Shown: piece by piece, positions 1-44,050 of the stretch | Layout: each line of letters begins with the position of its first letter | Position numbering within the stretch: position 1 is the stretch's first letter | Source of the DNA: Erysipelotrichaceae bacterium | GTDB lineage: Bacteria > Bacillota_I > Bacilli_A > Erysipelotrichales > Erysipelotrichaceae | Length of the DNA: 44,050 nt | Assembly: GCA_030528085.1 (NCBI GenBank) | Contig: JAUMZN010000005.1 | Location: 1 to 44,050, forward strand | Reading direction: 5' to 3' | The notes under the pieces: generated by a model | Database searches by the model: none | The model's input: only the letters and a program-made list of their open reading frames with translations | What the model was told of the DNA's origin: nothing | Translations under genes and position numbers: made by a program

Positions 1-25
1 CACTTAAACAACACAAACAAGCATT

Positions 26-838
26 TCACTTCGCTAACTTAATGACATTGCTAATATTCCTATCAAAAATTTCAATGACGTCAAAAACCACCTTCGGATT
101 TGTTCCTAGTTGAAAATCATCAAACCGTTTTACTTCCAACAAACAATCTCCAACATAGTGTTGCGGTTTATAGAATTTATATACCTCTTCAAGAACACAA
201 TCCGTAACTGATTTAATGCATTCACAGCCTGTTTCATCACGTACATAAAACTCTTCATTATAGGTATCCATCGCCGAAAAAAGTTGGTATCTAAGTTCAT
301 TAGGCAGTTTCCAACTTTTTTTATTTTCTTTATTCCTTAATGAAAATGGAATATACACATCCGACCTCTTCGTATATGGCCTCCACGCATAAACATCTCT
401 TCCTGATATTTTTCTCGCAACAAATAATTCATATCCATCTTCTTGAAGTAGTTCATTTATTCTTTGTAAGTAACCCCTCCAGTCTTCTCCATCGTCTCTG
501 ACCTCCGGATGAAAAACCTCACAAAGAAAATTTAAAAAAACTGCATCTTCTCCATTGAATAATTGAAATCTTTCATCATCAAAAATCCATTCATATGGAT
601 AATCTCCATTTAATGTATGCATCTTTATTTCTTCTGCGGCATTAGAAAGCCTAGGATCCTGACTTTCCCATTTTTCCAAGTCATACAGTCTATTAAGAAA
701 CCCCACAATTTCAATACATCCATAATAAGGGTAAAAAACAGAAATCTCATAATCCATTATCAAAGGATTATAGATAGTTATTCCGTTTTTAAATAAATCA
801 ATTATATCTCTTCTAGTGACTCTAGAAATATTTGCCAT
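26..838 (-). CDS. AbiJ-NTD-like abortive infection family protein
   Basis: A 270-residue cytoplasmic protein with no signal peptide or membrane segment. Residues about 5-155 resemble the AbiJ N-terminal domain (NTD3-type) found in phage-defence proteins: an ITRRDI-like start (VTRRDIIDLF), the FLNRLYDLE segment, the WIFDDERFQLFNG segment, the FLCEVFHPEVR segment and the ISGRDVY end. The remaining roughly 110 residues are not recognised and would be the effector half; no HEPN RX4-6H motif is obvious. The start ATG is preceded by GAGGT at good spacing. The gene lies just outside a helicase/methyltransferase pair on the same strand, which supports a defence role, but the two are separated by about 310 bases and a likely terminator, so it is probably a separate unit. 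The family call rests on remembered pattern similarity. Confidence 0.6.
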   Translation of the reverse strand: MANISRVTRRDIIDLFKNGITIYNPLIMDYEISVFYPYYGCIEIVGFLNRLYDLEKWESQDPRLSNAAEEIKMHTLNGDYPYEWIFDDERFQLFNGEDAVFLNFLCEVFHPEVRDDGEDWRGYLQRINELLQEDGYELFVARKISGRDVYAWRPYTKRSDVYIPFSLRNKENKKSWKLPNELRYQLFSAMDTYNEEFYVRDETGCECIKSVTDCVLEEVYKFYKPQHYVGDCLLEVKRFDDFQLGTNPKVVFDVIEIFDRNISNVIKLAK

Positions 839-1148
839 ATAAAACCTCGTCTTTATCCTTTCGTACTCATTTAATTTTATAAATATCGATATATTTCTTG
901 ACTAGCTGCCAATGTCCATTGAATTGAGAATTGCAATTTTGCCTTAATGACATCTGTGAATTCTCACTCCTAAAAGACAAGCCTTATCTTTTGTAAAGAT
1001 TTTAATCCTAAATATTAAACTTAATTACTCACAATCAAGCGAAAAATATCCCATAAATAACATATGAGGTGCTGATCAAAATGGCCGATTTCAAATCAGC
1101 TTGATCTGCACCTCAATAATTTGAATATTTTAATCTCATCAAAATGAA
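839..1148. other. Intergenic region between defence genes
   Basis: No gene is supported here. The stretch is AT rich. It holds the upstream region of the AbiJ-like gene on the right of that gene and, near 1066-1114, an inverted repeat that probably ends transcription of the helicase gene. No clear -35/-10 pair could be assigned with confidence. Confidence 0.5.
1066..1114 (-). terminator. Inverted repeat after helicase gene
   Basis: The arms GAGGTGCTGATCAA (1066-1079) and TTGATCTGCACCTC (1101-1114) pair with one mismatch. The inner segment has further self-complementarity (GATTTCAAATC). It lies 35 bases beyond the stop codon of the minus-strand helicase gene. The T-tract expected after a minus-strand terminator is poor, so it may instead be a processing or regulatory hairpin. 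Confidence 0.45.
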
Positions 1149-4100
1149 TTACTCTGGGAATAATTCATCTAACTTTTCTTCTAAATTTCCGTTTTTGACG
1201 AACTCAAGCGCGTCTACCTTACGCAAGTTATGTTTCTTAATCTTGCCCATAAAGTCGAAACCTAAAATAAAGTTCTCTGTAATCTTATATAAGATTTCTG
1301 TTGGGGCTAGTCCATAAACTTGCTTTTCGAAAATATATTGTAGGCGTTCGTTGTCATCTGGATAAAGTTGCTTCATCTTTGGACTTCGATATAATCGCTT
1401 CACAATTTCAGCAATATACAATCCGGATTTCATATACAGATCAATGAATGTTTCATCCGGATTATCGAAAATACCTGGATTTTCTTTTTCCAAATCATCG
1501 ACCATTTGTTTCACCACTTTTTTCGGAGTAAAGATTTGGTTGTTTTCCTGTGGTGGAATATAGTCGAAAATATCGCCTTTGATATTTTCTTTCATGTAGC
1601 TAGAAAGCTTATCTTTTTTAGTCATGAATTCACGAACAGATTCATTGAAAACAACTTCATCAAACAAATGACCTTTGAATTCTTCCATTTCACCCGTTTC
1701 CGGATTCAACCTTGTTCCACCATCCCGTAAGAAGCGGAAATCTTCTAGACTTGTGCTTGTTACTTCTTGGAATACCTCAGCTGGAACGATTTGGTCAAAA
1801 TTGGAAAGAGTAATTTGTCTTTCCATATGGTTTTCATCCACACCGTATGCCATCAAGAATGCAGGGATTGTTCTCGTGAATCCACGTAAGCGATCTTTAA
1901 TATTAATCTGTACCGCATTACTTTCTTTTTCTTGTTTTGCGGTCTCAACAGTTCTGACAATTTCTTGGCTAGCTTGCTTTATGTAGCTTTCAGCCGCATT
2001 ATTTAAATCTTCTTTATAGGACTGATCTGCTTCTTCGATTTTCTTATCAAAAATCTCATTCACTTTCACAATTTGTTCATCATCGACAGCTTTTTCCAAT
2101 TCTTGGCTGCGTTGATGTTCAATTTTAGTTGTTTCAATATTGTGGTTAGTATGAATCTTATCAATCATACGATCCGCATCATCTTTGAGTTTTTTATCTA
2201 ATTTCTTTTTCTGAGTTGATGTGAGATCCTTACCATATTCTTCTTTCGCGACTTCTTTGAGTGGATCTACAACAGAAACTTGTAGCTCTTTCTTTAACCG
2301 ATTCAATTCCTTTTGTTTTTCATTTGGCTCTTTGGCAATTGCCATGGAACGAATACTTTCACTTAACACATCTTGAGTAGCATAGATTTTCGCTCCAAAA
2401 ATATTGTTAGCTTTTTCTTCGATAATTGGTTCTGGAATATCGATATTTCCTTCTTCATCTAGATATAGATCATCCATATCTTCTACGTAAATCTTGGCAT
2501 CTTTTTCTTCAACCGGTTCAAATTTATTTAAAATATCAAGAACCGATTGTGGTGCTCGAAAGACATTCGTCACATTTTGGAATAAGAAGTTAGACATAAA
2601 ACCACGATTGACAACTTCTTGAGATTTCAGTTTTCTTGGCACCAAAAGAACTTGTTCGGCATCAAGTTCAACCATTTTTCCGTTTTTATCTTCGCCAATA
2701 ACCGGGAAGAAATTTAAGAGTTCTCGAACATTATCTTTATGTTGATCTGCTGTTCCTTTGGAATCTGCAGTATCTGTCGATAATCCATTCGCAAATTCTT
2801 CATACATCGTTAATGTTCGAGCTGGATCAAAATCAAAGACATAAGCTTGTTCTTTTCGATAATTTTGTCCGTTCTTTTTATAACGCCATGGATTTTGTGA
2901 ACGGAAAGCCGCCTGCATATACAGCGCTGGTGATTTCATACTAGAAAGCATCATCACCGCTGTCCATTCTGGAATCGTCACTCCTGTTGTCAGCTGACCA
3001 ACAGAAAGTGTGATCGTTTTCTCGTTTTCATCAATCGCCTTACGCACCTTGTCATAAGACTTCATATTTTCTTCATCATCCGAAAGCTTACCATCCCCTG
3101 CAGCGAGAACAATTTCGTAATCATTAAAAATCGGATGTTCTTTTAATTTTCTCGCTAGTGCTTTGGCAGAATCCACTCGATTCAATAACCAGAACGTATG
3201 TTTCAATTCATCGCGTAATTCCGGTGTAGAATATGGAAACTTCTCATAAGTCACCATTGCATCGAGAAATTTATCCACATCTGGATCATGTACAAATTCA
3301 CCTTTTCCATTCGTCGCAAAAAATTCATTCAAATCAAATGCGTATTCTTCGGTTTCACCATTCAAATCAATCCCTTGTGAGATTTCATCTTTGATGATTT
3401 CTGACATTTGATAAGTAAACAAATTCAAACGTGGTAAAGAAGCATAAGGATTTTCAGAATCCATTGTTTTTTCTGTTGTGCCCCAATTTTGTTTCGCGCG
3501 TTGCTCATCCGCATAAGTCCAGTCAAAGATATTTTCTTCAGTGAATTTTTCATTCGCAATTGCCTTAAATGGAGTACCAGAAAGATGAAGTTTAAATCCC
3601 GGTTGCATCCGATCAAATGCAATTTCCGATTTTAAAGTATCCGTTCCTTCATGCGCTTCATCTAGAACAATCAAATCCCATTGTTGTTCATACACTTCTT
3701 CCAGCTTGTCGTATTTACCACCACCGTAAATACTTCCCTTTAAATCTTGAAGAGAAATAAATTCAATACATTTTAAATCCGGATTTTCAGTGTGTTGCGT
3801 GATAAAGTCATGACGCGTTAAAACATGGGGCTTTTTCTTTAACGATGAAGTCTCCGAAACAAATGCATAACCCGATTCAGTTCCAAGGAACTTTTCATAA
3901 TCTTCGTACCAGCTATTGGCAATTGCAGGTCGGTTGGTCAAAATCAATACGTTTTTCGCCTTAACTTCTTTTGCGAAAGCATATGTCGTCAGTGTTTTCC
4001 CAAAACGAGGTTTTGCATTCCATAAAAATTCTCCTGTTTTAGGACGCAAACGATACGCATCCGCCGTCTTTTCCACTGCACGTCTTTGTTCAGCCCGAAG

Positions 4101-4478
4101 GTCATAAGGGATGACCCCTTCAGTTTTCAAAATTCCATGATCACGACGGAACTTACTAAATTGTAAAAGCGACTGATCACCATCTAAGTGGAACCATTCC
4201 GTTTCCGGAATTCTTTCGATTTTCTGTTTTTCCAGATAGCGATGGAAATCCGTATCATGAAAGATCTCTCCAGATCCATCATCAAAAACTGCCATTCCAC
4301 GCCATTCTTCAACAGCTAACGTATCAGAAGTATGAGTTTGTTGTTTAATTCGTGTTGAAACATCCTGCTTATCCGTATAACCAATCTTTACCCAACCATC
4401 ATGACGCTTGATTTCAGGAGTAGAGTAGGCATAACACATTGGGATAATCTGCTCAGCTGTTTTAATTTTGACTGCCAT
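1149..4478 (-). CDS. T5orf172/GIY-YIG-like domain + DEAH helicase + methyltransferase-like tail
   Basis: A 1109-residue protein with at least three parts. Residues about 12-100 look like a T5orf172/GIY-YIG-type nuclease domain: CYAYS (Y16, Y18), VKIGYT (30-35), R43 and TEWF (E94). Residues about 120-560 are an SF2 helicase: Q-motif-like LRAEQRRAV, motif I PRFGKT (K161), DEAH at 273-276, SGTP at 300-303 and a motif VI-like QAAFRSQNPWR. A long charged, coiled-coil-like stretch follows. The C-terminal about 160 residues resemble the front half of an adenine methyltransferase: QIFTPKKVV (motif X-like), then FIDLYMKSGLY where an active enzyme has D-P-A-C-G-S-G; no NPPY motif IV follows. It starts one base after the stop of the methyltransferase gene (TAAGATG), so the two are translationally coupled. 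Probable role is nucleolytic or translocating subunit of a restriction-type defence system. Activity of the nuclease domain is inferred. Confidence 0.8.
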   Translation of the reverse strand: MAVKIKTAEQIIPMCYAYSTPEIKRHDGWVKIGYTDKQDVSTRIKQQTHTSDTLAVEEWRGMAVFDDGSGEIFHDTDFHRYLEKQKIERIPETEWFHLDGDQSLLQFSKFRRDHGILKTEGVIPYDLRAEQRRAVEKTADAYRLRPKTGEFLWNAKPRFGKTLTTYAFAKEVKAKNVLILTNRPAIANSWYEDYEKFLGTESGYAFVSETSSLKKKPHVLTRHDFITQHTENPDLKCIEFISLQDLKGSIYGGGKYDKLEEVYEQQWDLIVLDEAHEGTDTLKSEIAFDRMQPGFKLHLSGTPFKAIANEKFTEENIFDWTYADEQRAKQNWGTTEKTMDSENPYASLPRLNLFTYQMSEIIKDEISQGIDLNGETEEYAFDLNEFFATNGKGEFVHDPDVDKFLDAMVTYEKFPYSTPELRDELKHTFWLLNRVDSAKALARKLKEHPIFNDYEIVLAAGDGKLSDDEENMKSYDKVRKAIDENEKTITLSVGQLTTGVTIPEWTAVMMLSSMKSPALYMQAAFRSQNPWRYKKNGQNYRKEQAYVFDFDPARTLTMYEEFANGLSTDTADSKGTADQHKDNVRELLNFFPVIGEDKNGKMVELDAEQVLLVPRKLKSQEVVNRGFMSNFLFQNVTNVFRAPQSVLDILNKFEPVEEKDAKIYVEDMDDLYLDEEGNIDIPEPIIEEKANNIFGAKIYATQDVLSESIRSMAIAKEPNEKQKELNRLKKELQVSVVDPLKEVAKEEYGKDLTSTQKKKLDKKLKDDADRMIDKIHTNHNIETTKIEHQRSQELEKAVDDEQIVKVNEIFDKKIEEADQSYKEDLNNAAESYIKQASQEIVRTVETAKQEKESNAVQINIKDRLRGFTRTIPAFLMAYGVDENHMERQITLSNFDQIVPAEVFQEVTSTSLEDFRFLRDGGTRLNPETGEMEEFKGHLFDEVVFNESVREFMTKKDKLSSYMKENIKGDIFDYIPPQENNQIFTPKKVVKQMVDDLEKENPGIFDNPDETFIDLYMKSGLYIAEIVKRLYRSPKMKQLYPDDNERLQYIFEKQVYGLAPTEILYKITENFILGFDFMGKIKKHNLRKVDALEFVKNGNLEEKLDELFPE

Positions 4479-4479
4479 C

Positions 4480-6423
4480 TTATTCCATCTCCTTCACATG
4501 TGTTTCAATAAACTCAATCTCTTCAGGGGATAAACCATATTTTTTATATAGTTGTTGATCGATCTCTGGAATAGACTTAGACCAATCAATATCAGAGTTG
4601 TTAGTGAAATCTTGAAGTGGGACAAACCCCATAGTAAGTTTTGATAGATTAATAGAACTAACCGATTGCAGAATTAAATATCTGACAAATTTTGTAGATA
4701 AATATTTGTATAAATTTTTAGCTTCGCTTTCCTCACTATAATTACCCACTAGGAAATAAGAATGAGTACATACTTCATTAGGACCAATAACTTTCATAGA
4801 ACTTGGAATTACCCTAAACGTACCATCTTTGGATGGTTCATTAGCATGCTCAGAACTCGTCTTGCTAACAAGAACCTTATAACCAGAGATATATTCAATG
4901 CCCTTCTTAATTATTTCTTTATCTATATATGTTATGGAATTGCTAGAATAAAGTCTAAGCGAATTAGGACCTCTTTCTATTGATCCTCTTACATTAGTCG
5001 ACAAACCAAATGGCATCAAAGAACTACATATAGTTGCCAAATTTTCTGACTGATAACTCCATACTTTATGAATTATTTCCAAAGCAGCATTAGATCTAAC
5101 AAACACGGGATACTCATCTAATTTTCTCATCGATGAACTTCTAATGCCATTCGAAACATGCGTATAATCGCACTTGCTGTGAATCTTATTATCCATTTGG
5201 AAAATACAGCAACCCCCACTTATACTTAGTCCAGAGAAGCAATCCTTAGCATTTTGGAAATCTATTAACTTATACACATGTCCAGATTTAAGCATCAAAT
5301 CTCTAAATCCATCTAATCCCATTCCTCCGGCAAACCATCTCGACGGTATGATCATCGAAATAATTGAAGGTTGTAGTTTTTGAGCTTGTTCAATAATTTT
5401 TTGATAAACGGGTTTTGCTTGTTTATTGTTCTCACCAGAAAACTCCATATATGGTGGATTCCCGATCACAACAGAAAATTTTCGTTTACTCATGCCTATT
5501 CCTTCTTTCATCTCTCTAATTGTCATTTTAGCTTTCTTATCCCACCAATTGATTTTTACGGGTGGTGAAGTTGTTCCGTCATTCGTTTGTTCTGTTTCAA
5601 AAAAATCAAATAATGAGGGCTGAACAAACTGATCTATAGGAACTCCAACTGGAATACAATCTGTTAATCCATCCATTTGGAATAAATTCCAACAAATGAT
5701 GTCTGCGATTTGTTCTTGTTGTTTAACTGTTAAATCTTGCTTCCAGATCTCTTTTGCATTTTCCAACAATGTCAAATATACGTTGACTCTTCCAATGAGA
5801 AGGCTATCCCCTTGAAACTCATAACCGTATGTTGATTTCAATGCCTTCAATGCCCATTTATACCAATCCTCAAAATTATTCGTATTCTCTGTAACGACTC
5901 TCAGTTTTCGATCAAATAAACCCACTCGATCTTGAATATTAATTGGATTTCCCGTAGAAGAATCGTAACGAGAAACAAGGAACGGTGCTTCTCCACATGT
6001 GATTTCTAGAACTTTTCGACTCACATATTCTTTCCATGTCTTTTTATCTTGATTTAGAAAACTTATGTGATCCGCATTCACAATCCAATTCTTATCTTCT
6101 TGTTGATTGAACCCTTTTTTATCATCAAACCAATCTTGATCGATCTGGTTATTCATCAAATTACAAATCCAAGCCGGAGTATATACTTCGGCATTCTTTT
6201 TTGTTCTCTCTTTTTGAACATCTAAAGACTTTAGAATTCTTGGTTGCAAAAAGCCTGATTTTATCACTTGTTCAAACAACATTTGTTGGTCTCTCTGATA
6301 CCCTTTTCCCCGATCTGAATAGGAGTCGGTCGCCCAAATGATATTTTTTCCCGTTGTCTTATCCATCAATAGTTTGTTTAAAACCGGGTTATGCAGTTCA
6401 TTGAGTTGAATGAGATGATCCAA
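4480..6423 (-). CDS. Eco57I-type adenine-specific DNA methyltransferase
   Basis: A 647-residue N6-adenine methyltransferase of the Eco57I/TaqI-like class. Motif X-like NAEVYTPAWICNLM lies near residue 77-90, a motif I variant (LEITCGEAPFLVSRYD) near 140, and the catalytic motif IV NPPY in VVIGNPPYMEFSG near 323. The last about 250 residues would form the target recognition region. The start is a TTG at 6423, chosen because AAGGAGGAG sits six bases upstream and no ATG is as well placed. It is the first gene of a two-gene operon with the helicase. It probably methylates host DNA at the site that the helicase/nuclease partner attacks. The partner carries a second, degenerate methyltransferase-like segment, which is unusual. 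A fused enzyme is excluded by the TAA at 4480-4482. Confidence 0.85.
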   Translation of the reverse strand: MDHLIQLNELHNPVLNKLLMDKTTGKNIIWATDSYSDRGKGYQRDQQMLFEQVIKSGFLQPRILKSLDVQKERTKKNAEVYTPAWICNLMNNQIDQDWFDDKKGFNQQEDKNWIVNADHISFLNQDKKTWKEYVSRKVLEITCGEAPFLVSRYDSSTGNPINIQDRVGLFDRKLRVVTENTNNFEDWYKWALKALKSTYGYEFQGDSLLIGRVNVYLTLLENAKEIWKQDLTVKQQEQIADIICWNLFQMDGLTDCIPVGVPIDQFVQPSLFDFFETEQTNDGTTSPPVKINWWDKKAKMTIREMKEGIGMSKRKFSVVIGNPPYMEFSGENNKQAKPVYQKIIEQAQKLQPSIISMIIPSRWFAGGMGLDGFRDLMLKSGHVYKLIDFQNAKDCFSGLSISGGCCIFQMDNKIHSKCDYTHVSNGIRSSSMRKLDEYPVFVRSNAALEIIHKVWSYQSENLATICSSLMPFGLSTNVRGSIERGPNSLRLYSSNSITYIDKEIIKKGIEYISGYKVLVSKTSSEHANEPSKDGTFRVIPSSMKVIGPNEVCTHSYFLVGNYSEESEAKNLYKYLSTKFVRYLILQSVSSINLSKLTMGFVPLQDFTNNSDIDWSKSIPEIDQQLYKKYGLSPEEIEFIETHVKEME

Positions 6424-6828
6424 AGTAACTCCTCCTTCTTGTACATATTTTTATTATATCCAAAATTCTACGCAGGATCGCTATCATTAGATAATTGTTT
6501 ACTGACGTAACTAAAAAGATATATTCTCTTCCTTGTTTTTCAAAAGTTCATTTTTAAATTCTTGATCCATCAACTTTTCTTTCTCGGTCTTTTGATACTC
6601 TGTTTTGTTGATCTTGATCTATGCTTAAGTTGCATCTTCTTCTTTGTGAACAATCGTCTATTGTGCACATCTCTTCGTTTTCTTTCTTTGCTCTTCTCTT
6701 GTATTCGAGATTTCCTTTGACTTTTGTCTTGAGAATACTTTTTTATTCCGGCATGCTTTCTATATAACAAGCCTTTTCGATTTGAAACAAAACATACCTA
6801 ATTATTTTTAGAAAGTGAGGATGATTTT
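6424..6828. other. Divergent promoter region between defence operon and lon
   Basis: No convincing gene. On the minus strand a TATAAT (6458 down to 6453) lies about 30 bases before the methyltransferase TTG start and may be its -10 box, without a good -35 partner. The part from about 6560 to 6750 is strikingly pyrimidine rich on the plus strand. A 66-codon reading frame on the minus strand in that part is only lysine and arginine repeats forced by this bias and is not accepted. No CIRCE box and no clean CtsR heptamer pair was found ahead of lon. Confidence 0.5.
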
Positions 6829-9171
6829 ATGGATAACAACAAACATACTTCCCCTTTTATTAAAGTTTCTTCCCCTCTGTTGCTTTTGCCACAGACCACT
6901 CTCCATTTAAAAAATCTTCGCCCAGAAGTCGCTCAATTGTTATATGAAAATGACTTTGTTGCCTTTAGTGGTAAGGATGAATACTTACATTGTGATGATG
7001 GTCAATTGAATGCGTATGGTGTTTTATGCAGTGCTACAAAAGTGAATAACGACGAACAAGATGAACCGCTTGTCAAAGCTTATGCCAAAGTGCGGGTGCG
7101 CATTGTGCAATTCGATCCAGAAGCAAAGACTTGTGCTTATTATGAAGATCCAATCAATGAGGATTTAAGCGAACAAGCTAAGGCGGATATGCAACGGTAT
7201 ATCCAACAAATCGTGGATGATATTGCCAAGGTATTTCAAGGTGGTCGGCATATTGCCAATCGGATTCGGGAATATGAGTCTTTAAATCAGATGATTGTGT
7301 TTTTAACGCAATATATGAATTTATCGAATGCGGAAACGTATGAGATGTTAACGATTGATTCGAAAAAGCAACAAGTGACGCGTTTTATCGATTACTTGCT
7401 CAGACAAAAAGAAGAAATTGCTTTAAAGATGGAATTGAATGCCAAAATGACGAGTGAAGCAACTAACTTCTATCGCCGCCAAGCGATTGAACGTCAAATC
7501 CAAAAGTTAAAAGAACAACTTGGTGACCAAGAGGGTGAAGATCAAGATCAAAGCGATTATGTTTCGAAAATCCAAGCTTTGCCGCTTAGTGAAACGAATC
7601 GAAAAGCGCTTCTTGAAGATGCTCACCGTTTAGAAAAAATGAATGAACAAGCTCAAGAAGCTGAAGTATTAAGAACTTATCTCGACTTTGCCTTAGCTCT
7701 GCCTTGGAAAAAAGAAGAGGCATTCCATCCGGATTTAAAAGAAGCGAGAAAGATTTTGGATTCTCATCATGCGGGCATGGATAAAGTAAAAGAGCGAATT
7801 TTGCAGCACCTTGCCGTTATGCAGCTGCGCAATTCGATGAAAGGCAGTGCCATTCTATTAGTTGGTCCGCCAGGAACAGGAAAAACTTCTTTAGGAAAAT
7901 CGATTGCCCAAGCGCTGCATCGTCCGTATACCCGATTGTCTTTAGGCGGTATTCGTGATGAATCAGCCATACGTGGCCATCGCCGTACTTATGTTGGTGC
8001 GATGAGCGGACGAATTTTAAAAGCACTCAAACAAGCTGGAGCTTCCAATCCAGTCATGATTTTGGATGAAATCGATAAGATGATGGCTGGCGGGTATTCG
8101 GGAGATCCTGCTGCTGCGATGTTAGAAGTATTGGATCCGGAACAAAACGATACATTTACTGATCAATATTTGGATCTGCCTTTTGATTTAAGCGATGTCC
8201 TCTTTATTGCGACGGCGAACTCTTTAGAAAATATCCCGGCTCCTTTATTAGACCGTATGGAAGTAATTTCTTTAGACAGCTATACGCCAAGCGAAAAATT
8301 TGTGATCGCAAAAGATTATTTGATTCCTGAAGTATTAGAAGATCATGGCATTGCCGCAAAAGATTTACTGTTTGAAGATGAAGCGATCGAAACGATCATT
8401 TCTAGCTATACGATGGAAGCAGGTTGCCGTGGTTTGAAAAAACAAATCGCAAGCATCGCCCGTGCCAAAGCTGTGGATTTAATTGAACAAGACAATGCGC
8501 CAATCACAATTCATTCAAAAGACGTTTTCGATATTTTAGGACCAAATCAAGTGCGTCATGAAAAAGTGCAAGATGCTAATCCTTGCGGTATGGTCACAGG
8601 CCTTGCTTGGACAGCCGTTGGTGGTGAAGTGCTCTTTATTGAAACAGCTGCTATGCCAGGCAGCGGACAAATGATTTTAACTGGACATCTTGGAGATGTG
8701 ATGAAAGAGTCTGCTAAGATTTCTTATTCAGTTTTAAAATCACGTCTGCCTTTAGATACGTTAGAATTTTCTAAACAAGACATTCATATCCACTTCCCTT
8801 ATGGCGCTACACCTAAAGATGGTCCAAGTGCAGGAATTACGATCTTTACTGCCCTTGCTTCTTTAGTCCTTCAAAAACCAGTCGATTCTCATCTAGCAAT
8901 GACCGGTGAAATTTCTTTAAGTGGTCAAGTCTTGCCAATTGGAGGATTAAAAGAAAAACTGTATGGCGCAATGCGTGCAGGCATCACCAAAGTCCTCATT
9001 CCTGCCCAAAATGAAAAAGACTTAGTCGAAGTCAGTCAAGAAGTTAAAGACACTTTAACAATCGTCACAGTTTCTACTGTTGAAGATGTGCTAAAAGAAG
9101 CACTCAACATCCATATTCCGACTTTAGAAAAACCTAAACTTGCTAGCGAAGAGGCAATTGTGGTGATCTAA
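6829..9171 (+). CDS. lon: ATP-dependent protease Lon
   Basis: A 780-residue LonA-type protease that degrades misfolded and regulatory proteins in the cytoplasm as a ring-shaped homohexamer. The N-terminal substrate-binding domain covers about residues 10-210, a helical linker follows, and the AAA+ module has GPPGTGKT at 346-353 and the Walker B segment MILDEIDKM. The C-terminal peptidase domain carries the Ser-Lys dyad: PKDGPSAGI with S667 and GGLKEKL with K710, at the 43-residue spacing seen in E. coli Lon. Length is normal for the family. GTGAGG stands ahead of the ATG. It is transcribed alone, with its own terminator right after the stop. No heat-shock operator was recognised upstream. Confidence 0.97.
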   Translation: MDNNKHTSPFIKVSSPLLLLPQTTLHLKNLRPEVAQLLYENDFVAFSGKDEYLHCDDGQLNAYGVLCSATKVNNDEQDEPLVKAYAKVRVRIVQFDPEAKTCAYYEDPINEDLSEQAKADMQRYIQQIVDDIAKVFQGGRHIANRIREYESLNQMIVFLTQYMNLSNAETYEMLTIDSKKQQVTRFIDYLLRQKEEIALKMELNAKMTSEATNFYRRQAIERQIQKLKEQLGDQEGEDQDQSDYVSKIQALPLSETNRKALLEDAHRLEKMNEQAQEAEVLRTYLDFALALPWKKEEAFHPDLKEARKILDSHHAGMDKVKERILQHLAVMQLRNSMKGSAILLVGPPGTGKTSLGKSIAQALHRPYTRLSLGGIRDESAIRGHRRTYVGAMSGRILKALKQAGASNPVMILDEIDKMMAGGYSGDPAAAMLEVLDPEQNDTFTDQYLDLPFDLSDVLFIATANSLENIPAPLLDRMEVISLDSYTPSEKFVIAKDYLIPEVLEDHGIAAKDLLFEDEAIETIISSYTMEAGCRGLKKQIASIARAKAVDLIEQDNAPITIHSKDVFDILGPNQVRHEKVQDANPCGMVTGLAWTAVGGEVLFIETAAMPGSGQMILTGHLGDVMKESAKISYSVLKSRLPLDTLEFSKQDIHIHFPYGATPKDGPSAGITIFTALASLVLQKPVDSHLAMTGEISLSGQVLPIGGLKEKLYGAMRAGITKVLIPAQNEKDLVEVSQEVKDTLTIVTVSTVEDVLKEALNIHIPTLEKPKLASEEAIVVI

Positions 9172-9187
9172 TTCGCTTGTCTATTTT

Positions 9188-9218
9188 GCTCTGGAGCTTT
9201 TGCTTCAGAGCTTTTTTT
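9188..9218 (+). terminator. Rho-independent terminator of lon
   Basis: The arms GCTCTGGAGC and GCTTCAGAGC pair with one G-U type mismatch around a TTTT loop and are followed by seven T residues. It begins 17 bases after the lon stop codon. Confidence 0.92.
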
Positions 9219-9303
9219 GAATTTGAAACTCCCTCTTTTCAACCATTTTAGATACAGTCTTTATAAGATTGAATTAGTTTCACAAAAAGATGTTATTTCT
9301 TTA

Positions 9304-9425
9304 TTCGTTGTAAAAAGTGTAGATGGACAAACAATTTTCGTTGTACAAAGTGTAGAGCTACACATTTTTTTCATTGTAAAAAGTGTGTTCAAAGCACAAA
9401 TATTCGTCGTAATTTTTGTGATTAA
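9304..9425. repeat. 33-bp direct repeat array upstream of DUF4143 ATPase
   Basis: Four units start at 9304, 9337, 9370 and 9403, exactly 33 bases apart. The conserved core is TTCGTTGTAAAAAGTGTAG in unit 1, with one change in unit 2, a few in unit 3 and more in unit 4, which instead reads TAATTTTTGTGATTAAG. A further degenerate unit may start near 9274. Spacers between cores differ, so the core rather than the whole 33 bases is conserved, as expected for helically phased protein-binding sites (three turns of about 11 bases). The array lies 45-165 bases before an AAA_14/DUF4143 gene. Related GTGATT-containing repeats precede the second such gene in this window. Confidence 0.75.
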
Positions 9426-9467
9426 GCGCTATACTAGATTTGTAGAATCAGAATAGGAGGAGTATTT

Positions 9468-10766
9468 ATGTATCGATTTGCGATTGAAAGTCTATTGAAA
9501 TGGAAACAGAACAAGTATCGTAAACCTTTAATCATTGAAGGCGCCCGTCAAGTTGGTAAGACTTGGCTCATGAAAGAGTTTGGTAAACAAGCATACAAAA
9601 ACACCGTATATATTAATTTTGACAATAATTCCGAAATGGCCGATCTGTTTGCTTCTGATTTAAATACAGAACGTTTAATCATGGGATTAGAACTATATAG
9701 CGGTTGTAAAATTGATCCTGATCATACGTTGTTGATCTTTGATGAAGTCCAAGAAGTCCCTCGAGCATTGACATCTCTTAAATATTTCTATGAGAATGCT
9801 CCTCAATATCACATTGTCTGTGCATGCTCTTTTTTAGGAATTGCTTTACATCAAGGGACTTCTTTTCCTGTTGGAAAAGTGAATTTCTTGAAATTATATC
9901 CTCTTTCCTTTCAAGAATTCTTAATCGCAACTGGTCAAGAACGTTTTGCAAAGCTACTTGATCAAAAAGATTTTCAATTCATCACAGCTTTCAAACAAAC
10001 TTATATTGATGCTTTGAAACAATATTACTTCGTTGGAGGAATGCCTGAAGCAGTCCAAAATTTTGCGGAAAATAAAGATTTTAATGCGGTACGTGAGATT
10101 CAAAAACGAATCCTTAGTGCCTACGAACAAGATTTTTCCAAACATGCACCTCATGAAATTGTCCCTCGATTACGCATGCTGTGGAACAGCATTCCTAGCC
10201 AGTTAGCTAAAGAAAACAAAAAGTTCATTTATGGTCTTGTTCGTGAAGGTGCTCGCGCAAAAGACTATGAAATTGCAATGATGTGGCTAATTGACTGTGG
10301 CCTGATCCACAAAGTCAGCCGTGTCAAAACTCCAGGTATGCCTTTGCGTGCATATGAAGACTTGAAAGCATTTAAACTTTTTCTAGTGGACGTTGGCCTT
10401 CTTGGTTGCATGGCAGGACTTTCTCAAAAGACCTTACTGAATGGAAACGATCTTTTCGTAGAATTTAAAGGCGCTCTTACAGAACAATACGTTTGCCAAC
10501 AGTTAAAAACCATTCCCGATTTAGGCATTTATTACTACACCAACGACAGAGGTTCTTGTGAAGTTGATTTTATTGTAGATACAGGCGAACAAATCATTCC
10601 TGTGGAAGTAAAAGCAGAAGTCAATCTCAAAGCTAAAAGTCTTAAGATTTATCAAGAAAAATTTTCTCCTGAAATTGCGATTCGCACATCTATGGCAGAC
10701 TACAAAAAGGAAGAATGGCTTTTGAATTTACCTTTGTATGCAATAGATCAGATCACTGAAATTTAA
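9468..10766 (+). CDS. AAA_14/DUF4143 family ATP-binding protein (copy 1)
   Basis: A 432-residue P-loop ATPase of the COG1373 type, function unknown. Walker A is GARQVGKT (25-32), Walker B is LLIFDEVQE near 87-95. The usual AGSLLG-like sensor segment reads ACSFLG here. The C-terminal DUF4143 region includes KGALTEQYV and a PD-(D/E)XK-like pattern, CEVDFIV followed by IPVEVKAE, so the fold may be nuclease related. AGGAGG stands ahead of the ATG. It is a monocistronic gene between the 33-bp repeat array and a bidirectional terminator. A paralogue lies about 22 kb away and has its Walker A at identical residue positions. Members of this family occur in many copies in anaerobes and archaea and have been suspected of mobility or toxin-antitoxin-like behaviour; no role is proven. 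Confidence 0.88.
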   Translation: MYRFAIESLLKWKQNKYRKPLIIEGARQVGKTWLMKEFGKQAYKNTVYINFDNNSEMADLFASDLNTERLIMGLELYSGCKIDPDHTLLIFDEVQEVPRALTSLKYFYENAPQYHIVCACSFLGIALHQGTSFPVGKVNFLKLYPLSFQEFLIATGQERFAKLLDQKDFQFITAFKQTYIDALKQYYFVGGMPEAVQNFAENKDFNAVREIQKRILSAYEQDFSKHAPHEIVPRLRMLWNSIPSQLAKENKKFIYGLVREGARAKDYEIAMMWLIDCGLIHKVSRVKTPGMPLRAYEDLKAFKLFLVDVGLLGCMAGLSQKTLLNGNDLFVEFKGALTEQYVCQQLKTIPDLGIYYYTNDRGSCEVDFIVDTGEQIIPVEVKAEVNLKAKSLKIYQEKFSPEIAIRTSMADYKKEEWLLNLPLYAIDQITEI

Positions 10767-10792
10767 TTGACATCTTTCTATTTTCCATATGA

Positions 10793-10857
10793 AAAGTCCC
10801 TTTAAACTACACTCGCTTTCTTGCTTTTGAGTGTGATTTAAAGGGACTTTATTTTTA
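10793..10857. terminator. Bidirectional terminator between convergent genes
   Basis: A 22-base inverted repeat with two mismatches pairs 10793-10814 with 10829-10850, with a 14-base loop and a T-rich tract on the plus side. It separates the plus-strand ATPase from the minus-strand DUF454-HMA gene and probably serves both. Confidence 0.85.
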
Positions 10858-10876
10858 GATTTGATTTTGATTCAAG

Positions 10877-11479
10877 CTATGACATTTGAACGATCGCAAA
10901 GCCTGCTTGATGCACAATTTGATGCAGCAATTCTTTCTGGATCGCTTCTCTTCCATAAACAATAGCTGTTTTATTTTTAAAATTCACTTCTGCTTTCAGC
11001 TTTCCTCTTTGCTGAAATGCCGACTCCAAACGTTTAGCACAGTGTTCGCAATGCATACCATCAATATGCAACTGTATGCGCCAAGGATAGGCGGATTCTA
11101 CTTCTTGTTCAGAAATTGTTTTGATGCCAAAAATAAAGTAGATCATATGGAATACCCATACCCCTGCTAAAACTAACTGCCCGATCCATACGCGATGCAT
11201 CATCAAAAAGCCAATGGCCATCAACAGAGTGACGATTGTCATGACACGAATTTTTGTCTTTTTGGTCATGCCTTTTCCTTGCACATAGCTTTCTAAATTA
11301 TTTTGATACAGCTTCGTGCCGACAAACCATTGATGGAGCTTTTCAGAACTTTTGCCAAAGCAACAAGCGGCTAAAAGTAAAAATGGAAAAGCAGGAAGCA
11401 ATGGCATCACAGCTCCAATTGCGCCAAGCACTAAGCCGATGCAGCCAACGATTCGATAGATCAGTTTGCGAATATTCAT
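10877..11479 (-). CDS. DUF454 (YbaN-like) membrane protein fused to HMA domain
   Basis: A 200-residue protein made of two families. Residues about 5-120 are a DUF454/YbaN-type membrane unit: the GxIGxxxPLLPAFPFLLLAA pattern, then CFGKSSEKLHQW, with two hydrophobic hairpins. Residues about 134-200 are a heavy-metal-associated (HMA) domain with the soft-metal site GMHCEHC (C144, C147). YbaN proteins normally end after the membrane unit, so the fusion is notable and suggests binding of copper or another thiophilic metal at the membrane face. It is the last gene of the exporter operon and overlaps the preceding gene by four bases (ATGA), so it is translationally coupled. The transported or sensed ligand is unknown. 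Confidence 0.85.
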   Translation of the reverse strand: MNIRKLIYRIVGCIGLVLGAIGAVMPLLPAFPFLLLAACCFGKSSEKLHQWFVGTKLYQNNLESYVQGKGMTKKTKIRVMTIVTLLMAIGFLMMHRVWIGQLVLAGVWVFHMIYFIFGIKTISEQEVESAYPWRIQLHIDGMHCEHCAKRLESAFQQRGKLKAEVNFKNKTAIVYGREAIQKELLHQIVHQAGFAIVQMS

Positions 11480-11817
11480 AAGTTCCCTGCCATTTCTCTT
11501 TGTTCACGTTTATTTTCGATCACATGTCGAATTGCGATGATTGGATGATAAAAGATCATTCGCGGACCAGAGAAACGCATGACTTCACGGATTTTTTCTC
11601 TCATCTCTGGTTTGTAACAATGAACTTTGCAGTTGGAACAAAATGTTTTAGTTTCCATAAATGGACAGCGATCGCTGCGCATTTTGGCATAAGCGTCGAG
11701 TTGTTCACATTCTGGACATAAGCCATTTAAATGATGATGTTTTCTTTTGCAATACAAAGCGATCATTTGGGATACAAGCTCTTTTTCGCGCTTCCTTTTT
11801 TGTTCAACATCGCGCAT
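11476..11817 (-). CDS. YgbA-like (nitrous oxide-stimulated promoter family) protein
   Basis: A 113-residue soluble protein of the YgbA_NO family. It has the family pattern MIALYCKRKHH, LCPECEQLDAYA, RCPF, CSNCKVHCYKPEMREKIREVM and GPRM. Seven cysteines (23, 34, 37, 51, 60, 63, 67) suggest metal or Fe-S binding. In enterobacteria the family name comes from a promoter responsive to nitrogen oxides; the biochemical role is not established in what I know. The ATG overlaps the stop of the upstream exporter gene by one base (TAATG), and its own end overlaps the DUF454-HMA start, so all genes here are coupled. The context points to redox or nitrosative stress. Confidence 0.87.
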   Translation of the reverse strand: MRDVEQKRKREKELVSQMIALYCKRKHHHLNGLCPECEQLDAYAKMRSDRCPFMETKTFCSNCKVHCYKPEMREKIREVMRFSGPRMIFYHPIIAIRHVIENKREQREMAGNL

Positions 11818-13475
11818 TAGCTCATTCTCCCATGTTCAACAGAATAAACTTGATCGGCAATTCGCATCGTCGATTTACGATGCGAAACGAGAATGACTGT
11901 TTTTCCCTCACGCTCTTCTTGCAGCGATTTTAAAATCACCGCTTCATTTAAACTATCGAGATTACTAGTCGGTTCATCCAATAACATCAATGGCGCATCA
12001 TGCAAAAATGCTCTTGCTAAACCTAATCGCTGTTGTTCGCCACCTGATAAAGTGTCGCCTAATTCTCCAACTTGCGTTTCATAGCCATTTGGCAAGCTCA
12101 TAATGAAATCATGGACAGAAGCTTGCTTGCAGGCTTGTTCGATTTCTTCTTGGGTTGCATCCAATTTGGCAATTTTAAGATTGTTCGCAATCGTGTCATG
12201 GAATAGATGCGTTTCTTGCGTGACAAAACTTTCCAGATCACGCAGATTTTGAGTATTGATCGCATCAATATCCGTATTCGAAATTTGAATTTTGCCTTGT
12301 TGGACGCTCCAAAAGCGCATCAAAAGTTTTAAGAGTGTCGATTTTCCACTACCGCTTCTGCCGGATATGCCAATGACAGAATGTTTAGGAATATCGATCG
12401 AAATATCAGAAAGAATCGTTTCTCCACCATATGAGAAAGTGACATGATCCACATCTGCTTTTTCAAAAGAAATGTTTGGCTGACCGCTGATTTCTTGAAC
12501 AACTGGCGTTTCATCCAAAATATCCAAAACGCGATTTCCTGCCGCAAATGTGTTTTGAAGTGTACTGCCAAGATTGGCTAAAGCTACAACAGGACCAAAG
12601 GAGCTCATTAAAGCGATGACTGGAATTAAAACGCCATCAAAGCCAATGACACCTTTCATCGATAACAGCGTTGAAGCCCATAACATCAATAAATCAAACC
12701 CTAGAATAACGGTATTGGTAATCGCCGTATTGCGTCCGGCAATTCGTTTCATCTTTTCTTCTTGTAAAGACAACTCATCTGTTTGGCGGTTCATTTCCTG
12801 CAGTCTTTGTTGTCCCGTTCCATATTGAATTGTTTCTAAAAGACCACGCAAACTATCTAAGACAAAACTGCTCAACTCGCCAGACTGTTGGCGGAATCGT
12901 TTCCCTAAATCGCCATTGAGTTTAGAAATCAATACCGGAATCACAACACCTACGCAAATATATGCAGCTAGTGCAATGATGCCTAAAAGCCAATGGAATG
13001 AGCCGATAAATAAGCTCATCAAAATACTGAACAATAAAGCGATTGCTGCTGGTGAAATCGTATGGGCATAGAACACTTCTAAAAGTTCAATATCCGCTGT
13101 GATGACGGAAATCAAATTTCCTTTATCTTTGCCTTCAAGTTTTGCCGGACATAATTTGCGCAATGCCACAAAAATATGATTGCGAATTAATGCGAGCAAT
13201 TTAAAGGCGATGAAATGGTTGCACGCTTGTTCTCCATAACGAAGAAAGCCACGTAAAATCGCAATGATGGCAATGACAATAAAGATCGTTTGCAAGCTCA
13301 TCAAAGCTGAATAGCCAAGTACATTCAAAACGGCATAGCCGCCAAAAATCGTAATCCATGTCGCACACAAATGACCTAATAATCCAAGTGTAATCGCTAA
13401 AATCATATAGCCAGTCAATGGTTTTACTAAACCGATCAAGCGGGACATGACTTGAATATTACTTCTTCTTTTCAT
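11817..13475 (-). CDS. cydC: ABC exporter subunit, CydC-like
   Basis: A fused membrane/ATPase half-transporter of about 552 residues. Six hydrophobic segments in the first about 310 residues are followed by an ATPase domain with Walker A GRSGSGKST, signature LSGGEQQR and Walker B LMLLDEPTSNLD. I place the start at the ATG 13475, where the sequence begins MKRRSNIQ, rather than at the longer frame that begins at 13541, because it lies four bases after the stop of the upstream partner (TAGATCGATG) and behind AAAGGATGG. It would form a heterodimer with the neighbouring CydD-like subunit. In E. coli CydDC moves cysteine or glutathione outward and supports cytochrome bd assembly and NO tolerance; no cytochrome genes are seen here, so the substrate is open. 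Confidence 0.75.
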   Translation of the reverse strand: MKRRSNIQVMSRLIGLVKPLTGYMILAITLGLLGHLCATWITIFGGYAVLNVLGYSALMSLQTIFIVIAIIAILRGFLRYGEQACNHFIAFKLLALIRNHIFVALRKLCPAKLEGKDKGNLISVITADIELLEVFYAHTISPAAIALLFSILMSLFIGSFHWLLGIIALAAYICVGVVIPVLISKLNGDLGKRFRQQSGELSSFVLDSLRGLLETIQYGTGQQRLQEMNRQTDELSLQEEKMKRIAGRNTAITNTVILGFDLLMLWASTLLSMKGVIGFDGVLIPVIALMSSFGPVVALANLGSTLQNTFAAGNRVLDILDETPVVQEISGQPNISFEKADVDHVTFSYGGETILSDISIDIPKHSVIGISGRSGSGKSTLLKLLMRFWSVQQGKIQISNTDIDAINTQNLRDLESFVTQETHLFHDTIANNLKIAKLDATQEEIEQACKQASVHDFIMSLPNGYETQVGELGDTLSGGEQQRLGLARAFLHDAPLMLLDEPTSNLDSLNEAVILKSLQEEREGKTVILVSHRKSTMRIADQVYSVEHGRMS

Positions 13476-13479
13476 CGAT

Positions 13480-15216
13480 CTACGCCATCCTTTCCATTCC
13501 ATATTGTTCAAGTGATTGTTGGGCATTCCACAGTTTTGCATAATGACCCTTTGTGTCTAAAAGTTCTTGATGCACGCCTTGTTCTACGACGTTTCCATGA
13601 TCCAAAACATAAATATTGTCGGCTTTGACGACGTTGGCTAAGCGGTGTGAAATCAAAATCACCGTTTTCGTTTTTGCGAGCTCATGAATTTGTGCCATGA
13701 TTTCATCTTCACTTTCCACATCGATGTTGGACGTTGCTTCATCAAAAATGTAAATCGAACTATCGTGCAGCAACGCTCTAGCCAGAGCTAATCGCTGACA
13801 TTGGCCACCAGAAAGATTGGCTGCTTTTTCCAATAAAGGCGTATCCAGACCTTGTTCGCTTCTTAAAAATTGTTCGAGATTCACTTGCTTGAGCACAGAC
13901 CATAACTCATCATCTGAAGCATCCGGATTTGCCATCAATAAGTTTTCACGCACGGTGCCTTTAAACAAATAGCTGTTGCGCCCAATATAAGTCACATGTT
14001 TCATCAAGTTTTCTTCTTGAATATTGGCGAGTTCTACTCCACCGATCGTGACAGAACCGGCATAGTGTTTATTTCGCCCCATCAAAATGCCAGCTGTTGT
14101 CGATTTGCCACAGCCGCTTTCGCCAACGATTGCTGTAAAGCTTCCTTTTGGAAAAGATAGGTCGATGCCATGAAGAATTTCGCGATCTTGATCATAAGAA
14201 AAACGCAGGTCTGAGCAGAGAATTGAACAATCTTGTGGGACACGGCCTTCTTGGATTGGCTCCTCTGGTAAATCGAGCAGGCGGAAAATTTTATCGCTCG
14301 CTGCCATTCCATTCATCGCAATATGGAAAAACGAACCGAGTAAGCGCATCGGCAAGAAGAAATCTGCCGACAACAAAATAATGAGCAGACAGCCATATAA
14401 AGAAACATTGCCTTGCGCATATTGGGTGATTGCTAAAATAATTCCTAAAGCAGCCCCACCATATGCGACTAAATCCATGATCGTGATGGAGTTTAGCTGC
14501 ATCGTCAAAACTTTCATCGTAATTTTGCGAAACTCTTCTGCTTCTTGATTCATCTTTTCATTTTGATATGCATCTGCTTGATAGATTTTTAATGTCGTCA
14601 ACCCTTGCAGGTTTTCTAAAAACGTATCCCCTAATGCGACATATTTTCCCCAATATTTAGCCAGCAGCTTTTTGGCAAACGTTTGCACGCCGGCAATCGC
14701 AATGGGAATTAAAGGAACACAAAGAAATAAAGCGAGTGCAGAAAGGAAATTGACAAAACCCAATACGACAAAGAGCGTTAATGGGGCAAGCATCGCATAG
14801 AAAAATTGTGGTAAATAAGCTCCGAAATACGTTTCTAATTGTTCAACCCCTTCAACAGCTACTTGGACCACTTCACTAGTTTGAACTTGTTCTTGATATG
14901 AAGCCCCTAAACGCAAAAGTTTTTGATAAATCTTCTCGCGCAATGTCCTTTTGACTGCTTTTGAAGATAAATACGCCATGCGGCTAGCAAGTGTCGCACA
15001 AATAAAGCGAATAATCAGTGCCACTACCATCGTGATCCCTGTAATCCAAAGCATTGAAGAATCGACTTGTTGCAGGTAGATATTGGCGAGTAATTTGCTG
15101 ATACTCATCATCATTGCGATATTGGCAAGCAATGAGCACCATTGTAAAAGCACATTAGCCACAATGTATTTCTTGCTTTGCGAGACTGTACCAATGAGTC
15201 GTTTATTCATCATCAT
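13480..15216 (-). CDS. cydD: ABC exporter subunit, CydD-like
   Basis: A half-transporter of about 578 residues, first gene of a four-gene operon. The membrane part has the CydD-like segments VEGVEQLETYFGAYLPQ and FLENLQGLTTLKIY and a TMKVLTMQL stretch. The ATPase part has GESGCGKST, signature LSGGQCQR and Walker B IYIFDEATSNID. I choose the first of three consecutive ATGs at 15216, preceded by GGAAGGAAG, over a longer frame from 15276, which has no ribosome binding site and overlaps a GTTAG/CTAAC inverted repeat. Partner of the CydC-like subunit. The promoter and a palindromic operator lie about 200 bases upstream. Assignment to CydD rather than another heterodimeric exporter is likely but not certain. 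Confidence 0.75.
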   Translation of the reverse strand: MMMNKRLIGTVSQSKKYIVANVLLQWCSLLANIAMMMSISKLLANIYLQQVDSSMLWITGITMVVALIIRFICATLASRMAYLSSKAVKRTLREKIYQKLLRLGASYQEQVQTSEVVQVAVEGVEQLETYFGAYLPQFFYAMLAPLTLFVVLGFVNFLSALALFLCVPLIPIAIAGVQTFAKKLLAKYWGKYVALGDTFLENLQGLTTLKIYQADAYQNEKMNQEAEEFRKITMKVLTMQLNSITIMDLVAYGGAALGIILAITQYAQGNVSLYGCLLIILLSADFFLPMRLLGSFFHIAMNGMAASDKIFRLLDLPEEPIQEGRVPQDCSILCSDLRFSYDQDREILHGIDLSFPKGSFTAIVGESGCGKSTTAGILMGRNKHYAGSVTIGGVELANIQEENLMKHVTYIGRNSYLFKGTVRENLLMANPDASDDELWSVLKQVNLEQFLRSEQGLDTPLLEKAANLSGGQCQRLALARALLHDSSIYIFDEATSNIDVESEDEIMAQIHELAKTKTVILISHRLANVVKADNIYVLDHGNVVEQGVHQELLDTKGHYAKLWNAQQSLEQYGMERMA

Positions 15217-15255
15217 ATTTGTTTTGCTTCCTTCCTTTTCTCTTTGTGTTTCTAA

Positions 15256-15271
15256 GTTAGTTTTAGCTAAC
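15256..15271. promoter_or_regulatory. Second GTTAG/CTAAC inverted repeat
   Basis: GTTAGTTTTAGCTAAC has the same arms as the palindrome at 15419-15434 with a less symmetrical centre. It lies about 40 bases before the chosen CydD-like start, inside the transcribed leader, and may be an auxiliary operator. Confidence 0.5.
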
Positions 15272-15418
15272 CTCATGTTTAAAAAAATAAGAGGGCGGTC
15301 CTCCTATCTTTAATCGTTGTCTTGTCTAGACAAAATCAAATTCCAACAAAAGATATTCCATTTCTAGATTTCTATTCACTCTTAGCGAAGCATTAAAGTT
15401 TGTCTTAACTAATCGTCA

Positions 15419-15449
15419 GTTAGTATATACTAACCCCACTGAATGTCAA
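15419..15449 (-). promoter_or_regulatory. Promoter with 16-bp palindromic operator for exporter operon
   Basis: Read on the minus strand: TTGACA (15449-15444), a 16-base spacer, then TATACT. The -10 box falls inside the perfect palindrome GTTAGTATATACTAAC (15419-15434). A repressor bound there would block polymerase. Half sites follow downstream. The arms differ from the GTTGA-N4-TCAAC sites near the MarR and DegV genes, so a different regulator, encoded outside this window, is expected (MarR or TetR type is a guess). Confidence 0.75.
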
Positions 15450-15508
15450 GTGTTGTTCTTGTCAACAAACTGTCTTGCCAACTAGAAATTTTGACTTTGA
15501 CCCCAAAC

Positions 15509-15567
15509 AAAAAAATGATGCATGCCTACTCGAGAAATGAATCTCTTGCATTCATGCACCTTTTTTT
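15509..15567 (-). terminator. Terminator after small anchored protein
   Basis: Imperfect inverted repeat with outer arms GATGCATG and CATGCACC and inner arms CGAGA and TCTCT. A-rich on the left and seven T residues on the right give it a T-tract on either strand. It lies 28 bases beyond the stop of the minus-strand gene. Confidence 0.7.
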
Positions 15568-15594
15568 AACATTATGATTATCTACTTCAGCGCT

Positions 15595-15957
15595 TTATTG
15601 CGATGATCTGTTCAATTCCGTACTTACAGCCTCATTTATTACTTCATCTTCATCATAAATCGCAATCAAAACACTCATATCTTCGCTGCAAGTAATGCGA
15701 ACGGTATCTCCAATCTGCGGATCGGTAAAATAGCTTCCGATGTCCTCTTCATTTACGGAATAAACACTTTGTGTTAAAGGTGTTTTTAAATTCGATTTTT
15801 CATGATCCACTTCAATCGTTAACGTATTGTCCTCTTTCGCTACGACTTGGCCAACAAGATAATTCATCGGCGAACTGTGATTATTCATCGTAAGAAAGAG
15901 CGTTCCAAAACCAGTAACCAAAATGATCAATAAGACAATAAAGTATTCTTTTTTCAT
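15595..15957 (-). CDS. Membrane-anchored hypothetical protein
   Basis: A 120-residue protein, not recognised as a named family. Residues 5-23 are a single hydrophobic segment after MKKEY, with no lipobox cysteine, so it is probably an N-terminal anchor with the rest outside the cell. The exterior part contains VGQVVAKEDNTLTIEV and QIGDTVRI, a beta-rich pattern like small OB-type or DUF3221-like domains. The C-terminus is acidic. AAGGAGGAG stands ahead of the ATG. The gene has its own terminator and a terminator-like hairpin separates it from the GH77 gene upstream, so it is probably monocistronic. Confidence 0.7.
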   Translation of the reverse strand: MKKEYFIVLLIILVTGFGTLFLTMNNHSSPMNYLVGQVVAKEDNTLTIEVDHEKSNLKTPLTQSVYSVNEEDIGSYFTDPQIGDTVRITCSEDMSVLIAIYDEDEVINEAVSTELNRSSQ

Positions 15958-16025
15958 TTTTCGCTCCTCCTTTTTGCTGTATTTAAAGCCAATTTAAATA
16001 TATCAAAAGTTGCGTCTCTTTTTCG

Positions 16026-16059
16026 CAAAAGAAAAGGAGACCTGCTTTGGATCTCCTTT
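16026..16059 (-). terminator. Terminator of GH77 gene
   Basis: AAAGGAGA (16033-16040) pairs with TCTCCTTT (16052-16059); on the minus strand the hairpin is followed by TTTTCTTTTG. It begins 20 bases after the gene's stop codon. Confidence 0.8.
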
Positions 16060-16078
16060 ACTTGAATTCAATATAAGT

Positions 16079-17611
16079 TTATTCTTCGTCTTCGCTATCA
16101 GTATCTTCAACTTCAGCGACTTGTTTTCTTGGTCCGCCATCCCCAAGACGACCGGCATCTTTAAGCCATTCATGGATTTTATCGAGTTCTGCTGGGAAGA
16201 CTTTAAAGTCTTTAAGCTTCCAAGTCCAGTTGTCACCATGTGGATTTTCTGGATCATTAATTCGACCGAAATCTTTTAAACCGATCACATCCTGCATTGG
16301 CAGCATCGCGATGATTGCATCGGAATCGATCGCATAATGGCACACTAAATCGTGGAATGGGCGGTGTAAGTAGCCTCTTTTCTTGAAGAAGCGGCGTAAT
16401 GCGATTTTACGGTTATTGGTAAAGTTGGCATAGTCTTGTTCTAGAGTTGGTGTGTCATAGAACGAAGTATAGACAACAGAGTTTTCAGAACATTTATGCT
16501 TTAACAGTTTTGTTTCCATGCGATATTGTAAAACATCCATCACAGGAATACCGAATTCTTCTTCAATCGCTTTAAGTGTTGGACGCAGTTCACCTTGGTC
16601 TTCCGCTGTTAACATCGTATTTGGAATATCTTCAACGATTTTTTCTAATAAATCGCGACCTGGTCCTGATGACCATTGTCCGTATTGTGGATTGCGGTTT
16701 TCAGGTACTTTCCATACGAAGTCGAAGCCTTTGAAGTGGATAATGCGAATCGCATCGAAGTTGCGTGCTGTCCATTTAAAGCGAGCACGGAAAGAACGAT
16801 ATTCATCGTCGCGAATCACTTCAAAGTTATACATTGGTTTTTCCCAACATTGTCCTTTTTCGTGATATGGATCAGGTGGGCAGCCCGCAAGTTGAACGGC
16901 ACGACCATCTGGCTGCACCATGTACTCACGTTTGCGGCTCCATACTTCCGCGTTATCTAAGCTCACGAAAAATGGCACGTCTTGCATTAAGATCAAGCCT
17001 TTTTCTCTTGCATAAGAGCTGACTTGGTCGAGCTGACGATAGAAGATAAATTGTAAAAATTGGATGTAGAAAATTTGTTCTACATAGTCGCGAAGGTTTA
17101 CACCTTGTGCTTCTGGCCAAGTTTGGAATTCTTCTGGCCATTGTGTCCAGCCTTTGCCATCGTTGAGCTGGCGGAATAATTCATATGCAGTCCAGTTGTT
17201 GAGCCACCATGCTTCGCGTTTGAATTGTTCAAACTCAGGTTTCCAACGTTTATAGTTTTTACGGAACGCTTTAAACGCTCTTTGGAAATAAGGTTCTTTG
17301 AACTTGCGAACAGTTTCATAATCGACAACGTTTTTAAACTTGTTGCAGTTGATGACACTGCTTTGCGTTAATAAATCCATTTCCGCTAAGCGGTCAATGT
17401 TGATATAAATTGGGTCTCCAGCATATGAAGAAGCCATGCTGTAGGGGGAGTTGTCTTCTTGTACTGCTGTAATTGGAAGCATCGACCAGATTTTAATTCC
17501 GGCACGCGTTAATTCATCGATCATCATCAACGTTTTCTGTCCTAAATCACCAATTCCTTGGTTCCCTGGTACAGAAAACAAAGGTAATAAAATTCCTGCT
17601 TGTCTTTCCAT
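16079..17611 (-). CDS. malQ: GH77 4-alpha-glucanotransferase-like protein with altered active site
   Basis: A 510-residue protein of the amylomaltase (GH77) family, which disproportionates malto-oligosaccharides in the cytoplasm. Family landmarks are present: GILLPLFSVPGNQGIGDLG, MQDVPFFVSLDNAEVW, GCPPDPYHEKGQCW and the acid/base segment TAEDQG (E337). However the nucleophile motif, normally R-(I/L)-D-H-F-(R/K)-G, reads RIIHFKG with I291 at the Asp position, and the T-H-D-N-D-T motif reads SFYDTPT, keeping one Asp (D386) but losing the His. The codon at 291 is ATC, two base changes from Asp. The protein ends with an acidic tail (DTDSEDEE). The frame is intact and conserved elsewhere, so this is either a catalytically dead relative, a carbohydrate-binding or regulatory protein, or an enzyme using another residue. 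The symbol marks family only. Confidence 0.85.
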   Translation of the reverse strand: MERQAGILLPLFSVPGNQGIGDLGQKTLMMIDELTRAGIKIWSMLPITAVQEDNSPYSMASSYAGDPIYINIDRLAEMDLLTQSSVINCNKFKNVVDYETVRKFKEPYFQRAFKAFRKNYKRWKPEFEQFKREAWWLNNWTAYELFRQLNDGKGWTQWPEEFQTWPEAQGVNLRDYVEQIFYIQFLQFIFYRQLDQVSSYAREKGLILMQDVPFFVSLDNAEVWSRKREYMVQPDGRAVQLAGCPPDPYHEKGQCWEKPMYNFEVIRDDEYRSFRARFKWTARNFDAIRIIHFKGFDFVWKVPENRNPQYGQWSSGPGRDLLEKIVEDIPNTMLTAEDQGELRPTLKAIEEEFGIPVMDVLQYRMETKLLKHKCSENSVVYTSFYDTPTLEQDYANFTNNRKIALRRFFKKRGYLHRPFHDLVCHYAIDSDAIIAMLPMQDVIGLKDFGRINDPENPHGDNWTWKLKDFKVFPAELDKIHEWLKDAGRLGDGGPRKQVAEVEDTDSEDEE

Positions 17612-17766
17612 AATTTTGATCCACCTGTATATATTGAAACTTCAATAGAATCTCTATTTTTGCCTAAAACTTTTAACACTTTCTTAACATCTATTATGTT
17701 ACGAGTCATTTTAGCATGATTTCCATACATTTCCAATATCAATTCATACATTTTAAAGTGTTTAAT

Positions 17767-17795
17767 TTGACAAGAAAATCAAAAAAAGTTATAAG
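17767..17795 (+). promoter_or_regulatory. Consensus sigma-70-type promoter
   Basis: TTGACA (17767-17772), exactly 17 bases, TATAAG (17790-17795). It points to the right with no plus-strand gene downstream; the first thing after it is a terminator about 20 bases past the expected start. Confidence 0.8.
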
Positions 17796-17800
17796 GGAGA

Positions 17801-17840
17801 TCCCGTGTTCATGATGCCGGCCAACTGGCCGGCATTTTTT
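17801..17840 (+). ncRNA. Candidate very short RNA (promoter-terminator unit)
   Basis: Expected transcript of about 40 bases from near 17801 to the T-tract at 17835-17840. Its 3' half is the perfect hairpin ATGCCGGCC-AACT-GGCCGGCAT followed by T residues, so it is a stand-alone transcription unit with an intrinsic terminator. No family is recognised. Alternatives are a decoy or buffer site for polymerase, an antisense terminator limiting transcription into the minus-strand genes, or the leader of a small peptide beginning at the ATGATG in 17811-17816. Confidence 0.45.
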
Positions 17841-17946
17841 ATTCCAGAAAACATAGAGGTAATTTTAACTTGTTTTTGCGCGCAAAACTCGTTAACAATC
17901 TGACTTTTAAATCTTTGATCGGCCAATCGTTCTTTTTCTTTTTCAT
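17839..17946 (-). CDS. Possible 35-residue basic peptide
   Basis: A 36-codon frame starting MKKKKNDWPIKDLKV and ending LPLCFLE. GAGGGA lies seven bases ahead of the ATG, which is the main support. It is strongly basic, with a short hydrophobic end. It follows a six-codon frame (MMKGTC) that also has a good ribosome binding site. It runs towards the short RNA unit on the other strand and overlaps its T-tract. Without homologues this could be chance. Confidence 0.3.
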   Translation of the reverse strand: MKKKKNDWPIKDLKVRLLTSFARKNKLKLPLCFLE

Positions 17947-18016
17947 TGTTCTTCCCTCTTTAACAAGTTCCCTTCATCATGTTCTTTCCCTTTTGACAAA
18001 CAGGGATTTTTGCCAT

Positions 18017-18061
18017 AAAAAAGTCTTCATCCCCCTATATGACTAGGAAAGATGAAGACTT
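18017..18061 (-). terminator. Terminator of pheA-aminotransferase operon
   Basis: AAGTCTTCATC (18021-18031) pairs perfectly with GATGAAGACTT (18051-18061); on the minus strand the hairpin is followed by six T residues. Confidence 0.9.
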
Positions 18062-18075
18062 ATTGTTGATTCATT

Positions 18076-19308
18076 TTAAGCTTGAACTTGATCGAGAATT
18101 TCTTTCATTCGTTTAGCGAGACCTTGCACTTTGCGAATTGGCATTGAGCAGATCGCAACACGAATTCCTTTATTAACTTTGACAGTAAAGATTTTGTTTT
18201 CCATCAATGCAGCATGATAAGCATCACGCAGTTGGTTATCCATCGGTAAAGTGACAAAGAATCCTTCGCGATATGGATAGTAAGGCAAGCCTACTTCATC
18301 GGCTTCTTGAATGAAGAGTGAAGAGCGCTGTTTTAATAATTGAACATATTGTTCTTTTTCATCGAGATATTGTTGGCGTTTATCTCTCATGATGACTGAG
18401 AAAGTTTCCATTGCGCCATTGTTGATATTAGACCAAGTCGCACGAGCTGATTTTTCAAATACGATTTTCAACTCATCCACTGCCGCTTGTGTTTTTCCAA
18501 GCAGAATCGCCGCTCCACAACGTAATCCATAAGCAGTCATCGATTTAGAAATAGAGAACGCCACAACGATTGCAACATTTTCATCGATCGCATCGAAGTT
18601 CGCAAAATATTTTTTCGCTTCAAATCCGCGATAAGAGTAGTCGATATACGCAATATCGTTAATCAAAACAACAGAATGTGTTTTTGCGCATTCATTTAAG
18701 AAGGCAATGACTTCTTTCCATTCTGCATCGGTCATTGAATATCCAGTTGGGTTATGGCAAGGGTCATTGATGATCAAAACGAGGCGATCTTGTTTTGTCA
18801 TCACGTCTTTACAAGTTGCTTTTAAAGACTCGACGTTGAAATGATCTTGTTCAAATAAAGAATAAGTGGAGACATTTAAGTTGTTCATTTGCGCCATTAA
18901 TGAATAAGAACCCCAAGCGATTTCTGGAATGATGAGCGTTTGTCCAGCTTCTAAGCAGTTTTCAATCGTCATGCCAACAGCGCCGGTTCCTCCTGGAGTG
19001 GCAATGACTTCTTTATATAAATTAGAGTTGCCATCTAATACCCAATCGATCGCATCTTTTTGGAAATCAGGGTTTCCCGTAAAGCTGACCGCATATTTTG
19101 CGAGTTTGCGATTATCTAATGCTTTTAGCGTATCGTAGACCGTATTTAAAGCTGTCAGTTTTCCTTCTTCGGAATATAAAGATCCAATGACGCCATCCAC
19201 GACGGCATCGTCGCCATATTTTTCTTTTGCTTCTTTCGCTTTTTCGACGATCGTAAATACTGTATCGACGATTGGTGTACGGTTTACACTATCTTTGACA
19301 AAACTCAT
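18076..19308 (-). CDS. Class I/II pyridoxal phosphate aminotransferase, probably aromatic
   Basis: A 410-residue fold type I aminotransferase. Visible landmarks are the PLP-phosphate loop TPGGTGAVG (104-112), HNPTG (185-189) with the cofactor-contacting Asn, NDIAY (217-221), and the Schiff-base lysine K255 in SISKSMTAYGLR. The start at ATG 19308 is chosen over a longer frame from 19389 because AGGAAG precedes it and it begins two bases after the stop of pheA (TGAATATG). That coupling suggests it converts phenylpyruvate and hydroxyphenylpyruvate, made by PheA and TyrA, to phenylalanine and tyrosine with glutamate or aspartate as donor. General aspartate aminotransferase activity cannot be excluded. 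Confidence 0.85.
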   Translation of the reverse strand: MSFVKDSVNRTPIVDTVFTIVEKAKEAKEKYGDDAVVDGVIGSLYSEEGKLTALNTVYDTLKALDNRKLAKYAVSFTGNPDFQKDAIDWVLDGNSNLYKEVIATPGGTGAVGMTIENCLEAGQTLIIPEIAWGSYSLMAQMNNLNVSTYSLFEQDHFNVESLKATCKDVMTKQDRLVLIINDPCHNPTGYSMTDAEWKEVIAFLNECAKTHSVVLINDIAYIDYSYRGFEAKKYFANFDAIDENVAIVVAFSISKSMTAYGLRCGAAILLGKTQAAVDELKIVFEKSARATWSNINNGAMETFSVIMRDKRQQYLDEKEQYVQLLKQRSSLFIQEADEVGLPYYPYREGFFVTLPMDNQLRDAYHAALMENKIFTVKVNKGIRVAICSMPIRKVQGLAKRMKEILDQVQA

Positions 19309-19310
19309 AT

Positions 19311-20396
19311 TCAATCTTCCTTTCTCGTAATTGCGTAGCTGCCTAGCCATTTGTTGATGACACAAACTGGACGCAGTGCTTGCAGACATGCATCTAAATT
19401 TTCTCGATTTGTTTTTCCATCCGCTTGAATATAGAAGAAATATTCAAATGGGTGTCCTTTACGCGGACGCGATTGTAGGCAATCCATATCGAATCCAAAA
19501 GCAGAAATGACATTAATCGCTTTTGCGAGAGAACCAACCGAGCTATTGACGCTGATCAATAAAGAACAATAATCCCCGAGGTGTTCGTTTTCTTTTGTGG
19601 AAATAACCAAGAATCGTGTTGTATTGGAAGAATCGGATTCGATTTTTTCCGCTAATACATTGAGTCCATACAACGATGCATTATCTTTGGACCCAATCGC
19701 CGCTTTGGCTTTATCGTTTTGTTGAGCAACATATTGCGCTGCCATTGCTGTATTTGGATAAGCGATCGTTTCGACATGCAAGCGATCGAGGAAATCTTTG
19801 GATTGCCATAACGCTTGGTCTTTGGAATACACCCATTTAATATCATTGAGCGTCGCATCTTTTGTTCCTAATAAGCATTGTTCAATGCGTTCATCCACGA
19901 CTTGGTTAATATAAATCGGATAGTTCAACAAGCCATCCATGACTTCGCCAACTAATCCGGAATTCGAATTTTCTAAAGGCAAAACGCCATAAGCTGCTTT
20001 GTTTTCGCAAACAGTTTGAAACACTTCATCAAAACTTTTGCATGCTTTTTGGTCTGCATCTGGAAAGAGACGTTTCGTTACCGAATGGGCAAACGCTCCT
20101 TCAATACCGCAATACGCAACTGTATTAGCACTCATCAATCGGCGTTGCCGCTTTTTGGAGATATCCATTAACTTTTGAATCCATGCCCCATAGTCATCTT
20201 TGAGCGATTCATCGTGAATTTGATCTTTACTTTTTTGAATCACGACTTTTTCGCGAACGGGATCAAAGACGGGCATGTCATTTTCCATTTTATATTGGGC
20301 AACTTCGCTTGCTGCCTGCATGCGTTTTTCAAACAGCTTCGCTAATTGCGCATCAATTTCATCTATTTCTTGTCTGACTTCTTCCAATTGTTTCAC
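19311..20396 (-). CDS. pheA: Bifunctional chorismate mutase/prephenate dehydratase
   Basis: A P-protein of about 361 residues that turns chorismate into prephenate and then phenylpyruvate. Order: chorismate mutase domain (about 1-85, beginning KQLEEVRQEIDEID), prephenate dehydratase domain (about 92-275, with YCGIEGAFAH, LPLENSNSG and the catalytic-region NTTRFLV), and an ACT domain (about 280-361, SLAKAINVISAFGFDM and the SRPRKGHPFEYFF segment) that binds phenylalanine for feedback inhibition. I choose the GTG at 20396, behind AAAGG, over a longer frame opening at a TTG (20429) that lacks a binding site. The ribosome binding site lies in one arm of a hairpin. Two-gene operon with the aminotransferase, divergent from aroB. 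Confidence 0.92.
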   Translation of the reverse strand: MKQLEEVRQEIDEIDAQLAKLFEKRMQAASEVAQYKMENDMPVFDPVREKVVIQKSKDQIHDESLKDDYGAWIQKLMDISKKRQRRLMSANTVAYCGIEGAFAHSVTKRLFPDADQKACKSFDEVFQTVCENKAAYGVLPLENSNSGLVGEVMDGLLNYPIYINQVVDERIEQCLLGTKDATLNDIKWVYSKDQALWQSKDFLDRLHVETIAYPNTAMAAQYVAQQNDKAKAAIGSKDNASLYGLNVLAEKIESDSSNTTRFLVISTKENEHLGDYCSLLISVNSSVGSLAKAINVISAFGFDMDCLQSRPRKGHPFEYFFYIQADGKTNRENLDACLQALRPVCVINKWLGSYAITRKED

Positions 20397-20403
20397 ATTA
20401 TCA

Positions 20404-20432
20404 CCTTTGCATATCTTACCATTGCGCAAAGG
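20404..20432 (-). promoter_or_regulatory. Hairpin over the pheA ribosome binding site
   Basis: CCTTTGC and GCAAAGG (plus coordinates 20404-20410 and 20426-20432) form a seven-base-pair stem with a 15-base loop in the pheA mRNA. The 3' arm on the mRNA is GCAAAGG, which contains the AAAGG binding site for the GTG start. It could lower or control translation initiation. Confidence 0.45.
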
Positions 20433-20600
20433 GTCTCTAAAGATTTCCGATCCGACTCCTGTAAGATTTGACTTGTTCTTCTCAATTTTTTACTTATTTT
20501 CAAACTTTTTTCTGAAAATTGTATTCATTCCAAAGCTAAATTCACTTACAGAGAACGATCTTCTACAAATCCCTATCCATAATTCGTAAAATAAATGAAT

Positions 20601-20698
20601 CTTAGCAGTTCAAGAAAAGCCGATTTCTATTTTGACGCAATAAATAAATATGGAATAGAAAGATCAGAGAGGAGCAGCTCGCTAAGTATTGGCTTTTC
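20601..20698 (+). promoter_or_regulatory. Structured leader of aroB operon, pseudoknot-like
   Basis: Three perfect complementary pairs occur: CTTAGC (20601-20606) with GCTAAG (20681-20686); GAAAAGCC (20614-20621) with GGCTTTTC (20691-20698); and TTTCTATT (20624-20631) with AATAGAAA (20654-20661). The first two cross each other, so they are either a pseudoknot or two exclusive folds, with the third hairpin nested between. A strong GAGAGGAG lies inside at 20666-20673, but the apparent start ATG is 35 bases further on without a binding site of its own. No known riboswitch or T-box signature was recognised. Confidence 0.5.
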
Positions 20699-20708
20699 CT
20701 TATTCAAT

Positions 20709-21731
20709 ATGAAACTCACTGTCTCTTTACCTGGATTATCTTATCCAGTTTGGATTGAAAAAGATTGTCTGAGCCATTTAGCAGACAAACTCGATACACA
20801 AAAGAAAACGATGCTCGTGTATGATTCGGGCATCCCAACAAAATGGGTCGACCTTGTCACAGATCAACTTGCCGATGTGTCTTGTTTTTGTTTTGAACAA
20901 GGCGAAGGATCCAAAAACATCAAGACTTATGAACATTTATTAATTACGATGAGTAACGCAAAGCTCAATCGCAAAAGCCAAGTGATCGCTCTTGGCGGTG
21001 GCGTAACGGGGGATCTTGCTGGATTTGCGGCAGCTACGTATATGCGCGGCATCGATTTTATCAATTTACCGACGACCGTTCTTGCCCAAGTCGATTCTTC
21101 TGTTGGTGGAAAAACCGCAATCGATTTAGGGCCGATCAAAAATATCGTCGGTGCCTTTTGGCAGCCTAAAGCCGTTTTGATTGACCCTCATGTTTTAGAA
21201 ACGCTCGATGTACGGCAAATTCATGCTGGTTTAGTTGAAGCGCTCAAGATGGGGCTTTTATTTGATGCTGATTTAGTTGCGGATTTTGAACAAGAACAGC
21301 TCGACTTTGTGAAAATCATCGCTCGTTCAATCGATTTAAAACGCATCGTCGTTGAACAAGACGAAAAAGAATCTAATTTAAGAAAGTCTTTAAACTTCGG
21401 TCATACAATTGGCCATGGCATTGAAGGAAGCTTTGCAAATCACGATTATTTACATGGGGAATGCGTTGCGGCAGGTTTATTGTATTTTCTAACTGATCCC
21501 ACCTTGCGCAAACGCGTTTTAAATATTTTGAATCGTTTAGACACACCACAAATCGACAACTTTGATTTTGATTTGGCAAGCAGTCTCATTGCTAATGATA
21601 AAAAAGGTAACGAGAGCGGCATCGATTGTGTCTTTGTCGACAAACCTGGACACTTCTACTTTCAAACGCTCACTCCAACGCAAATCGATGCATTATTAAA
21701 GGAAGATATATATGAAAAACACGTTCGGTAA
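20709..21731 (+). CDS. aroB: 3-dehydroquinate synthase
   Basis: A 340-residue enzyme that cyclises DAHP to 3-dehydroquinate, second step of the shikimate pathway, with NAD and a divalent metal. Landmarks: ALGGGVTGDLAGFAAATYMRG, the segment with LPTTVLAQVDSSVGGK, and the metal-site region NFGHTIGHGIE. I choose the ATG at 20709 because the protein then begins MKLTVSLPGLSYPVWI as expected; the upstream extension to 20595 would be unrelated sequence that forms the structured leader. No Shine-Dalgarno sits at normal spacing, which is odd for the first gene of an operon. It overlaps aroC by 20 bases. Confidence 0.93.
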   Translation: MKLTVSLPGLSYPVWIEKDCLSHLADKLDTQKKTMLVYDSGIPTKWVDLVTDQLADVSCFCFEQGEGSKNIKTYEHLLITMSNAKLNRKSQVIALGGGVTGDLAGFAAATYMRGIDFINLPTTVLAQVDSSVGGKTAIDLGPIKNIVGAFWQPKAVLIDPHVLETLDVRQIHAGLVEALKMGLLFDADLVADFEQEQLDFVKIIARSIDLKRIVVEQDEKESNLRKSLNFGHTIGHGIEGSFANHDYLHGECVAAGLLYFLTDPTLRKRVLNILNRLDTPQIDNFDFDLASSLIANDKKGNESGIDCVFVDKPGHFYFQTLTPTQIDALLKEDIYEKHVR

Positions 21732-22815
21732 CAATATCTCCATTACCCTTTTTGGTGAAAGTCATGGCGAAGCGATTGGAGCCATTTTAGATGGTCTGCC
21801 TGCTGGCTTTGAAATTGATTTAGACAAACTCAATTGGGAAATGGAAAAGCGCAAAGCAAAAGGAAAATTATCCACAAGACGTCATGAAGCGGATCAAGTC
21901 CATTTTGTTTCTGGCTTTTTTGAAGGCAAAACAACGGGTACACCATTGACGATTTTGATCGAAAATACCAATACGCGCTCCCAAGACTATGCGCAATTAA
22001 AATATCGCCTACGCCCAGGTCATGCCGACCTTGCCGCTTTTGAAAAATATAATGGCTATCAAGACTATCGCGGCGGCGGTCACTTTTCGGGCCGTTTAAC
22101 TGCCCCCATCGTTGCAGCTGGCGCAATTTGTAGACAAATTTTAGAAGCCAAAGGTGTGAATCTTGCCACGCACATTCAATCGCTGCATGGCATTAGCGAT
22201 GACAACTTTGCGAGCAATCTCGATGATCTCGCTAAACAAATGGCTGATTTAAATCAAAAAGAATTTCCAGTTTTAAATATGGAAGCTAGCGAAAAGATGG
22301 TTGCCGAAATTGAACAAGCGAGTGTCAATCTCGATAGTGTCGGTGGTGTTCTCCAAACGATCGTCACTGGTTTTCCTGCCGGAGTTGGCGAACCCTTCTT
22401 CGATTCAATCGAAAGTACGATCAGCCATTTAATGTTTTCGATTCCCGCTGTTAAAGGAATTAGTTTTGGTGAAGGCTTTGGCTTTGCCAATTTATATGGA
22501 TCTCAAGCTAATGATCCAATCATCGTCCAAGATGGAAAAATTCAAACGCAAACGAATCGCAATGGCGGGATTAATGGCGGCATCAGCAATGGCATGCCAA
22601 TTGTTTTCCAAACTTGCATTAAACCGACGCCATCGATTTATCAAAAACAACACAGCGTCAATTATCAAACAAAAGAAGAGGTCATTTTAGAAATCAAAGG
22701 CCGTCATGACCCGGCAATTATCCACCGTGCCCGCGCCGTTGTAGATGCGCTTTGCGCTTTTGGATTGCTCGATTTGTGGATGAGCCATCAAGCGACAACC
22801 TCTTTTGAAGCATAA
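21712..22815 (+). CDS. aroC: Chorismate synthase
   Basis: A 367-residue FMN-dependent enzyme that converts EPSP to chorismate. Landmarks: GESHGEAIGAILDGLPAG near the N-terminus, RPGHADLAAFEKY and the GGGHFSGRLTAPIV segment, GGVLQTIVTGFPAGVGEP, and RNGGINGGISNG. AAAGGAAG lies ahead of the ATG, which is inside the last 20 bases of aroB, so translation is coupled. Length and motifs look complete. Confidence 0.97.
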   Translation: MKNTFGNNISITLFGESHGEAIGAILDGLPAGFEIDLDKLNWEMEKRKAKGKLSTRRHEADQVHFVSGFFEGKTTGTPLTILIENTNTRSQDYAQLKYRLRPGHADLAAFEKYNGYQDYRGGGHFSGRLTAPIVAAGAICRQILEAKGVNLATHIQSLHGISDDNFASNLDDLAKQMADLNQKEFPVLNMEASEKMVAEIEQASVNLDSVGGVLQTIVTGFPAGVGEPFFDSIESTISHLMFSIPAVKGISFGEGFGFANLYGSQANDPIIVQDGKIQTQTNRNGGINGGISNGMPIVFQTCIKPTPSIYQKQHSVNYQTKEEVILEIKGRHDPAIIHRARAVVDALCAFGLLDLWMSHQATTSFEA

Positions 22816-22864
22816 TCATTCCCATTCGTTCTCATATCGATTCTAGAAAGGAAGGATTTTATTG

Positions 22865-24139
22865 ATGAACGTTTTATTACAACCTTCCCCCATTGCCGGA
22901 ACACTCCATGTTCCTGCCTCCAAATCATTAAGTCACCGCGCCTTGATCTGCTCGGGACTTGGACAAGGCGTTTCGACGATTGAACATTTAGGCGACTCCA
23001 AAGATATTCAAGCAACGCTTTCTTGTTTAAAAAATCTTGGCACCAAAATTACAGTTGATCCAAAAACCAATCTTGTTTCTTTACAAGGGTGCAAGCCGCA
23101 AAATTTGACTGATCCCGTAACACTCGATGCCTATGAATCGGGTTCGACTTTGCGCTTTTTTATCCCTATTGTGGCAGCGGGTCAAGAACTTGTTACTTTT
23201 AAAGGTCAGCCAAGTCTTTTAGCAAGGCCTTTAGGGGTTTATGAAACGCTATTCCACAACCAAAACTTGCGCTTTGATCAAAGTCCTGAACAATTGATTT
23301 TTCAAGGTCCATTGACTGGCGGCTCATATGCTTTAGAAGGGCATATTTCCAGCCAATTTATTTCCGGCATGCTTCTAGCGGCTCCTTTATTGGGCGGCAT
23401 TGATTTAGAAGTTATCGGAGATTATCAATCTCGCTCTTATGTCGACTTAACTGTTGATATGATGCGCCAATTTGGCATTATCGTCGAAGAAGTCAATGAT
23501 CATCATTATCACATTGCTGGCGATCAATACTATCAAAGTCGGCATGTACAAGTGGAATCCGATTGGTCGCAAGCTGCCTTCTTTTTAGTATTAGGCATGT
23601 TAAAACAATCTTTAACACTAACCGGACTGAAACAAGACTCTTTGCAGGGCGATCGCGTGATTTTTGATTTTGTCCAACAAGCCGGCGGGTTACTCAACTG
23701 GAACGAAGACAAACTTGAAGTTAGTCCTCATCAAATGCATAACTTCACGTTTGATTTAGCGGATTGCCCAGATTTAGGCCCAATTCTTTGTACATTAGCG
23801 GCCTTTGTGCCTGGCAAAAACCGCTTAATCCACACAGCTAGACTTCGTTATAAAGAAAGTGATCGCGTTGCAGCGATGGAAGAAGAATTAAGAAAATGGG
23901 GCGTTGAGATTTCAAGTGATGAAGATTCGATCACCATTATCGGCAAAGACTCCTATGTATCTAATGAACTTGTGACAATCGATAGTCATAACGACCATCG
24001 CATCGTCATGGCAATGGCTGTCTTTGCGCTTTGCGCCAATCAGCCTTGCGTGATCAAAAATGCGCAAGCAGTAAATAAAAGTTATCCAACGTTCTTTGCG
24101 GATCTGCAATCTTTAGGCGTTGAACTCAAGGAGGTATAA
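22865..24139 (+). CDS. aroA: EPSP synthase (3-phosphoshikimate 1-carboxyvinyltransferase)
   Basis: A 424-residue enzyme joining shikimate-3-phosphate and phosphoenolpyruvate. Landmarks: PASKSLSHRALI (substrate-binding K and S), ESGSTLRFFIP, RYKESDRVAAMEEEL and HNDHRIVMAMAVFAL. The ATG at 22865, behind GAAAGGAAGG, is preferred to the TTG one codon earlier. The gap to aroC is 49 bases. The glycine-rich PEP-site segment reads YESGSTLR, nearer the variants of class II enzymes than the LGNAGTAMR of E. coli; this is family knowledge, not a test of inhibitor response. Confidence 0.96.
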   Translation: MNVLLQPSPIAGTLHVPASKSLSHRALICSGLGQGVSTIEHLGDSKDIQATLSCLKNLGTKITVDPKTNLVSLQGCKPQNLTDPVTLDAYESGSTLRFFIPIVAAGQELVTFKGQPSLLARPLGVYETLFHNQNLRFDQSPEQLIFQGPLTGGSYALEGHISSQFISGMLLAAPLLGGIDLEVIGDYQSRSYVDLTVDMMRQFGIIVEEVNDHHYHIAGDQYYQSRHVQVESDWSQAAFFLVLGMLKQSLTLTGLKQDSLQGDRVIFDFVQQAGGLLNWNEDKLEVSPHQMHNFTFDLADCPDLGPILCTLAAFVPGKNRLIHTARLRYKESDRVAAMEEELRKWGVEISSDEDSITIIGKDSYVSNELVTIDSHNDHRIVMAMAVFALCANQPCVIKNAQAVNKSYPTFFADLQSLGVELKEV

Positions 24140-24141
24140 AC

Positions 24142-24975
24142 ATGAAAACAGCTGGAATTATCGGGATGGGCGTCATGGGTGGCTCTTTTGCCGGACGCTT
24201 AAAACAACTCGGTTATCGTGTTTATGGATTTGATTTAAATGGTCATTCTTTAAAACGCGCTAAAGAAAAAGGTTGGATCGATGAAGGCTTTGCGGATTTT
24301 TCCCACGGCTTATCCGAATGCGAGCTTTTGATTTTCTGCATTTATCCAACGTTGTTAAAACAATGGATCGAAAAGAACCAAAACCACTTTGCGCCGCATA
24401 CTTTGATTTTAGAAATTTCCGGGGTTAAGCGCGCGGTCATGGAACCTGTCCAACAAATCTTGCGCAAAGATTGTGAACTCATGTCCATTCACCCAATGTG
24501 CGGCCGGGAATCAAAAGGGATCGAATTTGCGAATCCAGCAATTTTCGATCAAGCCAACTTCATTTTGATTCCCGATGATCACAACACCGCTTCTTCGATT
24601 GTTAAAGTCAGCTCCTTGGCAAAAGATTTAGGATGCAAAAACATCTCTGTTTTATCACCGGAAGAACACGATAAAATGATCGCCTTTTTATCGCAATTAA
24701 CCCACGTCATTGCGGTCACCTTAATGGACACGCATGAAAACGAACACTTAGTTGAATATACCGGGGACTCTTTTAGAGATTTAACGCGCATCGCTTCCAT
24801 CAACGAAGATATGTGGTGCGAATTATTTTTATTGAATAAAGATATTTTATTGGATGAGATTCGCCAATTTAGAGATACGCTCGACGAGTTCACGCAAGCT
24901 TTAGAACAATCCGATGAAAAGAAAATGAAGGATATGATGATTCTGTCCACAAAAAGACGTCATAAATTCGACTAG
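24142..24975 (+). CDS. tyrA: Prephenate dehydrogenase
   Basis: A 277-residue NAD(P)-dependent enzyme that oxidatively decarboxylates prephenate to 4-hydroxyphenylpyruvate for tyrosine. The Rossmann motif GIIGMGVMGGSF (5-16) is followed by GFDLN; further landmarks are SGVKRAVMEPV, SIHPMCGRESKGIE (substrate-binding His and Arg region) and SQLTHVIAV. There is no C-terminal ACT domain, so feedback control by tyrosine through that route is not expected. AAGGAGG precedes the ATG, two bases after the aroA stop. Last gene of the aroB-aroC-aroA-tyrA operon; no strong terminator was found after it. Confidence 0.94.
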   Translation: MKTAGIIGMGVMGGSFAGRLKQLGYRVYGFDLNGHSLKRAKEKGWIDEGFADFSHGLSECELLIFCIYPTLLKQWIEKNQNHFAPHTLILEISGVKRAVMEPVQQILRKDCELMSIHPMCGRESKGIEFANPAIFDQANFILIPDDHNTASSIVKVSSLAKDLGCKNISVLSPEEHDKMIAFLSQLTHVIAVTLMDTHENEHLVEYTGDSFRDLTRIASINEDMWCELFLLNKDILLDEIRQFRDTLDEFTQALEQSDEKKMKDMMILSTKRRHKFD

Positions 24976-25055
24976 TGCTCGGCTTGTCTAACAAGAATAC
25001 GCAAATCCCCATTTTTGACTTTAAATGTCTATGATCCATGTGAAATCAAGGCAAA

Positions 25056-25082
25056 TTGGCACATTAGTTGCTTGAGTGCTAA
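25056..25082. promoter_or_regulatory. Degenerate CIRCE operator (HrcA site) at ftsH promoter
   Basis: The CIRCE consensus is TTAGCACTC-N9-GAGTGCTAA. Here TTGGCACAT (25056-25064), nine bases, and GAGTGCTAA (25074-25082) match 15 of 18 positions with the exact spacing and a perfect right arm. The right arm lies in the spacer of the ftsH promoter, so HrcA binding would block transcription until heat shock. Confidence 0.75.
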
Positions 25083-25095
25083 AACCAGTTATAAT
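25068..25095 (+). promoter_or_regulatory. ftsH promoter
   Basis: TTGCTT (25068-25073), 16 bases, TATAAT (25090-25095). It overlaps the CIRCE-like operator and ends 26 bases before the ftsH ATG. Confidence 0.8.
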
Positions 25096-25121
25096 TGACT
25101 CATTCACTTAAGAGGTACAAC

Positions 25122-27038
25122 ATGAATCAAAAACCGAAAAATAAAAATCTAAAATACCTCATCTTAACGTTTGGGATTATCATCCTCTTTGCGGTGATGT
25201 TTTTCCCTTCCATGATGAACAACTCTAGAAATTCTGCGACTTCTTATTCCGACTTTTTACAACAAGTTGAAAAACATGAAGTCGAGAAAGTCACGATTGA
25301 AGGTGACACGATCTCCTATACAACAGATGAAGATGATCGCAAAGTCTATGTGACTCAGCGCGTCGAAGATCCTAACTTAGTGGATCGTTTAATGGCTGGC
25401 GGTGTTGAATTTACAGAAGTTCCCGCTCGTCAAAACAGCTTCTTAACGACATTCTTGCTCACCTTTGGACCTTACATCTTGTTATGGCTTGGTTTATGGT
25501 GGATGCTTAGAAGCTTCCGCAGAAAAATGAATAACTCCATGGGCGGAGGCGGAGGATTTACATTTACTAATCCAAATTCCGACGACAATGGAGATGATGA
25601 TGACGAAGGCAATGGCGGTGGGGGATTCCCATTTGGCGGCTTTGGTGGTTTTGGTCAAAACGAAAAAACAAATGCCAAAGTTTATAAAGGGGAAATGACC
25701 CACACCACATTTAAAGATGTTGCCGGTCAAGATGAAGCAAAACAAAACTTAAAAGAAATTGTTAGCTTCTTGAATAATCCAGGACGCTATAACGAAATTG
25801 GTGCCAAAATGCCAAAAGGTGCCCTTTTAGTTGGTCCTCCAGGTACAGGTAAAACGTTATTAGCTCGTGCCGTTGCTGGTGAAGCAGGGGTTCCATTCTA
25901 CTTCATCGCCGGTTCCGAATTCGTCGAAATGTTCGTCGGTCGTGGGGCAAAACGTGTGCGTGACTTATTTAAAGAAGCCCGCAAACATGCACCATGTATC
26001 GTCTTTATCGATGAAATCGATACAATCGGTAAAAAACGTGATGGATCTGGATTTAATGGCAACGATGAACGTGAACAAACACTCAACCAATTGCTTGCGG
26101 AAATGGATGGCTTTGATGGATCTAAAGGAATTGTCCTTTTAGCCGCAACGAACCGTCCTGATTCCCTTGACCCTGCCTTAACTCGTCCAGGTCGTTTCGA
26201 CCGTCGTATTCCTGTTGAACTGCCTGACCTTGAAGGTCGTGAAGCGATCTTGCAGCTTCATGCTAAAAACGTGAAAATGGCACCAAATATCGACTTCAAT
26301 ATGATTGCTCGCGCTTCTGCCGGAACATCTGGTGCTGATTTGGCTAACATCATTAACGAAGGTGCATTGCTTGCAGTTCGTGATGGCCGTAAACAAGTAG
26401 CCCAACGCGATTTGGAAGAAGCAATTGAAATCGTTATTGCCGGGGAACAAAAGAAAAATAAAGTCATTTCGCCAAAAGAGCGCATGATTGTCGCTTATCA
26501 CGAAATTGGCCACGCTCTTGTTTCCGCGCGCAGCTCACATGCTGCACCAGTTCATAAAATTACGATTATCCCACGTACTAAAGGTGCGTTAGGTTATACG
26601 ATGCAAGTTGATGAACAAGAAAACAACTTGTTGAGTAAAGAAGAACTGTATACAAGAATTGTTACGTATTGCGGTGGTCGTGCTGCTGAAGACTTAGTCT
26701 TCAATTCCATTACATCCGGCGCAAGCAACGATATCGAAATGGCAACGAAAACAGCGCGCATGATGATTGCTCGTTTAGGAATGTCCGACCACTTCGGTAT
26801 GACTGCTTTAGAAACCGTCAATAACCAATACTTAGGCGGCGATACTTCTCTTGCTTGCTCACCAGAAACTTCTGCGCAAATCGACCAAGAAGTCATCGCT
26901 TTAATCGACAAAGCGTATAAAGAAGCTTGCCAAATTTTATCGGATAACATGATGAAATTACACGAGCTCGCTAAATACCTTTACGAAAAAGAAACAATCA
27001 CTGGCGAAGAATTCCTCGAAATTCTCAACCGCGAATAA
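25122..27038 (+). CDS. ftsH: ATP-dependent membrane zinc protease FtsH
   Basis: A 638-residue membrane-bound AAA+ metalloprotease that clears misassembled membrane and regulatory proteins as a hexamer. An N-terminal membrane segment (about 9-27), an outside loop, and a second membrane segment (about 108-130) are followed by an unusual glycine- and aspartate-rich linker (about 138-178). The AAA module has GPPGTGKT at 238-245, Walker [11 protein letters not shown], and the second region of homology with RPGRFDR. The zinc site is HEIGH (H460-H464). The ATG at 25122 is chosen, behind AGAGGT; the longer frame begins at a TTG inside the -10 box and cannot be transcribed from this promoter. Control by HrcA is suggested by the CIRCE-like box. 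Confidence 0.97.
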
Positions 27039-27042
27039 AACT

Positions 27043-27080
27043 AAAGCTCCAAGATTGCATGATGCCAATCTTGGAGCTTT
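27043..27080. terminator. Bidirectional terminator, ftsH / aldehyde dehydrogenase
   Basis: Perfect 15-base arms AAAGCTCCAAGATTG and CAATCTTGGAGCTTT with an eight-base loop. It begins four bases after the ftsH stop and ends three bases before the stop of the convergent gene. T-rich sequence follows on the plus side and a T-rich stretch on the minus side. Confidence 0.92.
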
Positions 27081-27082
27081 CT

Positions 27083-28498
27083 TTATTTCATAATTTTGTG
27101 AATCGCTCTTGCCATCCAGCGCTTGCGATTGGCATAGCGAAATGGCGTATCAATCCATAATGCTTTATTTAAAATGCCTTTGGTATGCGAGAACGTTTCA
27201 AATCCATAGCGACCATGATATTGACCAATACCGCTAGCCCCCATACCTCCAAAAGGCAAACGTTCGCTAGAAATATGCAGAACAGTATCGTTAATGCATC
27301 CGCCGCCAAAAGGCTGCACATATTTCATATACGACTTACGCAAATCATTGCGCGTAAATAAATAGAATGCCAATGGCGTTGGCAAAGAGGCAAGTTTTCG
27401 CATCAACGGTTTAAAGTCACGATACGTCAACACTGGTAAAATCGGTCCGAAAATTTCTTCCTGCATGATCGGATCATCCCAATCCACGCCTTCTAAAACC
27501 GTCGGTTCAATTTGGAGCGTATCCACACTTGCCCGACCGCCGATCACAACTTTTGTTTCATCCACTAAAGAGACAAGATGTTTAAATCGCGATTCATTAA
27601 TGATCTTGCCAATTTGTGCCGGGTTTGGATATTGTTTTTGAATTTCATGTTTTAAAGCAGCCATAAATGGTTTAGCGACAGATTCATGAACGATGACATA
27701 ATCTGGTGCGACGCAAGTTTGACCGGCATTTAAAAACTTGCCAAAGACGATCCGTTTTGCGGCTAAAGCAAGGTTGGCACTTTCATCCACAACAACAGGC
27801 GATTTACCACCTAATTCTAACGTTACTGGTGTCATATTCTTGCTGGCAGCTTGATAAACGAGTGAGCCGAGATTTTTGCCGCCCGTAAAGAAAATGTAAT
27901 CGAACTTCAATTCTAAAAGTTCACTGATCACTTCTCTTCCTCCCGGTGCTACGCAGACAAATTCTGGAGGATAAATCATTTGGATCATCTTTTCGATCAC
28001 CGCATTGGTCGCTTTAGCAGCATGACCGGTTTTCACGATCGCTGTATTGCCAGCCGCAATCGCTTGGGCTAGAGGTTCGATCGCGAGTAAAAATGGATAG
28101 TTCCAAGGTGCCATGATCAACACATTTCCATAAGGAACAGGTACAGTTTGACTGCTCGAAACAAATTGATGAATGGGAGTTAAATGATTTTTAGCTAGCG
28201 CATTTTGTTTAAGATGGCGAATTTGCCAATCGATCGCACTTAATGTCAAACCAACTTCGGACATATATCCTTCTGTAGAAGATTTTCCTAAATCTTGATG
28301 CAGTGCTTCTAATATTTCTTGTTCATGCAGTTCAATTGCTGCTTTTAATAATTGCAGCTCCACTTTTCTTTCTTGATATGAAATCGTTTTGCCCGATTCA
28401 AAATAACGTCTTTGTTTTTCTAAAATTGCTCCATAATCCACGGCTTCTTGTCCATTGGTGTTTTCGTTTACGGATTGTGTATTGTCTATTGTTTCCAT
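27083..28498 (-). CDS. Aldehyde dehydrogenase family protein
   Basis: A 471-residue NAD(P)-dependent aldehyde dehydrogenase of the short (class 3 / fatty aldehyde or YwdH-like) type. Catalytic Cys is C262 in NAGQTCVAPDY and the general base is E228 in TLELGGKSP; the cofactor-binding FFTGGKNLG and the APWNYPF segment are present, as is the EEIFGPILPV motif. The C-terminus (RYANRKRWMARAIHKIMK) is basic, perhaps for membrane contact, as in class 3 enzymes. AAGGAGGGG precedes the ATG. It stands alone between a bidirectional terminator and the thioredoxin terminator. The substrate is probably a medium or long chain aldehyde, not shown by the sequence. Confidence 0.92.
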   Translation of the reverse strand: METIDNTQSVNENTNGQEAVDYGAILEKQRRYFESGKTISYQERKVELQLLKAAIELHEQEILEALHQDLGKSSTEGYMSEVGLTLSAIDWQIRHLKQNALAKNHLTPIHQFVSSSQTVPVPYGNVLIMAPWNYPFLLAIEPLAQAIAAGNTAIVKTGHAAKATNAVIEKMIQMIYPPEFVCVAPGGREVISELLELKFDYIFFTGGKNLGSLVYQAASKNMTPVTLELGGKSPVVVDESANLALAAKRIVFGKFLNAGQTCVAPDYVIVHESVAKPFMAALKHEIQKQYPNPAQIGKIINESRFKHLVSLVDETKVVIGGRASVDTLQIEPTVLEGVDWDDPIMQEEIFGPILPVLTYRDFKPLMRKLASLPTPLAFYLFTRNDLRKSYMKYVQPFGGGCINDTVLHISSERLPFGGMGASGIGQYHGRYGFETFSHTKGILNKALWIDTPFRYANRKRWMARAIHKIMK

Positions 28499-28592
28499 AT
28501 GATCGCACCCCTCCTTTTCTTGTTGGATTTTATGATTCTGATCATGATTCTAATATAAACGGCATTTTTATGTTTTCGATATGCATCTAATG

Positions 28593-28652
28593 AAAAAAGG
28601 TCTTCATCAATGAACGAACACATCAGGTTCTAGTTCAAATGAGGAAGACCTT
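28593..28652 (-). terminator. Terminator of thioredoxin transcript
   Basis: AAGGTCTTC (28597-28605) pairs with GAAGACCTT (28644-28652); on the minus strand it is followed by six T residues. The loop is long (38 bases), with little further pairing. Confidence 0.75.
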
Positions 28653-28691
28653 CTCTTCATTCAAAATGGGTTGAAATGATTGAAATCGTTT

Positions 28692-29018
28692 TTATTTTTC
28701 TTTTGCGGCATCGATGAAACGCATTAAGCCAGCTTCATCCATGTAACCAGCTGTTGCTAAAACAGCTTTGCTGTCTTTGAAGAAAACTAAAGTTGGAACA
28801 GATTGCACGCGGAATGCGTTTGCCAGATCTGAGTTTTCATCAATATCTACTTTAGCGATCACTACATCGCCTTCTAATTTAGCTGCAGCGCCTTCTAATA
28901 CAGGAGCTAACATTTTGCATGGTCCGCACCATGTCGCAAAAAAGTCGACTAGAACTTGAGAATTAGATTCAACGATCTCTTTAAAATCATCAACACTTTT
29001 AACGTGACGAATTGCCAT
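28692..29018 (-). CDS. trxA: Thioredoxin
   Basis: A 108-residue thioredoxin, a cytoplasmic disulfide reductase. The active site is WCGPC (C31, C34) in FFATWCGPCKML, and the cis-proline segment is VQSVPTLVFF. Length is typical. GAGAGAT lies ahead of the ATG. It follows the AI-2E family gene by 65 bases without a visible terminator between them, so it may be on the same transcript, and is followed by a terminator. Confidence 0.96.
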   Translation of the reverse strand: MAIRHVKSVDDFKEIVESNSQVLVDFFATWCGPCKMLAPVLEGAAAKLEGDVVIAKVDIDENSDLANAFRVQSVPTLVFFKDSKAVLATAGYMDEAGLMRFIDAAKEK

Positions 29019-29083
29019 AATTTATATCTCTCTTTCTTTAGAATTAGTTTACATTAACTTTATCATAAGCACTTCTATTTTGC

Positions 29084-30349
29084 TCACAGATTGTTATTTT
29101 CATATTGCTTTAAAAGTACTCTTTGGATTTCATCTTCCGAGTCGATTTCGTCTTTACTTAAAGACTGAAGATCTAACTCCGATTCTCTCTTTTCTTCCGG
29201 ATTCGTTTGTTCTTGTTGAGCTTGTTTTTGCAGTCTGACTTCAGCTAAGTAGTTATTAAAGATTTTATAAATCGAAGCCATTAATGGTACACCAAGCACC
29301 ATGCCTAAAACCCCAAACAACGAACCACCCACAACGATTGTCATCATGACAAAAATACCGGGCAGACCAACTTTATTGCCGACAACTCTTGGAAAGAAGA
29401 TGTTCGATTCAATTTGTTGGATCACACAAAGGAAGACTAAGAAAATCAAACATTTCATTGGGCTAATCGTAAAGATAATAAATGCGCCGATCCCGCCGCC
29501 AATAAAAGCACCGACCATTGGAATCATATTGATGACACCAACTAAAACCCCAATCATCGTCGCATAAGGCAATCTTAAAATCAGCATCCCCACACTGCAC
29601 ATCGTACTTAAAATGCAGGCTTCAATAATTTCACCAGTAATAAACGATTTAAATGATTCGTGGATGATCATCAAAGAACGTGTTAAATGGGCACGTTTTT
29701 CTTGTGGCATGAATAAATCGGTCAAAACGAAATAAGCTTTAATGAAGCGTTCTTTTTCCGATAAGATATATGCCGCAAATACGACAACAACAAATAAATT
29801 AACGACACTGCCAATTGCTCCTGATACGATACTCATCGTTGAATTGACGACGTTTTTATCGCTGTTGCCATTGAGGATAAAGCCTAAAATTGCTTCTGTT
29901 GTTTTTTGCCAGTTAAGATCAATACCGCCTAACCACTTGCTGAATTCTGGATATTGGATCGTCAGCTGATCGATCGCGGATTGAATTTCTTTAAAGTAAC
30001 GTGGAACTTCGCGCGCTAACATTTGTACCGCATTGATCAAGTTTGGAATAACGATCGACAAGATCAGCGCAATAATACAAAGTGCGACTAAAAAGGCGAC
30101 GAGCATCCCAAATGTTCGAGCCCGCTTTGCGAAAAACGGAACGTTGCAGTTTCTGATTTTCTCTTCCACAGGTGCCATAATGAGGTTCAAAATAAAGGCG
30201 AGCGCGACACCTCCCATTAAAGAAGAAAATGCGCTGAGCACATATTGAAACCCTTCAGCAAAGTAAGAGAAGTTGGTAATAAATAAGATCGCAAGCACAA
30301 CAACAAAGCTTGCCATCCATAGTGTTTTGTATTTTCGAAAGATTTTCAT
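29084..30349 (-). CDS. AI-2E family (PerM/YdiK-like) membrane transporter
   Basis: A 421-residue polytopic membrane protein of the AI-2E exporter family, with about seven or eight membrane segments: two near the N-terminus (12-60), one near 76-100, then a soluble stretch (AREVPRYFKEIQSAIDQL) and the conserved C-terminal bundle with GEIIEACILSTMCSVGM, GVINMIPMVGAFIGGGIGA and the PRVVGNKVGLPGIFVMMTI region. The last about 60 residues are highly charged and cytoplasmic. Despite the family name, members include ion antiporters and proteins of unknown substrate, so no quorum-sensing role is claimed. AAAGGA precedes the ATG. It follows a 56-residue membrane protein gene by 43 bases. Confidence 0.9.
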   Translation of the reverse strand: MKIFRKYKTLWMASFVVVLAILFITNFSYFAEGFQYVLSAFSSLMGGVALAFILNLIMAPVEEKIRNCNVPFFAKRARTFGMLVAFLVALCIIALILSIVIPNLINAVQMLAREVPRYFKEIQSAIDQLTIQYPEFSKWLGGIDLNWQKTTEAILGFILNGNSDKNVVNSTMSIVSGAIGSVVNLFVVVVFAAYILSEKERFIKAYFVLTDLFMPQEKRAHLTRSLMIIHESFKSFITGEIIEACILSTMCSVGMLILRLPYATMIGVLVGVINMIPMVGAFIGGGIGAFIIFTISPMKCLIFLVFLCVIQQIESNIFFPRVVGNKVGLPGIFVMMTIVVGGSLFGVLGMVLGVPLMASIYKIFNNYLAEVRLQKQAQQEQTNPEEKRESELDLQSLSKDEIDSEDEIQRVLLKQYENNNL

Positions 30350-30392
30350 GGATTGTCCTTTCGTTTACTCAATTCATTTAAATGCGATCTGA

Positions 30393-30563
30393 TCACATGG
30401 ACATATAGTGTCGAAGCGCCACAAAGCCAACTCCAAAAAAGAGTGCTGAAATAGCGAGCATCAAAACATCACCTTTAAACATCGCATACATCGATAGCGC
30501 ACAAGCTATAAATAAAGCGATCCAAGATATCCATAACGCTGTTTTTTTCGAGCATTTTTTCAT
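30393..30563 (-). CDS. Small two-helix membrane protein
   Basis: A 56-residue frame, MKKCSKKTALWISW at the start and ALRHYMSM at the end. It has two hydrophobic helices (about 9-27 and 32-50) joined by a short MFKGD turn, with positive charges at the N-terminus that would orient it inside. GAAAGG lies nine bases ahead of the ATG. It sits directly upstream of the AI-2E family gene on the same strand, so it may be a partner or an unrelated small protein on the same message. No family recognised; the hydrophobic composition and binding site make it more credible than a chance frame. Confidence 0.65.
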   Translation of the reverse strand: MKKCSKKTALWISWIALFIACALSMYAMFKGDVLMLAISALFFGVGFVALRHYMSM

Positions 30564-30707
30564 ACATATATGCCTTTCTTATCGTTTTTCAGATAGATCT
30601 TATTTTAACACGTTTAAAGTCAATGAAAAATCATCATACTTGTAACGAATAAAACTGTCAGAAATCAAAGTTTTCATCTCTTTTTGATTTTCTTTGTTTA
30701 CAATGAT

Positions 30708-30764
30708 ATTCGTGTTCTTTTACTTCATGGTTATTAAGTCGTAACCACTGAAGTAATCACGAAT
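30708..30764 (+). promoter_or_regulatory. Long stem-loop upstream of lysozyme-like gene
   Basis: Three consecutive paired segments: ATTCGTG with CACGAAT (30708-30714, 30758-30764), TACTTCA with TGAAGTA (30721-30727, 30749-30755) and TGGTTA with TAACCA (30728-30733, 30742-30747). The hairpin ends just before the ribosome binding site GAAAGGGGAG. It could control translation or mRNA stability, or be an extended operator. Confidence 0.55.
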
Positions 30765-30781
30765 AGAAAGGGGAGTTGAAT

Positions 30782-31477
30782 ATGGCTAAGCGACAAAAAA
30801 TGTCCAAAGATGAAAAAGCAGAATATCGCATGCAAAATAAACAAGCCAAGCAGCTTGCTTACGATCAAAGCGAATCAGCCAAAAACACCAAAAAAGCTCA
30901 CTTTTCTTTATTTCCCTTACTTCTCATTGTCCTGTTCTCTTTTGCGGTGACGTTTTTCATGGAGTCTCGACAATCCAATGCCCCACACGGTTTAACACCT
31001 ATTGAATTAAATCAACGGATTGAATCCGTCGCCTTGAAATATGATATTTTAGATCATCTCGATGAGCTCAAAGCGATTGTCGCTGTTGAATCCAATGGCC
31101 AAAGCGAAGATGTTTTCCAATCTAGCGAATCAGCCGGATTGCCACCTAATTCTTTAAGTGTTAATGAATCGATCGATCAAGGCGTCAGCTATTATCGATC
31201 GCTATTAGATAAAGCCGAAAAACTCGGTCTCGATCAAGATTCTGTTTATCAAGCCTATAACTATGGTAGCGGCTATTTAGATTTTGTTGCCCAACATGGA
31301 AAAAAACATACTCAAGAACTTGCGGAAGAATTTTCCCGCATCCACAGCAATGGCCGCATCGTCACTTATCCTAATCCAATCGCCGTTGAATCTAATGGCG
31401 GCTGGCGTTATGACTATGGCAATATGTTTTACGTTAAACTCATACATCAAGCACTTGATCACGATCCAGCCATTTAA
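30782..31477 (+). CDS. Membrane-anchored lysozyme-like (CwlT-type) muramidase
   Basis: A 231-residue protein with a basic cytoplasmic start (KRQKMSKDEKAEYR), one membrane segment (41-60) and an exterior lysozyme-like domain (about 72-231). The domain matches the CwlT N-acetylmuramidase pattern: AIVAVESNGQ with the likely catalytic E103, then QSSESAGLPPNSL, ESIDQGVSYYRSLL, AYNYGSGYLDFV and the ELAEEFSR segment. It would cut peptidoglycan glycan strands during wall growth or turnover. The ATG at 30782 is used, behind AAAGGGGAG; the frame could open two codons earlier at a TTG. No second NlpC/P60 domain as in CwlT. It is monocistronic with its own terminator. Confidence 0.88.
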   Translation: MAKRQKMSKDEKAEYRMQNKQAKQLAYDQSESAKNTKKAHFSLFPLLLIVLFSFAVTFFMESRQSNAPHGLTPIELNQRIESVALKYDILDHLDELKAIVAVESNGQSEDVFQSSESAGLPPNSLSVNESIDQGVSYYRSLLDKAEKLGLDQDSVYQAYNYGSGYLDFVAQHGKKHTQELAEEFSRIHSNGRIVTYPNPIAVESNGGWRYDYGNMFYVKLIHQALDHDPAI

Positions 31478-31528
31478 ATGATCCATAAGATTAGACATCG
31501 CTTGATCTTCACCCATGTGCCCAAAACA

Positions 31529-31576
31529 AAATGAGAGATCTTTAGATACATACGTATCGTCGATCTCTCATTTTTA
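31529..31576 (+). terminator. Terminator of lysozyme-like gene
   Basis: Perfect arms AAATGAGAGATC (31529-31540) and GATCTCTCATTT (31562-31573), with an inner ATACATACGTAT segment, followed by T residues. Confidence 0.9.
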
Positions 31577-31694
31577 TATTGCTTTATCTCATTTTTTATT
31601 TCATAGGTGCGCAACTGGGAAACAAAGACCCGGATTTTATTTTTGATACAAAACTCCGCCTTTTGGATCTCAAATCAATCAAACCGAAGATTTA

Positions 31695-31820
31695 AATAAT
31701 AATGTGATTGATCTGTATTGAAACACATATAATTTTGTGATTTAGATTGAACGCCTCACCACTTTGAATATAATAAAAATGTGATTAAAATCACTGAATA
31801 TATCATAAAAACGTGATGAG
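31695..31820. repeat. GTGATT repeat array upstream of second DUF4143 ATPase
   Basis: Four related elements contain TAA-rich sequence followed by GTGAT(T/G), with GTGAT at 31704, 31737, 31781 and 31813; spacings are 33, 44 and 32 bases, close to multiples of 11. The second element, TAATTTTGTGATTTAG, is almost the same as the last unit of the array at 9403 (TAATTTTTGTGATTAAG). The third forms an inverted repeat, GTGATT-AA-AATCAC (31781-31794). The last touches the ribosome binding site. They surround a promoter-like TTGAAC-N16-TATAAT (31747-31774). Confidence 0.65.
31747..31774 (+). promoter_or_regulatory. Probable promoter of second DUF4143 ATPase
   Basis: TTGAAC (31747-31752), 16 bases, TATAAT (31769-31774). 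GTGATT elements lie on both sides, the nearest seven bases past the -10 box, which fits repression by a protein bound across the start site. Confidence 0.65.
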
Positions 31821-31828
31821 GTATGTAT

Positions 31829-33205
31829 ATGGAACGATTGATTTTGAAGAAACTACTGAACTGGAAGAATTCTCCCTATCGTAAGCCTTTAATTTTGAAA
31901 GGTGTGCGTCAGGTCGGAAAGACTTGGATTCTAAAAGAATTCGGCAAACGCTACTACGAAAACACTGCTTATTTCAATTTTGATGAAAATGAAGAATACA
32001 AGCAATTTTTTGAAACCACAAAAGATGTAGATCGAATTTTGCAGAATCTCATGCTAGCAAGTGGTCAGAAGATTATGCCAGAAAAAACTCTCATTATTTT
32101 TGACGAGGTACAGGACTGCCCTAAGGTCATCAACGCTATGAAGTATTTCTGTGAGAACGCTCCGCAGTATCACATTGCCTGCGCTGGCTCACTTCTAGGA
32201 ATTGCCTTAGCAAAACCTTCTTCTTTTCCGGTAGGTAAAGTCAACTTCATGCAGATCGATCCCATGACCTTTACCGAATTTCTATTCGCCAATGGAGATG
32301 AGAACTTGGCAAAATATTTAGAGACAATAAAGACCATTGAGCCGATTCCTGATGCCTTCTTTAACCCCCTGTATGAAAAGCTGAAGATGTACTATGTAAC
32401 CGGCGGTATGCCGGAATCCGTCAAGATGTGGACGGAGGCACGAGATGTAGATGCCATGCAAGAGGCTCTGCTCGGGATTATTGATGCCTATGAACGTGAC
32501 TTTGCCAAGCACCCCAACGTCAGCGAGTTTCCCAAGATTTCAATGATCTGGAAGTCCATACCATCCCAGTTAGCAAGAGAAAACAAAAAGTTTATCTATA
32601 AGGTAGTTAAAGAAGGGGCACGAGCCCGTGAATATGAGAATGCCTTGCAGTGGTTGGTGGATGCCCGACTGGTGCACAAAATCTACTGTAGTACTGCTCC
32701 CGGCTTGCCTATAGCCGCCTATGATGACCTCTCTGCCTTTAAAATTTATCTCGTAGATGTAGGAGTGCTCCGTAGATTGGCGCAACTGGCACCAACTGCC
32801 TTTAAAGAGGGTAATCGGTTATTTACCGAATTCAAGGGAGCATTAACCGAAAATTATGTACTTCAGACTTTGATTACACAGTTTGAAGTGACTCCTCGAT
32901 ACTGGAAGCAGACAAATCCTCCTTACGAGGTAGATTTCCTGATTCAGCGTGAAAACGATATTTTCCCCGTGGAGGTCAAGTCTGAAGCTAATACAACCAG
33001 TAGGAGCCTTAAGAAATTCAAAGAGTTGTTCCCAGATCAAGTTAAGCTTCGTATTCGGTTTTCACTGGACAATCTGAAACTAGATGCTGATGTATTGAAC
33101 ATTCCACTGTTTATGGCGGATCAGACCGATCGGTTGATTGGGATTGCATTGGAACAAAAGAAGGAACAAACGAAAGAACACCAAGACATACAGAATATAG
33201 GATGA
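31829..33205 (+). CDS. AAA_14/DUF4143 family ATP-binding protein (copy 2)
   Basis: A 458-residue P-loop ATPase, paralogue of the gene at 9468-10766. Walker A GVRQVGKT (25-32), Walker B LIIFDEVQD, sensor segment CAGSLLGIAL in its usual form, KGALTENYV, and a PD-(D/E)XK-like YEVDFLI followed by FPVEVKSE in DUF4143. I choose the ATG at 31829 rather than 31823: it gives proper spacing to GATGAGG and puts Walker A at the same residues as copy 1. A polar tail of about 15 residues (EQKKEQTKEHQ) extends beyond copy 1. Codon choice is visibly richer in G/C third positions than copy 1 and neighbours, which suggests separate acquisition. Function unknown. Confidence 0.88.
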   Translation: MERLILKKLLNWKNSPYRKPLILKGVRQVGKTWILKEFGKRYYENTAYFNFDENEEYKQFFETTKDVDRILQNLMLASGQKIMPEKTLIIFDEVQDCPKVINAMKYFCENAPQYHIACAGSLLGIALAKPSSFPVGKVNFMQIDPMTFTEFLFANGDENLAKYLETIKTIEPIPDAFFNPLYEKLKMYYVTGGMPESVKMWTEARDVDAMQEALLGIIDAYERDFAKHPNVSEFPKISMIWKSIPSQLARENKKFIYKVVKEGARAREYENALQWLVDARLVHKIYCSTAPGLPIAAYDDLSAFKIYLVDVGVLRRLAQLAPTAFKEGNRLFTEFKGALTENYVLQTLITQFEVTPRYWKQTNPPYEVDFLIQRENDIFPVEVKSEANTTSRSLKKFKELFPDQVKLRIRFSLDNLKLDADVLNIPLFMADQTDRLIGIALEQKKEQTKEHQDIQNIG

Positions 33206-33303
33206 AGTAAGAAATAGTGCAAACTTCTTTCTTCGTTTTCGTAAAGTGAACAGAACTCTAAATTAAGTAGAAGATAGATAATTCAATTCAATGCAAAGTC
33301 TAA

Positions 33304-33344
33304 TTTTATACAAATTTAAAGTTGTACTTTAAATTTGTATAAAA
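33304..33344. repeat. Perfect 19-bp AT-rich inverted repeat
   Basis: TTTTATACAAATTTAAAGT (33304-33322) and its exact complement (33326-33344) are separated by only TGT. There is no T-tract outside the stem, but the T- and A-ends of the stem itself may serve. It lies about 100 bases after the second DUF4143 gene. Could be a terminator, cruciform or a mobile-element end. Confidence 0.6.
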
Positions 33345-33412
33345 ACATTTCCCCTTGCTCGCCTTGATTTTGTTCTTTGGTCGATACACTTTAAGTTTTA
33401 ACCATTTCTTTT

Positions 33413-33484
33413 TCAAAAAAAATCCCTTTTATTGACGACTCGATTTAGTTATTTCGAGTGTCGACTAAAAGGGATTTTGTTTTT
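33413..33484. terminator. Bidirectional terminator, DUF4143 copy 2 / LCP gene
   Basis: Long imperfect stem: AAAATCCCTTTTA (from 33419) with TAAAAGGGATTTT (to 33478), extended inward by ACTCGA/TCGAGT. A-rich sequence on the left gives a T-tract on the minus strand, and TTTTGTTTTT on the right serves the plus strand. Confidence 0.85.
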
Positions 33485-33521
33485 ATGAAGATTTTTTTAT
33501 TAATGGTCTTTGTTCAACTAT

Positions 33522-35327
33522 TTAATAGCCCACTTGTTCGCCATAAATTGGCTCTTCCACAAATTCTTGTTCTTGATCTGGATAAGTTGGATATTGTTCC
33601 TCTGGATATTGTGGTTCAACTGGATATTGCTGCTCAGCAGGATATTGCTCAACACCTTGGTTGGCATTTGGATCTACTGCTTCTGGTGTTTGGGTATTCG
33701 ATTCTGTCGTTTGTCCAGATGGATTTGCGACATCGATCGTTTTGCCTTCGATCAAATCGAAAATCAAAGATTGGGCAGTATTCACCGTATCGATGTAGTT
33801 GACTAAAACGGATGCTTCAGAACCAATCGCTGGGCAGAATGCCATTGTTGAATCCCCGCTTAATGCATAACTTTGAATATTCCAACTTGGGAAAGAAGAA
33901 ATTTCCAATCCGATCAATTCTTTGATCTGTGTTCCACTCATGTTCGTTGTGAACGCAGTTGATAAAGCGCGGATAAAGTTTGGATAGTTCACAACCATGG
34001 AAGGAGACATCATCTTTTCCAACAATGCTCTTAACACGAGCTGTTGGTTGATAATTCTTTGGTTATCTCCTGATAAGTAAGCATGACGTTCACGCGCAAA
34101 AGCGAGTGCACGTTCCCCTTCTAAATGGTTCACCCCAGCTTGAACACCTGGCATACCATTGGCATAGAATGTTTCTACTTCTAAACCTGGTTCAACATAA
34201 ACATCAATTCCGCCAATCGCATCGACAATATTGATTAAAGAAGAGAAGTTGACGCGAACGGTATAGTTCACTTCAATGCCTAAATAATCTTCGATTGTTG
34301 ATTCTGTTGTACCAATTCCATACCAGCCAGTATGTGTTAATTTATCGCTTTGACCTGCGATTGCTGAACAAGCCATTGCGTTTTTCTTACAAGAGATTGG
34401 GATATAGGAATCTCGTGGCAGTGAAATCATTAATACTTGGTAAGTTTTTGGGTTTACACTGACGAGCATATTGACATCAGAACGGCTGATTGTCGATAAG
34501 TTGCCATAACTATCGCTTCCTGAAATTAAAACGGTGAAAGGTTCTTCGGTAATGTCCATGACATCATCCGCTGGGTTTTTCATTTCATCAGGAACTGGAA
34601 CGTAGTAAATATATTGATCCACTTTATTGGTCATTGTTGTTAATGCATTGTATTGGTTGTAGTCGTTTGCGGCTTCCAATAATTCTTCGTGGAATTGTTC
34701 CGGAAGAATGATCGCATTGACTTCGCCTCGATATAAAGCATCGACAAGCGCAAAAGAACTTTCATATTCTTGTGTGACTGGTGTTGCCCCAGCTTTGCGC
34801 AGTTGTTCGAGCGCACCATTCGTTCCGCGTTCATCTAAAGCAGTCACAACTCCAGTAACTGTGCCGTTTAATTCGCTTGGATTATGAATGTTGCTTCCTT
34901 GCATCGCATAAGTCGTTACACTTAATGCCATCTGGTTTAAAACATCCGCTGAATTAAGGGTATCGGCATTTGGATCATCTTTTTTTGTGTTATCGGTTGT
35001 GGCTGTTGGCGTGGAGATCGATTCAAAGAAGTCTCCAGTTTTTTGCATATAGTAGCCGCCTAAAACACAAGTGCAGCTCAGCGCAAAAGTAAACACCATC
35101 ACAACCCCTTTAATCCAATGGCGGTAATAGCGTTTCAATAATAAACAAATGAATAACACTAAAACTAAAGCAAGTACGCCATAGCCAATAACAAGTTGCA
35201 TCGTTGAGAAGATTTCCAAGCGGAATGCTTCATATGCGATATAACCGGCTGACGCAATAAATAAAAGAACAAAGAGCCAAGACAAAACAGTCACGGTCTT
35301 TGATTGATGATTTGTATATCGTCTCAT
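33522..35327 (-). CDS. LytR-CpsA-Psr (LCP) family cell wall glycopolymer transferase
   Basis: A 601-residue membrane protein. Three hydrophobic segments (about 12-32, 42-62, 72-93) lead to an exterior region. A first exterior domain (about 125-255) has a CpsA-like accessory or solute-binding-like pattern (GAATALDERGT-like VTALDERGT, ALYRGEVNAIILPE). The LCP catalytic domain follows (about 265-510): LISGSDSYG, SRSDVNML, ISLPRDSYI, GGIDVYV, LEGERALAFARERH and DNQRIINQQ. The family moves undecaprenyl-linked teichoic acid or capsule onto peptidoglycan. The C-terminus is a Pro/Gln/Glu/Tyr-rich tail with four QYP repeats. GAGGTGAAAC precedes the ATG. Monocistronic. Confidence 0.93.
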   Translation of the reverse strand: MRRYTNHQSKTVTVLSWLFVLLFIASAGYIAYEAFRLEIFSTMQLVIGYGVLALVLVLFICLLLKRYYRHWIKGVVMVFTFALSCTCVLGGYYMQKTGDFFESISTPTATTDNTKKDDPNADTLNSADVLNQMALSVTTYAMQGSNIHNPSELNGTVTGVVTALDERGTNGALEQLRKAGATPVTQEYESSFALVDALYRGEVNAIILPEQFHEELLEAANDYNQYNALTTMTNKVDQYIYYVPVPDEMKNPADDVMDITEEPFTVLISGSDSYGNLSTISRSDVNMLVSVNPKTYQVLMISLPRDSYIPISCKKNAMACSAIAGQSDKLTHTGWYGIGTTESTIEDYLGIEVNYTVRVNFSSLINIVDAIGGIDVYVEPGLEVETFYANGMPGVQAGVNHLEGERALAFARERHAYLSGDNQRIINQQLVLRALLEKMMSPSMVVNYPNFIRALSTAFTTNMSGTQIKELIGLEISSFPSWNIQSYALSGDSTMAFCPAIGSEASVLVNYIDTVNTAQSLIFDLIEGKTIDVANPSGQTTESNTQTPEAVDPNANQGVEQYPAEQQYPVEPQYPEEQYPTYPDQEQEFVEEPIYGEQVGY

Positions 35328-35533
35328 GTTTCACCTCATGAACTTAAAAATGCGCTTATTATAGTAACATAGACCAGACTTAAGTCCCATACAGTTTTGT
35401 CACTATCCATGTCAATTGTCCTATTACTCCAATAATAAATATCCTGTACGCTTTAAAAAAACATTAAATCTCTTTTACCTTTCGCCAATACTCTTATTCA
35501 TTTTGATTTATGCTTAGTCACGCTGTACATAAA

Positions 35534-35578
35534 GAAAAAACGCTTTGATCTGCCTCTGTGCAAGGGATCAAAACGTTT
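35534..35578 (-). terminator. Terminator of first DegV gene
   Basis: AAACGCTTTGATC pairs with GATCAAAACGTTT with one mismatch; on the minus strand it is followed by six T residues. It resembles the terminator at 36640-36690, as expected for duplicated genes. Confidence 0.88.
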
Positions 35579-35596
35579 GAATCATCATATATTTTC

Positions 35597-36430
35597 TTAT
35601 TTTACAAAGAAGCCGACTACTGCACCTTCAGGTCCCGTATGAGTCGCTAAAACATAACATCCTTCTAAATCATCACAATTAAATGTAGTTTCCAACTGAC
35701 TTTCAAATGCTTCTTTGAGTGTTTTAGATGGCTGTGGATCTAAGCCAGTATAACCAAAGATGACCGGACGATCTAAATCGATATCCCACTCTTTAGCTAG
35801 TCTTGCCATACTGTTATACGCTTTTTTCATGCCGCGTACTTTTAAAGGCACCGCAACTTTGCCCTCTTCTAAAGTCAAAATTGGTTTAATTCCTGCTAGT
35901 TCGCCAATTGCGGCAGTTGCGGCTGAAATGCGTCCGCCGCGTTTTAAGTATTCCAACGTTGGCACTAAACCTAAAAGGCGAACTTTCTTTTTATCTTCTT
36001 CTAAAATATCCACAATTTCCTTGGCGGATTTGCCTTGTTTGCGTAAATCTAAAGCTTCTTGAACGAGTAACATCATTGGAAAGCTGATGTTTTGTGAGTC
36101 GATTAAATGAATTCGGTTTTCATCGACGCTAGTTTTTGCCAAGCGAGCGGAGTTATAAGACCCCGATAAAGTTGAAGCTAATGAAATGACGATGATTTCA
36201 TCTTCTGGATTTTTCAATAAGTCTTCAAAAATATCCATATAGACAGCTGGAGAAACTTGGCTTGTCGTTAATGTAACTCCCTTTTGCTGCTGAGTATTGT
36301 AAAAGTCTTCGCTTGTGAAATTTTCTGGCATAGGTTCGCCATTAGCAATGATGCCTAGTGGAGCAACGATTAATCCATGGTCGCGATCTGTTTTCAATTC
36401 TTGTGCACTATCGGCTACGATCCAAATCAT
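35597..36430 (-). CDS. DegV family fatty-acid-binding protein (copy A)
   Basis: A 277-residue DegV protein. The family binds a fatty acid and, as FakB, presents it to the kinase FakA for phospholipid synthesis. Landmarks: IVADSAQEL near the start, TSQVSPAVYMDIFEDLL, ISLASTLSGSYNSA, the PTLEYLKRGGRIS segment and the final THTGPEGAVVGFFVK. AGGAGATC precedes the ATG. It is about two-thirds identical by eye to copy B upstream, and both probably arose by duplication. It has its own promoter region with two GTTGA-N4-TCAAC boxes and its own terminator. No FakA gene is in the window, so the fatty-acid kinase link is family knowledge. Confidence 0.92.
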   Translation of the reverse strand: MIWIVADSAQELKTDRDHGLIVAPLGIIANGEPMPENFTSEDFYNTQQQKGVTLTTSQVSPAVYMDIFEDLLKNPEDEIIVISLASTLSGSYNSARLAKTSVDENRIHLIDSQNISFPMMLLVQEALDLRKQGKSAKEIVDILEEDKKKVRLLGLVPTLEYLKRGGRISAATAAIGELAGIKPILTLEEGKVAVPLKVRGMKKAYNSMARLAKEWDIDLDRPVIFGYTGLDPQPSKTLKEAFESQLETTFNCDDLEGCYVLATHTGPEGAVVGFFVK

Positions 36431-36576
36431 ATTTGATCTCCTGTTCTTTTTGTATTGATCTGCTAATGCTCTTTGAATAAGAGCATTGTCTTGTTCTTTT
36501 CTTGATTGATCGATGGAACAAAATATTCAAGTTAAACCCGCTTATTTCGTTCACGCAGACAGTTTATTTTCGTTTT

Positions 36577-36616
36577 GTTGAGTTGTCAACATTATTGTTG
36601 ATCGATCAACAATAAT
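36577..36616. promoter_or_regulatory. Two MarR-type operators before DegV copy A
   Basis: GTTGAGTTGTCAAC (36577-36590) and GTTGATCGATCAAC (36597-36610) share GTTGA-N4-TCAAC. Their centres are 20 bases apart, two helical turns. The second is the core of a 26-base perfect palindrome (36591-36616). The same pattern lies before the marR gene at 38069-38082. Confidence 0.8.
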
Positions 36617-36639
36617 TGTATTCTCCTTCTCTTTTGGCG

Positions 36640-36690
36640 AAAAAAAAAAACGTTTTGATTGTCCGATTTTTATCGCAATCAAAACGTTTT
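36640..36690 (-). terminator. Terminator of marR-DegV copy B transcript
   Basis: AAAACGTTTTGATTG (36647-36661) and its perfect complement (36676-36690) flank a short loop; on the minus strand eleven T residues follow. It separates the two DegV genes into different transcripts. Confidence 0.93.
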
Positions 36691-36701
36691 CGTAACTCTA
36701 T

Positions 36702-37535
36702 TTATTTTACAAAAAAGCCAACACCAGCACTGTTTGGTCCAGTATGAGTCGCTAAAACAAAACTTGCTGGCATCACTCGATCTGGGAAATGGTGATCGAG
36801 CTGCTTATCAAAAGCTTCTTTTAATAAATGACCAGGTTCAGGATCTAAGCCGGTATAACCAAAGATGACCGGACGATCTAAATCGATTCCCCATTCTTTT
36901 GCTAGACGTGGCAGACTGTTATACGCCTTTTTCAATCCACGCACTTTCATTGGAATGCCGACAACTCCATCCACAACAGATAATAACGGTTTAATGCCTA
37001 CCATATCCCCGATTGCTGCAGTTGCTGCTGAAATGCGGCCACCGCGTTTTAAGTATTCAAGCGTTGGGACAATCCCCATAAAGCGAACTTTCTTGGCATC
37101 TTCTGTTAAAATATCCGCAATTTCTTTAGCTGTTTTACCTTGTTTGCGCAAATCGAAAGCTTCTTCGACAAGCAATGTGATCGAGAAACATACCGTACCC
37201 GAATCAACAATATGGATACGATCTTCATCTAAACCACTTGCCGCAAGGTGTGCGGAATTGTATGTTCCCGACAATTTAGATGCTAAAGAGATATAAATCA
37301 CTTCATCTTCCGGATTTTTGAGAATTTCTTCAAAAATATCCATATAAACTGCCGGTGCAACTTGGCTAGACTTCATGACGACGTCTTTTTCTTCCATTTT
37401 TTCGTAGTACTCTTCGTATGTGAATCCTGGTTTTAATGGTTCGCCATTGGCATTGATTGTTAAATCCGCAACAATAAAATGATTCTCGCGGTCTGTTTTT
37501 AATTCTTGTGCATTATCTGCAACAATCCAAATCAT
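36702..37535 (-). CDS. DegV family fatty-acid-binding protein (copy B)
   Basis: A 277-residue paralogue of copy A with the same length and landmarks: IVADNAQEL, SSQVAPAVYMDIFEEIL, ISLASKLSGTYNSA, PTLEYLKRGGRIS and a final THTGPNSAGVGFFVK. The first lid-region residues differ, so lipid preference may differ, as is known for FakB1 and FakB2 of other Bacillota (saturated against unsaturated); this is inference. AGGAGA precedes the ATG. It begins 28 bases after the MarR gene and ends in a strong terminator, so it is co-transcribed with that regulator. Confidence 0.92.
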   Translation of the reverse strand: MIWIVADNAQELKTDRENHFIVADLTINANGEPLKPGFTYEEYYEKMEEKDVVMKSSQVAPAVYMDIFEEILKNPEDEVIYISLASKLSGTYNSAHLAASGLDEDRIHIVDSGTVCFSITLLVEEAFDLRKQGKTAKEIADILTEDAKKVRFMGIVPTLEYLKRGGRISAATAAIGDMVGIKPLLSVVDGVVGIPMKVRGLKKAYNSLPRLAKEWGIDLDRPVIFGYTGLDPEPGHLLKEAFDKQLDHHFPDRVMPASFVLATHTGPNSAGVGFFVK

Positions 37536-37563
37536 GTTTTTTCTCCTGTCCTATTCTTTATTT

Positions 37564-38046
37564 CTATTGCTCTTCTTTAGCTGCCTCTTTTTTAGACGCT
37601 TCAATTTTTTCTTTCATCTGTGTTTCGATTTCTTCAGTGAGCGTGGAACAAAACGCATAGAACGTTTCCCATTCTTTTTCATCGATCGCAAGATGCGCTT
37701 TTTCAAAAACAGATGACGCTTCTTGTTCTAGATAGCTCGTTAATTGTTTCCCTTTTTTGCTCAACTTAAAACGAACCTTATAGGTTGTCTCTCCTTCAAT
37801 GACTAAAAGATCTTGTTCTTTTAAGTGTTTTAAAGAACGAGAGATTAATGCTTTATCCATGCGCACGATCTGACAACATTCATCAAACCGAAATCCACTT
37901 TCAGCCTTATTCAGCGCTAAAAGCACAGGCAAATCTGCACCCTTTAATCCTTTTCCCTCCATATAGAACGATTTAAAGCGATTGATCTGACGGTTTAAGT
38001 TATTGATCGTCGCGAAAAAATGTAAAAACTTTTCTGTTTGGTCCAT
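37564..38046 (-). CDS. MarR family transcriptional regulator
   Basis: A 160-residue winged helix-turn-helix protein. The central part has the MarR pattern: LPVLLALNKAESGFRFDECCQIVRMDKALISRSLKHLKEQDLL is described here by its recognition helix DKALISRSLKHL and the wing after IEGETTYKVRFKLSKKGKQL. The C-terminal about 30 residues are highly charged. The binding site upstream of the ATG is weak. It is first in a transcript with DegV copy B. GTTGA-N4-TCAAC boxes upstream of itself and of DegV copy A suggest that it represses itself and both DegV genes, perhaps in response to fatty acids, like FabT-type regulators. Confidence 0.88.
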   Translation of the reverse strand: MDQTEKFLHFFATINNLNRQINRFKSFYMEGKGLKGADLPVLLALNKAESGFRFDECCQIVRMDKALISRSLKHLKEQDLLVIEGETTYKVRFKLSKKGKQLTSYLEQEASSVFEKAHLAIDEKEWETFYAFCSTLTEEIETQMKEKIEASKKEAAKEEQ

Positions 38047-38068
38047 AAGTTAAGTGTATTTCCACTTT

Positions 38069-38082
38069 GTTGACTCGTCAAC
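38069..38082. promoter_or_regulatory. MarR-type operator before marR
   Basis: GTTGACTCGTCAAC matches the GTTGA-N4-TCAAC pattern of the two boxes at 36577-36610 and lies 23 bases before the marR start, in position for autorepression. Confidence 0.8.
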
Positions 38083-38179
38083 ATTCAAGCCCGGTTTATT
38101 GCTGGGCAGTTTTTTAAACAAGAATTTTTTCAACAGATATATTTTCTCTTTTTCTTTTTCTCATTCTGAAACAATTATA

Positions 38180-38190
38180 GAACCGTTCCC
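38180..38190. promoter_or_regulatory. Upstream ScrR-like box
   Basis: GAACCGTTCCC resembles the GGAACCGGTTCC-like boxes at the scrA promoter and before the fructokinase. It is about 100 bases upstream of the promoter and could serve looping by a LacI-type tetramer. Confidence 0.5.
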
Positions 38191-38281
38191 ACATAGATTT
38201 ATCTTATTTTTTCACGCTAAAACACTTTAATTTGCCTATATTCCATGATTTAAAACTTTTTAAAGTTTTTAAAAATGAATG

Positions 38282-38310
38282 TTGACACGGTACCGGTTCC
38301 ATACTATACT
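38282..38310 (+). promoter_or_regulatory. Sucrose operon promoter with operator in spacer
   Basis: TTGACA (38282-38287), 17 bases, TATACT (38305-38310). The spacer holds GGTACCGGTTCC (38289-38300), a near palindrome that fits a LacI-type operator. Repression would directly exclude polymerase. Confidence 0.88.
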
Positions 38311-38316
38311 TTGATT

Positions 38317-38331
38317 GTGAAATCGGTTCCA
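38317..38331. promoter_or_regulatory. cre-like / second ScrR-like box
   Basis: GTGAAATCGGTTCCA matches 14 of 15 positions of the CcpA cre pattern WTGNAANCGNWNNCW, and its right half also matches the ScrR-like boxes. It lies just past the transcription start and 30 bases (centre to centre) from the spacer operator. It may bind CcpA, ScrR or both. Confidence 0.55.
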
Positions 38332-38382
38332 CAACTGATTCCATTAAACACTCAGAAAAAGAGAAAGAAAAAGGAGACTAAT

Positions 38383-40320
38383 ATGGACTACTCGAAAATC
38401 GCGAAAAGCGTTATCGAAAATGTTGGCGGCCAAGAGAACATCATTTCTGCCGTGCATTGCGCTACTCGCTTACGTCTGCGTCTGAAAGACTACAACAAAG
38501 TCAATGAGGACAAAATCACGGATATTGATCAAGTCAAAGGTGTATTCTTGGCAAACGATCAATATCAAATCATTCTCGGTTCCGGTACGGTAAACCTAGT
38601 TACTGATGAAGTTTTAAAACAAACTCATTTATCCACAAACACAAATACTGAAGAACCAAAAGCCGCAAAAGAAGGAAATCCAATCATGCGCTTTGTCAAA
38701 GTGCTCTCGGATATCTTCGTTCCAATCATTCCAGCGATCGTTGCTGGTGGTCTTTTGATGGGAATCAACAACGTTTTAACCGCTAATGGTTTATTCGTTG
38801 CTGGAAAATCTTTAATCGACATCATGCCTGAATTTGCAGGCGTTGCGAGCTTCATTAACTTATGTGCAAACGCACCATTCACATTCTTGCCTGTATTAAT
38901 CGGCTTCTCTGCTACAAAAAAATTCGGCGGCAACCCTTATTTAGGTGCTGCAATGGGTATGATCATGGTTCACCCAGAATTATTAAATGCTTACTCATTA
39001 GCAAGTGCTGAAGCAATCCCAACTTGGAACTGGTTTGGCTTAGAAGTTCAATCGATCGGTTATCAAGGAACAGTTCTTCCTGTATTAATGGTGTCCTGGA
39101 TCCTTGCAAACTTAGAAAAACGTCTGCACAGAATCACACCGAGCTGGTTAGATAACTTAACAACTCCACTATTATCGATCTTAATTACATCCGTCTTAAC
39201 ATTCTTATTTGTTGGACCTGCAATGCGTACTGTCGGCGACTGGCTCGCTTATGGATTAAGTTGGATGTACTCTTCGTTAGGCTTTATTGGTGGTGCAATT
39301 TTCGGCTTATTATATGCCCCAATCACAATCACAGGTATGCATCACTCTTTCTCAGCTATCGAAACACAATTGATCGCTGCTGCGCAAACAACTGGCGGAT
39401 CCTTCATCTTCCCTACTGCTTCGATGAATAACGTTGCCCAAGGCGCTGCAGTATTAGCTGTATTGTTCATCACAAAAGATGAAAAACTGAAATCGATCTG
39501 CTCTGCATCTGGAATTTCCGCATTGCTCGGTATTACTGAGCCTGCTATGTTCGGTGTTACATTGAAATTGAAATACCCATTCTATGCCGCAATTATCGGT
39601 TCTGCCGTTGGTTCTGCATGGATCGCTGGAACACATACTTTAGCCTTAGCCATGGGCGCTGCTGGATTACCTGGATTTATTTCCATCGCACCACAAAGCT
39701 GGGTCAACTTCTTCATCGGCCTTGGCATTTCAATGGCAACTTCTTTCATCTTGACTTTAGTGTTCACTAAACACCAAGCAAACAAAGAAAAACAAACTAA
39801 AGAACAACAACCACAAACAACAGAAACTACTGATGCAATCGAAGAACAAGCACAAGAAAACGTTATTGAACAAGCACAAAACAATACAGTTTATGCACCA
39901 TTTGCTGGTACTGTTAAACCTCTTGATCAATGCGGCGATGAAGCATTCGCTTCTAAAGCAATGGGTGATGGTTTTGTGATCACCCCAACTGACAACAACT
40001 TCTACTCCCCTGTAACTGGTGAAGTAAGCTTTATTTTCCCAACTCGCCATGCCCTTGGCTTACAAACAGAAAACGGTACCCAAATGCTGATCCACATCGG
40101 TATGGATACTGTAAACCTCGAAGGAAAACCTTTTGAAATGTTCATCAAACAAGGTGACAAAGTCCAAGCTGGCCAATTATTAGGCCGCGTTGATTTCGAA
40201 CAAATCAAAGTTGCTGGCTTATCGATCGAAACTCCAGTTGTCATCACAAATAAACCACTTGCCACTCCAGTAAACGCAAGCGATGTGAACGCTGGCCAAC
40301 AAATCCTCACCCTCGAATAA
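38383..40320 (+). CDS. scrA: Sucrose-specific PTS transporter EIIBCA
   Basis: A 645-residue membrane transporter that imports sucrose and phosphorylates it to sucrose-6-phosphate. Order: EIIB domain (about 1-85) with phosphorylated C26 in AVHCATRLRLRL; EIIC with about ten membrane segments (about 105-465) including the conserved GITEPAMFGV segment; a Gln/Thr/Glu-rich linker; and a glucose-type EIIA domain (about 505-645) with the active His H571 in LIHIGMDTV and H556 in RHALGL. The start ATG 38383 follows AAGGAG; the longer frame from 38275 runs through the promoter. Sucrose rather than trehalose is inferred from the next gene. First gene of the operon. Confidence 0.93.
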   Translation: MDYSKIAKSVIENVGGQENIISAVHCATRLRLRLKDYNKVNEDKITDIDQVKGVFLANDQYQIILGSGTVNLVTDEVLKQTHLSTNTNTEEPKAAKEGNPIMRFVKVLSDIFVPIIPAIVAGGLLMGINNVLTANGLFVAGKSLIDIMPEFAGVASFINLCANAPFTFLPVLIGFSATKKFGGNPYLGAAMGMIMVHPELLNAYSLASAEAIPTWNWFGLEVQSIGYQGTVLPVLMVSWILANLEKRLHRITPSWLDNLTTPLLSILITSVLTFLFVGPAMRTVGDWLAYGLSWMYSSLGFIGGAIFGLLYAPITITGMHHSFSAIETQLIAAAQTTGGSFIFPTASMNNVAQGAAVLAVLFITKDEKLKSICSASGISALLGITEPAMFGVTLKLKYPFYAAIIGSAVGSAWIAGTHTLALAMGAAGLPGFISIAPQSWVNFFIGLGISMATSFILTLVFTKHQANKEKQTKEQQPQTTETTDAIEEQAQENVIEQAQNNTVYAPFAGTVKPLDQCGDEAFASKAMGDGFVITPTDNNFYSPVTGEVSFIFPTRHALGLQTENGTQMLIHIGMDTVNLEGKPFEMFIKQGDKVQAGQLLGRVDFEQIKVAGLSIETPVVITNKPLATPVNASDVNAGQQILTLE

Positions 40321-40338
40321 ACCCTATCCCCCAAAACG

Positions 40339-40412
40339 TGAATCGATATCGATTCAATCCCCCACTTTATTGATCGCTGCCATGCAGTCTTCGGGCTGTA
40401 TGGCCATCGATC
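40339..40412 (+). promoter_or_regulatory. Intercistronic stem-loops between scrA and scrB
   Basis: An 18-base perfect palindrome, TGAATCGATATCGATTCA (40339-40356), is followed by a stem-loop (40372-40412) with outer arms GATCG/CGATC and inner arms CCATGCAG/CTGTATGG. Neither has a T-tract. They could protect or process the mRNA and set different levels of transporter and hydrolase. Confidence 0.5.
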
Positions 40413-40441
40413 TTTCAAACTATTCTTAAGGAGATTTACCC

Positions 40442-41890
40442 ATGAACCAAGTCCGTCAAGAATTTACAACTCCCCAAACCCAAGAAAACCGCGATCAAGT
40501 CAAAGCGGATCCAAACCGTCTTGCTTATCATTTAATGCCGCCTGTAGGTTGGCTCAACGACCCAAACGGTTTATGTCAGTTCAATGGCACATACCACATT
40601 TTCTATCAATACACCCCAGGCAACCCGACTGGTGCAGATCATCGCGGCTGGGGGCATTACACCACAAAAGATTTCATTCACTATCAAGAAGAAAACGATA
40701 CTTTTGTTCCAGATCAGTTCGGCGATCATCGCGGATCTTATTCTGGCAGCGCTTTGATTCACGATGGTGTCATGCATCTTTTCTATACTGGTAACAATAA
40801 ATTAGAAGGTGATTATGACTACATCAATGAAGGACGCATTCATTGGGTTATGCATTCTTCCAGCAAAGATGGCCTTCATTTCACGCCAAAAGAAGTGCTT
40901 CTAGAAAATAAAGACTATCCGCAAAATCTGTCTTGCCACGTTCGCGACCCTAAAGTCATTCCTTACAACAACTCCTTCTATATGGTTTTAGGTGCCCGAA
41001 CAAAAGACTCCTGCGGCCAAGCAGAAATTTTCAAAAGTTCAAATTTACACGATTGGACTCACGCTTCCACAATTACACCCACAACTCGCTTTGGGTATAT
41101 GTGGGAATGTCCAGATCTAATTGAACTCGATGGTCGTCTATTCTTATTTACTTGCCCACAAGGTGTCGACCAAGAAGGCTACAACTATGAAGCAAAATAT
41201 CAAAATGGCTATTTTGAACTCGATCGCAATTTAGATGCCGATCAACAAGTTGGTCCTTTCCATGAACAAGATCACGGTTTTGATTTCTATGCTCCACAAT
41301 CTTTCATTGATCAATCCGGACGCCGCATTTCAATTGGCTGGATGGGCATTCCAGATGTGGATTACACAAAACCAACAATTCAACAAAACTGGCAGCACGC
41401 ACTGACTTTGCCACGCTTGTTGACACTCAACGAAAACAAAATTTATCAATATCCAATTGTGGAAATTGAAAACTTACGCAATACACACACGCATATAGAC
41501 GTTCAAGAAAATACTGTCTATACACCAGGTTCAATCGTTTGCGAACTTCAAATCAAACCTTTAAGCAGCACTTGGACAATCCACCTGCGCAAAGACTGCA
41601 CATTATCTTATGATGGCAAGCTGTTCACCTTTACTTTAGGTGCTTCCGGTTATGGAAGAGGCTCCCATCATATCGAAGTCGATGCCATCGATTCTTTATC
41701 GATTTGGTCCGATACAAGTTCACTTGAAATCTTCATCAACAAAGGTGAATACGCATTGACCACACAATTATTCGATGATGAAAAAGAACTGCATTTCAGT
41801 AGTGATCAAGCGATGGATCTTGATTTCTATAGCTACAATCACTTTGAAATTTGTGAAAAGATCGAAAAAGAAGATCCAACATTAGCTTAA
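40442..41890 (+). CDS. scrB: Sucrose-6-phosphate hydrolase (GH32)
   Basis: A 482-residue cytoplasmic beta-fructofuranosidase that splits sucrose-6-phosphate into glucose-6-phosphate and fructose. The three GH32 catalytic motifs are present: WLNDPNG with nucleophile D40, RDP with D169, and WECPD with acid/base E222. The five-bladed propeller fills about residues 25-345 and a C-terminal beta-sandwich the rest. AAGGAG precedes the ATG. It lies 121 bases after scrA, past two stem-loops, and about 100 bases before the fructokinase. Confidence 0.95.
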   Translation: MNQVRQEFTTPQTQENRDQVKADPNRLAYHLMPPVGWLNDPNGLCQFNGTYHIFYQYTPGNPTGADHRGWGHYTTKDFIHYQEENDTFVPDQFGDHRGSYSGSALIHDGVMHLFYTGNNKLEGDYDYINEGRIHWVMHSSSKDGLHFTPKEVLLENKDYPQNLSCHVRDPKVIPYNNSFYMVLGARTKDSCGQAEIFKSSNLHDWTHASTITPTTRFGYMWECPDLIELDGRLFLFTCPQGVDQEGYNYEAKYQNGYFELDRNLDADQQVGPFHEQDHGFDFYAPQSFIDQSGRRISIGWMGIPDVDYTKPTIQQNWQHALTLPRLLTLNENKIYQYPIVEIENLRNTHTHIDVQENTVYTPGSIVCELQIKPLSSTWTIHLRKDCTLSYDGKLFTFTLGASGYGRGSHHIEVDAIDSLSIWSDTSSLEIFINKGEYALTTQLFDDEKELHFSSDQAMDLDFYSYNHFEICEKIEKEDPTLA

Positions 41891-41920
41891 ACTTATGCCT
41901 GTTGTCGGTTACAATATTAA

Positions 41921-41932
41921 GGAACCGATCCC
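41921..41932. promoter_or_regulatory. ScrR-like box before fructokinase
   Basis: GGAACCGATCCC has the left half GGAACCG of the proposed palindrome GGAACCGGTTCC and lies 56 bases before the fructokinase ATG. It suggests an additional regulated promoter between scrB and the kinase, though no clean -35/-10 pair was found. Confidence 0.6.
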
Positions 41933-41988
41933 AACATAAATCGACGATACTTATCCAATCGTTTTAATCAAATAAAGAAGGAAAGACA

Positions 41989-42960
41989 ATGAATATGAAA
42001 ACCGATATCACTTCATTTGGCGAAATTTTGATCGACTTTACCCGCGAGGGCAGCAACGAAACTGGCGCTGCTCTATTTGCCCAGCACCCAGGTGGCGCTC
42101 CAGCTAACGTTTGCGTGGCAATTCGTCGCCTTGGCGGCAATCCTGCTTTTATTGGCAAAGTCGGCACAGATATGCATGGTGCAATGTTAAAAAAAGTATT
42201 AGAAGATGAGGGGATTGATGTTTCTCAAGTCATTGCAGATCCTAACTTCTTTACGACTTTAGCCTTTGTCGATGTTAACGAAGAAGGCGAACGAACATTC
42301 TCATTTAGCCGCAAGCCTGGTGCTGATACCCAAATTCGCATGGAAGAAATCGATCCTGCCATCATCCAAAACTCTAAAATCTTCCATTGCGGCTCTTTAT
42401 CTTTAACCGACCAACCTGCACGATCAACGACTCATCAACTCATCGCTTTGGCAAAAGTGAGTGGGGTAGCGATCTCTTATGATCCAAACTACCGCGCTTC
42501 TTTATGGCCTAGCGAAGACGTTGCGATTGAACAAATGCGCTCTTTGATTCCAATGGTCGATATTATGAAAATCAGCGATGAAGAATGCGCGTTATTAACG
42601 GATCAAACCGATCCTCAACAAGCCGCAAACGTTTTGTTGAAACAAGGTCCAAAAATCGTTGCGATCACATTAGGCAGCCAAGGTGCCTTGATCGCTTGTG
42701 CTGCCGGATCAAAAGTCGTTAGCGGATTTAAATCAAAAGTTGCTGATACAAATGGTGCTGGCGATTCATTCTGGGGTGCGATGTTATATCAAATTGCCCA
42801 CTGCAATCAAGCGCTCGACCAAATCGATCTAGACACACTTGCTCAATTTGCGCGCTATGCGAATGCGGTTGCCGCATTAACTGTTCGCAAACACGGGGCA
42901 ATTCCAGCGATGCCAACGGCACAAGAAGTCGCTAATTTCTTAGAACAAGTAGATGAATAA
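41989..42960 (+). CDS. scrK: Fructokinase (PfkB family)
   Basis: A 323-residue ribokinase-type sugar kinase. The N-terminal substrate motif is GGAPANVCVAIRRLGG, with GKVGTDMHG after it; the C-terminal ATP/anion-hole motif is DTNGAGDSFWG with catalytic base D259. It phosphorylates the fructose released by ScrB. AAGGAAAG precedes the ATG at 41989; a second in-frame ATG two codons later is possible. A terminator follows immediately. Confidence 0.93.
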   Translation: MNMKTDITSFGEILIDFTREGSNETGAALFAQHPGGAPANVCVAIRRLGGNPAFIGKVGTDMHGAMLKKVLEDEGIDVSQVIADPNFFTTLAFVDVNEEGERTFSFSRKPGADTQIRMEEIDPAIIQNSKIFHCGSLSLTDQPARSTTHQLIALAKVSGVAISYDPNYRASLWPSEDVAIEQMRSLIPMVDIMKISDEECALLTDQTDPQQAANVLLKQGPKIVAITLGSQGALIACAAGSKVVSGFKSKVADTNGAGDSFWGAMLYQIAHCNQALDQIDLDTLAQFARYANAVAALTVRKHGAIPAMPTAQEVANFLEQVDE

Positions 42961-42974
42961 AGTGTTTTTCCAAT

Positions 42975-43006
42975 AACTGTTAAGACATTTTGTCTTAGCA
43001 GTTTTT
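42975..43006 (+). terminator. Terminator between fructokinase and regulator
   Basis: AACTGTTAAGACA (42975-42987) pairs with TGTCTTAGCAGTT (42991-43003) with one mismatch and a TTT loop, followed by five T residues. It lies 28 bases before the regulator ATG, so regulator expression depends on read-through or an unseen promoter. Confidence 0.85.
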
Positions 43007-43033
43007 GCGTATTTAAATATTGAGGAGTTTTTT

Positions 43034-44044
43034 ATGCCTAAATATACAATTGCCGATATCGCTCGCGAAGCTGGCGTATCGAAGAGTACTGTTTCTCGCT
43101 ATTTCAACGATGGCTATGTCAAAGAAGAAACAAAAGAAAAAATCAAAGCTGTCATTGAACGGACTGGATTTGAACCAAGTGCCGCAGCATCCAATTTAAA
43201 ATCGAAACAAACGCGGATGATCGGTGTCGTTTCTCCGACCATGACTTCTCCTTCTACCGGCCGCCTTTTAAATGCGATGGACAATACGCTGCGTGAACTC
43301 GGTTATGCCTGCTTAATCATCACAACCGACCATCAATCCGCACGTGAAATCGCCGCAATTGAATATTTACGCTCGCTGCGCGTCGATGGCATCGTCTTAA
43401 TTGCTACCAACCTCGGCCAAGAACACCAAGCGCTCCAAAAATCGAGTTCGATTCCATTTTTAGTCATGGGCCAAAACTTCCCTTATGGCATTTCGATTGT
43501 TTATGATGACTACCATGCCGGCTTTGCGGTTGGCGAATATGCTTCACAAATGGGCCATCGCAACATCACCTATATTGGTGTCAGCGGCGCTGACTTTGCG
43601 GTTGGTCATGAACGTAAACGCGGTGTTATGGATGGTTTATCTCGCCACGTTCAAGTTGACTCGCTCTCTTTAAGTGAAACGACGTTTTCTTATGAACAAG
43701 CGCGTGAAGCCGCCCGTAAAATTTTAGATCAGCGCATCCCCGATTTGATTATTTGCGCAACCGATCAAATTGCTCTCGCTTGTTTTAAAGAAGCTCGTTT
43801 ACACAACCTTGCCGTTCCCGAAGACGTTTCAATTATCGGTTTTGGCGGCTACGACGTCGGCGCCTTACTTACGCCAACGCTAGCTTCCGTTCATTTCCCG
43901 AATGCCGAAGCTGGACAACTATGCGCAAGAACGATCGTGCAAATGATTCAAGGCGAAGCCGTTCCTAAACTGCAAGTTCTCGGATTTGAATTCGATCCAG
44001 GACAATCCGTCAACAAGCGTAAAACTCATGATGAGTTGAATTAA
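43034..44044 (+). CDS. scrR: LacI family transcriptional regulator of the sucrose operon
   Basis: A 336-residue LacI/GalR regulator. The helix-turn-helix is at residues 4-24 (YTIADIAREAGVSKSTVSRYF), with a hinge helix near 46-58 (PSAAASNLKSK), then a periplasmic-binding-like effector domain (MIGVVSPTM, LRVDGIVLIAT, DVSIIGFGGYD). GAGGAG lies ahead of the ATG. It ends within the window. Its place behind the fructokinase and the GGAACCGGTTCC-like boxes at scrA and scrK support a role as sucrose repressor, with fructose or a phosphosugar as inducer by analogy. Confidence 0.92.
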   Translation: MPKYTIADIAREAGVSKSTVSRYFNDGYVKEETKEKIKAVIERTGFEPSAAASNLKSKQTRMIGVVSPTMTSPSTGRLLNAMDNTLRELGYACLIITTDHQSAREIAAIEYLRSLRVDGIVLIATNLGQEHQALQKSSSIPFLVMGQNFPYGISIVYDDYHAGFAVGEYASQMGHRNITYIGVSGADFAVGHERKRGVMDGLSRHVQVDSLSLSETTFSYEQAREAARKILDQRIPDLIICATDQIALACFKEARLHNLAVPEDVSIIGFGGYDVGALLTPTLASVHFPNAEAGQLCARTIVQMIQGEAVPKLQVLGFEFDPGQSVNKRKTHDELN

Positions 44045-44050
44045 TCCTTT

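Follow-up and report, generated by a model that had tools for sequence, protein, structure and literature searches.

The locus described here raises the question of why a restriction protein should end in a methyltransferase-like tail when the adjoining gene already encodes a methyltransferase. The window, a 44,050-nucleotide stretch of an Erysipelotrichaceae contig (JAUMZN010000005.1), carries two co-directional open reading frames on the minus strand that are separated by a single base, with the gene for a 647-aa protein lying upstream of that for a 1109-aa protein (Table 1). The TTG start of the 647-aa methyltransferase gene is preceded by a ribosome site, AAGGAGGAG, and the N-terminus of the protein lines up with the N-termini of its relatives in an alignment. 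Profiles built from relatives divide the pair into five modules, designated G (GIY-YIG-like), H (SF2 helicase), A (the tail of the 1109-aa protein), B (methyltransferase motifs X-III) and C (NPPY and the target-recognition domain, TRD). With a hyphen for fused modules and an oblique bar between separate genes, the layout of the pair is B-C / G-H-A. A gene for a protein with AbiJ N-terminal domain 3 (window 26-838; 5.8e-48) lies directly downstream on the same strand and forms a small defence cluster with the restriction pair.

Table 1. Features of the gene pair, in positions of the window
Feature	Position	Strand	Detail
Restriction gene, G-H-A	1149..4478	-	1109 aa, ATG start
Module G, GIY-YIG/T5orf172-like nuclease domain	4149..4454	-	aa 9-110
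Module H, SF2 helicase	2586..4133	-	aa 116-631; PRFGKT, DEAH, SGTP, QxxFRxQ
Module A, methyltransferase N-half, paralogue of B, without NPPY	1155..1574	-	aa 969-1108
A motif X NQIFTPKKVV	1512-1541	-	sequence
A motif I DLYMKSGLY; K1017 replaces Gly	1416..1442	-	K in 75/77 A sequences
A motif II YGLAP; acid lost	1302..1316	-	acidic in 0/77 A sequences
Methyltransferase gene, B-C fused	4480..6423	-	647 aa, TTG start
Module B, N-half, motifs X-III, canonical SAM site	5500..6423	-	aa 1-308; PADLOC PDLC03390 at aa 9-305
B motif I LEITCGEAPFL	5977..6009	-	C-G-E 41/41 in B1 relatives
Flexible B-C linker	5572..5643	-	aa 261-284, pLDDT under 50
Module C, NPPY half and target-recognition domain	4480..5481	-	aa 315-647
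Catalytic motif IV NPPY in C	5449..5460	-	N-P-P 68/68, Y 67/68

An earlier note on this DNA had read the 1109-residue protein as a T5orf172/GIY-YIG-like domain followed by a DEAH helicase and a tail, and this order holds. The Pfam domain ResIII is found at residues 126-304 (1.2e-14), and the key helicase motifs of H are invariant across relatives. The T5orf172 match at residues 16-99 scores 19.2 bits in Pfam, below the cut-off of 20, which the N-terminus of one relative passes with 32 bits. Key residues of G are retained among relatives (Y16 in 63/63, G33 in 63/63, R43 in 73/75, D75 in 75/75), with Asp in all 75 sequences at the position of the usual GIY-YIG catalytic Glu. No match of the protein to an Mrr nuclease is listed by Pfam at E up to 1, and a sequence search of solved structures gave no usable relative of either window protein, only UvrB helicase similarity.

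The 647-aa partner is predicted from its motifs to be a complete adenine methyltransferase. B-C has motif X, motif I, NPPY and a CamA/TaqI-like fold with a TRD, the features of a gamma-class m6A methyltransferase, and its motif order X-I-II-III-IV-TRD belongs to the gamma-class fold. Motif II carries E or D in 41/41 B1 relatives, Pfam finds Eco57I at residues 207-396 (1.5e-20), and the only NCBIfam match is a sub-threshold one to PglX. The first reading correctly placed NPPY in this gene and missed the point that the protein consists of two modules, B and C. In the window the single Eco57I domain crosses from B into C, and in the related locus L031 it crosses from A into C. A free C gene begins exactly at strand beta-4 (M-K-F-D...GNPPY) and so needs an N-half from another protein. 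Three virus records contain B and C, one as two genes and two fused, with neither A nor a helicase found on them; B-C thus appears to be complete as a methyltransferase, with A belonging to the helicase. The B half occurs alone in nine virus records (L115, L127, L129, L131, L132, L134, L137, L138 and L139), where no C, A or helicase was found on the record, and these viruses might borrow the C half of their host for phage DNA methylation or anti-restriction.

The tail of the restriction protein has the features first ascribed to it, namely motif X, the altered motif I DLYMKSGLY and no NPPY; rather than a complete degenerate methyltransferase it is a half, comprising motifs X to III without strand beta-4 onward. 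Profiles of A and B2 align as homologues from motif X to motif II (97.7% probability, E 1.6e-12), which by sequence makes A a conserved and altered paralogue of B. Conservation was counted over 77 non-redundant A sequences. The motif I position that holds Gly in 73/73 B sequences is Lys in 75 of these, the Gly after this Lys is present in all 77, and the pattern [DE]xxxK[ST]G[LVMI][YF] is retained across phyla. The Thr-Pro of motif X is likewise retained (76/77 and 77/77), and lineages with A-C genes have DPxCK[ST]GVFL, a near-standard motif I except for the Lys. With its motif X in place, A could still bind SAM or another ligand. The retention of the Lys and Gly across phyla indicates that A is maintained and not decayed, and the conserved Lys rules out a decaying degenerate tail. 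The G-H-A-C order seen in some relatives matches that of Type ISP enzymes (PMC4666363), as would be expected if A were the now functionless relic of a decayed ancestral fused ISP-like enzyme with B recruited as a rescue, but this is highly improbable given that the T-P, K and G are retained in 75-77 of the 77 sequences over many phyla and that A is missing from no complete locus.

The earlier note had proposed a search for the same system in other genomes, and running the module profiles on about 150 fetched loci yielded 50 non-redundant complete loci with 11 gene arrangements. A, B and an expressed C are present in these 50 loci, nearly all of which have exactly one of each; the exceptions are L112, with two B, and L121, with extra C copies. 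About 30 loci have C fused to A, eight (the window and seven others) have it fused to B, and in 12 it is free. Arrangements among relatives include B / C / G-H-A, B / G-H-A-C in lactic acid bacteria and enterococcal plasmids, B / G-H-A / C in actinobacteria, and B / A-C / G-H in proteobacteria, phages and others. Of 392 genomes sampled from the window's phylum, 24 contain the system, which also occurs on many plasmids. No intact complete locus with the helicase but without A was found among the collected loci; L118 gives no match to the A profile, yet DMSSKMGEF is present.

Several relatives have additional features. In L121 (10843-14795) two further copies come after the expressed C, one silent and lacking a start (11937-12985) and one inverted (13027-14001), inverted repeats cover the A/C junction and the C starts (160 nt at 76% and 33 nt at 97%), and a tyrosine recombinase (Pfam 1.9e-12) adjoins the copies, which look like an invertible specificity cassette. 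In L094 (6120-9145), from a genome of the same genus as the window, G-H-A is followed by a GmrSD_N-like gene, a broken A remnant and an Abi_2 gene. The copy on the Lactiplantibacillus plasmid LZ206p3 (L152:2983-6883) is broken into many fragments.

Structure models suggest that C can complete the same methyltransferase fold with either B or A. Prediction of the partner alone, also proposed in the first reading, gave a confident AlphaFold model of the window B-C (pLDDT 84.7, pTM 0.84) in which the main poor stretch is the linker at residues 261-284. Its best structural matches are CamA (residues 62-631, Z 21.9, rmsd 5.6, 432 aligned) and M.TaqI (residues 79-609, Z 14.5), and the alignment runs through both halves. 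The A-C protein of L043 was modelled with pLDDT 74.4 and pTM 0.74 and aligns with CamA over residues 13-489 (Z 20.4, rmsd 4.8, 398 aligned) and with M.TaqI over residues 26-477 (Z 17.1); its A half is poorly modelled past motif I, with residues 97-180 mostly at pLDDT under 50. The docking role suggested earlier for the tail is thereby upheld and sharpened, in that A appears able to complete the fold with C as B does, and a methylation-sensing role is a possible, candidate function. Where the arrangement is B / A-C / G-H, as in L043 (617-2134), a C-x2-C insert (GKCKYCGAS) separates A from C in the A-C protein.

Other readings assign the two N-halves differently. B-C could be a permanent methyltransferase while A docks elsewhere as a METTL3-METTL14-like pseudo-methyltransferase platform and leaves the fold of C uncompleted, which would suit the altered SAM motifs of A and the covalent joining of B and C in eight non-redundant loci, the window among them. 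This is unlikely, as about 30 loci have A running straight into beta-4/NPPY of C with no other N-half in cis, and the model of A-C is that of an entire CamA-like enzyme. The full fold obtained from both pairs could also mean that A-C and B-C are both active with SAM, each marking one strand of an asymmetric site. Asymmetric sites often require two activities, and M.TaqI itself lacks the first motif I Gly, but the motif II acid is missing from 77/77 A sequences, Lys stands for Gly in 75/77 and a single NPPY half is encoded in nearly all loci, all of which makes two active methyltransferases decidedly improbable.

The sharing of C between A and B, the preferred reading, is further addressed by the history of C. 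By helicase, the nearest relative of the window is L094, with helicases 79% identical, but the C modules of the two loci are only 38% identical, and the window C shows 49% identity to that of L106, a locus with A and C fused. The C tree places the window C among mostly A-fused C with 99% SH-aLRT, and its grouping with the C of L094 is rejected (p-AU 5.4e-9). The helicase tree, which has long branches and deepest joins that are unsure, clusters by architecture, whereas the C tree does so far less. From these sequence comparisons, C is taken to have moved between A-fused and B-fused loci, and the comparison of the two trees implies that C modules closely related to one another work with either A or B in cis, depending on the locus. 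Evolution of C together with its covalent partner is ruled out by the disagreement of the trees.

Taken as a whole, the modules, their conservation, the homology of A and B, the modelled completion of either fold by C and the exchange of C make it moderately probable that the locus encodes an ATP-dependent restriction-modification system built on a shared half-enzyme, C. This half would comprise beta-4 onward of a gamma-class m6A methyltransferase and supply the catalytic tyrosine as well as the sequence specificity. B·C, with its normal SAM site, would be the modification enzyme. A·C would still bind the target sequence but probably cannot use SAM, having lost the motif I Gly to Lys and the motif II acid, and would anchor the GIY-YIG/SF2 motor at the same sequence as B·C. 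An unmethylated site would then trigger ATP-driven movement and cutting, as in Type ISP and Type III systems (PMC4666363, PMC4490356), with cleavage presumably by G. A and B may either alternate on one C, which the flexible linker in the window B-C would allow, or each pair with its own copy of C within a single complex.

Since restriction and modification would both borrow the same C, a single swap of C would alter both specificities at once. The two activities always have to recognise one and the same sequence, and a half-enzyme that toggles between marking and attacking would make re-targeting a matter of one module swap and would explain a one-step reset of specificity. Such a system, with two protein halves that compete for a third or share it, would also be unusual, would offer a modular scaffold for engineered site-specific enzymes, and would make many genes labelled 'Type IIG' or 'N-6 DNA methylase' parts of one split machine. 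The exchange of C between a half that is active and binds SAM and an inactivated paralogue carried by a restriction motor might define a new organisational class, a tentative proposal with somewhat under an even chance of being correct. Literature on split or pseudo-methyltransferase restriction and on helicases combined with GIY-YIG or with Type IIG, searched with most subscription journals outside its scope, contains no description of a shared-half family.

Among named systems, PADLOC assigns helicase plus C to REase_MTase_IIG (PDLC03626) and B and C to MTase_II (PDLC03390 and PDLC03375, respectively). These matches would favour an ordinary Type II or IIG system with no shared-half mechanism, but the presence of a helicase motor, the incompleteness of both A and B as methyltransferases on their own and the sharing of C by two partners make such a system very unlikely; the Type II and IIG names omit the helicase, the split and the two N-halves. 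Type IIG/IIC enzymes are single chains with a nuclease, a full methyltransferase and a TRD but no helicase, unlike the two genes, helicase and split methyltransferase modules found here. CamA, M.TaqI and BREX PglX share the fold of the B-C and A-C models, but are unsplit single chains with one N-half each.

The closest working relative is Type ISP, although two of its defining features are absent from this system. Type ISP enzymes are ordered nuclease, SF2 helicase, spacer, methyltransferase and TRD (PMC4666363), and LlaGI and LlaBIII share the domain order of the fused G-H-A-C relatives, align with the B-C and A-C models and have an SF2 helicase motor like the one seen here (ResIII, invariant motifs); a sequence search gave no match to solved ISP entries. 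Type ISP enzymes are nevertheless single polypeptides that include a coupler and have a nuclease of the Mrr family (PD-(D/E)XK), whereas the window has two genes and a T5orf172/GIY-YIG-like N-terminus, motif I is altered in A, and a separate B gene supplying the SAM half accompanies every complete relative, even those with G-H-A-C fusions.

The view that the layout differs from classic Type I, III and IIG systems is borne out by the lack of an S gene, the gamma-class motif order and the combination of a helicase with split modules. In Type III systems such as EcoP15I (Mod2Res), the helicase-nuclease subunit likewise depends on the methyltransferase for specificity, and a division of labour between the two methyltransferase copies is known (PMC4490356). 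The EcoP15I Mod is, however, a full beta-class enzyme (DPPY) with the catalytic motif before the SAM motif, in contrast to the gamma-class order and shared half of the present system. Type I systems have a full-length HsdM and a separate HsdS with two TRDs, whereas here the TRD lies within C and no S gene was found among the open reading frames between or beside the window pair. What restriction and modification share is thus the S subunit in Type I and the whole Mod in Type III, and here, apparently, half of one fold.
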